In this document: one piece after another, positions 1 through 42,212 of the stretch
Numbering within the stretch: the first letter of the stretch is position 1
How the letters are laid out: the number at the start of each line of letters is the position of its first letter
NCBI GenBank assembly: GCA_020073585.1
Contig: JAIQEV010000031.1
Span: 1-42,212 of the forward strand
Direction of reading: 5' to 3'
Origin: Terriglobia bacterium
GTDB lineage: Bacteria; Acidobacteriota; Terriglobia; Acidiferrales; UBA7541
Length of the DNA stretch: 42,212 nt
Notes under the pieces: model-generated
The model's database searches: none
The model's input: only the letters and a program-made list of their open reading frames with translations
Told to the model about the DNA's origin: nothing
Program-made: the position numbers and the translations under genes

Positions 1-2
1 CC

Positions 3-176
3 TACCATCTGTATCGTCCCGATGATTTCGAGGGTACTGCCCCGTCGGGAGATTACACGCGCCCAAACCTTTTCGCAGCGGGCGTGACCGACTACAAAAT
101 AGACCCGTTCGTCGGCAGCGGGTCGTTCGTCAACAGCGAGTGGGTCAACTACACCCGCGACTGGCCAAACAGTTGA
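3..176 (+). CDS. C-terminal end of an unrecognised protein, cut by the left edge
   Basis: An open frame enters from the left edge without a start and ends at TGA 174-176, giving 57 residues that begin YHLYRPDDF and end NYTRDWPNS. It is rich in aromatic residues, Gly, Ser and Asp, which reads like the tail of a secreted or beta-rich protein, but I do not recognise a family. It does not belong to the gene that follows: the next frame overlaps it and lacks its own N-terminus, so this short piece is probably from other DNA joined here. The coding call rests only on the open frame and plausible composition. Confidence 0.4.
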   Translation, partial: YHLYRPDDFEGTAPSGDYTRPNLFAAGVTDYKIDPFVGSGSFVNSEWVNYTRDWPNS

Positions 177-982
177 ACCCTCAGCCCGTCAAAGAGCTTG
201 TCTCCTCAGGGGTGAAGGAGGCGAAAAGCTGCGCTGAAGCGGCCAAAGGAGTGAAAGTGGTCATTACCATGCTCCCGGCGGACGACGAGGTCAAGACCGT
301 GTGCCTGGGCGCCGGAGGGGTCCTCGAAGGGGCGAAGCCCGGAACGGTACTCATTGACATGAGTTCCATCGCCCCCCACACTTCGAAGCAGGTGGACGCC
401 GAAGCGCAGAAGAAGGGGGTAAAGTTTCTCGATGCTCCGGTTTCGGGCGGAACCACGGGCGCGGAAAAAGCGACGCTCACCATCATGGTGGGAGGGGACA
501 AAGCCTTGCTGGATGAACACATGGAAATCCTCCAGGCCATGGGAAAAACCATCTACCACGTGGGCGATGTGGGGATGGGCGAGACGGTCAAGATGGTTAA
601 TCAGATGTTGGTGGGAATTAATTTGGCAGGGATTGTCGAGGCCTTGGTGATGGGGACCAAGTTGGGAGTAGCCCCGGAGGTTCTCTACAAAATCATCCGG
701 GCCAGCTCCGGCAATTCCTTCATGCTTGACAGCCGGGTCCCCAATTTTATTTTTAGCGGCAACTTTACCCAGCCCGGGTTTGCGGTTGACCTTTTGCGAA
801 AAGATCTGGGGTTGGCCCTGGAGAGCGCCAAAGTCTCCAAGATCCCCCTCTTCATGACCGCCCAGGCCTACCAGTATTTCACCCGGGCCACGGCGGAAGG
901 ACTGGGAAAGAAGGACATGTCCGTTGTCATCGAGCTGCTGGAGAAAACCGCAGGGGTGCAGGTTAGAGGGAAAGCAGAGTAG
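140..982 (+). CDS. 3-hydroxyisobutyrate dehydrogenase family protein, 5'-truncated
   Basis: NAD(P)-dependent beta-hydroxyacid dehydrogenase family (3-hydroxyisobutyrate dehydrogenase, tartronate semialdehyde reductase and relatives). The substrate loop DAPVSGGTTGAEKATLTIMVGGD and the catalytic-lysine motif KMVNQ are present, and the C-terminal helical domain runs to the end. The GxGxxG Rossmann motif and about 30 residues that normally begin the family are absent. Homology seems to start at NPQPVKELVSSG, near base 177, and the dozen residues before it come from the overlapping foreign frame. The GTG at 140 is therefore unlikely to be a natural start. The TAG stop (980-982) lies inside a palindromic repeat. 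The TRAP transporter genes follow on the same strand. The family call is firm, the exact substrate is not known, and the gene as it stands could not bind NAD normally. Confidence 0.85.
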   Translation: MGQLHPRLAKQLNPQPVKELVSSGVKEAKSCAEAAKGVKVVITMLPADDEVKTVCLGAGGVLEGAKPGTVLIDMSSIAPHTSKQVDAEAQKKGVKFLDAPVSGGTTGAEKATLTIMVGGDKALLDEHMEILQAMGKTIYHVGDVGMGETVKMVNQMLVGINLAGIVEALVMGTKLGVAPEVLYKIIRASSGNSFMLDSRVPNFIFSGNFTQPGFAVDLLRKDLGLALESAKVSKIPLFMTAQAYQYFTRATAEGLGKKDMSVVIELLEKTAGVQVRGKAE

Positions 983-1006
983 GGGCGATTCATGAATCGC
1001 CCCTAC
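979..1006. repeat. Palindromic GTAGGGGC-type repeat, copy 1
   Basis: A perfect 28-base palindrome with outer ends GTAGGGGC and GCCCCTAC and centre GATTCATGAATC. It supplies the stop codon of the dehydrogenase gene. Other copies lie at 4243-4282, 6745-6772, 8282-8310, 8335-8362 and, degenerate, 9553-9577. It could fold as a hairpin in RNA and act as a terminator or message-stabilising end. Confidence 0.85.
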
Positions 1007-1126
1007 AGGGAGGCCCGGAAGGGGATTCGGTTCAGCAGGTCCGGGTAAATCAGCAATAAACTGAATGTTCAGCTTTTCTGTCCAATTGTCTGTGTTTTCA
1101 AATATCATCACAAAAAGGAGGAGGCA

Positions 1127-2128
1127 ATGAATAAGAAGATGTTGGTGAAAGGAATGGTTTTGACTCTTTGTTTCGCTCTGATCCCCTTTCTGGCGGGCAG
1201 CGCCCATGCCCAGAAGCCCATCGAGCTGGCCTTTGCCCTGCACACCGCGCCGGGCGGACCGGACCACGCGGCGGTGCAGAAGTTCAAGGAGATGGTGGAA
1301 AGCCAGAGCAAAAACCGGCTTAAGGTGAACCTTTTCCCCGGCGCCCAGCTGGGAGGAGAGAGGGATAACCTCGAACAGTTGAAGCAGGGCGAAGTGGCTC
1401 TCACCCAGTCGGGAGGCCTCGACATCTCCCTCCTGGCGCCCGAGTATGGCGCTCTTTCGACTCCCTATGTGTTTCCCACCATTGAATCGGTTTTCAAGGC
1501 CTGGGAAGGGCCCATCGGAAAAGGGATCAAGGATGCCTTCCTAACCAAAGGCAAGGTTCATGTGCTCGGCTATCAGCGGCGGGGCGCCCGCATGTTGACC
1601 GCCAAAAAGGAAATTAAGACTCCCGACGCATTAAAAGGTCTGAAACTCAGGCTGCCCGAAATCCCCGACTGGGTGGCGGTTTGGAAAGAATTGGGCGCTT
1701 TGCCGACCGTGGTGGCCTGGCCGGAAGTCTTCGGGGCGCTTCAAACCGGCGTCGTGGATGGCCAGGAAAACCCCCTTTACCTCATCTACACCACAAAACT
1801 GTATGAGGTTCAGAGCCATGTCATGCTTACCTCCCACGTCCACAACTGTTTCGACTGGCTCATGAGCGATAAGGTCCTCTCCTCCCTTCCCAAAGACCTG
1901 AAGGACCTCGTCCTGAAATCGGCCAAGGAGGCTTCCGCTTACGGAGATAAGCTTACGATGGAGCAGGAGGAGGATTACAAGAAGAAACTGGCGGAAAAGG
2001 GAATGAAAGTGGTTCAGGTGGATCTAAAAGCCTTTATGGCCAAAACGAAACCGGCCGTCGAGAAGATTCGCCCGAAGTGGGCCAAGGGCGTTTATGAAGA
2101 AGTCCAAAAGCTGACTGCAGCAAAATAA
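1127..2128 (+). CDS. dctP: TRAP transporter solute-binding protein (DctP family)
   Basis: Periplasmic substrate-binding subunit of a tripartite ATP-independent periplasmic transporter, which captures a carboxylate or related acid for the membrane subunits. The 333-residue product starts with a clear signal peptide (MNKKMLVKGMVLTLCFALIPFLAGSAHA, cut after AHA). It continues with the family's N-terminal strand (ELAFALHTAPGGPDHAAVQKF), the NLFPGAQLGGERDNLEQLKQGEVALT segment and the VVAWPEVFGALQTGVVDGQENP segment typical of DctP. The start is set by a strong AAAAAGGAGGAGG ribosome site a few bases upstream. It precedes the fused membrane subunit by about 215 bases and probably shares its transcript. 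The substrate cannot be read from the sequence; the neighbours suggest an organic acid. Confidence 0.95.
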   Translation: MNKKMLVKGMVLTLCFALIPFLAGSAHAQKPIELAFALHTAPGGPDHAAVQKFKEMVESQSKNRLKVNLFPGAQLGGERDNLEQLKQGEVALTQSGGLDISLLAPEYGALSTPYVFPTIESVFKAWEGPIGKGIKDAFLTKGKVHVLGYQRRGARMLTAKKEIKTPDALKGLKLRLPEIPDWVAVWKELGALPTVVAWPEVFGALQTGVVDGQENPLYLIYTTKLYEVQSHVMLTSHVHNCFDWLMSDKVLSSLPKDLKDLVLKSAKEASAYGDKLTMEQEEDYKKKLAEKGMKVVQVDLKAFMAKTKPAVEKIRPKWAKGVYEEVQKLTAAK

Positions 2129-2219
2129 TCCCTCTTTCCAGAGGGACTGTGCCGCAATGATATTTAGTCATTGCGAAGCCGCCAGGGGCGGTACATGGCA
2201 GGAGAGCCTGGCAATCTCA

Positions 2220-2266
2220 CCCCCTCCCCACCCTCCCCCATCGAGGGGGAGGGAGAGGGTGGGGGG
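2220..2266. repeat. C-rich/G-rich inverted repeat between dctP and dctQM
   Basis: A run of C-rich blocks (CCCCTCCCCACCCTCCCCC) is followed, after a short ATCGA turn, by the near-complementary G-rich run ending at about 2266. It would form a long GC hairpin in the 215-base gap between the binding protein and the permease. It may lower readthrough so that the binding protein is made in excess, but that role is inference. Confidence 0.7.
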
Positions 2267-2343
2267 AATGCGGCCGAGGAGGGGCGACTTCTGTATTCCC
2301 ATCCAACCCGAATCGTCGGGAAAAGGTTTGAGGAGACGACTGG

Positions 2344-4179
2344 ATGACCGGCAACGTGAATCAGCGACTTGCTTCTTTCGAGAAAAAGTTCATGGGCGCA
2401 CTGGACGGGGTCAACCTCTTCCTGTTTGTCCTTCTGATCATTCTGGCCTCCTTACAGGTTAGCTTCCGATATCTCTTCTTTGCTCCCCTACCCTGGACCG
2501 AAGAGCTTTCCCGCTTTTTTCTGGTGTGGGTTGCTTTCCTGGGAGCCGCCAGCGTCACCCGCCGGAAGTTGCATATCCTGGTGGACTACCTGGTTTCCAA
2601 AATGCCCCTGCGGGCCAACCGGATCATCGGGAAAATCCTCTATCTCCTGGGCATCGCCTTCATGGCATCCGTCCTATGGGGCTCGATAATAATGATGGAG
2701 GATGCCTGGCCGGTTCACCTGGGGTCGATTCCCTGGCTCAGTGTTTCTTTCCTCTATCTCGGGGCGGTCATCGGCAGCGCCATCATGCTCTTCTACCTGA
2801 TCCTTCACCTGAGGCGCGGAGCTTCTTTTCTTCCCCCCGAGCTCGAAACGGCTCCCCCGGAAAACGCCGGGCAGAGGGGGGAGGTGATCCTGACCTGGTT
2901 ATTCCTGATCGTCCTTCTCCTGCTCATTTTTGTGGGTCTTCCCATTGCCCTCTCCATGGGTGCAACCACCCTGATCGCCGTGGCGTTCAAACGGGGCATC
3001 GGCGACATCCCCCACACCATGATGGCCCAGCGCATGGTCTACGGGGTTAATTCCTTCCCGTTGCTGGCCATTCCTTTTTTCCTCCTCGTCGGACGGCTGA
3101 TGAATATCGGAGGGATCACGGACCGGATCTATACCTTCTGCAGCGTGCTCATCGGACATGTGAGGGGCGGCCTGGCTCACGTCAATATCATGGGCAGCAT
3201 GATCTTTGCCGGCATGACCGGTTCGGCGGTATCCGATGCGGTGGGGCTGGGGCAGATGGAAATCAAGGCCATGACCGACCAGGGGTACGACCGGAAATTC
3301 GCCGCTGCCACCACCGCGGCCTCGGCCACCATCGGGCCGATTATTCCTCCGAGCATTCCCATGGTTCTCTACGGTGTGCTGGGAAACGTATCGGTCGGCG
3401 CTCTCTTCATCGGGGGAATCATTCCTGGAGTCCTGATGGGCCTCTTCATGATGGCCGTGGTGGCCACCGTCGCCAAGAGGAGGGGATTCCCCCTGCAAAA
3501 GCGCGCCACTCTCGGGCAGATCATCCGGGCCATCTATCGGGCCGTATTTCCTCTCCTCTCTCCGGTCATTCTCATCGGGGGCATCTGGGGGGGAATCTTC
3601 ACTCCCACCGAGGCCGGTGTCGTGGCCGTTTTATACTCCATCCTCCTCGGCCTGGTCATCTACCGGGAGATGAACTTCCGCGGATTATTACGAATGTTGA
3701 AGGAAGCCCTGGACGACACCTCCATCCTCCTTTTTATTATCGCCGCGGCTTCCGTGTATGGCTGGTTCATTGCCCGGTATCAGATCTCTACCAGCATTGT
3801 GGAACAAATGCTCGCCATCTCCAAGGACCCTATGGTCTTCCTGTTCATCGTAAATCTCCTGCTTCTGGTCGTGGGATGCATCATGGAGAGCCTGGCGGCC
3901 ATCAATATCCTGACCCCGATCCTGCTGCCCGTGGCTGCCAGTCTGGGTATCGATCCGGTTCATTTCGGGCTGGTCATGGTGCTGAACCTCATGATCGGGT
4001 TAATCACCCCGCCGGTGGGCATGGTCCTGTATGCCGTGCAGAGGGTGGCCGGAATTAACTTTGATGATCTGGTCAAGGCCGTGGCGATTTACTATATCCC
4101 CTTGATGCTGGTCCTTTTCATGATTACCGTATTTCCCCCGCTCGTAACCTGGTTGCCTTCAACGATCCTGACCAAGTAA
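2344..4179 (+). CDS. dctM: TRAP transporter fused small and large permease subunits (DctQM)
   Basis: Inner-membrane part of the TRAP transporter, driven by an ion gradient. In this 611-residue protein, residues about 25-160 are the four-helix DctQ domain (VSFRYLFFAPLPWTEELSRFFLVWVAFLGAA is its signature region). Residues about 180-605 are the twelve-helix DctM domain, with FVGLPIALSMG, GSMIFAGMTGSAVSDAVGLGQMEIKAM and IIPPSIPMVLYG. Separate Q and M genes are commoner, but natural QM fusions such as SiaQM are known. The start ATG follows a GAGGAG site about ten bases upstream. It pairs with the binding-protein gene upstream, and the AOR-family gene follows after about 200 bases. Confidence 0.95.
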   Translation: MTGNVNQRLASFEKKFMGALDGVNLFLFVLLIILASLQVSFRYLFFAPLPWTEELSRFFLVWVAFLGAASVTRRKLHILVDYLVSKMPLRANRIIGKILYLLGIAFMASVLWGSIIMMEDAWPVHLGSIPWLSVSFLYLGAVIGSAIMLFYLILHLRRGASFLPPELETAPPENAGQRGEVILTWLFLIVLLLLIFVGLPIALSMGATTLIAVAFKRGIGDIPHTMMAQRMVYGVNSFPLLAIPFFLLVGRLMNIGGITDRIYTFCSVLIGHVRGGLAHVNIMGSMIFAGMTGSAVSDAVGLGQMEIKAMTDQGYDRKFAAATTAASATIGPIIPPSIPMVLYGVLGNVSVGALFIGGIIPGVLMGLFMMAVVATVAKRRGFPLQKRATLGQIIRAIYRAVFPLLSPVILIGGIWGGIFTPTEAGVVAVLYSILLGLVIYREMNFRGLLRMLKEALDDTSILLFIIAAASVYGWFIARYQISTSIVEQMLAISKDPMVFLFIVNLLLLVVGCIMESLAAINILTPILLPVAASLGIDPVHFGLVMVLNLMIGLITPPVGMVLYAVQRVAGINFDDLVKAVAIYYIPLMLVLFMITVFPPLVTWLPSTILTK

Positions 4180-4242
4180 AGGAGGGGGTTCTTGACAAAA
4201 ATGGGTGGTGAATTTTAGACTGGATTTGTAAGCTTTTCCGAA

Positions 4243-4282
4243 GTAGGGGCACGATGTCCCGCGAAACGCGGGATGCCCCTGC
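4243..4282. repeat. Palindromic GTAGGGGC-type repeat, copy 2 (extended inner stem)
   Basis: Outer arms GTAGGGGCA and TGCCCCTGC enclose a second stem, TCCCGCG-AAA-CGCGGGA. The ends match the other copies while the interior differs, as in a family of REP-like elements. It lies in the 207-base gap between the permease and AOR genes and could end the transporter transcript. Confidence 0.8.
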
Positions 4283-4386
4283 GGCTTCGAGTAAGGATAT
4301 TTCTTTGTTGCCGCCCTGTTATTATTTTTTTTGCTGATAAGCGCTAAAGGTTCCAAAAGAAATAACTATAAAATAGGAGGTCAGCC

Positions 4387-6249
4387 ATGGCTGATGCGAA
4401 AATACCCGGATATGTGGGAAAGATGCTACGGGTCGATCTGGGCGGCAAGAAGATATCGGAAGAAAAACTGGACGAGCAGACCCTGAAGAAATGGGTGGGC
4501 GGAGCCGGATTGGCCGCCAAGTACCTCTACGACGAGGTGCCCCCGGGCGTGGAATGGAATGATCCCCGGAACCGCCTCATCTGGACAACCGGGCCGCTGG
4601 CGGGAAGCGGAGTCTCAGGGGCCGCCACCTTCAACGTGACCACCAAGGGCCCCATGACCAACCAGGCCGGCTGTTCCCAGGCTAATGGATATTTCGGGGC
4701 CTACCTGAAATTCTCCGGGTTTGACGGAATTATCTTCCAAGGAGCTTCTCCCAAGCTGGTTTACCTGGTGGTCAAGGAAGGGAAAGCGGAAATCCGCGAC
4801 GCAACCCATCTGGCCGGGAAAGATGTCTGGGAAGTGGAAGATCAAATCCGGAAAGAACTGGGGGTCAAAGAGCGCGAGGTCAGCGTTTATGCCATCGGTC
4901 CGGCGGGAGAAAACAAGGTTTACTACGCCACGATCACCGGGGACCGCGGCCACGTGGTGGCTCACAACGGAATGGGAGCGGTGATGGGGTCGAAGAACCT
5001 GAAGGCGGTCGTGGCCTTCAGCGGAAAGAGAAACTTCGAGGTCCACAATGCCGAATTACTGAAGGAAAAGAATAACGCCCTCTTTGAGTTCGCCAAGACC
5101 TTCGGGACCATTTACCAGTGGGGCTCCGGAGGAGGCTTCTCCACTCTTTCCGCCAACGGCGCCCTGCCGGTGAAAAATTACACCACCAACCTCTATCCCG
5201 AGCATGAGAAGATGAACGGGCAGTACATGAGGACCCATTACAAGATGCGTCCGGTTCCCTGCTATCAGTGTCGCATCGCCCATGTAAAAGAAGTAGAGGT
5301 CACCGAAGGGCCCTACAAGGGATTCGTGGGAGAGGAACCGGAGTATGAGCTTCTGGCCGCCTGGGGCCCGCAGATCGGCAACACCGAATTGGGCGCCGTG
5401 GTCATGCTGACCAAGGAAGTGGACAAGCTGGGAATGGATTGCAACGAAGGGTCCTGGGTCGTGGGCTGGGCCATGGAATGTTATGAAAAAGGCGTATTCA
5501 CCAAGAAGGAAACCGACGGTCTCGACCTGAGTTGGGGTAACGCCGAAGCCGCGAAGGAACTTTTGAACCGCATCGCGCGGCGACAGGGGTATATCGGAAA
5601 CCTCCTGGCCGACGGGGTCATGCGGGCCTCCAAGAAGGTCGGCGGGCCGGCTGCGGACTGGGCCATTTACGGATGTAAGGGATCCGCGCCCCGCGGCCAT
5701 GACCACCGCGGGACGACCCGCTGGTATGAACTCCTGGACACCTGCGTGACCAACACCAGCTCCCTGGACGCCACCTGGGGCGGAGTCCATCCCAAGCTGG
5801 TAGACCAGGAGGAGGCCACGGATCATTTCTCCCACGAGCAGGTCTCCACGATCAACGCCAAGTTCAGCGGGATCCGGCTCTTCGACGACTGCCTGGGGAC
5901 CTGCCGGTTCGCATCCCCCCACCCCAAGCTCCAGCTGGAGTGTTTCAACGCGGTCACCGGGTGGAACTGGAAGCTCGAAGACGGGTTCACGGTGGGAAGG
6001 CGAATCACGAACCTGCTGAGGGTTTTTAACTTCCGCCACGGGGCGAAGATCGAGGACGAGAGGCCTTCCAAGCGGTACGGCTCCATCCCCGTGGACGGCC
6101 CGGCCAAGGGCAGAAACATCATGGAGAAGTGGCCCATGATGGTGGGAAACTACTACCGCCTGATGGGTTGGGACCCCAAGACGGGCAAGCCTCTGCCGGA
6201 GACGCTGGAAAAGCTGGGGTTGAAGGAGATCATTAAAGACCTAAAATAA
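4387..6249 (+). CDS. Aldehyde:ferredoxin oxidoreductase family tungsten/molybdenum enzyme
   Basis: Member of the AOR family, whose enzymes hold a tungstopterin (or molybdopterin) and a [4Fe-4S] cluster and oxidise aldehydes or carry out other two-electron reactions with ferredoxin. At 620 residues it has the family length. The N-terminal domain (GYVGKMLRVDLGGKKISEEKL, WTTGPLAGSGVSGAATFNVTTKGP) and the helical C-terminal domains are present. The cluster motif reads C292-x2-C295-x3-H299 instead of the usual C-x2-C-x3-C, with the distant ligand probably C506 in DDCLGTCRF. The start ATG follows a perfect AGGAGG. A MoaD-like gene and a ferredoxin gene follow, as is common for AOR operons. The substrate is not evident; relatives include BamB-type benzoyl-CoA reductase subunits, so a role other than aldehyde oxidation is possible. 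Confidence 0.92.
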   Translation: MADAKIPGYVGKMLRVDLGGKKISEEKLDEQTLKKWVGGAGLAAKYLYDEVPPGVEWNDPRNRLIWTTGPLAGSGVSGAATFNVTTKGPMTNQAGCSQANGYFGAYLKFSGFDGIIFQGASPKLVYLVVKEGKAEIRDATHLAGKDVWEVEDQIRKELGVKEREVSVYAIGPAGENKVYYATITGDRGHVVAHNGMGAVMGSKNLKAVVAFSGKRNFEVHNAELLKEKNNALFEFAKTFGTIYQWGSGGGFSTLSANGALPVKNYTTNLYPEHEKMNGQYMRTHYKMRPVPCYQCRIAHVKEVEVTEGPYKGFVGEEPEYELLAAWGPQIGNTELGAVVMLTKEVDKLGMDCNEGSWVVGWAMECYEKGVFTKKETDGLDLSWGNAEAAKELLNRIARRQGYIGNLLADGVMRASKKVGGPAADWAIYGCKGSAPRGHDHRGTTRWYELLDTCVTNTSSLDATWGGVHPKLVDQEEATDHFSHEQVSTINAKFSGIRLFDDCLGTCRFASPHPKLQLECFNAVTGWNWKLEDGFTVGRRITNLLRVFNFRHGAKIEDERPSKRYGSIPVDGPAKGRNIMEKWPMMVGNYYRLMGWDPKTGKPLPETLEKLGLKEIIKDLK

Positions 6250-6254
6250 AGGAG

Positions 6255-6396
6255 AAATTCCAAATTCCAAGCACCAAATCCCAAACAAGTTTCAAATAGC
6301 AATTAACAATGAGCGAAACATGTGCCCTCGGGAAAGTTTGGGATTTTGAATTTAGAGGTTGGGATTTATTTGGTGCTTGGCATTTGGAATTTGGGA
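6255..6396. repeat. Long AT-rich inverted repeat upstream of the MoaD-like gene
   Basis: The left arm (about 6258-6297) contains CCAAATTCCAAGCACCAAAT. The right arm (about 6339-6395) contains its near-complement, ATTTGGTGCTTGGCATTTGG. The arms are about 40-55 bases with a loop of about 45 bases. The element fills the gap between the AOR and MoaD-like genes and ends right at the likely start codon. A second element of the same style lies at 9479-9635. Confidence 0.8.
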
Positions 6397-6407
6397 TGTC
6401 AAGGGAC

Positions 6408-6725
6408 ATGCGAATCCGCATTGAATTATGGATGTGGCTGGGAGAAAACCCGGGAGGCGGCTTCCAAGCTCTCTCGGGAATGCGATCTTTCCGGGAAATG
6501 GATGTGGAGGAGGGGCTCACCGTCATCCAGCTCCTGGACCGCCTGGCCGCTCAATCCCCGGTGATCGAAGAAAAGATCTTCGACCGAAAAAACCGGAAAC
6601 TGCTTCCCAATCTCAGCGTGGTTGTGACCCACGAAGGATTGGTGGTCAGCCCCTTCAACATCGATGAAAGTGAAATGAAGGACGGGTATAAAATAACAAT
6701 TTTGCCTCTCTATGTGGGGGGGTAA
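6408..6725 (+). CDS. MoaD/ThiS-like sulfur-carrier protein
   Basis: Small beta-grasp protein of the MoaD/ThiS family, which carries sulfur as a C-terminal thiocarboxylate for pterin-dithiolene synthesis. The C-terminus VGG has the required di-glycine, and the segment VEEGLTVIQLLDRLAAQSP matches the family's first helix. From ATG 6408 the product is 105 residues, longer than canonical MoaD (about 80), with an extra loop near GENPGGGFQ. ATG 6396, four codons upstream, is an alternative start; translation from farther upstream would have to read through the inverted repeat. It sits between the AOR-like enzyme and a ferredoxin, so it is likely dedicated to cofactor assembly for that enzyme. Confidence 0.85.
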   Translation: MRIRIELWMWLGENPGGGFQALSGMRSFREMDVEEGLTVIQLLDRLAAQSPVIEEKIFDRKNRKLLPNLSVVVTHEGLVVSPFNIDESEMKDGYKITILPLYVGG

Positions 6726-6744
6726 AGAAAGTGTCTGAAGAATC

Positions 6745-6772
6745 TTAGGGGGGATTCATGAATCGCCCCTAC
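6745..6772. repeat. Palindromic GTAGGGGC-type repeat, copy 3
   Basis: TTAGGGGGGATTCA joined to TGAATCGCCCCTAC is copy 1 with small changes in the left arm. It lies between the MoaD-like gene and the two-cluster ferredoxin. Confidence 0.8.
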
Positions 6773-6822
6773 GGTTGGTGGATACATGAGCGACTATAGA
6801 CACCAAAAAAGAGAGGAAAGAA

Positions 6823-7557
6823 ATGAAAATTGACCTGGAAAAATGCATCGGATGTAAGAAGTGCGCCGACTATTGCCCGGTAGGCGCCATCTCCTACATT
6901 CAGGATGAAAAGAACCCCAAGAAGAAAAAGGGCGCCATTGACCTGGAAGAGTGCGTGGAATGCGGCGTGTGCTTCCGCGCCGGGGTCTGCAAGCCCGAGG
7001 CCATTTTCCGGCAGGAAATCGGCTGGCCGCGGAGTGTCCGCCTGGCTTTCAGCGACCCCATGATCGAGCACAAGAACACCGGCGTCCCGGGAAGGGGCAC
7101 GGAGGAGATGAAGACCAACGAAGTCACGGGACGGTTCAAAAGAGGGACTTACGGGATGGCTGTTGAAGTGGGCCGTCCGGGTGTGGCCGGCAGGCTGGAA
7201 GACCTGGAGAAGATCGCCATTTCCCTGGCCAAAATCGGAGTGGAATTCGAGCCCAAAAACCCGGTGACTTTTTTGTTCGAGGATGTAAAAACCGGAAAGC
7301 TGAAGCCCGAGGTAGGCAAGGAAAAAGTTCTTTCGGCCATCATCGAATTCGTGGTCAAGCCCGAGCAGATAAGGCCAGTCCTTCAGGCTTTGAAAGATAT
7401 TTCCCCGAAGATCGACAGCGTCTTCTCCCTGGACCTGATCAGCTTCCCCGAGGAGTCGGAAAAAGCCCCGGCGCTGAAGGTGGTCAAAGAGATGGGCTTC
7501 CCGGTCTATCCCAACGGCAAAGTAAACCTGGGACTGGGAAAAGTATTAAACAAATAA
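6823..7557 (+). CDS. Two-cluster ferredoxin with an unknown C-terminal domain
   Basis: Likely electron-transfer partner of the AOR-like enzyme. The N-terminal 60 residues carry two [4Fe-4S] motifs: C8-x2-C11-x2-C14-x3-C18-P, and C44-x2-C47-x2-C50-x5-C56-K-P. The second has a two-residue insertion before the last cysteine. Residues about 80-244 form a separate domain without cysteines (GRPGVAGRLEDLEKIAISLAKIGVEF through VNLGLGKVLNK) that I do not recognise; its alternating strands and helices suggest a compact alpha/beta or ACT-like fold. The start is set by a GAGAGGAAAG site. It follows the MoaD-like gene by about 100 bases and precedes an unknown gene with which it probably shares a transcript. 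Confidence 0.85.
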   Translation: MKIDLEKCIGCKKCADYCPVGAISYIQDEKNPKKKKGAIDLEECVECGVCFRAGVCKPEAIFRQEIGWPRSVRLAFSDPMIEHKNTGVPGRGTEEMKTNEVTGRFKRGTYGMAVEVGRPGVAGRLEDLEKIAISLAKIGVEFEPKNPVTFLFEDVKTGKLKPEVGKEKVLSAIIEFVVKPEQIRPVLQALKDISPKIDSVFSLDLISFPEESEKAPALKVVKEMGFPVYPNGKVNLGLGKVLNK

Positions 7558-7574
7558 TGATGGGAGAAATTTCT

Positions 7575-7652
7575 TTTTAACTTTAGGCACTCTAGCGCAC
7601 TTTAGGCATTGTCGGCACTTGCTCACATTTAAGTACACTTAAGCGCACTTCC
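7575..7652 (+). repeat. Degenerate short tandem repeat (GCACTTTAGG-type)
   Basis: About seven imperfect units of 9-11 bases run through this gap: TTTAGGCAC, TCTAGCGCAC, TTTAGGCAT, TGTCGGCAC, TTGCTCACA, TTTAAGTACAC and TTAAGCGCAC. The array stops just before the AAAGGAG ribosome site of the next gene, so it lies in its leader. No function is evident. Confidence 0.7.
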
Positions 7653-7664
7653 AAAGGAGATATC

Positions 7665-8285
7665 ATGACTCATACTTTACATCGTACCGGCGACTTGCAG
7701 AGTATAAAAGAAGATTTCCCCATGCTGACCCACGTGGCCAGGGGTTTCAACGACCAAGGGGCCAGCGTCCGGCTGAAAAAAATTGCCCAGACCATGACCA
7801 AATATACGGACCTCCATTTCGGGGACTGCAAGGTGGGTAATAAATACCTGATGGACTCCGCGGAAATTATGGACAAGCTCACCGTAGGCTGCCAGGTGGT
7901 ATTCAAAGATAAAGAAAGCCTCATCGGCTGCATGAAGGAATTAAAGCAGATCGACCAGGGTATTTCCATCGTCGTATCGGGGATATTCGAGGAGGTTTTC
8001 GAGTGCTGTGATAAGGCCGGCCTTAAACCGCCGCTGATCGAGTTTGCCCTCGGAGTTCACGGCAATACCAAGAGGCTCTGGCCCCCGGAAATTCTGGAAT
8101 TCGTGACCATGTGCGGCCACGGGCTGGTCTCCGGCCGCCTGGTGAAAAAGATGGTCGAGGATATAAAGAAGAACAAGATCACCGCGGAAAAGGCGGCCAT
8201 TGAACTGGCCAAGCCCTGCCTCTGCGGAATCTTCAACCCCGACCGGGCCGCCAAATTATTAAAGAGAATGACCGGCCAGTTGTAG
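7665..8285 (+). CDS. Unrecognised 206-residue protein in the AOR cluster
   Basis: The gene has a strong AAAGGAGATATC site before its ATG and codon use like its neighbours, so it is real, but I do not recognise the family. The product is soluble, with no signal peptide or membrane segment. It has scattered cysteines (GDCKVGNK, VGCQVV, LIGCMKE, FECCDKAG, TMCGHGL) and a C-terminal KPCLCGIFNPDRAAKLL motif that could bind metal. The middle (QGISIVVSGIFEEVFECCDKAGLKPPLIEFALGVHG) looks like an alpha/beta core. The TAG stop (8283-8285) lies inside a palindromic repeat. Its place between ferredoxin and PdxA2-like genes suggests a part in the same redox or catabolic unit, but no activity can be assigned. 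Confidence 0.8.
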   Translation: MTHTLHRTGDLQSIKEDFPMLTHVARGFNDQGASVRLKKIAQTMTKYTDLHFGDCKVGNKYLMDSAEIMDKLTVGCQVVFKDKESLIGCMKELKQIDQGISIVVSGIFEEVFECCDKAGLKPPLIEFALGVHGNTKRLWPPEILEFVTMCGHGLVSGRLVKKMVEDIKKNKITAEKAAIELAKPCLCGIFNPDRAAKLLKRMTGQL

Positions 8286-8310
8286 GGGCGGGTTTGAAAC
8301 CCGCCCCTAC
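8282..8310. repeat. Palindromic GTAGGGGC-type repeat, copy 4
   Basis: The arms GTAGGGGCGGGTTT and AAACCCGCCCCTAC are complementary around one central base. Its second to fourth bases supply the TAG stop of the preceding gene. Copy 5 lies 25 bases downstream. Confidence 0.85.
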
Positions 8311-8334
8311 AGGTGAGAACATAGCTATTCCCCC

Positions 8335-8362
8335 GTAGGGGCAATTCATGAATTGCCCCTGC
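8335..8362. repeat. Palindromic GTAGGGGC-type repeat, copy 5
   Basis: The arms GTAGGGGCAATTCA and TGAATTGCCCCTGC are complementary except at one outer pair. It lies just upstream of the PdxA2-like gene. A TTG inside it (8353) is in frame with that gene, but the true start is farther down. Confidence 0.85.
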
Positions 8363-8397
8363 ATATTTTCCCGCTTTTAAATAGGAGAAAAATTATT

Positions 8398-9414
8398 TTG
8401 GACTCCCTTCAAAAACCACGTCCCAAAGTCGCTGTGATCATGGGGGATGCCACGGGCATCGGCCCGGAAATCGTGGCCAAGTCCCTGAGCACTGAGGAGA
8501 CCCGCCGGATCTGTATGCCCGCTGTCATCGGAGATTCCCGGGTGATGGCCGAGGCCATCAAGCTCACCAAGGTCCCCTTGAAGATCGTCCCCCGAAAAAA
8601 CTGGAAAGAGGTGACCGGTGAGCCCGGCCTGGTGGAGATGTTTGACCTGGCCAACCTCGACCCGAAAGATTACAAAATGGGCGAGGTCAATGCAAAAGCC
8701 GGGAAGGCTTGCCTCCAGTACCTGGATTTCGCTATCGCCCAGGCCATGGACGGCCAGGCCGACGCCGTCGTTTTCGCTCCCCTGAACAAGCTGGCCATGA
8801 GCCTGGGCGGGTCCGACTTTAAAGATGAGCACGGCTATTTTGCTAGACACACCAAGTCGGAACTTTACGGAGAGATCAACGCCCTGGACCCCCTCTTTAC
8901 CTCCCGGGTCACGTCCCATATCGGGTTTCGGGACATTGCCAACCGTCTCACCCCAGAAAGGATTGTAAAGGCCGTCAAACTCCTCCATCAAACCATGCGC
9001 CGGGCCGGCATCCCCAGCCCCAAGATCGGCGTTGCCGCACTCAACCCCCACGGAGGCGAGAAAGGCCTTTTTGGCCCGGAAGAAGATACGATCATCAAGC
9101 CTGCGGTGGAGATGGCCCGGGCTGAGGGGATGGATGTGGTCGGGCCCTACCCCGCGGATACGATCTTTGTGCGCGCCCGCCGGGGTGAATTTTCCGGGGT
9201 CGTGACCATGTATCACGACCAGGGCCAGATCGCCACCAAGCTTCTGGGATTCGATCGCGGCGTGACCGTGGCGGGGGGACATCCGATCGTCGTCACCACC
9301 CCGGCTCACGGGACCGCCCATGATATCGCCGGCAAAGGAATCGCGGATATCGGAGCCTTCCAGGCCGCCCTGCGGATTGCCGTGCGAATGGCCCAACGTT
9401 CTAAGAAAAGCTGA
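8398..9414 (+). CDS. PdxA/PdxA2-like 4-phospho-hydroxyacid dehydrogenase
   Basis: NAD- and metal-dependent dehydrogenase of the PdxA family. Canonical PdxA oxidises 4-hydroxythreonine 4-phosphate for vitamin B6; the PdxA2 branch oxidises phosphorylated D-threonate or D-erythronate in catabolic clusters. The opening VIMGDATGIGPEIVAKSL is the family signature. The metal-site histidines are in DEHGYFARHT, NPHGGEKGLFGPEE and MYHDQGQIATKL, and the tail motif VAGGHPIVVTTPAHGTAHDIAGKG is intact. I place the start at TTG 8398 because AGGAGA lies nine bases upstream; the in-frame TTG at 8353 lies inside a repeat and has no such site. Catabolic neighbours favour a PdxA2-type role over B6 synthesis, but no sugar-acid kinase gene is seen here. 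Confidence 0.88.
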   Translation: MDSLQKPRPKVAVIMGDATGIGPEIVAKSLSTEETRRICMPAVIGDSRVMAEAIKLTKVPLKIVPRKNWKEVTGEPGLVEMFDLANLDPKDYKMGEVNAKAGKACLQYLDFAIAQAMDGQADAVVFAPLNKLAMSLGGSDFKDEHGYFARHTKSELYGEINALDPLFTSRVTSHIGFRDIANRLTPERIVKAVKLLHQTMRRAGIPSPKIGVAALNPHGGEKGLFGPEEDTIIKPAVEMARAEGMDVVGPYPADTIFVRARRGEFSGVVTMYHDQGQIATKLLGFDRGVTVAGGHPIVVTTPAHGTAHDIAGKGIADIGAFQAALRIAVRMAQRSKKS

Positions 9415-9431
9415 CGATGATTTAGCTTGCT

Positions 9432-9448
9432 TTGTCCCAAGGGGACAA
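9432..9448 (+). terminator. Weak terminator-like hairpin after the PdxA2-like gene
   Basis: TTGTCCC and GGGACAA pair around a three-base loop, 17 bases after the stop codon. The following sequence is A/T-rich without a clear T run. Confidence 0.4.
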
Positions 9449-9478
9449 TTAGAATTTATTTATAAGCAGTCACTATCA

Positions 9479-9635
9479 AATCCGAAACACGAAATTCGAA
9501 ATCCGAAATAAATTCGAATTTCCTAAATCCCAAAATTCCGTACGGGATTTTTGTAGGGGTGCACTGCTGTGCGCCCTGTTTTGAGATTCGGGTTTAGGTA
9601 TTTTTTCGGATTTCGATATTCGAATTTCGGATTTA
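9479..9635. repeat. Long AT-rich inverted repeat upstream of the last ferredoxin
   Basis: The left arm (about 9479-9534) includes CGAAATCCGAAATAAATTCG. The right arm (about 9586-9635) includes TTCGGATTTCGATATTCG, which is near-complementary. The loop holds a degenerate GTAGGGGT-type palindrome (9553-9577), as if one element sat inside the other. It is built like the element at 6255-6396. Confidence 0.8.
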
Positions 9636-9654
9636 TTTTTGTGTAGGGGGAGTC

Positions 9655-10173
9655 ATGAAGGTCATCGGAGTTCATCTGGATCGCTGCACCGGATGCAAAA
9701 CCTGCGAACTGTACTGCGCGGCTGAAAGGGGGAGCGACGGGAAAACCCTCTTAAAAGCCGTTCAGGAGTCCCCGACTCCAAGGCCTCGCGTCCGCGTGGA
9801 AGGAAGCAATCAGCTGCCCATCGCCATGCACTGCCGCCACTGCCTCAACGCCCCCTGCGTGGATGCCTGCCTGACCGGAGCTTTGACCCGCGAGCCCAAG
9901 TCCAACCTGGTGGTCGTCCAGGAGGACCGCTGCATCGCCTGCTGGACCTGCACCATGTTCTGCCCCTACGGGGTGATATATCCCTGGCCAGACCGAAAAA
10001 TCGCCCTGAAATGCGACCGGTGCGCCTTCATGGACAACCCGGTTTGCGTGGAGGTCTGCCCCTGCAAGGCGCTGGAACTGGTGGATGTGGCCCCCTTGTC
10101 CGGCTCACGAGTCACGTCTCTCAAGGGAGGAGCGCCGCGCAACGCTCAGGAAAGCGTTGCGCGGCGCCGTTGA
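9655..10173 (+). CDS. Four-cluster polyferredoxin (HycB/DmsB-like), C-terminus probably replaced
   Basis: Electron-transfer subunit with four [4Fe-4S] cysteine groups: C-TG-C-KT-C-ELY-C near the start, CRHCLNAPCVDAC, CIACWTCTMFC, and CDRCAFMDNPVCVEVCP. This is the pattern of the iron-sulfur subunits of DmsABC-type oxidoreductases and of CO dehydrogenase-linked ferredoxins. The start has a GGGGGAG site. After LELVDV (about base 10,090) the sequence turns into Ser/Gly/Arg-rich residues (SGSRVTSLKGGAPRNAQESVARRR) that include half of a GC-rich hairpin. These do not look like a ferredoxin end. I infer that the natural C-terminus was lost at the junction to the acidobacterial segment. It probably served the AOR-like enzyme or a partner gene now missing. 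Confidence 0.88.
   Translation: MKVIGVHLDRCTGCKTCELYCAAERGSDGKTLLKAVQESPTPRPRVRVEGSNQLPIAMHCRHCLNAPCVDACLTGALTREPKSNLVVVQEDRCIACWTCTMFCPYGVIYPWPDRKIALKCDRCAFMDNPVCVEVCPCKALELVDVAPLSGSRVTSLKGGAPRNAQESVARRR
10131..10170. terminator. Strong GC hairpin at the junction of the two backgrounds
   Basis: GCGCCGCGCAACGCT and AGCGTTGCGCGGCGC form a 15-base perfect stem with a six-base loop. It lies inside the odd tail of the ferredoxin frame and has the base composition of the right-hand segment. It may be a terminator from that genome; no T run follows on either strand. Confidence 0.6.
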
Positions 10174-10609
10174 GGATTCTGGCAGGCTGGTTGTGAATTA
10201 CTGTAGTGGTCGTGGCAGGAGCCTGCTGCGGCGAAGACGCGCGGCGTTCCCCCCAGCCGGTCGTTTGGCTGCGGAGAAGTTTTTCTCGAAATAGAGCGTT
10301 GCTTCGATTGCCGTGTCCTTGCCGCCGCTCAGCTTTACTTTCTAGAATCGGTTCCCGCGAACATTTCCTTCGGGAATCGATTCCCCGATGCCCATTCCTT
10401 GTGCACCGCGCATGCCACTCCGCGCGCGAGTAAACCGTGTGCTGGCATGGGGATAGGGATGCTCGCTGGGAGCGCGCTGCATTAAGTCGGGAATTTGTGT
10501 CGGAGTGGCACAAAACGTATGGTCAAATCGGCCTGAATTCTCGGGCAAAAACTTTTCCTGGGCCTGTGGAAATCTTCCGGCGATGGATCGCGGCCCTGCG
10601 CGGCCGGGA
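10174..10609. other. 436-base gap without a supported gene
   Basis: It lies downstream of the NtrC-type regulator, which reads toward it. I see no convincing coding frame. It contains the perfect palindrome GGGAATCGATTCCC (10372-10385) and, 27 bases upstream, a related half-site, GAATCGGTTCCCG, so a protein-binding site is possible. No gene start lies near them, so their target is unclear. Confidence 0.5.
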
Positions 10610-12040
10610 CTAGGCGGCGGCGCCCCCGGATTTGGCGGCGTTGTCCTTGGCGTCGCGCTTGAGGTAGCGGTACAGGCTGGTGCGCCCGATGCCCAGGATC
10701 TGCGCCGCGCGCAGGCGGTTGCCCTGGCACATGTCCAGAACCCGCTGGATGTGCAGGCGGCGCACTTCGTCCAGGGAGAGCGGGCGCCAGGCATCGCGGT
10801 CGGCGGGCTGCGGTTCGGGCTTCTGCAGATGCTCGGGAAAATCGCCGATGTCCACGAACTGTCCGGTGGCGGTGATGCAGGCGCTGGAGATCACGTTTTC
10901 CAGTTCGCGTACGTTGCCCGGCCAGGCATATTGCAGCAGCACGGTCTGCGCCCGGCGGGTCAGCCCGGCGATCTGCTTGCCGTAGGCCTCGTTATATTTT
11001 TTCAGGAAAAACTGGATCAGCAAGGGAATGTCCTCGAGCCGCGCGCTCAGCGGGGGAATGCGAATCTGGATGGAACTCAGCCGGTAGTAGAGGTCCTCGC
11101 GGAAACGCCCGGCGAGCACTTCGGCGCGCAGGTCGCTGTTGGTGGCGGCGATGAGCCGCACGTTCACCTGGCGCACTTCCGGCGAGCCGATGCGCTGGAT
11201 CTCGCGGTTCTGGATCACCCGCAGCAGCTTGGCCTGCATGGCCAGGGAGGTCTCGCCGACCTCGTCGAGAAAGACCGTGCCGCCGTTGGCGTATTCGAAC
11301 AGCCCCGGGCGGGTGTCCGTGGCGCCCGTGAAGGCTCCGCGCAAGTGGCCGAAGAGCTGGCTTTCCAGCAGCGTGTCCACCATGGCCGAGCAGTTGCATA
11401 TCGCCAGGCGCTGCTGCGCCACCGGGCTCAACTGGTGGATGGCCCGGGCCACGAGCTCCTTGCCCGTTCCCGTGGCGCCGATCAGCAGCACGTTGGTGTA
11501 ATGCCGCGCCACTTTGCGCGCCAGGTCGAAGACCTCCAGCATCGCCGGGCTCTTGCCCACGATGCCGTGGAACTCGTGGTCTTTCAGGAGCTGCTCTTCG
11601 AGCTGGTGCACCCGGCGCCGCTGGTCGTAGAGCACGGCCACTTCGTCCAGCGTGCGGCGCAGCCGCCCGTAGTCGATGGGCTTGGGCAGAAAGTCGTAGG
11701 CCCCCCGGCGGATGGCATCCACCGCCGATTCCAGCGAGTACCCGCCGGTGGTCAGCACCACGTGCACCCCCGGGTCGATGCCCAGGGCGTGATCCAGAAA
11801 GGCGAAGCCGTCCATGGCCGGCATCTGCACGTCGGCCAGAATGAAGCGGCAGCGCCCGTGGCGGATCAGCTCCAGGGCTTCCTGGGGATCGGAAGTGGTG
11901 ACGGGATCGTATCCGCATTGCGTGACCAGCGCGGCGAGGGCATCCAGCTGCGCCGGATCGTCATCCAGGATGCACGGAATGAGTGCCGTTGTGGAGCCGC
12001 TGGGTACCGCAACTTTTTGCACGGCGTTGGCCATAGCCAT
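10610..12040 (-). CDS. NtrC-family sigma-54-dependent response regulator
   Basis: Two-component regulator that activates sigma-54 promoters when phosphorylated. The 476 residues hold three parts. The receiver domain (residues about 20-140) has LDDD, phospho-acceptor Asp in LADVQMPAMDG, LTTGG and LPKP. The AAA+ domain has Walker A GATGTGKE, sigma-54 contact loop GAFTGA and FLDEVGE. The C-terminal Fis-type helix-turn-helix is RAAQILGIGRTSLYRYLKR. ATG 12040 is only four bases from AAGGA; ATG 12034, two codons on, has better spacing and may be the true start. No histidine kinase gene is adjacent, so it is an orphan regulator here and its signal is unknown. Confidence 0.95.
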   Translation of the reverse strand: MAMANAVQKVAVPSGSTTALIPCILDDDPAQLDALAALVTQCGYDPVTTSDPQEALELIRHGRCRFILADVQMPAMDGFAFLDHALGIDPGVHVVLTTGGYSLESAVDAIRRGAYDFLPKPIDYGRLRRTLDEVAVLYDQRRRVHQLEEQLLKDHEFHGIVGKSPAMLEVFDLARKVARHYTNVLLIGATGTGKELVARAIHQLSPVAQQRLAICNCSAMVDTLLESQLFGHLRGAFTGATDTRPGLFEYANGGTVFLDEVGETSLAMQAKLLRVIQNREIQRIGSPEVRQVNVRLIAATNSDLRAEVLAGRFREDLYYRLSSIQIRIPPLSARLEDIPLLIQFFLKKYNEAYGKQIAGLTRRAQTVLLQYAWPGNVRELENVISSACITATGQFVDIGDFPEHLQKPEPQPADRDAWRPLSLDEVRRLHIQRVLDMCQGNRLRAAQILGIGRTSLYRYLKRDAKDNAAKSGGAAA

Positions 12041-12239
12041 TCCTTAGGCAAGGCCTGTGCCAACCTGGCCATTCGCTCGCGGTTTCTCGCCGGGCATCTC
12101 GCGGGAACCGGCCTCCTCGGGAAGTTGCGCCCAAGGAGTTCGATTTGCACAGCTTAGGGAAATGGAGCAGAAGGGCTAGTACCCGGGACGCGGGGAATTT
12201 GCCCGGGAGCAGGAGCAATATCTGGCGCACAACAAAATT

Positions 12240-12263
12240 CAAAACGGTTCACTGTGCCGTTTT
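12240..12263 (-). terminator. Rho-independent terminator after the small unknown gene
   Basis: AAAACGG and CCGTTTT pair around a nine-base loop. Read on the minus strand, the hairpin is followed by the T-rich run GAATTTTGTTG. It lies about 80 bases beyond the stop of the minus-strand gene at 12346-12663, in the otherwise empty 12041-12345 gap. Confidence 0.6.
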
Positions 12264-12345
12264 GGCGCGAATCCCCATGCCTTCCGCCCGCCCGCGCTCC
12301 CGCCGGGATCTGCCGGTTTGTCCGCAGCCTTGCTGCCAAGGCTTC

Positions 12346-12663
12346 TCAATGGATGGTCTTGCTCGTCGGTTTGCTGCGTCCCTGTACCTGGCGGAGCCGG
12401 TATTCGCAGTAGCCGTTCTGCTCGGCTTGCAGCGGGTCCACTTCGTAGGGCATTGGATAGCCGCGCTCGGCCGCGGAGGTCTGGAGCAGGCGCACGAAGA
12501 CGACCGATCCTTTGCGCAGCGGCCGCCGCAGTTTGACCCGCTTGCCGGTCTCCTCATCCCATGCGATGTCCGCCTTTTCGACAAAGAAGATTTCGTCCAG
12601 GTCCCAGCCGGAAACTTCCACGCGATAAAGACCGCGTGCGCCGTGCGTCTCCGTCAACAGCAT
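12346..12663 (-). CDS. Small unrecognised protein, 105 residues
   Basis: Start ATG 12663 is chosen because GGAGGCGAAGC precedes it on the minus strand; the frame stays open farther upstream but that part has no coding look. The product (MLLTETHGARGLYRVEVSGWDLDEIFFVEKADIAWDEETGKRV...) is soluble, acidic in the first half and basic at the C-terminus. It has no signal peptide or membrane segment. The pattern of short strands (YRVEVSGWDLDEIFFVEKADIAWDEETG, VVFVRLLQ) suggests a small beta-barrel, but I do not recognise a family. It lies between the regulator and the protease gene, separated from both, and has its own terminator-like hairpin. Confidence 0.65.
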   Translation of the reverse strand: MLLTETHGARGLYRVEVSGWDLDEIFFVEKADIAWDEETGKRVKLRRPLRKGSVVFVRLLQTSAAERGYPMPYEVDPLQAEQNGYCEYRLRQVQGRSKPTSKTIH

Positions 12664-12860
12664 GCTTCGCCTCCAGTGGAACGGAATGCAGGCGAGGGAC
12701 CAAGAGGCAAAAGCTAACATATTGATTCTGGGTATGTTACGGAAAGAGCAGAGGGCCCCACTGTGCACCAGTGGGACGCCTGCTCCGTCTTGGGACATTG
12801 CGCTTCAAAACTCCACGAATCTGCGGCCAGATTCCGAAACGGAATCCGCCGCCACAGCCC

Positions 12861-13535
12861 CTAGCGCAGGCCGTAATAGAGGACGTGCAAGGCGAATCCG
12901 TAGATGTATTCGTATATGCGCCCGAAGAACAGAAACGCCGCCACCAGCCCCAGCATCGCGAAGTTGTTCTCGCGCAGCCAGTCGAGATAGCGCAGCGCCT
13001 TGCTTTCCGGCAGGAAGAGCATCACCACGGAGCTGCCGTCCAGCGGAGGCACGGGCAGAAGATTGAAGGTGCCGAGAAGGAGATTGAGCGAGAAGAAAAT
13101 GCCCAGGATGGTCGCCAGCAGCCCCGGCCCGCCCGTGGCCACGGCGCGGTGAAACCAGTGCTGGGTCACGCCCAGGCGCAGCCAGATCCCGGCGAGCAGC
13201 ATCAGCGTGAAATTGGCGCCCGGGCCCGCCAGGGCCATCCACGCCGCGCGGTGCGGGTGCCGCCGCTGCCAACTGGGATCGAAGGGCGCGCTGGCCCAGC
13301 CCATCATCGAGCCGGAGAAGACAAACGACAGCAGCGGGACCAGCACCATGCCGAACGGCTCGCGCCGGATGTGCGGCAGGGGATTCAGCGTGACCTGCCC
13401 GCCCAGCGCCGCCGTTTCGTCGCCCCCCAGCTTGGCCGCCAGCGCGTGCGCGGCTTCATGGCAGGTCGTGGAAAAGAGAAAGGCGATATACCAGAGAAAG
13501 CCAAAGACCAGGAGTTCGGGTGTGAGATCAGGCAT
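12861..13535 (-). CDS. Site-2-type membrane metalloprotease (M50 family)
   Basis: Integral-membrane zinc protease of the M50/S2P rhomboid-independent type, which cuts substrates within the membrane. The zinc motif HEAAH sits in the first membrane helix (FLFSTTCHEAAHALAAKLGG). The second motif, NLLPVPPLDGS, matches the family's NxxPxPxLDG and supplies the third ligand, Asp. The product is 224 residues with five or six hydrophobic segments and no PDZ domain, so it belongs to the short group of these proteins. No anti-sigma substrate gene is adjacent. A seven-base stem at 12757-12775 lies about 85 bases past its stop. The start ATG 13535 has only a weak ribosome site. Confidence 0.92.
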   Translation of the reverse strand: MPDLTPELLVFGFLWYIAFLFSTTCHEAAHALAAKLGGDETAALGGQVTLNPLPHIRREPFGMVLVPLLSFVFSGSMMGWASAPFDPSWQRRHPHRAAWMALAGPGANFTLMLLAGIWLRLGVTQHWFHRAVATGGPGLLATILGIFFSLNLLLGTFNLLPVPPLDGSSVVMLFLPESKALRYLDWLRENNFAMLGLVAAFLFFGRIYEYIYGFALHVLYYGLR

Positions 13536-13577
13536 AACGGATCACTGTCGTGGCTCTCCGGCGGCCGGAACACAATC

Positions 13578-13652
13578 TGGCTCCGGGGCCTGGACTCGAA
13601 CCAGGATACCCAGATTCAAAGTCTGGTGTGCTGCCAATTGCACCACCCCGGA
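13578..13652 (-). tRNA. tRNA-Gln (anticodon UUG)
   Basis: On the minus strand the acceptor arms TCCGGGG and CCCCGGA pair, with discriminator G and encoded CCA. The anticodon arm is CCAGA-CTTTGAA-TCTGG, giving anticodon UUG, and the T arm is CCTGG-TTCGAGT-CCAGG. The length is 75 bases with CCA. Confidence 0.95.
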
Positions 13653-13748
13653 GCCGCGCCAAGCAGTTTAGCAGAGCCCCGCGCGCTTCGCACAATTGCA
13701 GCGCCCGTGGAATTGGAAGAGTACTTCGCTACCCGCTGGCGGAGCTGC

Positions 13749-13795
13749 GTTGACCGCTTCGCGGTCACCCAGGGAGTTGACCGCTTCGCGGTCAC
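13749..13795. repeat. Two copies of a 20-base palindromic repeat near tRNA genes
   Basis: GTTGACCGCTTCGCGGTCAC occurs at 13749-13768 and again at 13776-13795, a 27-base period. Each copy can form the hairpin TGACCGC-TTC-GCGGTCA. Inverted relatives lie in triplicate at 35926-35997, next to another tRNA-Ser, and one degenerate copy lies inside the sigma-factor gene near 32319-32336. Confidence 0.85.
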
Positions 13796-13875
13796 GCATA
13801 CAGAGAATCTCCAGCCGCAGGCGATTTCCCGCCCGCCTCGAGTTCTGCTAATCTTGTACGGTTCGTCTGGTCAGC

Positions 13876-13965
<90 letters not shown>

Positions 13966-14053
13966 CTTCTTCCTCTGGATTTGCGTGCTCACCGTTGGCT
14001 GGAATTCTTGCGCTTCGACTCCATGTTCTCCGCGTCTCTGTGGTTGAACTTTC

Positions 14054-14527
14054 CTAGAAATGGCAGGAGGCCGCGCCGCGCTTCTCCAGATAGCGCTGGT
14101 GATACTCCTCGGCGCGGTAGAACGGCCCGGCCGGCGTGATCTCCGTGGCAATCGGCCGCGCCAGTTTGCCGCTGGCTTGCCGCGCGGCCTTCGATTTCTT
14201 GGCCGCCGCTTCCTGCTCCGGCGAATGAAAAAAGATCGCCGTGCGGTACTGCGTGCCGAAGTCCGGCCCTTGCCGGTTGCGTTGCGTCGGGTCGTGCATC
14301 TCCCAGAACGCCTGGAGAAGCTGCTCGTAGCTGACCACCGCCGGGTCGAACGTCACGCGGACCACCTCGGCGTGTCCCGTTTCGCCAGTGCACACGTCCT
14401 GATACGTGGGGTTCTCGGTGCGCCCGCCCGCGTAGCCGGCCTCCGCGTCCAGCACTCCGGGGACGCGGCGAAACGCCGCTTCGATCCCCCAGAAGCATCC
14501 CGCTCCGAACGTCGCTGTCTCCGCCAT
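14054..14527 (-). CDS. msrA: Peptide-methionine (S)-S-oxide reductase MsrA
   Basis: Repairs oxidised methionine by reducing the S-sulfoxide, using thioredoxin. The catalytic motif GCFWG lies near residue 10 ([20 protein letters not shown]). [31 protein letters not shown] and [14 protein letters not shown] are typical of the family. The product is 157 residues, the compact form without a fused MsrB domain and without a signal peptide, so it is cytoplasmic. The start ATG 14527 follows GGGGAGAAGG. The C-terminus SCHF holds a possible resolving cysteine. It is read toward the tRNA-Ser and follows the secreted repeat protein on the same strand with a gap of about 90 bases. Confidence 0.96.
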
Positions 14528-14616
14528 TTGCCTTCTCCCCGCACGCCTTCAAAATGCGCCCTGCATCGTGGCATCCGCTTGGATGCCGCGGGCCATTCCT
14601 TCGTTTCGCCCGAATC

Positions 14617-15768
14617 TCAGCGCTTCTTCCGCGCGGGTTTCGCCGCCGCCACGGATTTCAGCTTCTCCTGGGCCAGCGCCTGATAGGGATTCGGGACGGA
14701 TGCCGCCTCGGTCAGCGCCGCTTTGGCCTCGGGAATGCGCTGCAGGTTTAGCAGGGCGAATCCCAGCCGGTACTGATTGCGCCCGTACGTCGCCGCATTC
14801 GCCTTCAGCAGCGGCGCCGCGGCCTTCAGGTTCTCGACGGCCTGCGCATTGTTCTTCTTCGCGATGTTCACCTGCCCCAAGGCGCTCAGCGCCAGCCCCT
14901 TTTCGAGCGCGATCTGCTGGCTCCACTGTTCGTCCGTGACGCCCTCGGGCTTCTTCGCCGTCCCGGTCAGTTCGATCGCTTTCGCCGCGCTGGCCTCCGC
15001 CTGGTCCAGATGCTCGCCCTTCTCGCTGTAGTAGTCCGCCACGAGAATCAGCATGGCCCGGTCGTTGGGCTCCTTCTCCAGCAGCTTGTTCGCCACCTCC
15101 AGCATGCGCGGATAGTTCTGCGCCTGCTGATAAGCCGTGGCCGCAATCTCCTGCGCTTGCGCCGCGGACCGCGAATCTGGAAACGCCGCGGCGAACCGCA
15201 GCAGGTAGCCCGCGCGCCCCGCCGCATCGGGACGCTGATAGGCGGCCAGGAACAGCATCTGCTCCACGTAGTTGCGGTTGTCCCGCTGCTCCTCAAGCGT
15301 CTGGGCCTTCTCCTGCTCCCAGGCGCTTGCGCTCAGGCCTTCCGGAGCCGGCCGGGCCTTGTAGCGCTGCAGGATGGCGCCGGCTTTTTCCCCGTAGAGA
15401 AACAGCTTCTCCACGTCGCCCTTTTCCTGGGCTCCGCGCACCAGGTTCACGCCGTTTGCGAAATTGTCTGGGTCCAGCGCCCACAGCTTTTCGCCGTACT
15501 CGAAAGCCTTGTTGTAGTTCTTCACCGCGAGGTAGTAGTTGACGTAGAGATCGTCGGCCACCATGGCCATATCGCCTTTGCCCAGCTGCGCCGCGAATTC
15601 ATCGATCAGCGCCAGCTTTTTCGCGGGGTCGGTCGCCGCGTTGATTTCGCTGAGGGCCCGGTCCTCCGGCGTGCCCGCCTTGATGGGCACGCTTTTGCCC
15701 AGTTGCGCGTGTGCCGGAAAAGCGGCGCAGAAAAGCAGAACCCCGGTGAGCCAGATCGTCTGCCGCAT
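14617..15768 (-). CDS. Secreted TPR-like repeat protein of unknown role
   Basis: A 383-residue protein with an N-terminal signal peptide (MRQTIWLTGVLLFCAAFPAHA, cut after AHA), so it is exported to the periplasm. The rest is almost all helical, with repeats of the TPR kind: YYLAVKNYNKAFEYGEKLWALDPDN, AYQQAQNYPRMLEVANKLLEKEPND and RLGFALLNLQRIPEAKAALTEAASVPN. It ends in a Lys/Arg/Ala-rich tail. ATG 15768 is chosen over ATG 15825 because GGAGGTTTCC precedes it and the signal peptide begins there. Such proteins scaffold envelope complexes, but no partner is visible, and it is followed only by msrA. Confidence 0.8.
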   Translation of the reverse strand: MRQTIWLTGVLLFCAAFPAHAQLGKSVPIKAGTPEDRALSEINAATDPAKKLALIDEFAAQLGKGDMAMVADDLYVNYYLAVKNYNKAFEYGEKLWALDPDNFANGVNLVRGAQEKGDVEKLFLYGEKAGAILQRYKARPAPEGLSASAWEQEKAQTLEEQRDNRNYVEQMLFLAAYQRPDAAGRAGYLLRFAAAFPDSRSAAQAQEIAATAYQQAQNYPRMLEVANKLLEKEPNDRAMLILVADYYSEKGEHLDQAEASAAKAIELTGTAKKPEGVTDEQWSQQIALEKGLALSALGQVNIAKKNNAQAVENLKAAAPLLKANAATYGRNQYRLGFALLNLQRIPEAKAALTEAASVPNPYQALAQEKLKSVAAAKPARKKR

Positions 15769-16071
15769 GGAAACCTCCGCCGATGGGATAGTTCGCATCT
15801 TAGTGCCGCGCCGCGTCCCAGGCAAACCGATTTTCGCGCAGCGGTTCGCACCAGCGAATCTTTCGGCAGTGGGTCAGTTTCCGTTTAGTGCTGGCAAGTT
15901 GTTCAGTTCGTCGGTATCCGCGGAAGCATTGGGAGATGTTCACGCTGGGAATGGAAACTCGCTCTAAACTCGTCTCCTCATGCCACCTTGTTTCCCCCTG
16001 GCCGACCAAGATATCCTTTGCCCGCTCGCTCACCGACGTCGGTATTTGACTTCATAGTGAGCGCGGAGCGT
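15769..16071. other. Non-coding gap holding the left end of an inverted-repeat element
   Basis: This 303-base gap between two divergent genes shows no coding frame. From 15868 it carries AGTGGGTCAGTTTCCG, the left end of an inverted-repeat pair whose right end is 16487-16502. The related internal motif GTTGTTCAGTT begins near 15898. Confidence 0.6.
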
Positions 16072-16502
16072 ATGAGACAGGATTGGCTTAGAACTTCAAC
16101 AGGAGTGAATGTCGTTGCGATAGGGCTCGTTGCAATCATGTTTTCTCTCGTGCTATTCACGGTCCAAGATTTTTCGATTTTGCTTACCGGCAAGATTTAC
16201 GCGCTCCATGGGCTCAGGGGTATCTGGTATCTTCTTTGGGCAACTGTAGCAGCGGTGTTTTCCGCCATGACTGTCTTTATTTGGCGACCAGGTTTACCAA
16301 GAATCGTGATCGCTTTTTTTTCTATCTCGATGGCATCGCACATCCTCGAACAGTTCGTGGCTCTGCCAGCCCAACAGCTAAAGTTGGCCGCACTATGTCG
16401 AATTTTCATTACTGTGGCCCTCATTCTTCTAGGCTTGCGCTACCGATCGACCGCAACCTCGGGTAACTCCTGATAAGTCGGGTAATCGGAAACTGATCCA
16501 CT
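15868..16502. mobile_element. Segment bounded by 16-base inverted repeats, IS21-like ends
   Basis: AGTGGGTCAGTTTCCG at 15868-15883 and CGGAAACTGATCCACT at 16487-16502 are inverted copies with one mismatch. Partial internal copies lie inside each end (GTTGTTCAGTT on the left, the complement of CTGATAAG on the right), as in IS21-family termini. The 635-base interior holds one AT-richer membrane-protein gene and no transposase. I saw no target duplication. It may be a non-autonomous element or a deletion remnant. Confidence 0.45.
16072..16473 (+). CDS. Small four-helix membrane protein, unrecognised
   Basis: From ATG 16072 (GGAG site five bases upstream) the product is 133 residues with four hydrophobic stretches: VNVVAIGLVAIMFSLVLFTV, GIWYLLWATVAAVFSAMTVFIW, IVIAFFSISMASHILEQFVAL and LAALCRIFITVALILLGL. 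There is no signal peptide and no motif I can name. Its base composition is clearly lower in GC than the flanking genes, and the gene lies inside a pair of inverted repeats, so it is probably a recent arrival. An open frame from 15988 would add 28 residues without coding character, so the shorter start is used. Function unknown. Confidence 0.6.
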   Translation: MRQDWLRTSTGVNVVAIGLVAIMFSLVLFTVQDFSILLTGKIYALHGLRGIWYLLWATVAAVFSAMTVFIWRPGLPRIVIAFFSISMASHILEQFVALPAQQLKLAALCRIFITVALILLGLRYRSTATSGNS

Positions 16503-16581
16503 AACGTTCTTTCCGCCCCGTTGACGCGCGCACGCCATCCGCGAGACGATGTTTAACTTCGCGCGACAGGGGGGAACAGCA

Positions 16582-17373
16582 ATGGACCTGGGACTTCGCG
16601 GCCGCGTGGCCATCGTGGCGGCCGCCAGCAAGGGACTGGGCAAGGCCGTGGCGGAGGAGCTGGCCCGCGAGGGCGCGGAAGTGGCCATTTGCGCGCGCAC
16701 CCCGCGCGGCCTCGAACAAGCCGCGGCCGCCATTCGCGCCGCCACCGGCCGCGACGTCTTCTGGCAGGCCCTCGACGTCACCGACCCCGCGGCGGTGGCC
16801 GCCTTTGTCGCCGCCGTCGAACAGCGCTTCTCCCGCGTGGATATCTGCATAACCAATTCCGGGGGTCCGCCGTCTAAACTCTTCAGTGAGACCACTGTTC
16901 AAGACTGGCGCGCCGCCACGGATCTCCTGCTGATGAGCGCCGTTTCCTTCGCCCGGGAAGTTCTGCCGCGCATGCGGAAGAATCGCTGGGGCCGCTTCCT
17001 GACCATCACCTCGGTGGCCGTCAAGCAGCCCGTGGACGGCCTGCTGCTCTCCAATTCGCTGCGCGCTGCGGTGGCCGGACTGGCGCGCACGCTGGCCAAT
17101 GAATATGCGGCGCACGGCATCACCGTCAACAACGTCTGCCCCGGCTACACGCGCACCGAGCGCCTCGACGATTTGGCGGGAACTCTTTCCTCGCGCAGCG
17201 GCGGCGCGCCTGACGACGTCTTCGCCAACTGGAGCAAGCAGATTCCCGCGGGACGTCTCGGCCGCCCCGAGGAGTTCGCGGCCCTGGTCGCCTTTCTCGC
17301 CTCCGAGCGCGCCAGCTACATCAACGGCACGTCCATCGCCGTGGATGGCGGCTTGTCGCGGGGCCTGCTCTAG
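16582..17373 (+). CDS. Short-chain dehydrogenase/reductase family protein with altered active site
   Basis: Rossmann-fold SDR resembling 3-oxoacyl-ACP reductases. The cofactor loop is reduced to AAASKGLGKAVAEELAREG, and LDVTDP and ITNSGGPP (in place of NNAG) follow. Ser144 is present in ITSVAVKQP, but the catalytic Tyr and Lys are replaced: the YxxxK position reads S157-N-S-L-R161. The PG loop CPGYTRTERL and the C-terminal ASYINGTSIAVDGGLSRGLL are typical. ATG 16582 is chosen for its GGGGGAA site; an ATG at 16549 would add 11 unlike residues. The next gene begins 12 bases after the stop, so it heads a three-gene operon. Known SDR members share this altered site, and their reaction is unclear, so a classical oxidoreductase activity should not be assumed. 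Confidence 0.88.
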   Translation: MDLGLRGRVAIVAAASKGLGKAVAEELAREGAEVAICARTPRGLEQAAAAIRAATGRDVFWQALDVTDPAAVAAFVAAVEQRFSRVDICITNSGGPPSKLFSETTVQDWRAATDLLLMSAVSFAREVLPRMRKNRWGRFLTITSVAVKQPVDGLLLSNSLRAAVAGLARTLANEYAAHGITVNNVCPGYTRTERLDDLAGTLSSRSGGAPDDVFANWSKQIPAGRLGRPEEFAALVAFLASERASYINGTSIAVDGGLSRGLL

Positions 17374-17384
17374 GTGCGCCAACC

Positions 17385-17783
17385 ATGAAAAAAGTCCTGA
17401 AGCTGGCGCTGCTTCCCGGGCGCTTCGCCATCGCCCGGCTGGCCCCCACGGCGGAAGTCCCGGCCTGGGCCTGGAAAGGCTCTTTTGTTTGCGTCACGCG
17501 CACCCCGGAGGAGCTTTCCATCCTCTGCGAGGAACAGCATGCTCCGGTGCACGTCCACGCCGAGCGCGGCCGCCGGCTGCTTCGCGTGCAGGGCAAGCTG
17601 GCGTTTTCGATCTCCGGCATTCTCGCGGCCCTGTGCGATCCGCTGGCCGCCGCGGGAATCGCCATTTTTGTGGTCTCCACGTTTGACACCGATTACCTGC
17701 TGGTCTCCGACCAGCATCTGGACTCCGCCATCGAGGCCCTCGAAAAGGCCGGACATTCCATTCACAGGAGCAATCCCGAATGA
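17385..17783 (+). CDS. ACT-domain protein (CASTOR-like)
   Basis: A 132-residue protein made of two small ACT-like domains, which bind amino acids or similar ligands. The first half (LKLALLPGRFAIARLAPTAEVPAWAWKGSFVCVTRTPEELSILCEE) and the second (LLRVQGKLAFSISGILAALCDPLAAAGIAIFVVSTFDTDYLLVSDQHLDSAIEALEKAGH) match the stand-alone ACT proteins related to the arginine sensor CASTOR. No catalytic residues are expected. The stop overlaps the next gene's start as ATGA, so the two are translated together. Its ligand and effect on the neighbouring SDR or aminopeptidase are unknown. Confidence 0.88.
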   Translation: MKKVLKLALLPGRFAIARLAPTAEVPAWAWKGSFVCVTRTPEELSILCEEQHAPVHVHAERGRRLLRVQGKLAFSISGILAALCDPLAAAGIAIFVVSTFDTDYLLVSDQHLDSAIEALEKAGHSIHRSNPE

Positions 17784-20392
17784 CACCCGCACACACGTCA
17801 GCCCGCCGCACGCGCCCGCGCTTGCCGGCCGCGCGGCATCTCGCGGCGCTGCTGCTCCTGGTCTGCGCCGCGGCGCTTTCCGCGCGCGGCGATGAATCCT
17901 ACGCGCGCAGCCGCGACTACGACCTGCAGCATTCCAAGATCGCTCTCCAGTTCGATCTCGGCGCGCGCAAAGTCCTCGGCGATGTGACTCACACGCTGGC
18001 CGTCCTCCGCGAAGGCGCCGCGCGCCTGGCCTTCGACTCCGTGGGCCTGACCATTCAGAGCGTCACCCTGAACGGGGAAGAGGCCCGCTTCGAAACCACC
18101 GCGGACCAGCTCCTCGTGCCGCTTCCCGCGCCCGCGCATAGCGGCGAAAAATTCACCGTCGAGATCCGCTACGAAGGCCAGCCCAAGAAGGGCCTCTACT
18201 TCATCCTCCCCGACAAAAACTATCCCAACCGCCCCAAGCAGATCTGGACGCAGGGGGAATCCGAGGACACGCGTTACTACCTGCCGACCTACGACTACCC
18301 GAACGACCGCCTGACCACGGAGATGCTCGTCACCGTGCCGGCGGGCTGGCTCACGGTTTCCAACGGCAAGCTGGTGAGCGTGCGCGACGCGGGCCAGGGC
18401 CAGAAAACCTGGCGCTGGGTGGAGTCGGTGCCCAGCTCCACGTATTTGATCTCGCTCGTCGCCGGCGAATTCGACGAAGTGCAGGAGACCTGGCGCGGCA
18501 AGCCGGTCACCTACTATGCCCCGCGCGGCCGGGGCGAGCGCCTCGCCGTCAACTATTCCCGCACCCCGGCGATGCTGGATCTCTTCAGCAAGAAGCTTGG
18601 CGTGGACTACCCCTGGGAGAAATACGCCCAGGCCATGGTGGACGATTTCGTCGCGGGAGGCATGGAAAATTCCAGCGCCACGACCAACACCAGCTCCTCC
18701 CTGGTGCATCCGAAACTCGCGCCGGAATACGTCACCAACGAGGACAACCTGATCTCCCACGAGCTCGCCCACCAGTGGTTCGGCGACCTGCTCACCTGCA
18801 AGGACTGGGGCAACATCTGGCTCAACGAAGGATTCGCCACCTTCTTCGAATATCTCTGGACCGAATCGCATTACGGCAAGGACCAGGCCGCTTACGAGCG
18901 CTGGAACAACGCCCGCGGATGGTTCTCCCAGCCGGACCTTTTCGCCAAGCCCATCGTGCGCTACGACTTCAACGACTCCAGCGAATTTGACGGCAACGCC
19001 TACGGCAAGGGCGGCTGGGTCCTGTTCATGCTCCGTGAACGGATCGGCGAGGAAGCCTTCTTCCGCGGCATGAAGCATTACCTGGAAGCCAATCGCGGGA
19101 AGAACGTGGTTACCGCGGATTTCGCGCGGGCCGTCGAGGAAGCCACCTCCGACAACATCGACCAGTTCCTCGCCCAGTGGGTTTACGGCGCGGGCGCGCC
19201 GCAATTCGACCTGCGCTACGCCTACGACGCGGCGAAAAAAGAAGTGCGCCTCGAGGTCAAGCAGACGCAGAAGCTCGAAGGCCGCGTGGGCCTCTTCCGC
19301 GTTCCGGTGGAGGTGGAAGTCACCACCGCCTCCGGCGCGAAGAGTTTTCCCATCACCGTCGCGAAGGAAGCGGAAACCTTCACCTTCCCCGCGGACACCG
19401 CGCCGCTCCTGGTGCTCTTCGACAAGGGCGGAAAAATTCTCAAGAGCGCGGAGTTCCACAAGGAAACCAAGGAGTGGATCTACCAGCTGAAGAACGCCGC
19501 CGAACTGGCCGACCGCGCCGACGCGGCCCTCGCGTTGGCGAAAATGAAAAACGATGACGCCGTCCTGGCCGCGCTCGGCGAGTCGCTGCAGACGGATCGC
19601 GCCTGGGGCGTGCGCGTCACGGCCGCGGATTCGCTCGGCGAAATTGGCGGTCCGGCCGCCGCCAAGCTGCTCCTCGCCGCTCTGGAAAAAACTCCGGAGC
19701 CCTGGGTGCGCAACCGGATCGTCTCCGCGCTCGGCAAAATCAAGGAGGACACCGCGGTCGCCGCGAAACTGGAAGCCATCGCCCGCGACGATCGCTCTTT
19801 CCGCGCGCGCGCCGCGGCCCTGCAGGCTCTCGGCCGCCTCAAGACGCCGGGCGCCTACGCCCTGCTCACCGCCGCCGCCGCGGCCGACTCCCCCGACGAT
19901 TTCCTGCGCCAGGCCGCGCTGCGCGCCTACGGCTCGCTCGGCGACGAGAAGGCCGTGCCCGTTCTGCTGGAGTGGTCCGCGCCGGGCAAGCCCTTCGAGA
20001 CGCGCCAGGCCGCCATGAGCAGCCTCGGACGTTTACAGAAGAGTAATCACGACATCACCCGCACGCTCGTCGGCTATCTGCAGGAGCCGTACTTTTCCGT
20101 CCGCTTCCACGCCGTTTTCGTCCTCGGCGAACGCGGCGACGCGGAAGCGATTCCCGCGCTGCAAGCGCTGCTCAAGAGCGGCGACCTCAGCATCACCTTC
20201 GCGCCCATGGTTGAAGAACAGATTGCCCGGCTGAAAAAGCCGGAGGGCGAAAAGGGCGGAGCGAAAGAGGATTCCGCCGCCGGCGATGCCAAGGCCGTTG
20301 TGCAGCGCCTGGAAAAGCTGGAGCGCACGCTCGGCGAAATGAACGAGCGGCTGAAGAGCATCGAGTCGCGCCTGCCGCCCGCGAAGCAGTAG
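17780..20392 (+). CDS. M1-family zinc aminopeptidase with C-terminal HEAT repeats
   Basis: Exported metallopeptidase that removes N-terminal amino acids. The N-terminus has a signal segment (HLAALLLLVCAAALSARG). Residues about 40-230 form the beta-saddle domain. The active site has the GGMEN exopeptidase motif (M295) and H327-E-x2-H331 with E350 18 residues later (HELAHQWFGDLLTCKDWGNIWLNEG). From about residue 570 the usual helical C-terminal domain is replaced by at least five HEAT-type repeats (VRVTAADSLGEIGGPAAAKLL, VRNRIVSALGKIKED, RARAAALQALGRLKTPGA and others). A short coiled coil (VVQRLEKLERTLGEMNERLKSIESRL) ends the 870 residues. The start ATG overlaps the ACT gene stop. It is convergent with glycerate kinase, 17 bases away. 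Confidence 0.95.
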   Translation: MTPAHTSARRTRPRLPAARHLAALLLLVCAAALSARGDESYARSRDYDLQHSKIALQFDLGARKVLGDVTHTLAVLREGAARLAFDSVGLTIQSVTLNGEEARFETTADQLLVPLPAPAHSGEKFTVEIRYEGQPKKGLYFILPDKNYPNRPKQIWTQGESEDTRYYLPTYDYPNDRLTTEMLVTVPAGWLTVSNGKLVSVRDAGQGQKTWRWVESVPSSTYLISLVAGEFDEVQETWRGKPVTYYAPRGRGERLAVNYSRTPAMLDLFSKKLGVDYPWEKYAQAMVDDFVAGGMENSSATTNTSSSLVHPKLAPEYVTNEDNLISHELAHQWFGDLLTCKDWGNIWLNEGFATFFEYLWTESHYGKDQAAYERWNNARGWFSQPDLFAKPIVRYDFNDSSEFDGNAYGKGGWVLFMLRERIGEEAFFRGMKHYLEANRGKNVVTADFARAVEEATSDNIDQFLAQWVYGAGAPQFDLRYAYDAAKKEVRLEVKQTQKLEGRVGLFRVPVEVEVTTASGAKSFPITVAKEAETFTFPADTAPLLVLFDKGGKILKSAEFHKETKEWIYQLKNAAELADRADAALALAKMKNDDAVLAALGESLQTDRAWGVRVTAADSLGEIGGPAAAKLLLAALEKTPEPWVRNRIVSALGKIKEDTAVAAKLEAIARDDRSFRARAAALQALGRLKTPGAYALLTAAAAADSPDDFLRQAALRAYGSLGDEKAVPVLLEWSAPGKPFETRQAAMSSLGRLQKSNHDITRTLVGYLQEPYFSVRFHAVFVLGERGDAEAIPALQALLKSGDLSITFAPMVEEQIARLKKPEGEKGGAKEDSAAGDAKAVVQRLEKLERTLGEMNERLKSIESRLPPAKQ

Positions 20393-20409
20393 CCGGAATT
20401 TGCCTCCCT

Positions 20410-21720
20410 TCAATCCGCGAGCAGGATGCGCAGGTCGCGGAGGTTGTTGCCGGTGGGACCGGTGACGAGGGCGTCGCCGAGTTGCGCAAAAAACGTGGCC
20501 GAATCGCTGCGCCGGAAGGCGTCTTCGGGGTCGAGGTCCAGGGCGCGGGCCCGCGCCAGCGTCTCGCCATCGGCCACCGCGCCCGCCGCAGAGCTGTTGC
20601 CGTCGATCCCATCCGTGCCGGCGCTGAGTACCGCGGCGTTGCGCCCGGCAAGTTTCTCCACGCAGGCCAGGACGAAGGCCGCATTGCGCCCGCCGGTTCC
20701 GCCGCCCGTCACCGGCGAGCTCACTTCGCCGTCGGCCACCAGCGCCACGCGCCGCCCGGGATGCGCGGCACGCAAGTTTTCGAGCTGCACGAGGAGATGC
20801 TCCGCGGCATCGCGCACCGGCCAGTCGTCGGTCGAGTTGTCACAGCGCACGACGCAGCCCGCCGCTTCGGCGGCGGCCTGCGCGGAGTGAAACAGGTCGT
20901 CCATGCCCAGCAGCAGCGTGAAGTGCGAGCGCGCGAAGGCCGGGTCGCCCGGCTTGGGCGTTTCGACCAGCGGATTCCGCGCCAGCCATTCCTGTAGGCG
21001 CGGGGGCAATTTCTCCCGCAGCGCGTACTCGGCCAGAACGCGCCCGGCATCGGCGCACGTCGTGGGATCGGGGATTGTCGGCCCGGAAGCCAGCGCCGAT
21101 TCGCGGCCGGGCGGCACGTCGCTTACCCCGTAAGCGAGTTTCATGGCGCGCGGCGCGGCCGCCGCCAGCCGCCCGCCTTTCACCGCGGAGAGGTGCTTGC
21201 GTACCGCATTCATGGCGTCAATCGGCGCGCCGCAGGTGACCAGCGCCCGGTGCAGGGCCTGGACGTCCGCGAGCGTCGCGCCGGGCACGAGCAGTTGCTC
21301 CACCAGCGCCGAGCCGCCGCCCGAAAGCAGGAAGATCAGCAGCGTCCGTTCCGCGCAGCCCGCGACCCGCGCGAGAATCTCCTGCGCCGCCGCCAGGCTG
21401 GCCTCGTTGGGCAGCGGATGCCCGCCCGTGAAATAGCGCAAACCGGCGAGCGGGCGCTGCGGCGCGGCCGGCGCCGAGACGATCCCAGCGAAAGGAAATT
21501 CCGGACCGAGGACGCCGGCCAATCCCTCCACCATGGCGTGCGACGCTTTGCCGTAAGCGATCACCTGCAGCGCGCGGAACTCGCGTAGGTCCACGACCGC
21601 GCGGCCGCAGCGGATGCGGCTGCCTTCGCGCTGCATCTTGCGGCGCATCGTTTCCGGAATATCAATGGCCGCGAGGGTGTCCCGGAAAATGCGGCGGGCG
21701 AGCTGTTTCAGATCGGCCAT
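20410..21720 (-). CDS. Glycerate 2-kinase (GckA/MOFRL family)
   Basis: Phosphorylates D-glycerate, in this family usually to 2-phosphoglycerate, feeding lower glycolysis. The N-terminal DUF4147 domain has VIAYGKASHAMVEG, FTGGHPLPNEAS and FLLSGGGSALVEQL. The C-terminal MOFRL domain has ALVADGEVSSPVTGGGTGGRNAAFVLA and SAGTDGIDGNSSAAGAVAD. From ATG 21720 the protein is 436 residues, the normal length. ATG 21750, ten codons upstream, is possible and would overlap the preceding gene's end. It follows the hydroxypyruvate reductase gene by 14 bases, and the two form an operon that takes hydroxypyruvate to phosphoglycerate. Its frame stays open far upstream in this GC-rich DNA, but that part is not coding. 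Confidence 0.93.
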   Translation of the reverse strand: MADLKQLARRIFRDTLAAIDIPETMRRKMQREGSRIRCGRAVVDLREFRALQVIAYGKASHAMVEGLAGVLGPEFPFAGIVSAPAAPQRPLAGLRYFTGGHPLPNEASLAAAQEILARVAGCAERTLLIFLLSGGGSALVEQLLVPGATLADVQALHRALVTCGAPIDAMNAVRKHLSAVKGGRLAAAAPRAMKLAYGVSDVPPGRESALASGPTIPDPTTCADAGRVLAEYALREKLPPRLQEWLARNPLVETPKPGDPAFARSHFTLLLGMDDLFHSAQAAAEAAGCVVRCDNSTDDWPVRDAAEHLLVQLENLRAAHPGRRVALVADGEVSSPVTGGGTGGRNAAFVLACVEKLAGRNAAVLSAGTDGIDGNSSAAGAVADGETLARARALDLDPEDAFRRSDSATFFAQLGDALVTGPTGNNLRDLRILLAD

Positions 21721-21734
21721 CGGAAGAGCGTCGC

Positions 21735-22715
21735 TCAGCGCTCCTTCCATATTTCCGGATTGAGCAGATTGGGCGGACGTTTGCCGGTGAGCATGGCCAC
21801 CACGTTTTCCGCGGCCATGCAGGCCATCTTGGTGCGTGTCTCCAGCGACGCCGAGGCCAGATGGGGCGCGAGCACGGTGTTCGGGCGCTTCAAGCCGGGA
21901 AGAATAAACGGCTCGTTCTCGTAGACGTCCAGGGCCGCGCCGGCGATTTTTCCGGTTTCGAGGGCGTGCACCAGAGCGGCCTCGTCGATCACCGGGCCGC
22001 GCGAGGTGTTGATGAGGAACGCGGTGGGCTTCATGCGCGCGAACTGCGGGCCGCTGAGCAGGCCGCGGGTCTCGGCGAGCAGCGGCACGTGGACGCTCAG
22101 GAAATCGCTTTCGACGAGTAGGGCGTTGAAGTCGCGGTACTCGGCATGCAGTTCGCGCTCCGCCGCTTCGGTTGCGTGCATCGCATCGTGATAGAGCACT
22201 TTCATCCGGAAGCCCGCGGCGCGGCGCGCCACGGCGCGGCCGATGCGCCCGAAGCCCAGAATGCCCAGGGTCTTGCCCCACACGTCGGTGCCGCAGAGCT
22301 GGTCGAGGTCCCAGCCCTTCCAGTTTCCCGAGCGTGCGAGCTGTTCGCCCTCGCCGATGCGCCGGGCCACGGCCATGAGCAGGGTCCAGGCAAAATCGGC
22401 GGTGGTTTCGTCGAGCACGCCGGGGGTGTTGGTGGCGGCGACGCCGCGGCGGGTGCACGCCGGGACGTCGATGTTGTCGAAGCCCACGGCGATGTTGGCG
22501 GCGATGCACAGCTTGGGCGCGGCGGCCAGCAGTTCGTCGTTCACCTTCTCGGTCAGCAGGCACACCAGCCCCTCCTTGTCCTGCACCCGGCGCAGCAGTT
22601 CTGCCCGGTTGATGCGTTCGGGCGAGGTCCAGTAATCCACGTCGCAGGTGGCGTCCAGAATGCGGCGGGCCGCCTCGAACAAGGGGCGGGTGGAGAGAAT
22701 TTTGGGTCGGGGCAT
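21735..22715 (-). CDS. D-glycerate dehydrogenase / hydroxypyruvate-glyoxylate reductase
   Basis: NAD(P)-dependent D-2-hydroxyacid dehydrogenase. The cofactor motif is GILGFGRIGRAVARRAAGF, followed by VLYHD. The catalytic set is Arg in INTSRGPVIDE, Glu in DVYENEP and His in APHLASASLETR. The opening MPRPKILSTRPLFEAARRIL, AANIAVGFDNIDVPACTRRGVAATNTPGVLDETTADFAWTLLMAVARR and the 326-residue length match the GyaR/glyoxylate reductase group. ATG 22715 is chosen because GAGGAAATCC precedes it. It forms an operon with glycerate kinase; together with the glycolate oxidase genes at 25.8-29.9 kb this suggests a glycolate-glyoxylate-glycerate route. Exact substrate preference is inferred. Confidence 0.9.
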   Translation of the reverse strand: MPRPKILSTRPLFEAARRILDATCDVDYWTSPERINRAELLRRVQDKEGLVCLLTEKVNDELLAAAPKLCIAANIAVGFDNIDVPACTRRGVAATNTPGVLDETTADFAWTLLMAVARRIGEGEQLARSGNWKGWDLDQLCGTDVWGKTLGILGFGRIGRAVARRAAGFRMKVLYHDAMHATEAAERELHAEYRDFNALLVESDFLSVHVPLLAETRGLLSGPQFARMKPTAFLINTSRGPVIDEAALVHALETGKIAGAALDVYENEPFILPGLKRPNTVLAPHLASASLETRTKMACMAAENVVAMLTGKRPPNLLNPEIWKER

Positions 22716-23306
22716 GGATTTCCTCGGGAAGAAGTGACGGTTCGCCAGAGTAGCATAGGTACGTGATTCGTGACTGGTGACTCGTGATTCGTGACTCGTG
22801 ACTCGGGATTGGTGATCGGTGAAAGGTGCAAAGGCAAAAGGCGGAGGAAGCAGGTGAAGAAGAGAAAGGGGTTGCGGTAGAAAATGGCGGGGGTACCCCC
22901 CCACCCCCGTTGTTTTTGCAAAGAGTGCGGAGGTGGTTGATTCTGAAAGAGTTGCTGAAGTCAGTGCGAACAAGAGTGCGTAAGAGTAGCGAGGACTGGG
23001 ACTTAAAGTCTTGGTTTTTGTGCATGATAGAAAAGAGTGCGTAAGAGTATGAAAAGAAAGGAGGTAAAGAGGTACTGAGGTAATGAGTGCAGGAGGGACG
23101 CGCTGGAGGAGGGAGTGGGGTTGCGCGGGGATTTCGAATGGTGGATGGGCGTAACACGGAAAAGGATAGCAGGCGAATTATATTATTGCAACAAATAACT
23201 TAGTCGTATTCGAATGAGTTGTGGAAAAGCGTTCGAATGCCGGGCTCCGAACAGTACTTGCCGGGCTGCACATTCTAAGGTACAGTAGTACTGTATAAGG
23301 TGCAAG
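22716..23306. other. 590-base gap with short degenerate repeats, no gene
   Basis: It lies between the divergent reductase and toxin genes. From 22759 to about 22815 it consists of imperfect 8-16-base units of the type GTGACTCGTGATTC. Farther on it is purine-rich, with AAGAGTGCGTAAGAGTA near 22972 and again near 23033. I see no coding frame with support. The promoter of the toxin-antitoxin pair lies at its right end. Confidence 0.6.
23258..23295 (+). promoter_or_regulatory. Promoter with overlapping operator for the toxin-antitoxin pair
   Basis: TTGCCG (23258-23263) and TACAGT (23281-23286) are separated by 17 bases and fit -35 and -10 elements. The -10 lies inside the perfect inverted repeat TACAGTA-G-TACTGTA (23281-23295), 11 bases before the toxin ATG. 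This is a typical place for autorepression by the antitoxin. Confidence 0.6.
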
Positions 23307-23663
23307 ATGGCAGAAGGCCAACAGCCGCGAAAAATCCCACTGATTTTTTACCGCCTTCGGCCAGGAAGTGAGCCCGTGCGGGAATGGCTGAAGGGATTGC
23401 CGGAAGCCGAGCGCCACGCCATAGGGAAAGACCTGTTGCGTGCGCAATGGCGCTGGCCCGTTGGGATGCCGCTGTGCCGATCGTTGGGAAACGGTTTGTG
23501 GGAGGTCCGAACAGGCCTGCCGACGAAACGGACGGCGCGGGTGCTGCTCTGCCTTTACGAGGAGCACCTCGTCGCGCTGCACGGGTTTATCAAGAAAACG
23601 CGCGCGACGCCGGATGACGATTTGGCATTGGCGCGCAAGCGCCAGAAGGAGTTACAACGATGA
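23307..23663 (+). CDS. HigB-like toxin (RelE superfamily, Gp49-like)
   Basis: A 118-residue protein of the phage-derived Gp49-like/HigB group, RelE-fold mRNA interferases that cut messages at the ribosome. Family features seen are PVREWLKGLPEAERHAIGKDL, MPLCRSLGNGLWEVRTGLPTKRTARVLLCLYEEHLVALHGFIKKTRATPDDDLALARKRQKEL. The conserved run from LWEVR to GFIKKT holds the basic catalytic residues. The stop overlaps the antitoxin start as ATGA. The order toxin first, antitoxin second is that of HigBA. An operator-like palindrome overlaps its promoter. Toxicity is inferred from family and context. Confidence 0.9.
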   Translation: MAEGQQPRKIPLIFYRLRPGSEPVREWLKGLPEAERHAIGKDLLRAQWRWPVGMPLCRSLGNGLWEVRTGLPTKRTARVLLCLYEEHLVALHGFIKKTRATPDDDLALARKRQKELQR

Positions 23664-23956
23664 GCAAGAAGCGCAAGAATCGGAAGAACCACATGGGTTC
23701 GAGCATTGATGATTTCCTGAAGGAAGAGGGCATCTTTGAAGAGGCGCAAGCGCAGGCGGTCAAAGAGGTCGTCGCGTGGCAGCTCGACGAGGCCATGAAG
23801 AAGCAGAAAATATCCAAAAATAGGATGGCCACACTGCTCAAGACAAGCCGCACCCAGGTTGACCGGCTCCTGAATCCGAAAAGCGACATCACGCTTTCCA
23901 GCCTGCAACGGGCGGCGGCGATGGTCGGACGGCGGGTGATGATCGAGTTGGTTTGA
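23660..23956 (+). CDS. HigA-like antitoxin (XRE helix-turn-helix)
   Basis: A 98-residue partner of the upstream toxin. The C-terminal half is a helix-turn-helix domain (KQKISKNRMATLLKTSRTQVDRLLNPKSDITLSSLQRAAAMVGRRVMIEL). The N-terminal half is basic, then acidic and helical, and likely wraps the toxin. It probably also binds the TACAGTA-G-TACTGTA operator and represses the pair. The coding sequence overlaps the toxin gene by four bases, which couples their translation. About 300 bases after it contain no convincing gene before the glycosyltransferase. Confidence 0.9.
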   Translation: MSKKRKNRKNHMGSSIDDFLKEEGIFEEAQAQAVKEVVAWQLDEAMKKQKISKNRMATLLKTSRTQVDRLLNPKSDITLSSLQRAAAMVGRRVMIELV

Positions 23957-24254
23957 CAAAACGGAATTCCATTCGCGCGATGTGGGATAAAGATGATCAT
24001 GGCTTTTTCATAATCCTGTTAATGAGCGAACCGGCTCGGGTGGCCCTCATCTCACTGCTCGGCGATGAGTTGCAGAAGGGGGATGCGCTGGCGGCGGATT
24101 GCCGTCGAGGGGAAAGCACCGGAAAGAGACGGCGGGGCAGTTGTTATTCATAGGGCAAGGGGGTGGAAAGAGTTCGCGGGGCAAGTTGCCGTCTCCCCGG
24201 GGTGCGGCTACGCTCTATTGCGGAGCGCCAAGGGGCTGCGGAGGATGAAGCGAC

Positions 24255-25571
24255 TTGCCGACATCGCACAGTTCAGCTCGCCCGGTTAGTGGTTTGGTCT
24301 CCGCGCTCTGCTCTCCTACCGTGGCGGTCGTCGCGGCGCTGGCGCTGCGCATCTTTCTGTTCCTGCTGACGCATCGCGGGGGCGACACGGTTTATCCGAA
24401 GCTGGTCACCGTGGGCCAGGAAGCCGGCAACATCGGCTGGGCCCTGGCGAGCGGCCACGGCTTTTCCAATCTGTTCGTGGGCCTGGAGCAGCCTACCGCA
24501 TGGCTCGCTCCGGTCTATCCCGCACTGCTCGCCGCGGGCATGAAGCTCTTTGGAATGAATCCTTTGGCCGGGCTCTTTTTCGGTCAAATCGTCAACTGCG
24601 CGTTTTCGGCGTGCACTTGCTGGCCGATCTTCGCGGTCGGCAGGAAGCTCTTCGGCAGCCGCATCGGCCTGGCCTCCGCCTGGCTGTGGGTCTTCCTGCC
24701 GACCGCGGTTCTATTCCCGCTCGAATGGATCTGGGACCAGAGCCTTTCCGCATTCCTCCTGACGCTGCTTCTTTGCGTGACGCTGTACTTGCCGGAAATA
24801 TCTTCTCCGCTGCATTGGTCCGGCTATGGGCTGCTGTGGGCGTTCACGCTGTATACGAATCCGACCCTCGGTATCCTGCTGCCGGTTTTCCTGGGCTGGC
24901 TGGCCATGCGGCGCGCGAAAAACGCGGCGCCCTGGAAACGCCTGGTGCCGCGAGCGGCGCTGTTCGCGCTGCTGCCCTTGCTGCCCTGGACGGCGCGCAA
25001 CTACGCGCAGTTGGACGGGTTCGTGGTGGTGAAATCGAATTTCGGCCTGGAGCTGTGGCTGGGAAATAATCCCGAGGTGAAGCTGATATGCACCCCCTGG
25101 CGCCATCCCGGGGGCTCATTCCCGCAGAAGATACATCTCATCATGTCCGGCGAAGTAAACTACATGAGCGAAAAGCAGCAACTGGCACTGCACTATATCG
25201 CCAGTCACCCGGGCATCTTTGTGCGCAATTGTTTCGACCGCTTCCGCGACACCTGGACCGCTTTCTATGACGTGCAGACCGATCCCTGGGTGCAGGCCCT
25301 GCACGCCAGCCGAGCGTACGTTACCTTCACGACCGCTTTCTCGCTGATCACGCTGGCCGGGCTGGCGCTGGTGCTCCGTGCCCGCCCGGTGGGGTCCAGC
25401 TTGCTGATCGCCGCGATGCTCCTGGTTCCCGTGCCCTACTACATCACGCATAGCGCCTTGCGCTATCGCCATCCGATTGATCCGGTGATGTGCCTCCTGG
25501 CGGTGTATGGCGTCGCGTGGGCCTACGGGAGCGTCGCCGCGTCATTCTCGAAAGATCCTTCGCGCGCCTAA
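24255..25571 (+). CDS. Membrane glycosyltransferase of the GT39/ArnT type
   Basis: Polytopic protein of 438 residues with at least nine hydrophobic segments, like the polyprenyl-phosphate-dependent glycosyltransferases of the PMT/ArnT superfamily. The first loop (THRGGDTVYPKLVTVGQEAGNIGWALASGHGFSNLF...TAWLAPVYPALLAAGMKLFG) holds the region where these enzymes keep catalytic acids. The motifs PLLPWTARNYAQLDGFVVVKSNFGLELWLGNN and the tail PVPYYITHSALRYRHPIDPVM are characteristic. The start is uncertain: TTG 24255 has a GGAGG about 11 bases upstream, while GTG 24321 is just before the first membrane helix. It stands alone, so the acceptor is unknown. Confidence 0.8.
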   Translation: MPTSHSSARPVSGLVSALCSPTVAVVAALALRIFLFLLTHRGGDTVYPKLVTVGQEAGNIGWALASGHGFSNLFVGLEQPTAWLAPVYPALLAAGMKLFGMNPLAGLFFGQIVNCAFSACTCWPIFAVGRKLFGSRIGLASAWLWVFLPTAVLFPLEWIWDQSLSAFLLTLLLCVTLYLPEISSPLHWSGYGLLWAFTLYTNPTLGILLPVFLGWLAMRRAKNAAPWKRLVPRAALFALLPLLPWTARNYAQLDGFVVVKSNFGLELWLGNNPEVKLICTPWRHPGGSFPQKIHLIMSGEVNYMSEKQQLALHYIASHPGIFVRNCFDRFRDTWTAFYDVQTDPWVQALHASRAYVTFTTAFSLITLAGLALVLRARPVGSSLLIAAMLLVPVPYYITHSALRYRHPIDPVMCLLAVYGVAWAYGSVAASFSKDPSRA

Positions 25572-25635
25572 AGCTGGAAGCGACGCTTGGCGGCTGCGCT
25601 CCGAGTGAGCCATTGAATGGGGAGTCAGAAAAGAC

Positions 25636-25679
25636 GGGCACGGCCCCGACTGCTGTCCGGGGCAAGCGGTGCCGTGCCC
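25636..25679. terminator. Nested inverted repeat after the glycosyltransferase gene
   Basis: GGGCACGGC and GCCGTGCCC form the outer stem; CCCCGAC and GTCCGGGG form an inner one. It lies about 65 bases past the stop, in the 195-base gap before glcD. No T run follows, so it may be a repeat element rather than a true terminator. Confidence 0.45.
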
Positions 25680-25741
25680 CTACGCGAGAAATCCGAGATG
25701 AGGCGGGTTGCGCGAGTGGAGGGAGTCTCACTATAGTGGCA

Positions 25742-25764
25742 GCGCACGGCCGCGCGCCGTGCGC
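25742..25764 (+). promoter_or_regulatory. Hairpin directly before the glcD start codon
   Basis: GCGCACGGC and GCCGTGCGC form a perfect nine-base stem with loop CGCGC, ending two bases before ATG 25767. It takes the place of a ribosome-binding site, so it may limit initiation. Regulation is inference. Confidence 0.45.
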
Positions 25765-25766
25765 TC

Positions 25767-27197
25767 ATGCTTGCCCGCCTCACACGCGAACTGGAAGCCC
25801 TGCTCGGCCCCGGAGCGGTCCTCGCCCGGGCGGAGGATCTGATCCTCTACGAGTACGACGGGTCGGTGGAGAAGGCGCGGCCGGACGTCGTCGTTTTTCC
25901 GCGCAGCACCGAAGAGGTTTCGCGCATCGTGCGGCTGGCCAACCGCTACAACGCGCCCATTGTGGGGCGCGGGGCGGGCACGGGGCTTTCCGGCGGGGCG
26001 CTGGCGCGCTCGGGCGGGGTGATGCTGGTCTTCGCGCGCATGGACCGCATTCTCGAGGTGGATTACGAGAATCTGCGCGCGGTGGTGCAGCCGGGAGTGG
26101 TCAATTTCGATCTCACGCGCGCCGTGGAGCACGCCGGGCTGTACTACGCGCCGGACCCCTCGAGCCAGAAAGCGTGCACCATCGGCGGGAACGTCAGCGA
26201 AAACGCCGGGGGGCCGCACACGCTGGCTTACGGCGTGACCACCAATCACGTCACCGGGCTGGAGGTGGTGCTGACCGACGGCGAAATTGTGCGCGTGGGC
26301 GGCAAGAGCGGCGACGCGCTGGGCTACGACCTCACCGGGCTGCTGGTGGGCTCGGAGGGCACGCTGGCGCTGGTCACCGAAATCACGGTGCGGCTCTCGC
26401 GCAAGCCTGAAGCGGTGAAGACGCTGCTGGCGGTCTTCGAGAGCGTGGACGACGCCACGGAAACCGTGGTGGAGATCACCGCGCGGGCCATCACCCCGGC
26501 GGCCTGCGAGATGATGGACGGCTGGACGCTGGCGGCCATCGAAGAGTACGTGCACGCGGGCTTTCCGCGGGACAGCGGCGCGGTGCTGTTGATCGAAGTG
26601 GAAGGCATCGTGGAGGCGGTGGCGGCGCAGGCCGAGGCGGTCACCGAAGTCTGCCGGCAGCACCAGGCCCGCGAGGTGCGCGTGGCGCGCGACGCGCGGG
26701 AGAGCGAGCTGCTGTGGAAGGGGCGCAAGAACGCCTTCGGCGCGATGGGCCGCCTGGCCCCCAGCAACTACGTGCTCGACGGCGTGATCCCGCGCTCGCG
26801 GCTGCCGCAGACGCTGCGGCACATCACCGCGCTGGGCCGCGAGAACGGATTCCGGATCGGCAACATCTTTCACGCCGGCGACGGCAACCTCCACCCCATC
26901 ATTCTCTACGATCCGCGCGACGCGGCGGAGTTCGAGCGGGCGGTGCGCACGGCCAACGAGATTCTGCGCTACTGCGTGGAGCTGGGCGGCGCGCTCACCG
27001 GGGAGCACGGCGTGGGCATGGAGAAGAACGAGCTGATGCCGCTGCTTTTCTCGGAGGCCGATCTGGAGCTGATGCGGCGCGTGCGCGACGCCTTCAACCC
27101 CGCGGGCCGGCTGAATCCCGGCAAGGTTTTCCCCACCGGAAAAGGCTGCGGCGAGGTGCGCATGAAAGCGCAGGCGGAAGGAGCGCCGCCGCTATGA
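25767..27197 (+). CDS. glcD: Glycolate oxidase FAD subunit GlcD
   Basis: Catalytic flavoprotein subunit that oxidises glycolate (or D-lactate-like 2-hydroxyacids) to the 2-oxoacid. The 476 residues carry the FAD-binding type 4 domain (VVVFPRSTEEVSRIVRLANRYNAPIVGRGAGTGLSGGAL, MDRILEVDYENLRAVVQPGV, IGGNVSENAGGPHTLAYGVTTNHV) and the C-terminal FAD-linked oxidase domain (GNIFHAGDGNLHPIILYD, GGALTGEHGVGMEKNELMP). A stop codon at 25734 in the same frame and the lack of other starts fix ATG 25767, although no ribosome site is seen. It overlaps glcE by four bases (ATGA). The glcE and glcF neighbours make the assignment much safer than for a lone FAD oxidase. Confidence 0.95.
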   Translation: MLARLTRELEALLGPGAVLARAEDLILYEYDGSVEKARPDVVVFPRSTEEVSRIVRLANRYNAPIVGRGAGTGLSGGALARSGGVMLVFARMDRILEVDYENLRAVVQPGVVNFDLTRAVEHAGLYYAPDPSSQKACTIGGNVSENAGGPHTLAYGVTTNHVTGLEVVLTDGEIVRVGGKSGDALGYDLTGLLVGSEGTLALVTEITVRLSRKPEAVKTLLAVFESVDDATETVVEITARAITPAACEMMDGWTLAAIEEYVHAGFPRDSGAVLLIEVEGIVEAVAAQAEAVTEVCRQHQAREVRVARDARESELLWKGRKNAFGAMGRLAPSNYVLDGVIPRSRLPQTLRHITALGRENGFRIGNIFHAGDGNLHPIILYDPRDAAEFERAVRTANEILRYCVELGGALTGEHGVGMEKNELMPLLFSEADLELMRRVRDAFNPAGRLNPGKVFPTGKGCGEVRMKAQAEGAPPL

Positions 27198-28594
27198 ACG
27201 CTCCGGGCAGCTCGGTGCTCGCGCGGCTCGAAGCGATCGCCGGCGCGGAGCACGTTCTCGCGCAGCCGGGCGCGCGCGAAGCTTGCGCGGTGGACGGCGT
27301 GGCGCCAGCGGCGGTCGTGCGGCCGGCGTCGCCGGAGCAGGTGGCGGAAGTCGTGCGCTTTGCGGCGGCGGAAAAGCTTGCCGTGGTGCCCGTGGGCGGG
27401 CGCAGCAAGCTGGGGATCGGCGGGCCGCCGCAGCGCTACGATCTGGCGCTGGACCTCACGCGCCTGGACCAGATCGCGCACTACGATCCCGGCGACCTGA
27501 CGCTCAGCGTGGACGCGGGCATGCCGCTCGCGCGGCTGGCGGAGAAGCTGGCCGCGCACGGGCAGTTCGTGCCGCTGGGCGCGCCGTGGTTTCAGAGCGC
27601 GACCGTCGGCGGGACGATTGCTTCGGGCGTGGATTCGCCGCTGCGCCAGTTCTACGGCACGGCGCGGGACTTTGTGATCGGCGCGGAGTTCGTCACCGGC
27701 GCGGGCGCGCTGGCCAAGAGCGGCGGGCGGGTGGTGAAAAACGTCACGGGGTACGACCTGCACAAGCTGCTCATCGGCTCGCTGGGCACGCTGGCGGTGC
27801 TGACGCGCGTCAATTTCCGCACGTTTCCGCTGCCGGCGTTGAGCCGCGGGTTCGTGGCCGCGTTTGCCACGGCGCAGGGCGCGCTGGAGCTGCGGCGGCG
27901 CATCGCGGCTTCGCCGCTGACGCCGGTGACGCTGGAAATTCTCAGCCCGGAGTGCGCGCGGCTGTTTGCGGCGAATCGTCCGGGGTCGCTGGCCGCGCCG
28001 CTGGCCGCGCCGGGCGCCTGGTTCCACGGGGAACAATGGCAGGTGTGCGCGGGATTCGAAGGGAGCGAGGCGGTCGTGGCGCGCTATGCGCGCGACCTGA
28101 CGCGGCTGGCTGGGGAAGCGGGCGCGGCGGGCGTGCAGATTTTCGATGAGGACGCGCAGCCGCCGGTCTGGACGCGCCTGCGCGAAGGCCTTCCGCTGCT
28201 GCTGGAGGCTTCGCCCGCCGCGGCGATTTTCAAGCTCAGCCTGCTGCCCGGGCAGTTCGCCGCGGTTTTCGAAGCGCTGCGGGCCGCCGCCGAGCGGCAT
28301 GCGCTGGCTTGCGCGCTGCTGGCGCGCGGCTGCGGCGCCGTGTATTTCGCGCTTTTGCCGGAGCGTAACGACGCGGCTGCGCTGGCGCGGCTCGCGGCCG
28401 CCGCCGCAACGATTTTCGAAATTGCCGCGGCGGGCGGCGGCCACGCCGCGCTGCTCTTCTGCCCCGCGGCGCTCAAGCGCAGCGTTTCCGTGTGGGGACC
28501 GCCGCGCGCGGAGTTTGCGCTGCTGCCGCGGGTGAAGAGCGCGTTCGACCCGGCGGGGATTCTCGCGCCCGGCCGCTTCGCGGGAGGAGTCTGA
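27194..28594 (+). CDS. glcE: Glycolate oxidase subunit GlcE
   Basis: Second FAD-binding subunit of the glycolate oxidase complex, 466 residues. The N-terminal FAD domain shows VVRPASPEQVAEVVRFAAAEKLAVVPVGGRSKLGIGGPPQ, LDQIAHYDPGDLTLSVDAGMPLARL, ATVGGTIASGVDSPLRQFYGTARDFVIG and VVKNVTGYDLHKLLIGSLGTLAVL. The tail PRVKSAFDPAGILAPGRF is the usual ending of these oxidases. ATG 27194 overlaps the glcD stop; long open frame exists upstream in this phase but is inside glcD. glcF follows after four bases. The middle region is Ala-rich and less conserved, which is normal for GlcE. Confidence 0.94.
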   Translation: MNAPGSSVLARLEAIAGAEHVLAQPGAREACAVDGVAPAAVVRPASPEQVAEVVRFAAAEKLAVVPVGGRSKLGIGGPPQRYDLALDLTRLDQIAHYDPGDLTLSVDAGMPLARLAEKLAAHGQFVPLGAPWFQSATVGGTIASGVDSPLRQFYGTARDFVIGAEFVTGAGALAKSGGRVVKNVTGYDLHKLLIGSLGTLAVLTRVNFRTFPLPALSRGFVAAFATAQGALELRRRIAASPLTPVTLEILSPECARLFAANRPGSLAAPLAAPGAWFHGEQWQVCAGFEGSEAVVARYARDLTRLAGEAGAAGVQIFDEDAQPPVWTRLREGLPLLLEASPAAAIFKLSLLPGQFAAVFEALRAAAERHALACALLARGCGAVYFALLPERNDAAALARLAAAAATIFEIAAAGGGHAALLFCPAALKRSVSVWGPPRAEFALLPRVKSAFDPAGILAPGRFAGGV

Positions 28595-28598
28595 GGCC

Positions 28599-29894
28599 AT
28601 GACCCCGCCAGCACCCCGCGCCGCGATCCCCGGCCTCGTTCCCGCGTACGAGGACTACGCGCACTGCACGCACTGCGGGCTGTGCCTGAATCACTGCCCC
28701 ACGTACCGGCTGTGGAAGCTGGAAGCGGATTCGCCGCGCGGGCGCATCCGGCAGATGATCCTCGTCGAACAGGGCGAGCTGGCCGCCGGCCCCATCTTTG
28801 TGCAGCACATGGACCAGTGCCTGGACTGCCGGGCCTGCGAGACGGCGTGCCCGGCGGGCGTCGAGTACGGCAAGCTCATCGAATACGCGCGCGCGCGGAT
28901 TGCGCGCGACTATCCGCGGCCGCTTTTCTCGCGGCTGGCGCGCGATTTCGTCTACCGGCGGCTGCTGCCGTTTCCGCGGCGCATTGCCGCCGCGGCGCGG
29001 CTGACGCGCTTCTACCAGCGCAGCGGGCTGCAATGGCTGGCGCGCAGGAGCGGCGCGCTGCGCCTGCTGGGGCTTGCGGAACGCGAGCGGCTGCTGCCGC
29101 GCATGGACGACGATCCGTTTTTCTTCGAGCGGCTGGGCCAGATTTTTCCGGCGCAGGGAACGCGGCGGGCGCGCGTGGCGTTTTTTGCGGGCTGCGTGGC
29201 GCAGGTCGGCTTCGCGCGGCTCAACGAAGCGACGATCCGCGTGCTCACCGCCAACGGCTGCGAGGTCGTCGTGCCGGACGGGCAACTGTGCTGCGGCGCG
29301 CTGGCCGCGCACGCCGGGGTGCGCGACGCGGCGCGGGATCTGGCGCGGCGCAACCTCGCCGTGTTTCAGAAAGATTCGTTTGACGCCATTATCACCAACG
29401 CGGCCGGTTGCGGCTCGACGCTCAAGGAGTACGCGCAGCTTTTTTCCACGGAAGAGCCCGAGCACGCCCAGGCACTCGCCTTTCAGGCCCGGATGCGCGA
29501 CGTCACCGAATTCCTCGCCACGCTCGGCCTCTCCGCGCCGCTGAAGAGCCTGCCGCTGCGCGTTACCTATCAGGACTCCTGCCACCTGTTGCACGGGCAG
29601 AAGGTGAAAGACGCGCCGCGGCAATTGTTGCGCGCCATTCCCGGCGTGGAATTCGTGGAATTGCCGTACACGGAGATCTGCTGCGGCTCAGCGGGCGTGT
29701 ACAACGTCACGCAGACGGAAGCGTCGCTCGAATTACTGGCGGAAAAGATGCGGCACGCCGCGAAAACGCGGGCGCAGGCGATTGTCACCGCCAATCCGGG
29801 CTGCTTGCTGCAGCTCCGCGCCGGGGTGGAGATGCACAAGACGGGCCAGGAAGTCCTGCACGTCGTGGAGCTGCTCGACCGCGCGCTGCGCTAG
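28599..29894 (+). CDS. glcF: Glycolate oxidase iron-sulfur subunit GlcF
   Basis: Iron-sulfur subunit that passes electrons from the flavin subunits to the respiratory chain. Two [4Fe-4S] groups are near the N-terminus (CTHCGLCLNHCPTYR and CLDCRACETACPAGVEYG). Two CCG domains follow, with FAGCVAQVGF...QLCCGALAAHAG and SCHLLHGQKVKDAPRQLL...EICCGSAGVYN, as in heterodisulfide reductase HdrD-type proteins. At 431 residues it has the normal length. GGAGGAG before the ATG is a strong ribosome site. It is the last gene of the glcDEF operon and is followed by a long hairpin terminator shared with the convergent gene. Confidence 0.96.
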   Translation: MTPPAPRAAIPGLVPAYEDYAHCTHCGLCLNHCPTYRLWKLEADSPRGRIRQMILVEQGELAAGPIFVQHMDQCLDCRACETACPAGVEYGKLIEYARARIARDYPRPLFSRLARDFVYRRLLPFPRRIAAAARLTRFYQRSGLQWLARRSGALRLLGLAERERLLPRMDDDPFFFERLGQIFPAQGTRRARVAFFAGCVAQVGFARLNEATIRVLTANGCEVVVPDGQLCCGALAAHAGVRDAARDLARRNLAVFQKDSFDAIITNAAGCGSTLKEYAQLFSTEEPEHAQALAFQARMRDVTEFLATLGLSAPLKSLPLRVTYQDSCHLLHGQKVKDAPRQLLRAIPGVEFVELPYTEICCGSAGVYNVTQTEASLELLAEKMRHAAKTRAQAIVTANPGCLLQLRAGVEMHKTGQEVLHVVELLDRALR

Positions 29895-29915
29895 CTCGGA
29901 GCTACAAAAACAAGA

Positions 29916-29956
29916 GCGCCCTTTCCGCGGCTCGAGTTCTGCCGCGGAAAGGGCGC
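29916..29956 (-). terminator. Bidirectional terminator between glcF and the secreted protein gene
   Basis: GCGCCCTTTCCGCGG and CCGCGGAAAGGGCGC form a 15-base perfect stem with an 11-base loop. Read on the minus strand it is followed by TCTTGTTTTTG, a good T-rich tract. On + it lies 22 bases after the glcF stop. Confidence 0.85.
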
Positions 29957-29991
29957 CTCGTCTTCAGGAGAGAAGCTCGCCGTGGCGGTGG

Positions 29992-30972
29992 CTATAAGTC
30001 CTGGTCGGGCGGCTGCGGCTGGTCGGTTCCTGGGCGCGGGCCGCGTTCGTCTCCCATGCCGCCTTCCATGCCGCCGCGCGGGCCGCGCCGCTGTCCGCGG
30101 CCGCGGAAGCGGCCCATCGGCCCTTGCGGAGCCTCTTTCACGGTGTAATCGGCCGGCACCTGGAAGAGCTTGGGGTCGGGTTCCTGGCGCTGGATGTTCG
30201 TAAGCTGATAGGTGGTGGCGCCGGTGCGCGGATCGTTGCGCTTGAGCAGCACCACGGCCTGCAACTCCTTGGAATACCAGACTTCATTGGTGATCTCGAT
30301 GGGCTTCTCGTTGCCGATCTTGCCCGCCGCGATCACCCGCGTCGTGCGCTTGCCCTCCGCCGCTACTCCGGCGATGGTCTTCGTTCCCAGCGATTGGGTT
30401 TTGACTTCGCCGGAGGCTTCCAGTTTCTTGCGCATCTCCTCGATGCGCTGTTTTCTTTCCGCGCGCATGTCGGCTTGAGCCGGGGGCAGCTTGCGGGCGA
30501 TCTTCCGCTCGGGCACGAGAACAAAGCCCGTTCCCGCGGCGGGATCGCGAATCACGATGAACGAGCGGGGATTTCCGGATTCCGCCAGCGGTCCGCCCAC
30601 GGGGAGGGTCACTTCGCGGCGAAAGCGTCCTTCGGCGTCCCGGTACACCCCCGATTCCGTGGTCCGGCGAATGCGGTTTCCGTCGGCCAGCACGTGCGTT
30701 CTCTCGGTCACCGCTTTGGCGGAGTAGGGAGCGCCCTTCACGGCGCCTTCTCCGGGAGCTTCGCCGAAACCCAGCAGCTCAATCTCTTCGCCGGGCAGTT
30801 CGCCTTCCATCGGGCCTTCTCCCATGCCGGCATCCATCGGTCTGCCCGGCATGGGGCCGCCCGCGTTGCGCGGGATTTTTTGATCGCGGCCAGCCGCGGG
30901 CGGTTGCTGCGCGGCGGCCCCGGACACCAGCAGCGCGGCGAACAACAGATACAGCCAGTTCTTGTGTCGCAT
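29992..30972 (-). CDS. Secreted Gly/Arg-tailed protein of unknown function
   Basis: A 326-residue exported protein with a signal peptide (MRHKNWLYLLFAALLVSGAAA). Residues about 28-60 are Gly/Pro/Met-rich. The middle, from YSAKAVTERTHVLADGNRIRRTTESGVYRDAEGRFRREVTLPVGG to EVWYSKELQAVVLLKRNDPRTGATTYQLTNIQRQEPDPKLFQVPADYTV, is a beta-rich domain resembling the lipoprotein-localisation (LolA/LolB-like) fold. The C-terminus is a Gly/Arg/Pro-rich tail. I do not know a named family. It follows the sigma/anti-sigma pair on the same strand across a hairpin (31022-31051), so it may be a target of that sigma factor. The start ATG 30972 follows GAGGAGGAACGAC. Confidence 0.75.
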   Translation of the reverse strand: MRHKNWLYLLFAALLVSGAAAQQPPAAGRDQKIPRNAGGPMPGRPMDAGMGEGPMEGELPGEEIELLGFGEAPGEGAVKGAPYSAKAVTERTHVLADGNRIRRTTESGVYRDAEGRFRREVTLPVGGPLAESGNPRSFIVIRDPAAGTGFVLVPERKIARKLPPAQADMRAERKQRIEEMRKKLEASGEVKTQSLGTKTIAGVAAEGKRTTRVIAAGKIGNEKPIEITNEVWYSKELQAVVLLKRNDPRTGATTYQLTNIQRQEPDPKLFQVPADYTVKEAPQGPMGRFRGRGQRRGPRGGMEGGMGDERGPRPGTDQPQPPDQDL

Positions 30973-31021
30973 CTTCGTCGTTCCTCCTCTTCTCTCCTGA
31001 TGCGCTGATTTGCTTCTTCAT

Positions 31022-31051
31022 GCTGAGCAGCCGCAAAGCGGCCGGCTCAGC
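31022..31051 (-). terminator. Terminator-like hairpin after the anti-sigma gene
   Basis: GCTGAGCAGCCGC and GCGGCCGGCTCAGC pair with one bulge around AAA. It lies about 20 bases past the minus-strand anti-sigma stop. No T run follows on the minus strand, so termination may be partial. Confidence 0.5.
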
Positions 31052-31069
31052 AAAATTCTTGCCGGGCCT

Positions 31070-31729
31070 TCAGCGCAGCAGGCGCACAGCCTGCGGCTGC
31101 CCATCCGCGCTGACCAGCAGATCCACCAGCACCCACTCGCCCGAAGCCTCTTCGTTCACCGGCAAACCCATCGCGCCCAGGGCCGCGCGCTGCAGCCGCA
31201 CGCGCAGGATGGCGGAATCATCGCCGAGGTCCGGAAGGCCGCCGGGCAGGAGCACGAATTCACCGGCCACCGATGCGCTCTCGGCGGGCGTCTCCGCGGC
31301 GCCGGAAACTACCGGCGGGGGCGTGACCGGCGGAAGGGGCTGCACGCCCGCCACCGGCGCAGTGGGCCGCATCCAGTGGCGCACACCCGCTGCCGCCACG
31401 AGCGCCGCCGCGGCGGCCAGGATTGCGGCGGCGAAGGCGGTCTTGCGCCGCTCCCCGCGCCGCCGGTATCCCAGTAATTTCACCTGCCGCTGCAGCTGCA
31501 TTTCCACCCGCGGGGGCGTCTGCGCCGCCCGGGTCTCCCCGGCCAGCGCGCACAGTTGCCCGCGCAGCAGGCGCAGCGATTCGCTCTCCGCGGCGCAGCG
31601 CGGACAGGCGCGGCGGTGCGTCTCCCAGGCGGCGCGCTGCAGCGCGCTCATCTGCGCCGCGCCGCGCTCGGCGTCCAGTCCCAGTTCCGCAAACTCTTCG
31701 CAGTTCATTTCGGGCATCTCGTTGCTCAT
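31070..31729 (-). CDS. Zinc-finger anti-sigma factor (membrane-anchored)
   Basis: Binds and restrains the ECF sigma factor encoded just upstream. The N-terminal ZAS domain has H-x3-C-x2-C in ETHRRACPRC. One membrane helix follows (TAFAAAILAAAAALVAAAGV). The C-terminal periplasmic part (ILRVRLQRAALGAMGLPVNEEASGEWVLVDLLVSADGQPQAVRLL) resembles a small secretin/TonB-like sensor domain, but that is uncertain. ATG 31729 overlaps the sigma gene stop (ATGA on the minus strand), a hallmark of sigma/anti-sigma pairs. A longer frame exists upstream but lies inside the sigma gene. The 219-residue length is usual. Confidence 0.88.
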   Translation of the reverse strand: MSNEMPEMNCEEFAELGLDAERGAAQMSALQRAAWETHRRACPRCAAESESLRLLRGQLCALAGETRAAQTPPRVEMQLQRQVKLLGYRRRGERRKTAFAAAILAAAAALVAAAGVRHWMRPTAPVAGVQPLPPVTPPPVVSGAAETPAESASVAGEFVLLPGGLPDLGDDSAILRVRLQRAALGAMGLPVNEEASGEWVLVDLLVSADGQPQAVRLLR

Positions 31730-32364
31730 CGAATTACCGCCTTGCGTGGCTGCTCGCGCAGGAGCTCCAGCCGGGCCAGCAGCAGCGCCCGTCCGCGATG
31801 CAGCCGCGAACGCACCGTTCCGAGGGGGCAGTCGAGCAGCCGCGCCGCCTCCTCGTAACTCAATTCCTCGAGATCGCACAGCACCACGGCTTCGCGGAAC
31901 TCCTCGGGCAGATCGAGCACCGCGCGGCGCACGCGATCGGCCTGCTGGCGCTGCTCGGCCCAGGCCGCGGGGTTCATCGCGGCGCTGCCGTTCCCGGCGG
32001 CATCGAGCCTGGCTCCGGGGGGCAGCTCGCCCCCCGCATCCAGGGGAATTTCGTGGGGCCTGCGCGAGAACTGTTTCCGCAGGTGATTGCGCGCGATGCC
32101 GAAAAGGAAGGCGCCCAGCTCGCCGCGTGCGGGGTCGAAGGCGCCGGGTTGGCGAAGCAGCGTCAAAAAAACCTCCTGCACAATCTCTTCCGCCGTCCAG
32201 GTGCTGCCGGACATGCGCAGGGCGAAGCGGTAGAGCGTGGCCTGGTGCGCCCGGTAAATCTGGGCAAAAGCCTCTTGATCGCCCCGGACGGCGCGCCGCA
32301 GCAGATCGTCGTCTTCGGCGACCGCAAAGCGGTCGACCTCCCGTGGATGCGGTGCGATGGGCAT
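31726..32364 (-). CDS. ECF sigma factor (RpoE-like)
   Basis: Extracytoplasmic-function sigma factor that directs RNA polymerase to stress or envelope genes. Region 2 (EAFAQIYRAHQATLYRFALRMSGSTWTAEEIVQEVFLTLLRQPGAFDPARGELGAFLFGIARNHLRK) and region 4 (LPEEFREAVVLCDLEELSYEEAARLLDCPLGTVRSRLHRGRALLLARL) are complete. ATG 32364 is chosen because AGGAGAG touches it; the frame is open to 32451. Near its N-terminus, PREVDRFAVAED is encoded by a copy of the palindromic repeat found near the tRNA genes. It is divergent from acetyl-CoA synthetase, with 166 bases between them that may hold both promoters. Confidence 0.93.
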   Translation of the reverse strand: MPIAPHPREVDRFAVAEDDDLLRRAVRGDQEAFAQIYRAHQATLYRFALRMSGSTWTAEEIVQEVFLTLLRQPGAFDPARGELGAFLFGIARNHLRKQFSRRPHEIPLDAGGELPPGARLDAAGNGSAAMNPAAWAEQRQQADRVRRAVLDLPEEFREAVVLCDLEELSYEEAARLLDCPLGTVRSRLHRGRALLLARLELLREQPRKAVIR

Positions 32365-32530
32365 CTCTCCTGTTTCGACGGTCCGTTGCGCTCTATCTGG
32401 TACTTGCCGGAATCGCGCCCAAAAGTTCCCGAACCGTTTCCGGATTCTCACTGTACTCCTCTCCGTCTCTTCTTGACCGCATTGCTTCCAATGCGTACCT
32501 TATTGCTCTGTTTCCGTCTCCGGAGGCCCC

Positions 32531-34482
<1,952 letters not shown>

Positions 34483-34483
<1 letters not shown>

Positions 34484-34510
34484 GTAGCACAGGCTTCAGC
34501 CTGTGCTACT
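34483..34510. terminator. Palindromic terminator between acs and the SDR gene
   Basis: AGTAGCACAGGCT and AGCCTGTGCTACT form a 13-base stem with a two-base centre (four if the last pair opens). On + it is followed by TTTGCGG. The minus-strand SDR gene ends inside it (stop at 34506-34508), so both convergent genes share it. Confidence 0.75.
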
Positions 34511-35291
34511 TTTGCGGTTTGAACATGCCCGCGGCGATGCGGGTCACGAAGCGGCGCGGCGCCAGGCGCTGTCCGTGGGCGCCTAGATAGTTGCCCATGC
34601 CGGAGATGACGTAGCTCTTGCCGGCGGCCAGCGCGCGCAGCCCCGTGCGCGCCACTTTCTCGGCGGTTTCCCTTTTTTTCGAAGCCGCCAGATGCGCCTG
34701 CCCGGCCACGTCGTGGAACTCCGACTCGGTCGAGCCGGGGCACAGCGCGCAAACGCGCACGCCGTGCGGCTTCATCTCCTCCGCCAGCCCTTCGGCAAAC
34801 AACAGATCGAACGCCTTGGTCGCCGCGTAGGTGGAGATGTACGGCACGGCCTGAAACGCCGCGGTGGAGGCCAGGATCAGGATGTCGCCGCGGCGCCGCG
34901 CGACCATCTCCGGGAGATAGAGCCGCGTCAGGTGCACCACCGCGCTGCAGTTCACCTGCAGCATCTCCAGCAGCCGCGGCAGCGCCACCGTGTGCAGCTC
35001 GCCGTACGCGCCAAAGCCCGCGTTGTTGATGAGCAACTCGACGGCGATGTCTTTCTTGCTGGTGAAGGCGTGGATGGCCTCCGGCGCGGCGGGGTCGGCC
35101 AGGTCCGCCACGAAAATCTCCACGCGCACGCCCTGGGCCGCGAGCTTGCCGGCCAGCTCTTCCAGGCGCTCGCGCCGGCGCGCCGTCAGCACCAGGTTCG
35201 TGCCGCCCGCCGCCAACTGCTCGGCCAGCGCCTTGCCGATTCCCGCGCTGGCCCCCGTCACCAGCGCCCATTTTCCCCGCCAGGTATCCAT
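34506..35291 (-). CDS. Short-chain dehydrogenase/reductase, canonical site
   Basis: SDR of the YqjQ/DltE-like group. The cofactor motif TGASAGIGKALAEQLAAGG, VADLADP, INNAGFGAYG, the catalytic Ser in LILASTAAFQAVP and YAATK (Tyr-x3-Lys) are all intact, unlike the SDR at 16.6 kb. The C-terminus GKSYVISGMGNYLGAHGQRLAPRRFVTRIAAGMFKP is typical of this subgroup, whose substrates are mostly unknown. ATG 35291 has GGGAGACGCG upstream. It is 261 residues with no signal peptide. It is convergent with acs and lies about 106 bases downstream of the PGPGW-protein gene on the same strand. Confidence 0.92.
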   Translation of the reverse strand: MDTWRGKWALVTGASAGIGKALAEQLAAGGTNLVLTARRRERLEELAGKLAAQGVRVEIFVADLADPAAPEAIHAFTSKKDIAVELLINNAGFGAYGELHTVALPRLLEMLQVNCSAVVHLTRLYLPEMVARRRGDILILASTAAFQAVPYISTYAATKAFDLLFAEGLAEEMKPHGVRVCALCPGSTESEFHDVAGQAHLAASKKRETAEKVARTGLRALAAGKSYVISGMGNYLGAHGQRLAPRRFVTRIAAGMFKPQK

Positions 35292-35397
35292 GATTCGCGT
35301 CTCCCGTGTTCTGTGCCAACGATCATCCCGCTGGAAGGCCACTTGCAATCGAACGCATGAGAATAGCTTTTTCCCTCGCCGAAGCAAAACGCAAAGA

Positions 35398-35670
35398 CTA
35401 TGTGGAATCGCGGTCTGCGGAGGAAATACCGCCCGCCGGGCCGCGCGGCGCGCGCCGTACGGCGTCGCGCATCCGGCCACCCTGCCGCTTGATGCGCTCC
35501 ATGAGGCGGCGCGCCCAGACAAATTCCGCGGCCAACAGCCCCAGTCCCAGAAATATGGTCAGCCAGCCCGGCCCCGGGGTCACCAGCATCACCGCGCCGA
35601 GCGCCAACAACGTGAAGCCGAAGACAATGCGGAAGACGCGGCGAGCCTGTTCCAGGGTGCGCAGGATCAT
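35398..35670 (-). CDS. PGPGW-motif small membrane protein
   Basis: A 90-residue protein with two membrane helices (IVFGFTLLALGAVMLVTPG and GWLTIFLGLGLLAAEFVWA) around the family signature TPGPGW. It ends in a basic tail (RRLMERIKRQGGRMRDAVRRAP). This matches the small transmembrane PGPGW family, whose function is not known. ATG 35670 is chosen; the frame stays open through the neighbouring tRNA-Ser, which is not coding. The ribosome site is weak. It is the first gene read leftward from the tRNA and may share a transcript with the SDR. Confidence 0.85.
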   Translation of the reverse strand: MILRTLEQARRVFRIVFGFTLLALGAVMLVTPGPGWLTIFLGLGLLAAEFVWARRLMERIKRQGGRMRDAVRRAPRGPAGGISSADRDST

Positions 35671-35748
35671 GGCGTATTCTACCGCGGGAGTTGCGCTGCG
35701 GGCAGAATTCGAATGGGAGGCGCGCCGCGGACGGCGCAAGCGGCGAAG

Positions 35749-35838
<90 letters not shown>

Positions 35839-35925
35839 GCCGCGCGGTCAACTTTCTAATCGTAGCAGACCCTTCCGTTTTTCAGCAATGCGCGCTGCGC
35901 CAAAGACTGCCTGGTCTTTTCCGGT

Positions 35926-35997
35926 GTGACCGCGAAGCGGTCAACTCACGTGTGACCGCAAAGCGGTCAACTCAGGTGTGATTGCGAAGCGGTCAAC
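35926..35997. repeat. Three tandem copies of the 20-base palindromic repeat
   Basis: GTGACCGCGAAGCGGTCAAC (35926-35945), GTGACCGCAAAGCGGTCAAC (35952-35971) and GTGATTGCGAAGCGGTCAAC (35978-35997) recur with an exact 26-base period. They are the inverse of the pair at 13749-13795 and again lie close to a tRNA-Ser gene. Confidence 0.9.
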
Positions 35998-36000
35998 GGC

Positions 36001-36153
36001 ACGCTTCTTCCGCAGCTTGCGGCAGCGCCGGCTTTCCGCGTGGTGGAGAATCTGCTGAATCGCCGCTACGCGGTGGGGCTCACGCCGGTTCCTACGCTGG
36101 GACCTCCGCTGCTGGCGCGTGTGGGCCTGCGCTACCAGTTTCGCGGCCGCTAG
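36001..36153 (+). pseudogene. C-terminal remnant of a TonB-dependent outer-membrane receptor
   Basis: The frame ending at TAG 36151-36153 reads FRVVENLLNRRYAVGLTPVPTLGPPLLARVGLRYQFRGR. The sequence VENLLNRRYAVG...GLRYQF is the last strands of a TonB-dependent receptor barrel, where the N-L-x-N-x-x-Y motif and a final aromatic residue are typical. Upstream of about 36030 this frame loses that character and runs into the tandem palindromic repeats and tRNA. So only about 40 codons remain of a gene normally of 700 or more. The tandem repeats lie just where the body of the gene is missing. It is convergent with tadA, four bases away. The family call rests on motif recognition. Confidence 0.65.
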
Positions 36154-36156
36154 CGG

Positions 36157-36606
36157 CTAGCGGCGGGTGGCGAAGAAGGACTGCAGGACGGCGGCGCACT
36201 CCTCGGCCAGGACGCCGGGAGTGAATGCGACCTGGTGATTGAGCTTGGGGTTGCTGAGCACTTCGAAGCAGGAGCGCACGGCGCCGCCTTTGGGATCGTC
36301 GCAGCCGTAGACCAGGCGGGCGACGCGGGCCTGGATCATGGCCCCGGCGCACATGCTGCAGGGTTCCAGGGTGACGTAGAGCGTGGTATCCGCGAGGCGA
36401 TAGTTGCCGAGCAGGCGCGCGGCCTCGCGCAGCACCACCATTTCGGCGTGGGCCGTGGGGTCGCAGTCGCGGATGGTACGGTTGCCGGAGCGCGCGATGA
36501 CCTGGCCCTCGTGGACCAGCACGGCGCCGATGGGCACTTCGCCGGCGGCGGCCGCGGCGCGGGCTTCGGCGAGGGCTTGCTGCTGGAATGCGGTGTCGGC
36601 GTCCAT
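36157..36606 (-). CDS. tadA: tRNA-specific adenosine deaminase TadA
   Basis: Deaminates A34 to inosine in tRNA-Arg(ACG), letting it read several codons. The zinc site is intact: HAE in TAHAEMVVLREAARLLGNYRL with the catalytic Glu, and PCSMCAGAMIQARV with two cysteines. The opening FQQQALAEARAAAAAGEVPIGAVLVHEGQVIARSGNRT and VYGCDDPKGGAVRSCFEVL are typical. From ATG 36606 it is 149 residues, the family length. An open frame extends upstream without coding character. It ends next to the TonB-receptor remnant and is divergent from the nuoI-like gene. Confidence 0.95.
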   Translation of the reverse strand: MDADTAFQQQALAEARAAAAAGEVPIGAVLVHEGQVIARSGNRTIRDCDPTAHAEMVVLREAARLLGNYRLADTTLYVTLEPCSMCAGAMIQARVARLVYGCDDPKGGAVRSCFEVLSNPKLNHQVAFTPGVLAEECAAVLQSFFATRR

Positions 36607-36745
36607 CTTCAGCCAGAGAATACCATGCGCAAAGGAAGAAGCAGCGCGGAGAGCGCCGCGGCGGAAGGGAGGGGAATTAAGGAAAAGAAGAGGGCTGTGA
36701 CGAGGCTGCTTGACAATTGCAGGGCCGCGAAACAAACTACCACGC

Positions 36746-37201
36746 ATGCGAGAGCTTCTCGGCCGCATCTTCCAGTTGGACTTCCTGAAGGGGCTGGCGG
36801 TCACCTTCCGGTACCAGCATCCCAAGAACATCTACACCGAGCAGTATCCGCTGGAGCGGCCCATGATCGCGGAGCGCTACCGGGGCGCGCCGCGGCTGAA
36901 CAAGAATCCGGAGACCGGCGAGACGCTGTGCATCGCCTGCAATCTGTGCTCGCTGGCGTGTCCGGAAAACCTGATCGTGGTCGGCTGGCAGCGCGACGAC
37001 GCCACGCGCCGCAAGGTGCTCACGCACTTCACCTACGACACCTCCCGCTGCATGTTCTGCGGCCTGTGTGAGGACGCCTGCCCGACCGATTGCCTGGAGC
37101 TCACGCAGGATTTCGAACTGGCCTATTACAGCCGCGAGGGCGCCATCTGGGACCGGCATCGGCTCGAAGAGGGCCCCACGCCGGCGCGCTACACTCGCTG
37201 A
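36746..37201 (+). CDS. nuoI: NuoI-like ferredoxin subunit of NADH:quinone oxidoreductase
   Basis: Two-cluster ferredoxin matching subunit I of complex I, which holds clusters N6a and N6b between NADH and quinone. The motifs are CIACNLCSLACPE and CMFCGLCEDACPTDCLE. The N-terminal RELLGRIFQLDFLKGLAVTFRYQHPKNIYTEQYPLERPMIAERYRGAPRL and the linker ETGETLCIAC are characteristic. ATG 36746 is used; TTG 36710 is an alternative that would add 12 residues. No other nuo genes flank it: tadA lies to the left and galT 9 bases after the stop. It may supply a complex I encoded elsewhere or serve another oxidoreductase. Confidence 0.9.
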   Translation: MRELLGRIFQLDFLKGLAVTFRYQHPKNIYTEQYPLERPMIAERYRGAPRLNKNPETGETLCIACNLCSLACPENLIVVGWQRDDATRRKVLTHFTYDTSRCMFCGLCEDACPTDCLELTQDFELAYYSREGAIWDRHRLEEGPTPARYTR

Positions 37202-37210
37202 AGACCGCGC

Positions 37211-38191
37211 ATGGAAATCCGCAGAGATCCCATCACGCAAAGCTGGGTGGTTCTGGGGCAACGCGAAGAGCACCCGGAGAATGACCAGGTCTGCCCGCTG
37301 TGCAGCAAGGAGGCGGAGAAGCAGCCGGCCCTGCTGACCTGGCCGGAGCAGGGCCCCTGGCAGGTCCGCGTGGTCCCGCACATGACGCCGCTGTACCGCA
37401 TCGAGGGGGAACTGGGCCGCCAGGCCGAAGGCATCTACGACAAGATGCAGCCCGTCGGCGCGCACGAAGTGATCGTGGAATCGCCGCAGCACGACAAGCG
37501 CCTGGGGCAGCTCAGCGACGAAGAGATCGAGCGCGTGCTGTGGGCCTACGGCGCGCGCATCGCGGACCTGAAGAAGGACCCGCGCTTCAAATACGTGGCG
37601 GTGTTCAAGAACCAGGGCGTGCTGGCCGGGGAAGAGTGGGCCCACCCGCATTCCCAGGTGACGGCCACGGCGTTCGTGCCGCGCCGCGTGAAGTACGAGC
37701 TGCACGCCTCGCGCGACTGGTTCAAGGAGAAAGAACGCTGCGTCTTCTGCGACATCGTGCGCCAGGAGGAGAAGCAGAGCAAGCGCATCGTGGATGTGCA
37801 GGGCGACTATTACGCGCTGTGTCCGTATGCCTCGCGCGTGCCCTACGAAATCTGGCTGCTGCACCGCCGGCACAACCATGCCTTCGAGCAGCCCCGCGCC
37901 GGCTCCAACCGCAGGAATCTCGCCGCGCTGCTGGGCCGCACGCTGCGCCGCCTGGAAAAATTCGCCCCAGCCTTCCACCTGGTGGTGCACACCTCGCCGA
38001 ATACGCTCAGCAAGAAGGGCGAGCTCTCCGGCTACTGGAAGACCCTGGCCGACGATTTCCACTGGCACATCGAGATCCTGCCCATCGTGCAGACGCGCAG
38101 CAAGTCCTACAGCATCAAAGAGGTCTATTACAACGGAGTGCTGCCCGAAGAGGCCGCCGAATATCTGCGCAATCTGGACGCCAATTCATGA
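37211..38191 (+). CDS. galT: Galactose-1-phosphate uridylyltransferase family protein (GalT)
   Basis: Transfers UMP between UDP-glucose and galactose 1-phosphate through a histidine intermediate, or acts as a related nucleotidylyltransferase. The catalytic motif reads HPHSQ (AGEEWAHPHSQVTATAFVP) where GalT of E. coli has HPHGQ. Zinc-type cysteines are in CPLC and CVFC, and the C-terminal HWHIEILP is present. The 326 residues match the shorter GalT group common outside Proteobacteria. ATG 37211 lies 9 bases after nuoI. The stop overlaps the next start as ATGA. No galK or galE is nearby, so the exact donor is uncertain. Confidence 0.88.
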   Translation: MEIRRDPITQSWVVLGQREEHPENDQVCPLCSKEAEKQPALLTWPEQGPWQVRVVPHMTPLYRIEGELGRQAEGIYDKMQPVGAHEVIVESPQHDKRLGQLSDEEIERVLWAYGARIADLKKDPRFKYVAVFKNQGVLAGEEWAHPHSQVTATAFVPRRVKYELHASRDWFKEKERCVFCDIVRQEEKQSKRIVDVQGDYYALCPYASRVPYEIWLLHRRHNHAFEQPRAGSNRRNLAALLGRTLRRLEKFAPAFHLVVHTSPNTLSKKGELSGYWKTLADDFHWHIEILPIVQTRSKSYSIKEVYYNGVLPEEAAEYLRNLDANS

Positions 38192-38880
38192 AGGACCAGC
38201 GCGGCGGCATCATCCTGCTGCTGATCTTTTTGCTGTTTCTGGCGGCGGTGTGCGGCGTGGCCTATCTTCTGCGCCGGCCCCTGCTGCAGTGGGCCGGGAA
38301 CGCCTGGATGATCGAAGATCCGCTGGAACACGCCGATGCGCTGCTGGTGCTCAGCGACGACAATGTGGACGGGGAGCGCGCCGCGCACGCCGCGCTGCTC
38401 TATCAGCGGGGATTGGCGCCCGTGGTGGTGGGCAGCGGCCGGCGCCTGCGCCGCTATGCGGGGATCGCGGAGCTGATGGAGCACGATCTGGCGGCGCACG
38501 GCGTGCCCAAGGGCGCGATCATGCGCTACGCCCACGACGCGGAAAACACGCGCGAAGAAGCGGAGTCGCTGGAAAAGCTGGTGCGCGAACGGAAGTGGCG
38601 GCGGGTCATCGTGGTGACTTCCAACTATCACGCGCGGCGCGCGCGCTATATTTTCCGCCGCGTTTTTCCGCCGCAAGTGGAGGTGCGAGTGGCCGGCGCG
38701 CCGGACGAAGATTTCGATCCCGGGAAGTGGTGGGAGAAGCGCAGCGGGATCAAGCGCATGTTCCAGGAAACGATCGGGATGGCGGTGGCCATGTGGGAGT
38801 TGCGGGGGAAGAAGGAGGCGGAGGCGGAGCCGCAAGCCCTTGTAGGAGTAGCCCGGCTGAATCCACAACATATAGTGTAG
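38188..38880 (+). CDS. DUF218 (SanA/ElyC/YdcF-like) membrane-anchored protein
   Basis: A 230-residue protein with one N-terminal membrane helix (IILLLIFLLFLAAVCGVAYLL) and a DUF218 Rossmann-like domain: HADALLVLSDDNVDGERAAHAALLYQRGLAPVVVGSGRR, then NTREEAESLEKLVRERKWRRVIVVTSNYHARRARYIFRRVFP. The ENTREEA and TSNYHARRA motifs are the family core. Members affect envelope and peptidoglycan precursor processes, but no reaction is settled. ATG 38188 overlaps galT by four bases, so the two are translated together. The last 20 residues (EAEPQALVGVARLNPQHIV) look added and may come from a stop lost in the spacer. Confidence 0.85.
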   Translation: MKDQRGGIILLLIFLLFLAAVCGVAYLLRRPLLQWAGNAWMIEDPLEHADALLVLSDDNVDGERAAHAALLYQRGLAPVVVGSGRRLRRYAGIAELMEHDLAAHGVPKGAIMRYAHDAENTREEAESLEKLVRERKWRRVIVVTSNYHARRARYIFRRVFPPQVEVRVAGAPDEDFDPGKWWEKRSGIKRMFQETIGMAVAMWELRGKKEAEAEPQALVGVARLNPQHIV

Positions 38881-39029
38881 AGCTTCAGGAAACACCCCAG
38901 ATTTACGGTCCACCTTTCTTCTTTACACTCGCTAAGTGCTGTACTATCTTCAGTCTGCGACGTCGCGATTCCTAGCCCGCCCAGAAAAATCTGCGACCTG
39001 GTCGTGAAGATTCATCCCAGAGGTGTCGC

Positions 39030-39572
39030 GTGTGGCGGAAAGAAGACTCGAAGACACAAGCAGTTCCAGAGATTTCCACAAAGAATGTGAATTCCACAGG
39101 TACCTCAGCGGTTCCCGCCGCTCCCCTGCACGAAAAACCCACGCCTCCTCTCGCCGCGCGCGCCGCGGCCTGCATCAGCCGGGGCATTAAGATCCGCGGA
39201 GAAATCACCGGGAGCGAAGATCTTTTCGTGGACGGAGAAGTGGAAGGCAAACTGGCGCTGGACTCCGCCAGCGTTACCATCGGCCCCAACGGCAGCGTCC
39301 AGGCCGACGTGGTGGCGCGGGAAGTGATTGTGCGCGGCTGCGTGGAGGGTAAGGTGCGCGCTCACGAGCGCGTGCAGGTGTGGAGCACCGGGCAGGTGCA
39401 CGGCGAGATTCAGGCCCGGGCGCTGGCGATCGAAGAAGGCGCGGTGCTGCGCGGGAAAGTGGAATCCGGCAAGCCCGCGGAGAAAACCGGCAATGCCCTT
39501 GCGGTGGCGCCGGCGGTGGTAGAAGAGAGTTCGGGTTCCGCGGAAATTCCGGCGACCCCGGCGGTGAATTAG
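39030..39572 (+). CDS. Bactofilin
   Basis: Cytoskeletal protein that polymerises into filaments beneath the membrane and directs cell shape or local wall synthesis. The central DUF583 domain is a run of short strands (SRGIKIRGEITGSEDLFVDGEVEGKLALDSASVTIGPNGSVQADVVAREVIVRGCVEGKVRAHERVQVWSTGQVHGEIQARALAIEEGAVLRGKVE), which fold as a beta-helix. Flexible Pro/Ala-rich tails flank it, as usual. The start GTG 39030 is inferred. The methyltransferase gene begins three bases after its stop, so the two form an operon. The 180-residue length is normal. Confidence 0.92.
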   Translation: MWRKEDSKTQAVPEISTKNVNSTGTSAVPAAPLHEKPTPPLAARAAACISRGIKIRGEITGSEDLFVDGEVEGKLALDSASVTIGPNGSVQADVVAREVIVRGCVEGKVRAHERVQVWSTGQVHGEIQARALAIEEGAVLRGKVESGKPAEKTGNALAVAPAVVEESSGSAEIPATPAVN

Positions 39573-39575
39573 ACC

Positions 39576-40337
39576 ATGAGCTTCCTGCACAAACTTGGAC
39601 TTGTTGGCGTACGGCCATTCTCCCGCATGGCGCCGGTGAACCGTCATCCGCTGCACGGCAACGGAGTGCACGCAGCCGGGCCGGGATTCGCCCCGCTAAA
39701 CTCCCCGCGCAGCGCGGAGATGCAGGAAATCACGCGCACGTCCAAAGGGCTGAAAGAGTTCCTGTGGAACCTCGAGGGGCTGGGCCGGGGCTCGCTGCTG
39801 GACCTGGGGCCCGTGTGGCAGACCACGCTGAGTTTTTTCATCGAGCGCGGATTCCGGGTCACGGCGGAAGACCTGCTCGGCGCCTGGAAAGACTTTTCCG
39901 GCGAGGAGGAGAAGCACCTGCAAGCGGCCTCGGGCGGCCCGCTGGATACCGCCGTGGACCGCACGCCGGAAGGGCGCGCGGTACGTTTCCTGGAGGGCAA
40001 CCTGCGCTATCCCGCGGCGTCGTTTGACGCCGTGCTGATGTGGGATCTGCTCGATTATCTCGAGCCGCCTCTGGCGCGGCGGGTCGTTTCCGTGGTCAGC
40101 GAAGCGGTGCGTCCGGGCGGGGTGGTTTTCGCCATGTTCCACAGCCGGAAGCCCGCGACGTTTCACCGTTATCGCGTGGCCGACTCGATGACCCTGCAGA
40201 TGCTGCCCGCGGCGGAGTTTGTTCCCGCGCAGCGCGTCTACCAGAACCGCGAAATCCAGGACCTCTTCGGACAGTACCGCTCCATGAAATCGCTGGTCAG
40301 CCGGGACCAGTTCCGGGAAGTCCTGTTCATCAAGTAA
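39576..40337 (+). CDS. Class I SAM-dependent methyltransferase-like protein
   Basis: A 253-residue protein with a methyltransferase fold. Motif I reads SLLDLGPVWQTTLSFFIERGFRVTAEDL where G-x-G would be expected, so the cofactor loop is altered. NLRYPAASFDAVLMWDLLDYLEPPLARRVVSVVSEAVRPGGVVFAMFHS matches motifs II-III of ubiquinone/UbiE-type enzymes. The C-terminus (QNREIQDLFGQYRSMKSLVSRDQFREVLFIK) is typical of an acidobacterial group found beside bactofilins. It follows bactofilin by three bases. Its substrate is unknown, and loss of the second glycine in motif I leaves activity in doubt. Confidence 0.82.
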   Translation: MSFLHKLGLVGVRPFSRMAPVNRHPLHGNGVHAAGPGFAPLNSPRSAEMQEITRTSKGLKEFLWNLEGLGRGSLLDLGPVWQTTLSFFIERGFRVTAEDLLGAWKDFSGEEEKHLQAASGGPLDTAVDRTPEGRAVRFLEGNLRYPAASFDAVLMWDLLDYLEPPLARRVVSVVSEAVRPGGVVFAMFHSRKPATFHRYRVADSMTLQMLPAAEFVPAQRVYQNREIQDLFGQYRSMKSLVSRDQFREVLFIK

Positions 40338-40361
40338 TCCTGCGAAAATTAGAATACGGAA

Positions 40362-40379
40362 AGCCGGGAGTTTCCCGGC
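40362..40379 (+). terminator. Hairpin after the methyltransferase gene
   Basis: GCCGGGA and TCCCGGC form a seven-base stem with loop GTT, about 25 bases past the stop. No T run follows. Confidence 0.45.
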
Positions 40380-40429
40380 GCGGCCCTCTGCCTAGTCCTT
40401 CTTTCCTATTGCATATTCGAAAACGCGGG

Positions 40430-40592
40430 CGTACAAGGAGGCTAGAGCTCAAAGAGCTCCGGAGAGGCAGAATGACTCCACCGGACTCAGAGCTGTACGA
40501 AAGCTGAAAACACACCGCTTTTGCGGTGCGCGTCGCTGCGATAGAGTCGCACGGCCGGCGAAGCTTCGCAGACGATACAGCAAATTCGCACA
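40430..40592 (+). ncRNA. Candidate structured RNA in a 340-base gap
   Basis: Between two convergent genes this stretch has several short stems in a row: GAGCTC-AAA-GAGCTC, AGCTGTACGAAAGCT, CACCGC-TTTT-GCGGTG and TGCGATAGAGTCGCA. It ends in the strong hairpin at 40593-40618. No coding frame is convincing and it does not match tmRNA, RNase P, SRP or 6S by eye. The orientation is a guess. It may be a small RNA or only the 3' ends of two messages. Confidence 0.3.
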
Positions 40593-40618
40593 AGGGGGAG
40601 CCGCCAGGCTCCCCCTTC
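40591..40618. terminator. Strong terminator-like hairpin in the convergent gap
   Basis: AAGGGGGAGCC and GGCTCCCCCTT pair perfectly around a four-base loop. On + it is followed by CTGCATTTAAAGC. It is placed to end the possible RNA on + or the HAD gene on the minus strand. Confidence 0.75.
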
Positions 40619-40677
40619 TGCATTTAAAGCTGAAAAATTGCGCGCACCCGCGGATGACGGCGACGGACGCTTCGCCG

Positions 40678-41502
40678 TCATCCACGTTGCGTCAAAAGGG
40701 GCAGGATCTCGGACCAGTCGCCCCCGGCCGGCAGCGGAATGCTGCGCACCCGGCCGCCCGCCGCGGCCGGGGACTGCGCTGCGGTGGAGCGGCGGGTCAG
40801 CAGCAGGACGCGATCGCAGCCTTGCAAGCAATCCTCGAGCGCCTCCGGGGCGCCAAGGCCCACGGTGGCGGCATGGCCATGCAGGGCGCGGTCGTACAAG
40901 GCGCTGAGCTTCTTGATCGCCGGGCGCGGATCCGCGCCCACGGAAAGCGACCACAGCGGGGGAACTTCGCGCAGCACGAGCTTGCGCTGCTGGGCCTCCG
41001 CGCGAAAACGGCGGATGGCCTCCTCATCGGCTCCGGCCAGGAAGAACATCTCCTCGAAATCGCGCTGGCGGACGAGTTCCGCCTCGCGCGGCGGGAGGCC
41101 GGTATTCTGCGCCAGTTCCCGCGGGGAGAGCGAGCGCAGGGTGACCACCGGCACGCCGGTGGCTTCGCTCAGGGTTTCCAGCGCCTGCGCCGCGGCCGGC
41201 TGGGGTTGCGCGATGGGCAGGCAGACGAAGCGCCCCAGGCGCACCATGCGCTCCACGCGCAAATGAAAATAGTCTTCGGGCAGGTATACGCCGCTGCCGG
41301 ATTCCGCGATGAAGGGATGGGCATGGCGCAGGCGGCGCACCGGCTCGTCCATCTGCAGGCGGCAGCGCGCCGTCATCAGGACCGCGGGGATGTCGTGCTC
41401 GCCCAGGGTCTCGAGAAATCCTGCCAAGCCGGGCTCCGCCTTACCGGTGACGGGCAAGAAAGCATCGATGGCCAAATAGACGACGACCGAAGTCTGTTTC
41501 AA
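40678..41502 (-). CDS. HAD-IIB-type protein (mannosyl-3-phosphoglycerate phosphatase-like), degenerate active site
   Basis: A 274-residue protein with the layout of HAD-IIB phosphatases: an N-terminal core, a cap (residues about 85-195) and a return to the core. The first motif, normally D-x-D-x-T, reads A11-I-D13-A-F (VVVYLAIDAFLPVTGK), so the nucleophilic Asp is gone. The fourth motif, normally GDxxND, reads GLGAPEALEDCL and lacks its acids. The middle motif (LMTARC) and SVGADPRPAIKKLSALYD remain. So phosphatase activity is unlikely. TTG 41502 is used as start because GGAGAGCC lies five bases before it. It is read toward a strong terminator. Confidence 0.75.
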   Translation of the reverse strand: MKQTSVVVYLAIDAFLPVTGKAEPGLAGFLETLGEHDIPAVLMTARCRLQMDEPVRRLRHAHPFIAESGSGVYLPEDYFHLRVERMVRLGRFVCLPIAQPQPAAAQALETLSEATGVPVVTLRSLSPRELAQNTGLPPREAELVRQRDFEEMFFLAGADEEAIRRFRAEAQQRKLVLREVPPLWSLSVGADPRPAIKKLSALYDRALHGHAATVGLGAPEALEDCLQGCDRVLLLTRRSTAAQSPAAAGGRVRSIPLPAGGDWSEILPLLTQRG

Positions 41503-41576
41503 AAGGCTCTCCGTGGAGCGCTCTTTGATTGTAGCGGAAAAGAGAGGGGAAGGCTTCGGGCTGTCGCCGCAGAAAG

Positions 41577-41610
41577 AAACAGGCGGGCAGCATCCGCTGC
41601 CCGCCTGTTT
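41577..41610 (-). terminator. Terminator after the coiled-coil protein gene
   Basis: AAACAGGCGGGCAG and CTGCCCGCCTGTTT form a 14-base perfect stem with loop CATCCG. On the minus strand it is followed by CTTTCTGC. It lies about 40 bases beyond the minus-strand stop at 41649. Confidence 0.85.
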
Positions 41611-41648
41611 CGCCTGGCCACCGCTGTGGCCCGGGAAAGTAAGCCGGT

Positions 41649-42212
41649 TTAGCTGCCGGAACTGGAGCTGGGCTGGGTCTGCGGCTGCACATTGGCCTTG
41701 GGAATGCTCACATAGCCGCTGATCTGGTCCTTGGCCACTTTGTTGATGACCAGTTCCTGGGGAATGCGCGCGCCCGAGGTATAGAAGAAAATCGGCTCAT
41801 TCAGGATGTGATTCTTCTTTTCGAAGCGCTTATCTTCGACCGTCACAGCCACGCTGAACAAGTTTTTCTTGACGTTTGCGCCGCGGAGCTCCACGGTTAC
41901 GTTGCCCACCTTCTGCGACTTGTTCTTGCCGGCGATGGTGAACTCGACGTACTCGCGCTCACCCAGACGGCGCAGCTGGTCAATCTCCTCGTGGTTGCGG
42001 GCGATCAACGTTCCCAGTTCGCTGCGGGCCATCTTCAAGTCTTCGCGGGTGGCATCGAGATCGGTGCGCACGCCGCCGACCTTGGTATCCACGGTCTTGA
42101 GGTCGTTGGTGGTGGCCTTCGTGGCCAGTTCGCTCTTCACCGAAGTGTCCAGAGCGGTGAGTTGCTGCGCCGTCTCTTCGTGCACCTTGGTGGTTTCTTG
42201 CCGGGCGGCCTT
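41649..42212 (-). CDS. Coiled-coil protein of unknown role, cut by the right edge
   Basis: The frame is open from the right edge to the stop at 41649, so the N-terminus is missing; the visible GTG at 42185 is probably internal. The visible part begins with a long coiled coil (AARQETTKVHEETAQQLTALDTSVKSELATKATTNDLKTVDTKVGGVRTDLDATREDLKMARSELGTLIARNHEEIDQLRRLGEREYVEF). A beta-rich domain follows (TIAGKNKSQKVGNVTVELRGANVKKNLFSVAVTVEDKRFEKKNHILNEPIFFYTSGARIPQELVINKVAKDQISGYVSIPK) and the end is Ser-rich. I do not recognise the family. Such coiled coils with a beta tail are often periplasmic or membrane-linked, and the missing start may hold a signal or membrane helix. Confidence 0.8.
   Translation of the reverse strand, partial: KAARQETTKVHEETAQQLTALDTSVKSELATKATTNDLKTVDTKVGGVRTDLDATREDLKMARSELGTLIARNHEEIDQLRRLGEREYVEFTIAGKNKSQKVGNVTVELRGANVKKNLFSVAVTVEDKRFEKKNHILNEPIFFYTSGARIPQELVINKVAKDQISGYVSIPKANVQPQTQPSSSSGS

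Follow-up and report, generated by a model that had tools for sequence, protein, structure and literature searches.

The window, i.e. the entire stretch of 42,212 nucleotides analysed here, carries nine co-directional open reading frames (ORFs) between 140 and 10173, as already stated in the initial annotation. All of them are located on the forward strand. Family matches identify a HIBADH-type dehydrogenase, the TRAP binding protein DctP, a fused DctQ-DctM permease, an enzyme of the AOR family, two 4Fe-4S proteins (Fd1 and Fd2) and a PdxA protein, whereas the MoaD-like ORF has a sub-threshold match. An undescribed protein of 206 amino acids completes the set.

That the contig is chimeric and its first gene cut had been overlooked. 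The DNA from about 174 to about 10,088 (174..10088, no strand assigned) is of Desulfobacterota type and fused to an unrelated genome, so that the window is a chimera with a segment foreign to the genome forming the rest of it. At the left junction homologous DNA begins at 173/174 in four genomes (G110, G275, G175 and G228). At the right junction source-type matches stop at 10085-10090, and homology to a relative of the host (G009) begins at 10106. The 55 bases at 10088..10142 (no strand assigned) are an exact copy of the terminus of host contig C81, on which the host sequence continues; because of this copy C81 is considered the native neighbour and the true host connection, and the host's own path is therefore intact. 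Furthermore, tetranucleotide distances show that the segment equals the source phylum in composition, a palindrome is confined to the segment within the assembly, and both junctions cut genes, HIBADH on the left and Fd2 on the right. The first bases (1..173, +), open in frame 3 for 57 amino acids, fit neither neighbour: they have no match in Pfam and none in the genomes of 35 further members of the host genus. As a consequence of the join, the binned genome seems to own an anaerobic operon that is absent from the actual organism.

The order HIBADH-DctP-DctQ-DctM-AOR-MoaD-Fd1-unknown-PdxA recurs in an independent genome (G175) with 62-87% protein identity, DctQ and DctM being two separate genes there and fused in the window. 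With this identical order, the idea that unrelated genes lie together by chance was rejected. Apart from the window, only G175 showed the complete order; G275 has a rearranged set, and partial or rearranged sets occur in G275, G203, G110 and G252. The proposal of a conserved catabolic unit within one phylum is thus borne out, and the objection that the genes might never be found together falls away. Two of the three named records carry Deltaproteobacteria in their title. Around 18 related AOR genes, Fd1 was found within 10 kb in four cases, HIBADH in five and a PdxA of at least 70% identity in four; 4 of the 18 have none of Fd1, HIBADH, PdxA and MoaD nearby. Several of the contigs surveyed around AOR end early. 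The reported absence of a kinase holds as well: neither the window segment nor the G175 operon, so far as it was read, contains a DUF1537-type kinase gene. The intergenic gaps of 58-240 bases contain palindromes and repeats, and separate transcripts are possible for this reason. Counts of promoter-like sites (7 versus 4.0, sd 1.7, in shuffles) and of terminator-like sites (13 versus 13.7) are not informative. Rfam gave no match at gathering threshold in window 1-10700, and no further relatives were found in viral contigs. The gene set itself is real and conserved; it would take up and oxidise an organic acid, most likely under anaerobic conditions.

The second ferredoxin, HydN/CooF-like and cut by the junction (9655..10088, +), was regarded as a member of this unit, which its neighbours elsewhere do not support: its family directly adjoins a CO-dehydrogenase-like (CODH-like) gene in 13 of 14 other loci, and the order in G252 is PdxA-Fd2-CODH-like. 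On these observations Fd2 was rejected as an operon member; most likely it opens a separate set that starts with a CODH-like gene. At the C-terminus of ORF 9655-10173 some 28 residues are translated from host sequence.

The HIBADH-type dehydrogenase (174..982, +) lacks its 5' end. ORF 140-982 is not intact, the match to NAD_binding_2 beginning at profile position 30, and the listed start, GTG at 140, is an artefact; the complete gene codes for 302 amino acids in G175 and G110. NAD_binding_2 and NAD_binding_11 are both matched. The full G175 protein stays below the equivalog cut-offs (TIGR01692, 266 versus 291.6; PRK11559, 284 versus 397). All three TRAP components are recognised, DctP at 1127..2128 (+; PF03480, 245 bits; 79% to G175) and the fused DctQ-DctM permease at 2344..4179 (+; PF04290 and PF06808). 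The nearest solved proteins of DctP are sialate, C4-dicarboxylate and uncharacterised TRAP receptors.

The AOR-family enzyme (4387..6249, +) is matched over its whole length by AFOR_N (PF02730, 227 bits) and AFOR_C (PF01314, 294 bits). The 4Fe-4S motif CxxCxxxC...C is incomplete, with a histidine at the third cysteine position in the window protein and six relatives, and because of this histidine the enzyme is filed as a member of a variant subclade and not as a typical AOR. The adjacent MoaD/SAMP-like protein (6408..6725, +) ends with Gly-Gly and reaches 23.7 bits against SAMP1 at a cut-off of 60; the profile matches of its G175 homologue (105 amino acids) are likewise below the cut-off. Its start as given by the longest ORF, 6309, sits inside a repeat and is probably too far upstream, 6408 being an estimate.

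The PdxA-like dehydrogenase (8398..9414, +) possesses the PdxA domain (PF04166, 311 bits) with the three metal-binding histidines, but scores below the curated equivalog cut-offs (TIGR00557, 277.9 versus 290.35; PRK03743, 281.6 versus 470). Here too the start of the longest ORF (8353) is probably too far upstream, and TTG at 8398 is an estimate. The residues GHTE, N and R at the phosphate-contact positions of PdxA proteins are replaced in the window protein and four orthologues. Since kinase-linked PdxA paralogues keep these residues and the operon clade has lost them, the enzyme is likely to act on an unphosphorylated substrate, and the same replacement would explain the missing kinase. This weakens the label "PdxA2-like".

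Fd1 (6823..7557, +) contains two 4Fe-4S motifs and a conserved C-terminal region, and is followed by the gene for the 206-aa protein (7665..8285, +). Sixty-one of the 65 members of the 206-aa family lie directly downstream of Fd1, and conversely 61 of 65 Fd1 copies are followed by the 206-aa protein; the Fd1 most like that of the window (93%, in G110) comes after another TRAP set with an Fe-ADH and has no 206-aa gene behind it. For the count of invariant residues three of the 65 copies, outside 190-245 amino acids, were dropped, leaving 62; alignment A4 comprises 48 of these 62 and L119, 49 sequences in all. The motif C-G-H...C-x-C (C150-G-H152 and C185-x-C187-G) is invariant, and the Cys/His positions and those of LHR-x-G vary little or not at all. 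No convincing match was obtained for the family in Pfam, NCBIfam or the PDB: scattered Pfam matches (best SHOCT-like, E 0.0006; five of 49 members at E 0.5) and PDB profile matches (XPA zinc-finger protein, E 0.011, then calmodulins) were dismissed as chance. The AF2 model from four sequences has a mean pLDDT of 59.5, and Foldseek found nothing in the PDB at E 0.001 or better with this model, which is too poor for a conclusion. Among 395 source-phylum genomes at least 28 encode the family; its paralogues, of which G054 has at least seven, belong to different uptake and catabolic sets. The 206-aa protein is predicted to be an Fe-S or metal protein.

The operon most likely serves to take up and oxidise a carboxylic acid with a hydroxy or hydroxymethyl group. 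A small hydroxycarboxylate would be imported by the TRAP system, and the HIBADH-type enzyme would oxidise a hydroxymethyl group beside a carboxylate to an aldehyde with NAD+. AOR, presumably a tungsten enzyme matured by its own MoaD-like sulfur carrier, would convert an aldehyde of the pathway to the acid and reduce Fd1 with low-potential electrons. For the PdxA-like enzyme an oxidative decarboxylation of an unphosphorylated beta-hydroxyacid, dependent on a metal and NAD+, is proposed. Fd1 and the 206-aa protein may act as a redox unit used also beside CODH-like and other catabolic sets. The analysis demonstrates the chimeric join, the conserved gene order, the family assignments, the replaced active-site residues and the linkage of Fd1 with the 206-aa protein, whereas we infer the reactions and their order, the use of tungsten, the kind of substrate and what the 206-aa protein does. 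That the segment at about 174-10088, as a misjoined Desulfobacterota-type piece with the anaerobic organic-acid operon HIBADH-dctP-dctQM-aor-moaD-fd1-unk-pdxA, works as proposed is a reading for and against which we are evenly divided.

It would be a different matter if the segment were a genuine horizontally acquired island and no assembly error. The deposited contig joins it to host DNA, and a distant Fd1-unknown pair exists in G040, a genome from the host's class; but the continuation on C81 with its exact 55-base overlap led to the rejection of a transfer into the host, and the left side unlike the host across 35 genus members, the source-phylum composition and the severed genes leave such an island extremely improbable. 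With regard to PdxA, a PdxA2 enzyme for a phosphorylated acid, served by a DUF1537-type kinase from elsewhere in the genome, is improbable. Kinase-PdxA pairs do lie on the same contigs in G252 and G275; however, those kinases adjoin PdxA paralogues of their own with GHTE, N and R, which the operon enzyme and its four orthologues have lost.

Fd1 and the 206-aa protein might also constitute a substrate-specific enzyme, e.g. an Fe-S lyase or oxidoreductase, instead of a general redox unit. The spread of the paralogues over different sets and the nearly invariant residues fit this view, but the 206-aa protein resembles no enzyme family and has no confident fold, and we consider it unlikely. A maturation or insertion factor for metal enzymes such as AOR and the CODH-like protein agrees with a motif resembling a metal site and with the loci of the 206-aa protein, 17 of 57 of which contain CODH-like genes and 7 of 57 AOR; it is nevertheless quite unlikely, as numerous loci have neither and the partner is a ferredoxin, not a set of cofactor genes. 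Tentatively, Fd1 and the 206-aa protein may form a two-protein Fe-S module of an undescribed kind, with a CGH...CxC site, which anaerobic bacteria would add to many different organic-acid pathways as a shared redox unit or enzyme. Here the module, a new AOR subclade (His-ligated cluster) and a PdxA subclade for unphosphorylated acids would together constitute a novel pathway for a carboxylic acid of hydroxymethyl type. The 206-aa family is unannotated in Pfam and NCBIfam and linked with uptake systems and a single ferredoxin, and with one substrate identified dozens of its gene sets could gain annotation.

Among the titles and abstract openings of a limited literature collection, none mentions this gene set or the combination of AOR with a PdxA that lacks a kinase. 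Several partly similar systems can be compared. Of the solved structures, the full HIBADH homologue is closest to 2-hydroxymethylglutarate dehydrogenase (PDB 3cky, 268 bits, ahead of tartronate semialdehyde reductase with 231), but no nicotinate-fermentation genes are recognised in the operon. TphB, the terephthalate dihydrodiol dehydrogenase, is a PdxA-family enzyme for an unphosphorylated substrate. In Rhodococcus DK176, where it is assigned by gene context and labelled PdxA in the record, it has likewise lost the phosphate-position residues, but it stands at 31% identity on a separate branch and has other replacements. PdxA-like genes next to TTT transporters on alphaproteobacterial plasmids (Pacificitalea, Sinorhizobium, Roseomonas) belong to the same clade as the window group (support 1.0 in a 14-sequence tree), with 42-48% identity and the same DE../GVT/(I,L,F) replacements. 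At these loci the incomplete PLSDB tables list no DUF1537-type kinase, AOR, Fd1 or 206-aa gene; a dihydroxyacetone-kinase-type gene is present at the Sinorhizobium locus. Plasmid records name several kinase-less PdxA enzymes as vitamin B6 genes, and the residue switch offers a simple sequence test for such enzymes. The acid-sugar pathways with PdxA2 and a DUF1537 kinase, as described in PMC9997740, share the PdxA family, the window protein being 36-39% identical to PdxA2-type proteins with a linked kinase, whereas the window unit has no kinase and GHTE, N and R are replaced. The aorABCDE operon of Aromatoleum aromaticum, according to PMC6365974, resembles the window unit in its AOR-type large subunit and in MoaD-like genes within the operon, of which it has two (aorD and aorE). 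In contrast to it, the window unit lacks an FAD subunit, Fd1 replaces the four-cluster AorA, and the AOR carries histidine for the third cluster cysteine; its identity to the P. furiosus AOR is 34%, and that of the Aromatoleum enzyme is 50% in a table of the same paper.

The interval 140-10173 holds nine co-directional reading frames, as the initial annotation had it and as the ORF list and family scans bear out. These encode, in order, a HIBADH-type dehydrogenase, DctP, a fused DctQ-DctM, an enzyme of the aldehyde oxidoreductase family (AOR, 4387..6249), a MoaD-like protein, a two-cluster ferredoxin (Fd1, 6823..7557), a 206-aa protein without family (7665..8285), PdxA (8398..9414) and a HydN/CooF-like ferredoxin (Fd2, 9655..10088). 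The first frame is matched by its family profile only from position 30 onward. The HydN match of Fd2 comes from a profile scan, and its likeness to CooF is taken from gene context. The overall reading is of a real operon, conserved but variable, which lies on a falsely joined contig and contains one undescribed protein family; to this explanation together with its proposed working in organic-acid oxidation we give about even chances.

The window is a chimera, and the false join was established from contigs rather than from coverage. In 1-kb steps the GC content is 0.51-0.60 as far as base 10000 and above 0.60 in 30 of the 32 steps past it. Alignment to four Desulfobacterota-type genomes (G110, G275, G175 and G228) places the left edge of the foreign DNA at 173/174, and matches to such DNA end on the right at 10085-10090. 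G009, a genome of the host's genus, aligns with 86 % identity starting at 10106 and not at all left of it; its DNA immediately upstream corresponds to another contig of the window's own assembly, C81 (12351 bases, 91-92 %), whose terminal 55 bases exactly equal window positions 10088-10142. K-mer graph assemblers leave exact overlaps of such length between adjoining contigs, and therefore the path from C81 into the window (C97) is the true host path. In tetranucleotide composition the segment lies at a distance of 0.41-0.53 from three host stretches and 0.47 from G009, as against 0.11-0.15 from the source-type loci L134, L135 and L067 and 0.23 from L073; host stretches differ among themselves by 0.15-0.19. 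The palindrome GGCGATTCATGAATCGCC (at most one mismatch) occurs at just two places in the 4.03 Mb assembly, both within the segment, with a third, weaker copy. The 206-aa protein is absent from 24 of 24 other genomes of the host's genus; a distant copy (31 %) in G040, of the host's class, is the sole one among 40 relatives searched. The first 173 bases of the window match neither side, with no match among 35 other host-genus genomes and none in Pfam.

Several repeats were seen on both sides of the junction. An intergenic REP-like palindrome, GGGGCGATTCATGAATCGCCCC, lies at 982-1003, 6748-6769 and 8338-8359, all in the foreign segment, and its core occurs once more in G110 (L134). Two long intergenic inverted repeats (6255-6392 and 9478-9634) have arms of 25-34 nt about 90 nt apart, and the listed start of the MoaD frame lies within the former. 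On the host side, short repeats of the GTTGACCGCTTCGCGGTCACCCA type at 13749-13798 and 35894-35997 are close to tRNA genes and are present on C81 and in G009 too.

When a genome collection was scanned for the 206-aa protein, three named records came up, two titled Deltaproteobacteria and one an uncultured proteobacterium; its alignment matched at least 28 of 395 genomes from the phylum of the first record, the genomes of all three included. The gene order proposed as a unit does recur: G175 has a GntR regulator, HIBADH (82 % identity), DctP (79 %), DctQ and DctM (65 %), AOR (87 %), MoaD (62 %), Fd1 (86 %), the 206-aa protein (82 %) and PdxA (74 %). Other genomes carry parts of it. G275 has consecutive HIBADH (84 %), PdxA (74 %), Fd1 (49 %) and 206-aa protein (48 %) genes with divergent AOR (57 %) and MoaD (29 %), G203 has AOR-MoaD-PdxA, and G110 has HIBADH-DctP-DctQ-DctM-AOR-MoaD followed by a second TRAP set, an Fe-ADH and Fd1 (93 %). 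In G252, PdxA (87 %), Fd2 (89 %) and a CO-dehydrogenase-like (CODH-like) gene are consecutive and the AOR (57-59 %) is divergent. AORs with at least 53 % identity stand at no fewer than 18 places in at least 13 of the 395 genomes. PdxA with at least 70 % identity occurs in four genomes of the 395, each time beside such an AOR. A MoaD-like gene follows the AOR at 12 of the 18 places; within 10 kb lie HIBADH at five (two sharing one gene in G175), Fd1 at four and PdxA at four, while four places have none of these genes, two of them at contig edges. These counts speak against a tight unit.

Fd2, which the initial annotation had counted as a member, probably does not belong: its family directly adjoins a CODH/prismane-like gene in 13 of 14 loci (window excluded), a FAD/NAD oxidoreductase is present in all 14, and two further Fd2-CODH-like pairs exist in G252 and G146. 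Most likely the Fd2 of the window opens the gene set that follows and is truncated at the junction. Small CODH/prismane-like proteins of about 493-506 aa (L106:2984-4465, L076:801-2291, L135:8611-10131) adjoin the oxidoreductase, Fd2 and the Fd1 pair; in two of the three, NCBIfam or Pfam covers just the N-terminal cluster region.

Fd1 lies immediately upstream of the 206-aa protein, on the same strand, in 61 of its 65 copies; the others are at contig ends (L084, L116) or broken or divergent with Fd1 nearby (L114, L117). The converse count, also 61/65 (exceptions L088, at a contig end, L114, L117 and L134), is biased because loci were picked for this protein or for the operon. In an Fd1-seeded search of four genomes already known to carry the protein, it was present at 12 of 12 places. 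After the Fd1 of G110 it is not found within the remaining 482 bases of the contig (L134:15533-16014), a partial stretch which resembles a group II intron start and has no Rfam match. Ten residues are invariant among 62 alignable sequences (R7, G9, C150, G151, H152, C185, C187, G188, N191, R194), and profile and fold searches gave no convincing match. The 206-aa protein represents an undescribed family worth experiments. Its neighbours at 57 loci, in raw counts that depend on the seed proteins, are TTT 20, FNOR 19, Fd2-like 18, CODH-like 17, GntR 9, LIV-type ABC 8, AOR 7, HIBADH 5, TRAP 4, MoaD 3 and PdxA 3; TPP enzymes, class III CoA-transferases, aldehyde dehydrogenase and ketopantoate hydroxymethyltransferase-like genes also occur. 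The pair with Fd1 is probably a general redox module. It exists outside the source phylum too, since the distant copy in the host's class (L118, G040:C70) is such a pair, adjoining TRAP genes.

HIBADH-type enzymes oxidise a hydroxymethyl group adjacent to a carboxylate. The nearest solved relative of the full HIBADH protein is 2-hydroxymethylglutarate dehydrogenase, and two sister sets combine the Fd1 pair with a hydroxymethyltransferase-like gene and HIBADH. Taken with the AOR and a PdxA lacking its kinase, these observations point to a carboxylic acid of branched or hydroxymethyl type as substrate class; substrate and order of steps are what we infer. The TRAP system would import the acid, which would be oxidised via an aldehyde, yielding reduced ferredoxin, and the product may then be decarboxylated.

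The AOR shares 34 % identity with that of P. furiosus and retains the PEYE motif and three of four cluster Cys positions. The third Cys position is His here and in six relatives, and Cys in three other AORs from loci of the Fd1 pair (L019, L021, L078). According to PMC6365974, the AOR operon of Aromatoleum contains two MoaD-like genes, so that a dedicated carrier has precedent.

The PdxA of the window and four orthologues were compared with E. coli PdxA and D-threonate 4-phosphate dehydrogenase. None of the five differs in the three His or the Lys of the aligned motifs; GHTE has become DE.. or GEL., GVN reads GVT, and V, I or M stands in for the Arg of IRTS. In PdxA the three His bind metal, and GHTE, N and R are phosphate-contact positions. 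Paralogues adjacent to DUF1537-type kinases in G252 and G275 retain all compared residues; each of these kinase-PdxA pairs (L135:195-2469, L121:9834-11964) shares its contig with the PdxA that has no kinase. Judged from these residues, the missing kinase would be best explained by an altered active site. A part in organic-acid catabolism is described for PdxA2 in PMC9997740. The same replacements are found in three alphaproteobacterial plasmid PdxA genes beside TTT transporters, one of which adjoins a tartrate dehydrogenase, and in a tree of 14 sequences the three fall into one clade together with the window PdxA and its orthologues (support 1.0). A TphB-like gene has lost the same positions but stands on a separate branch.
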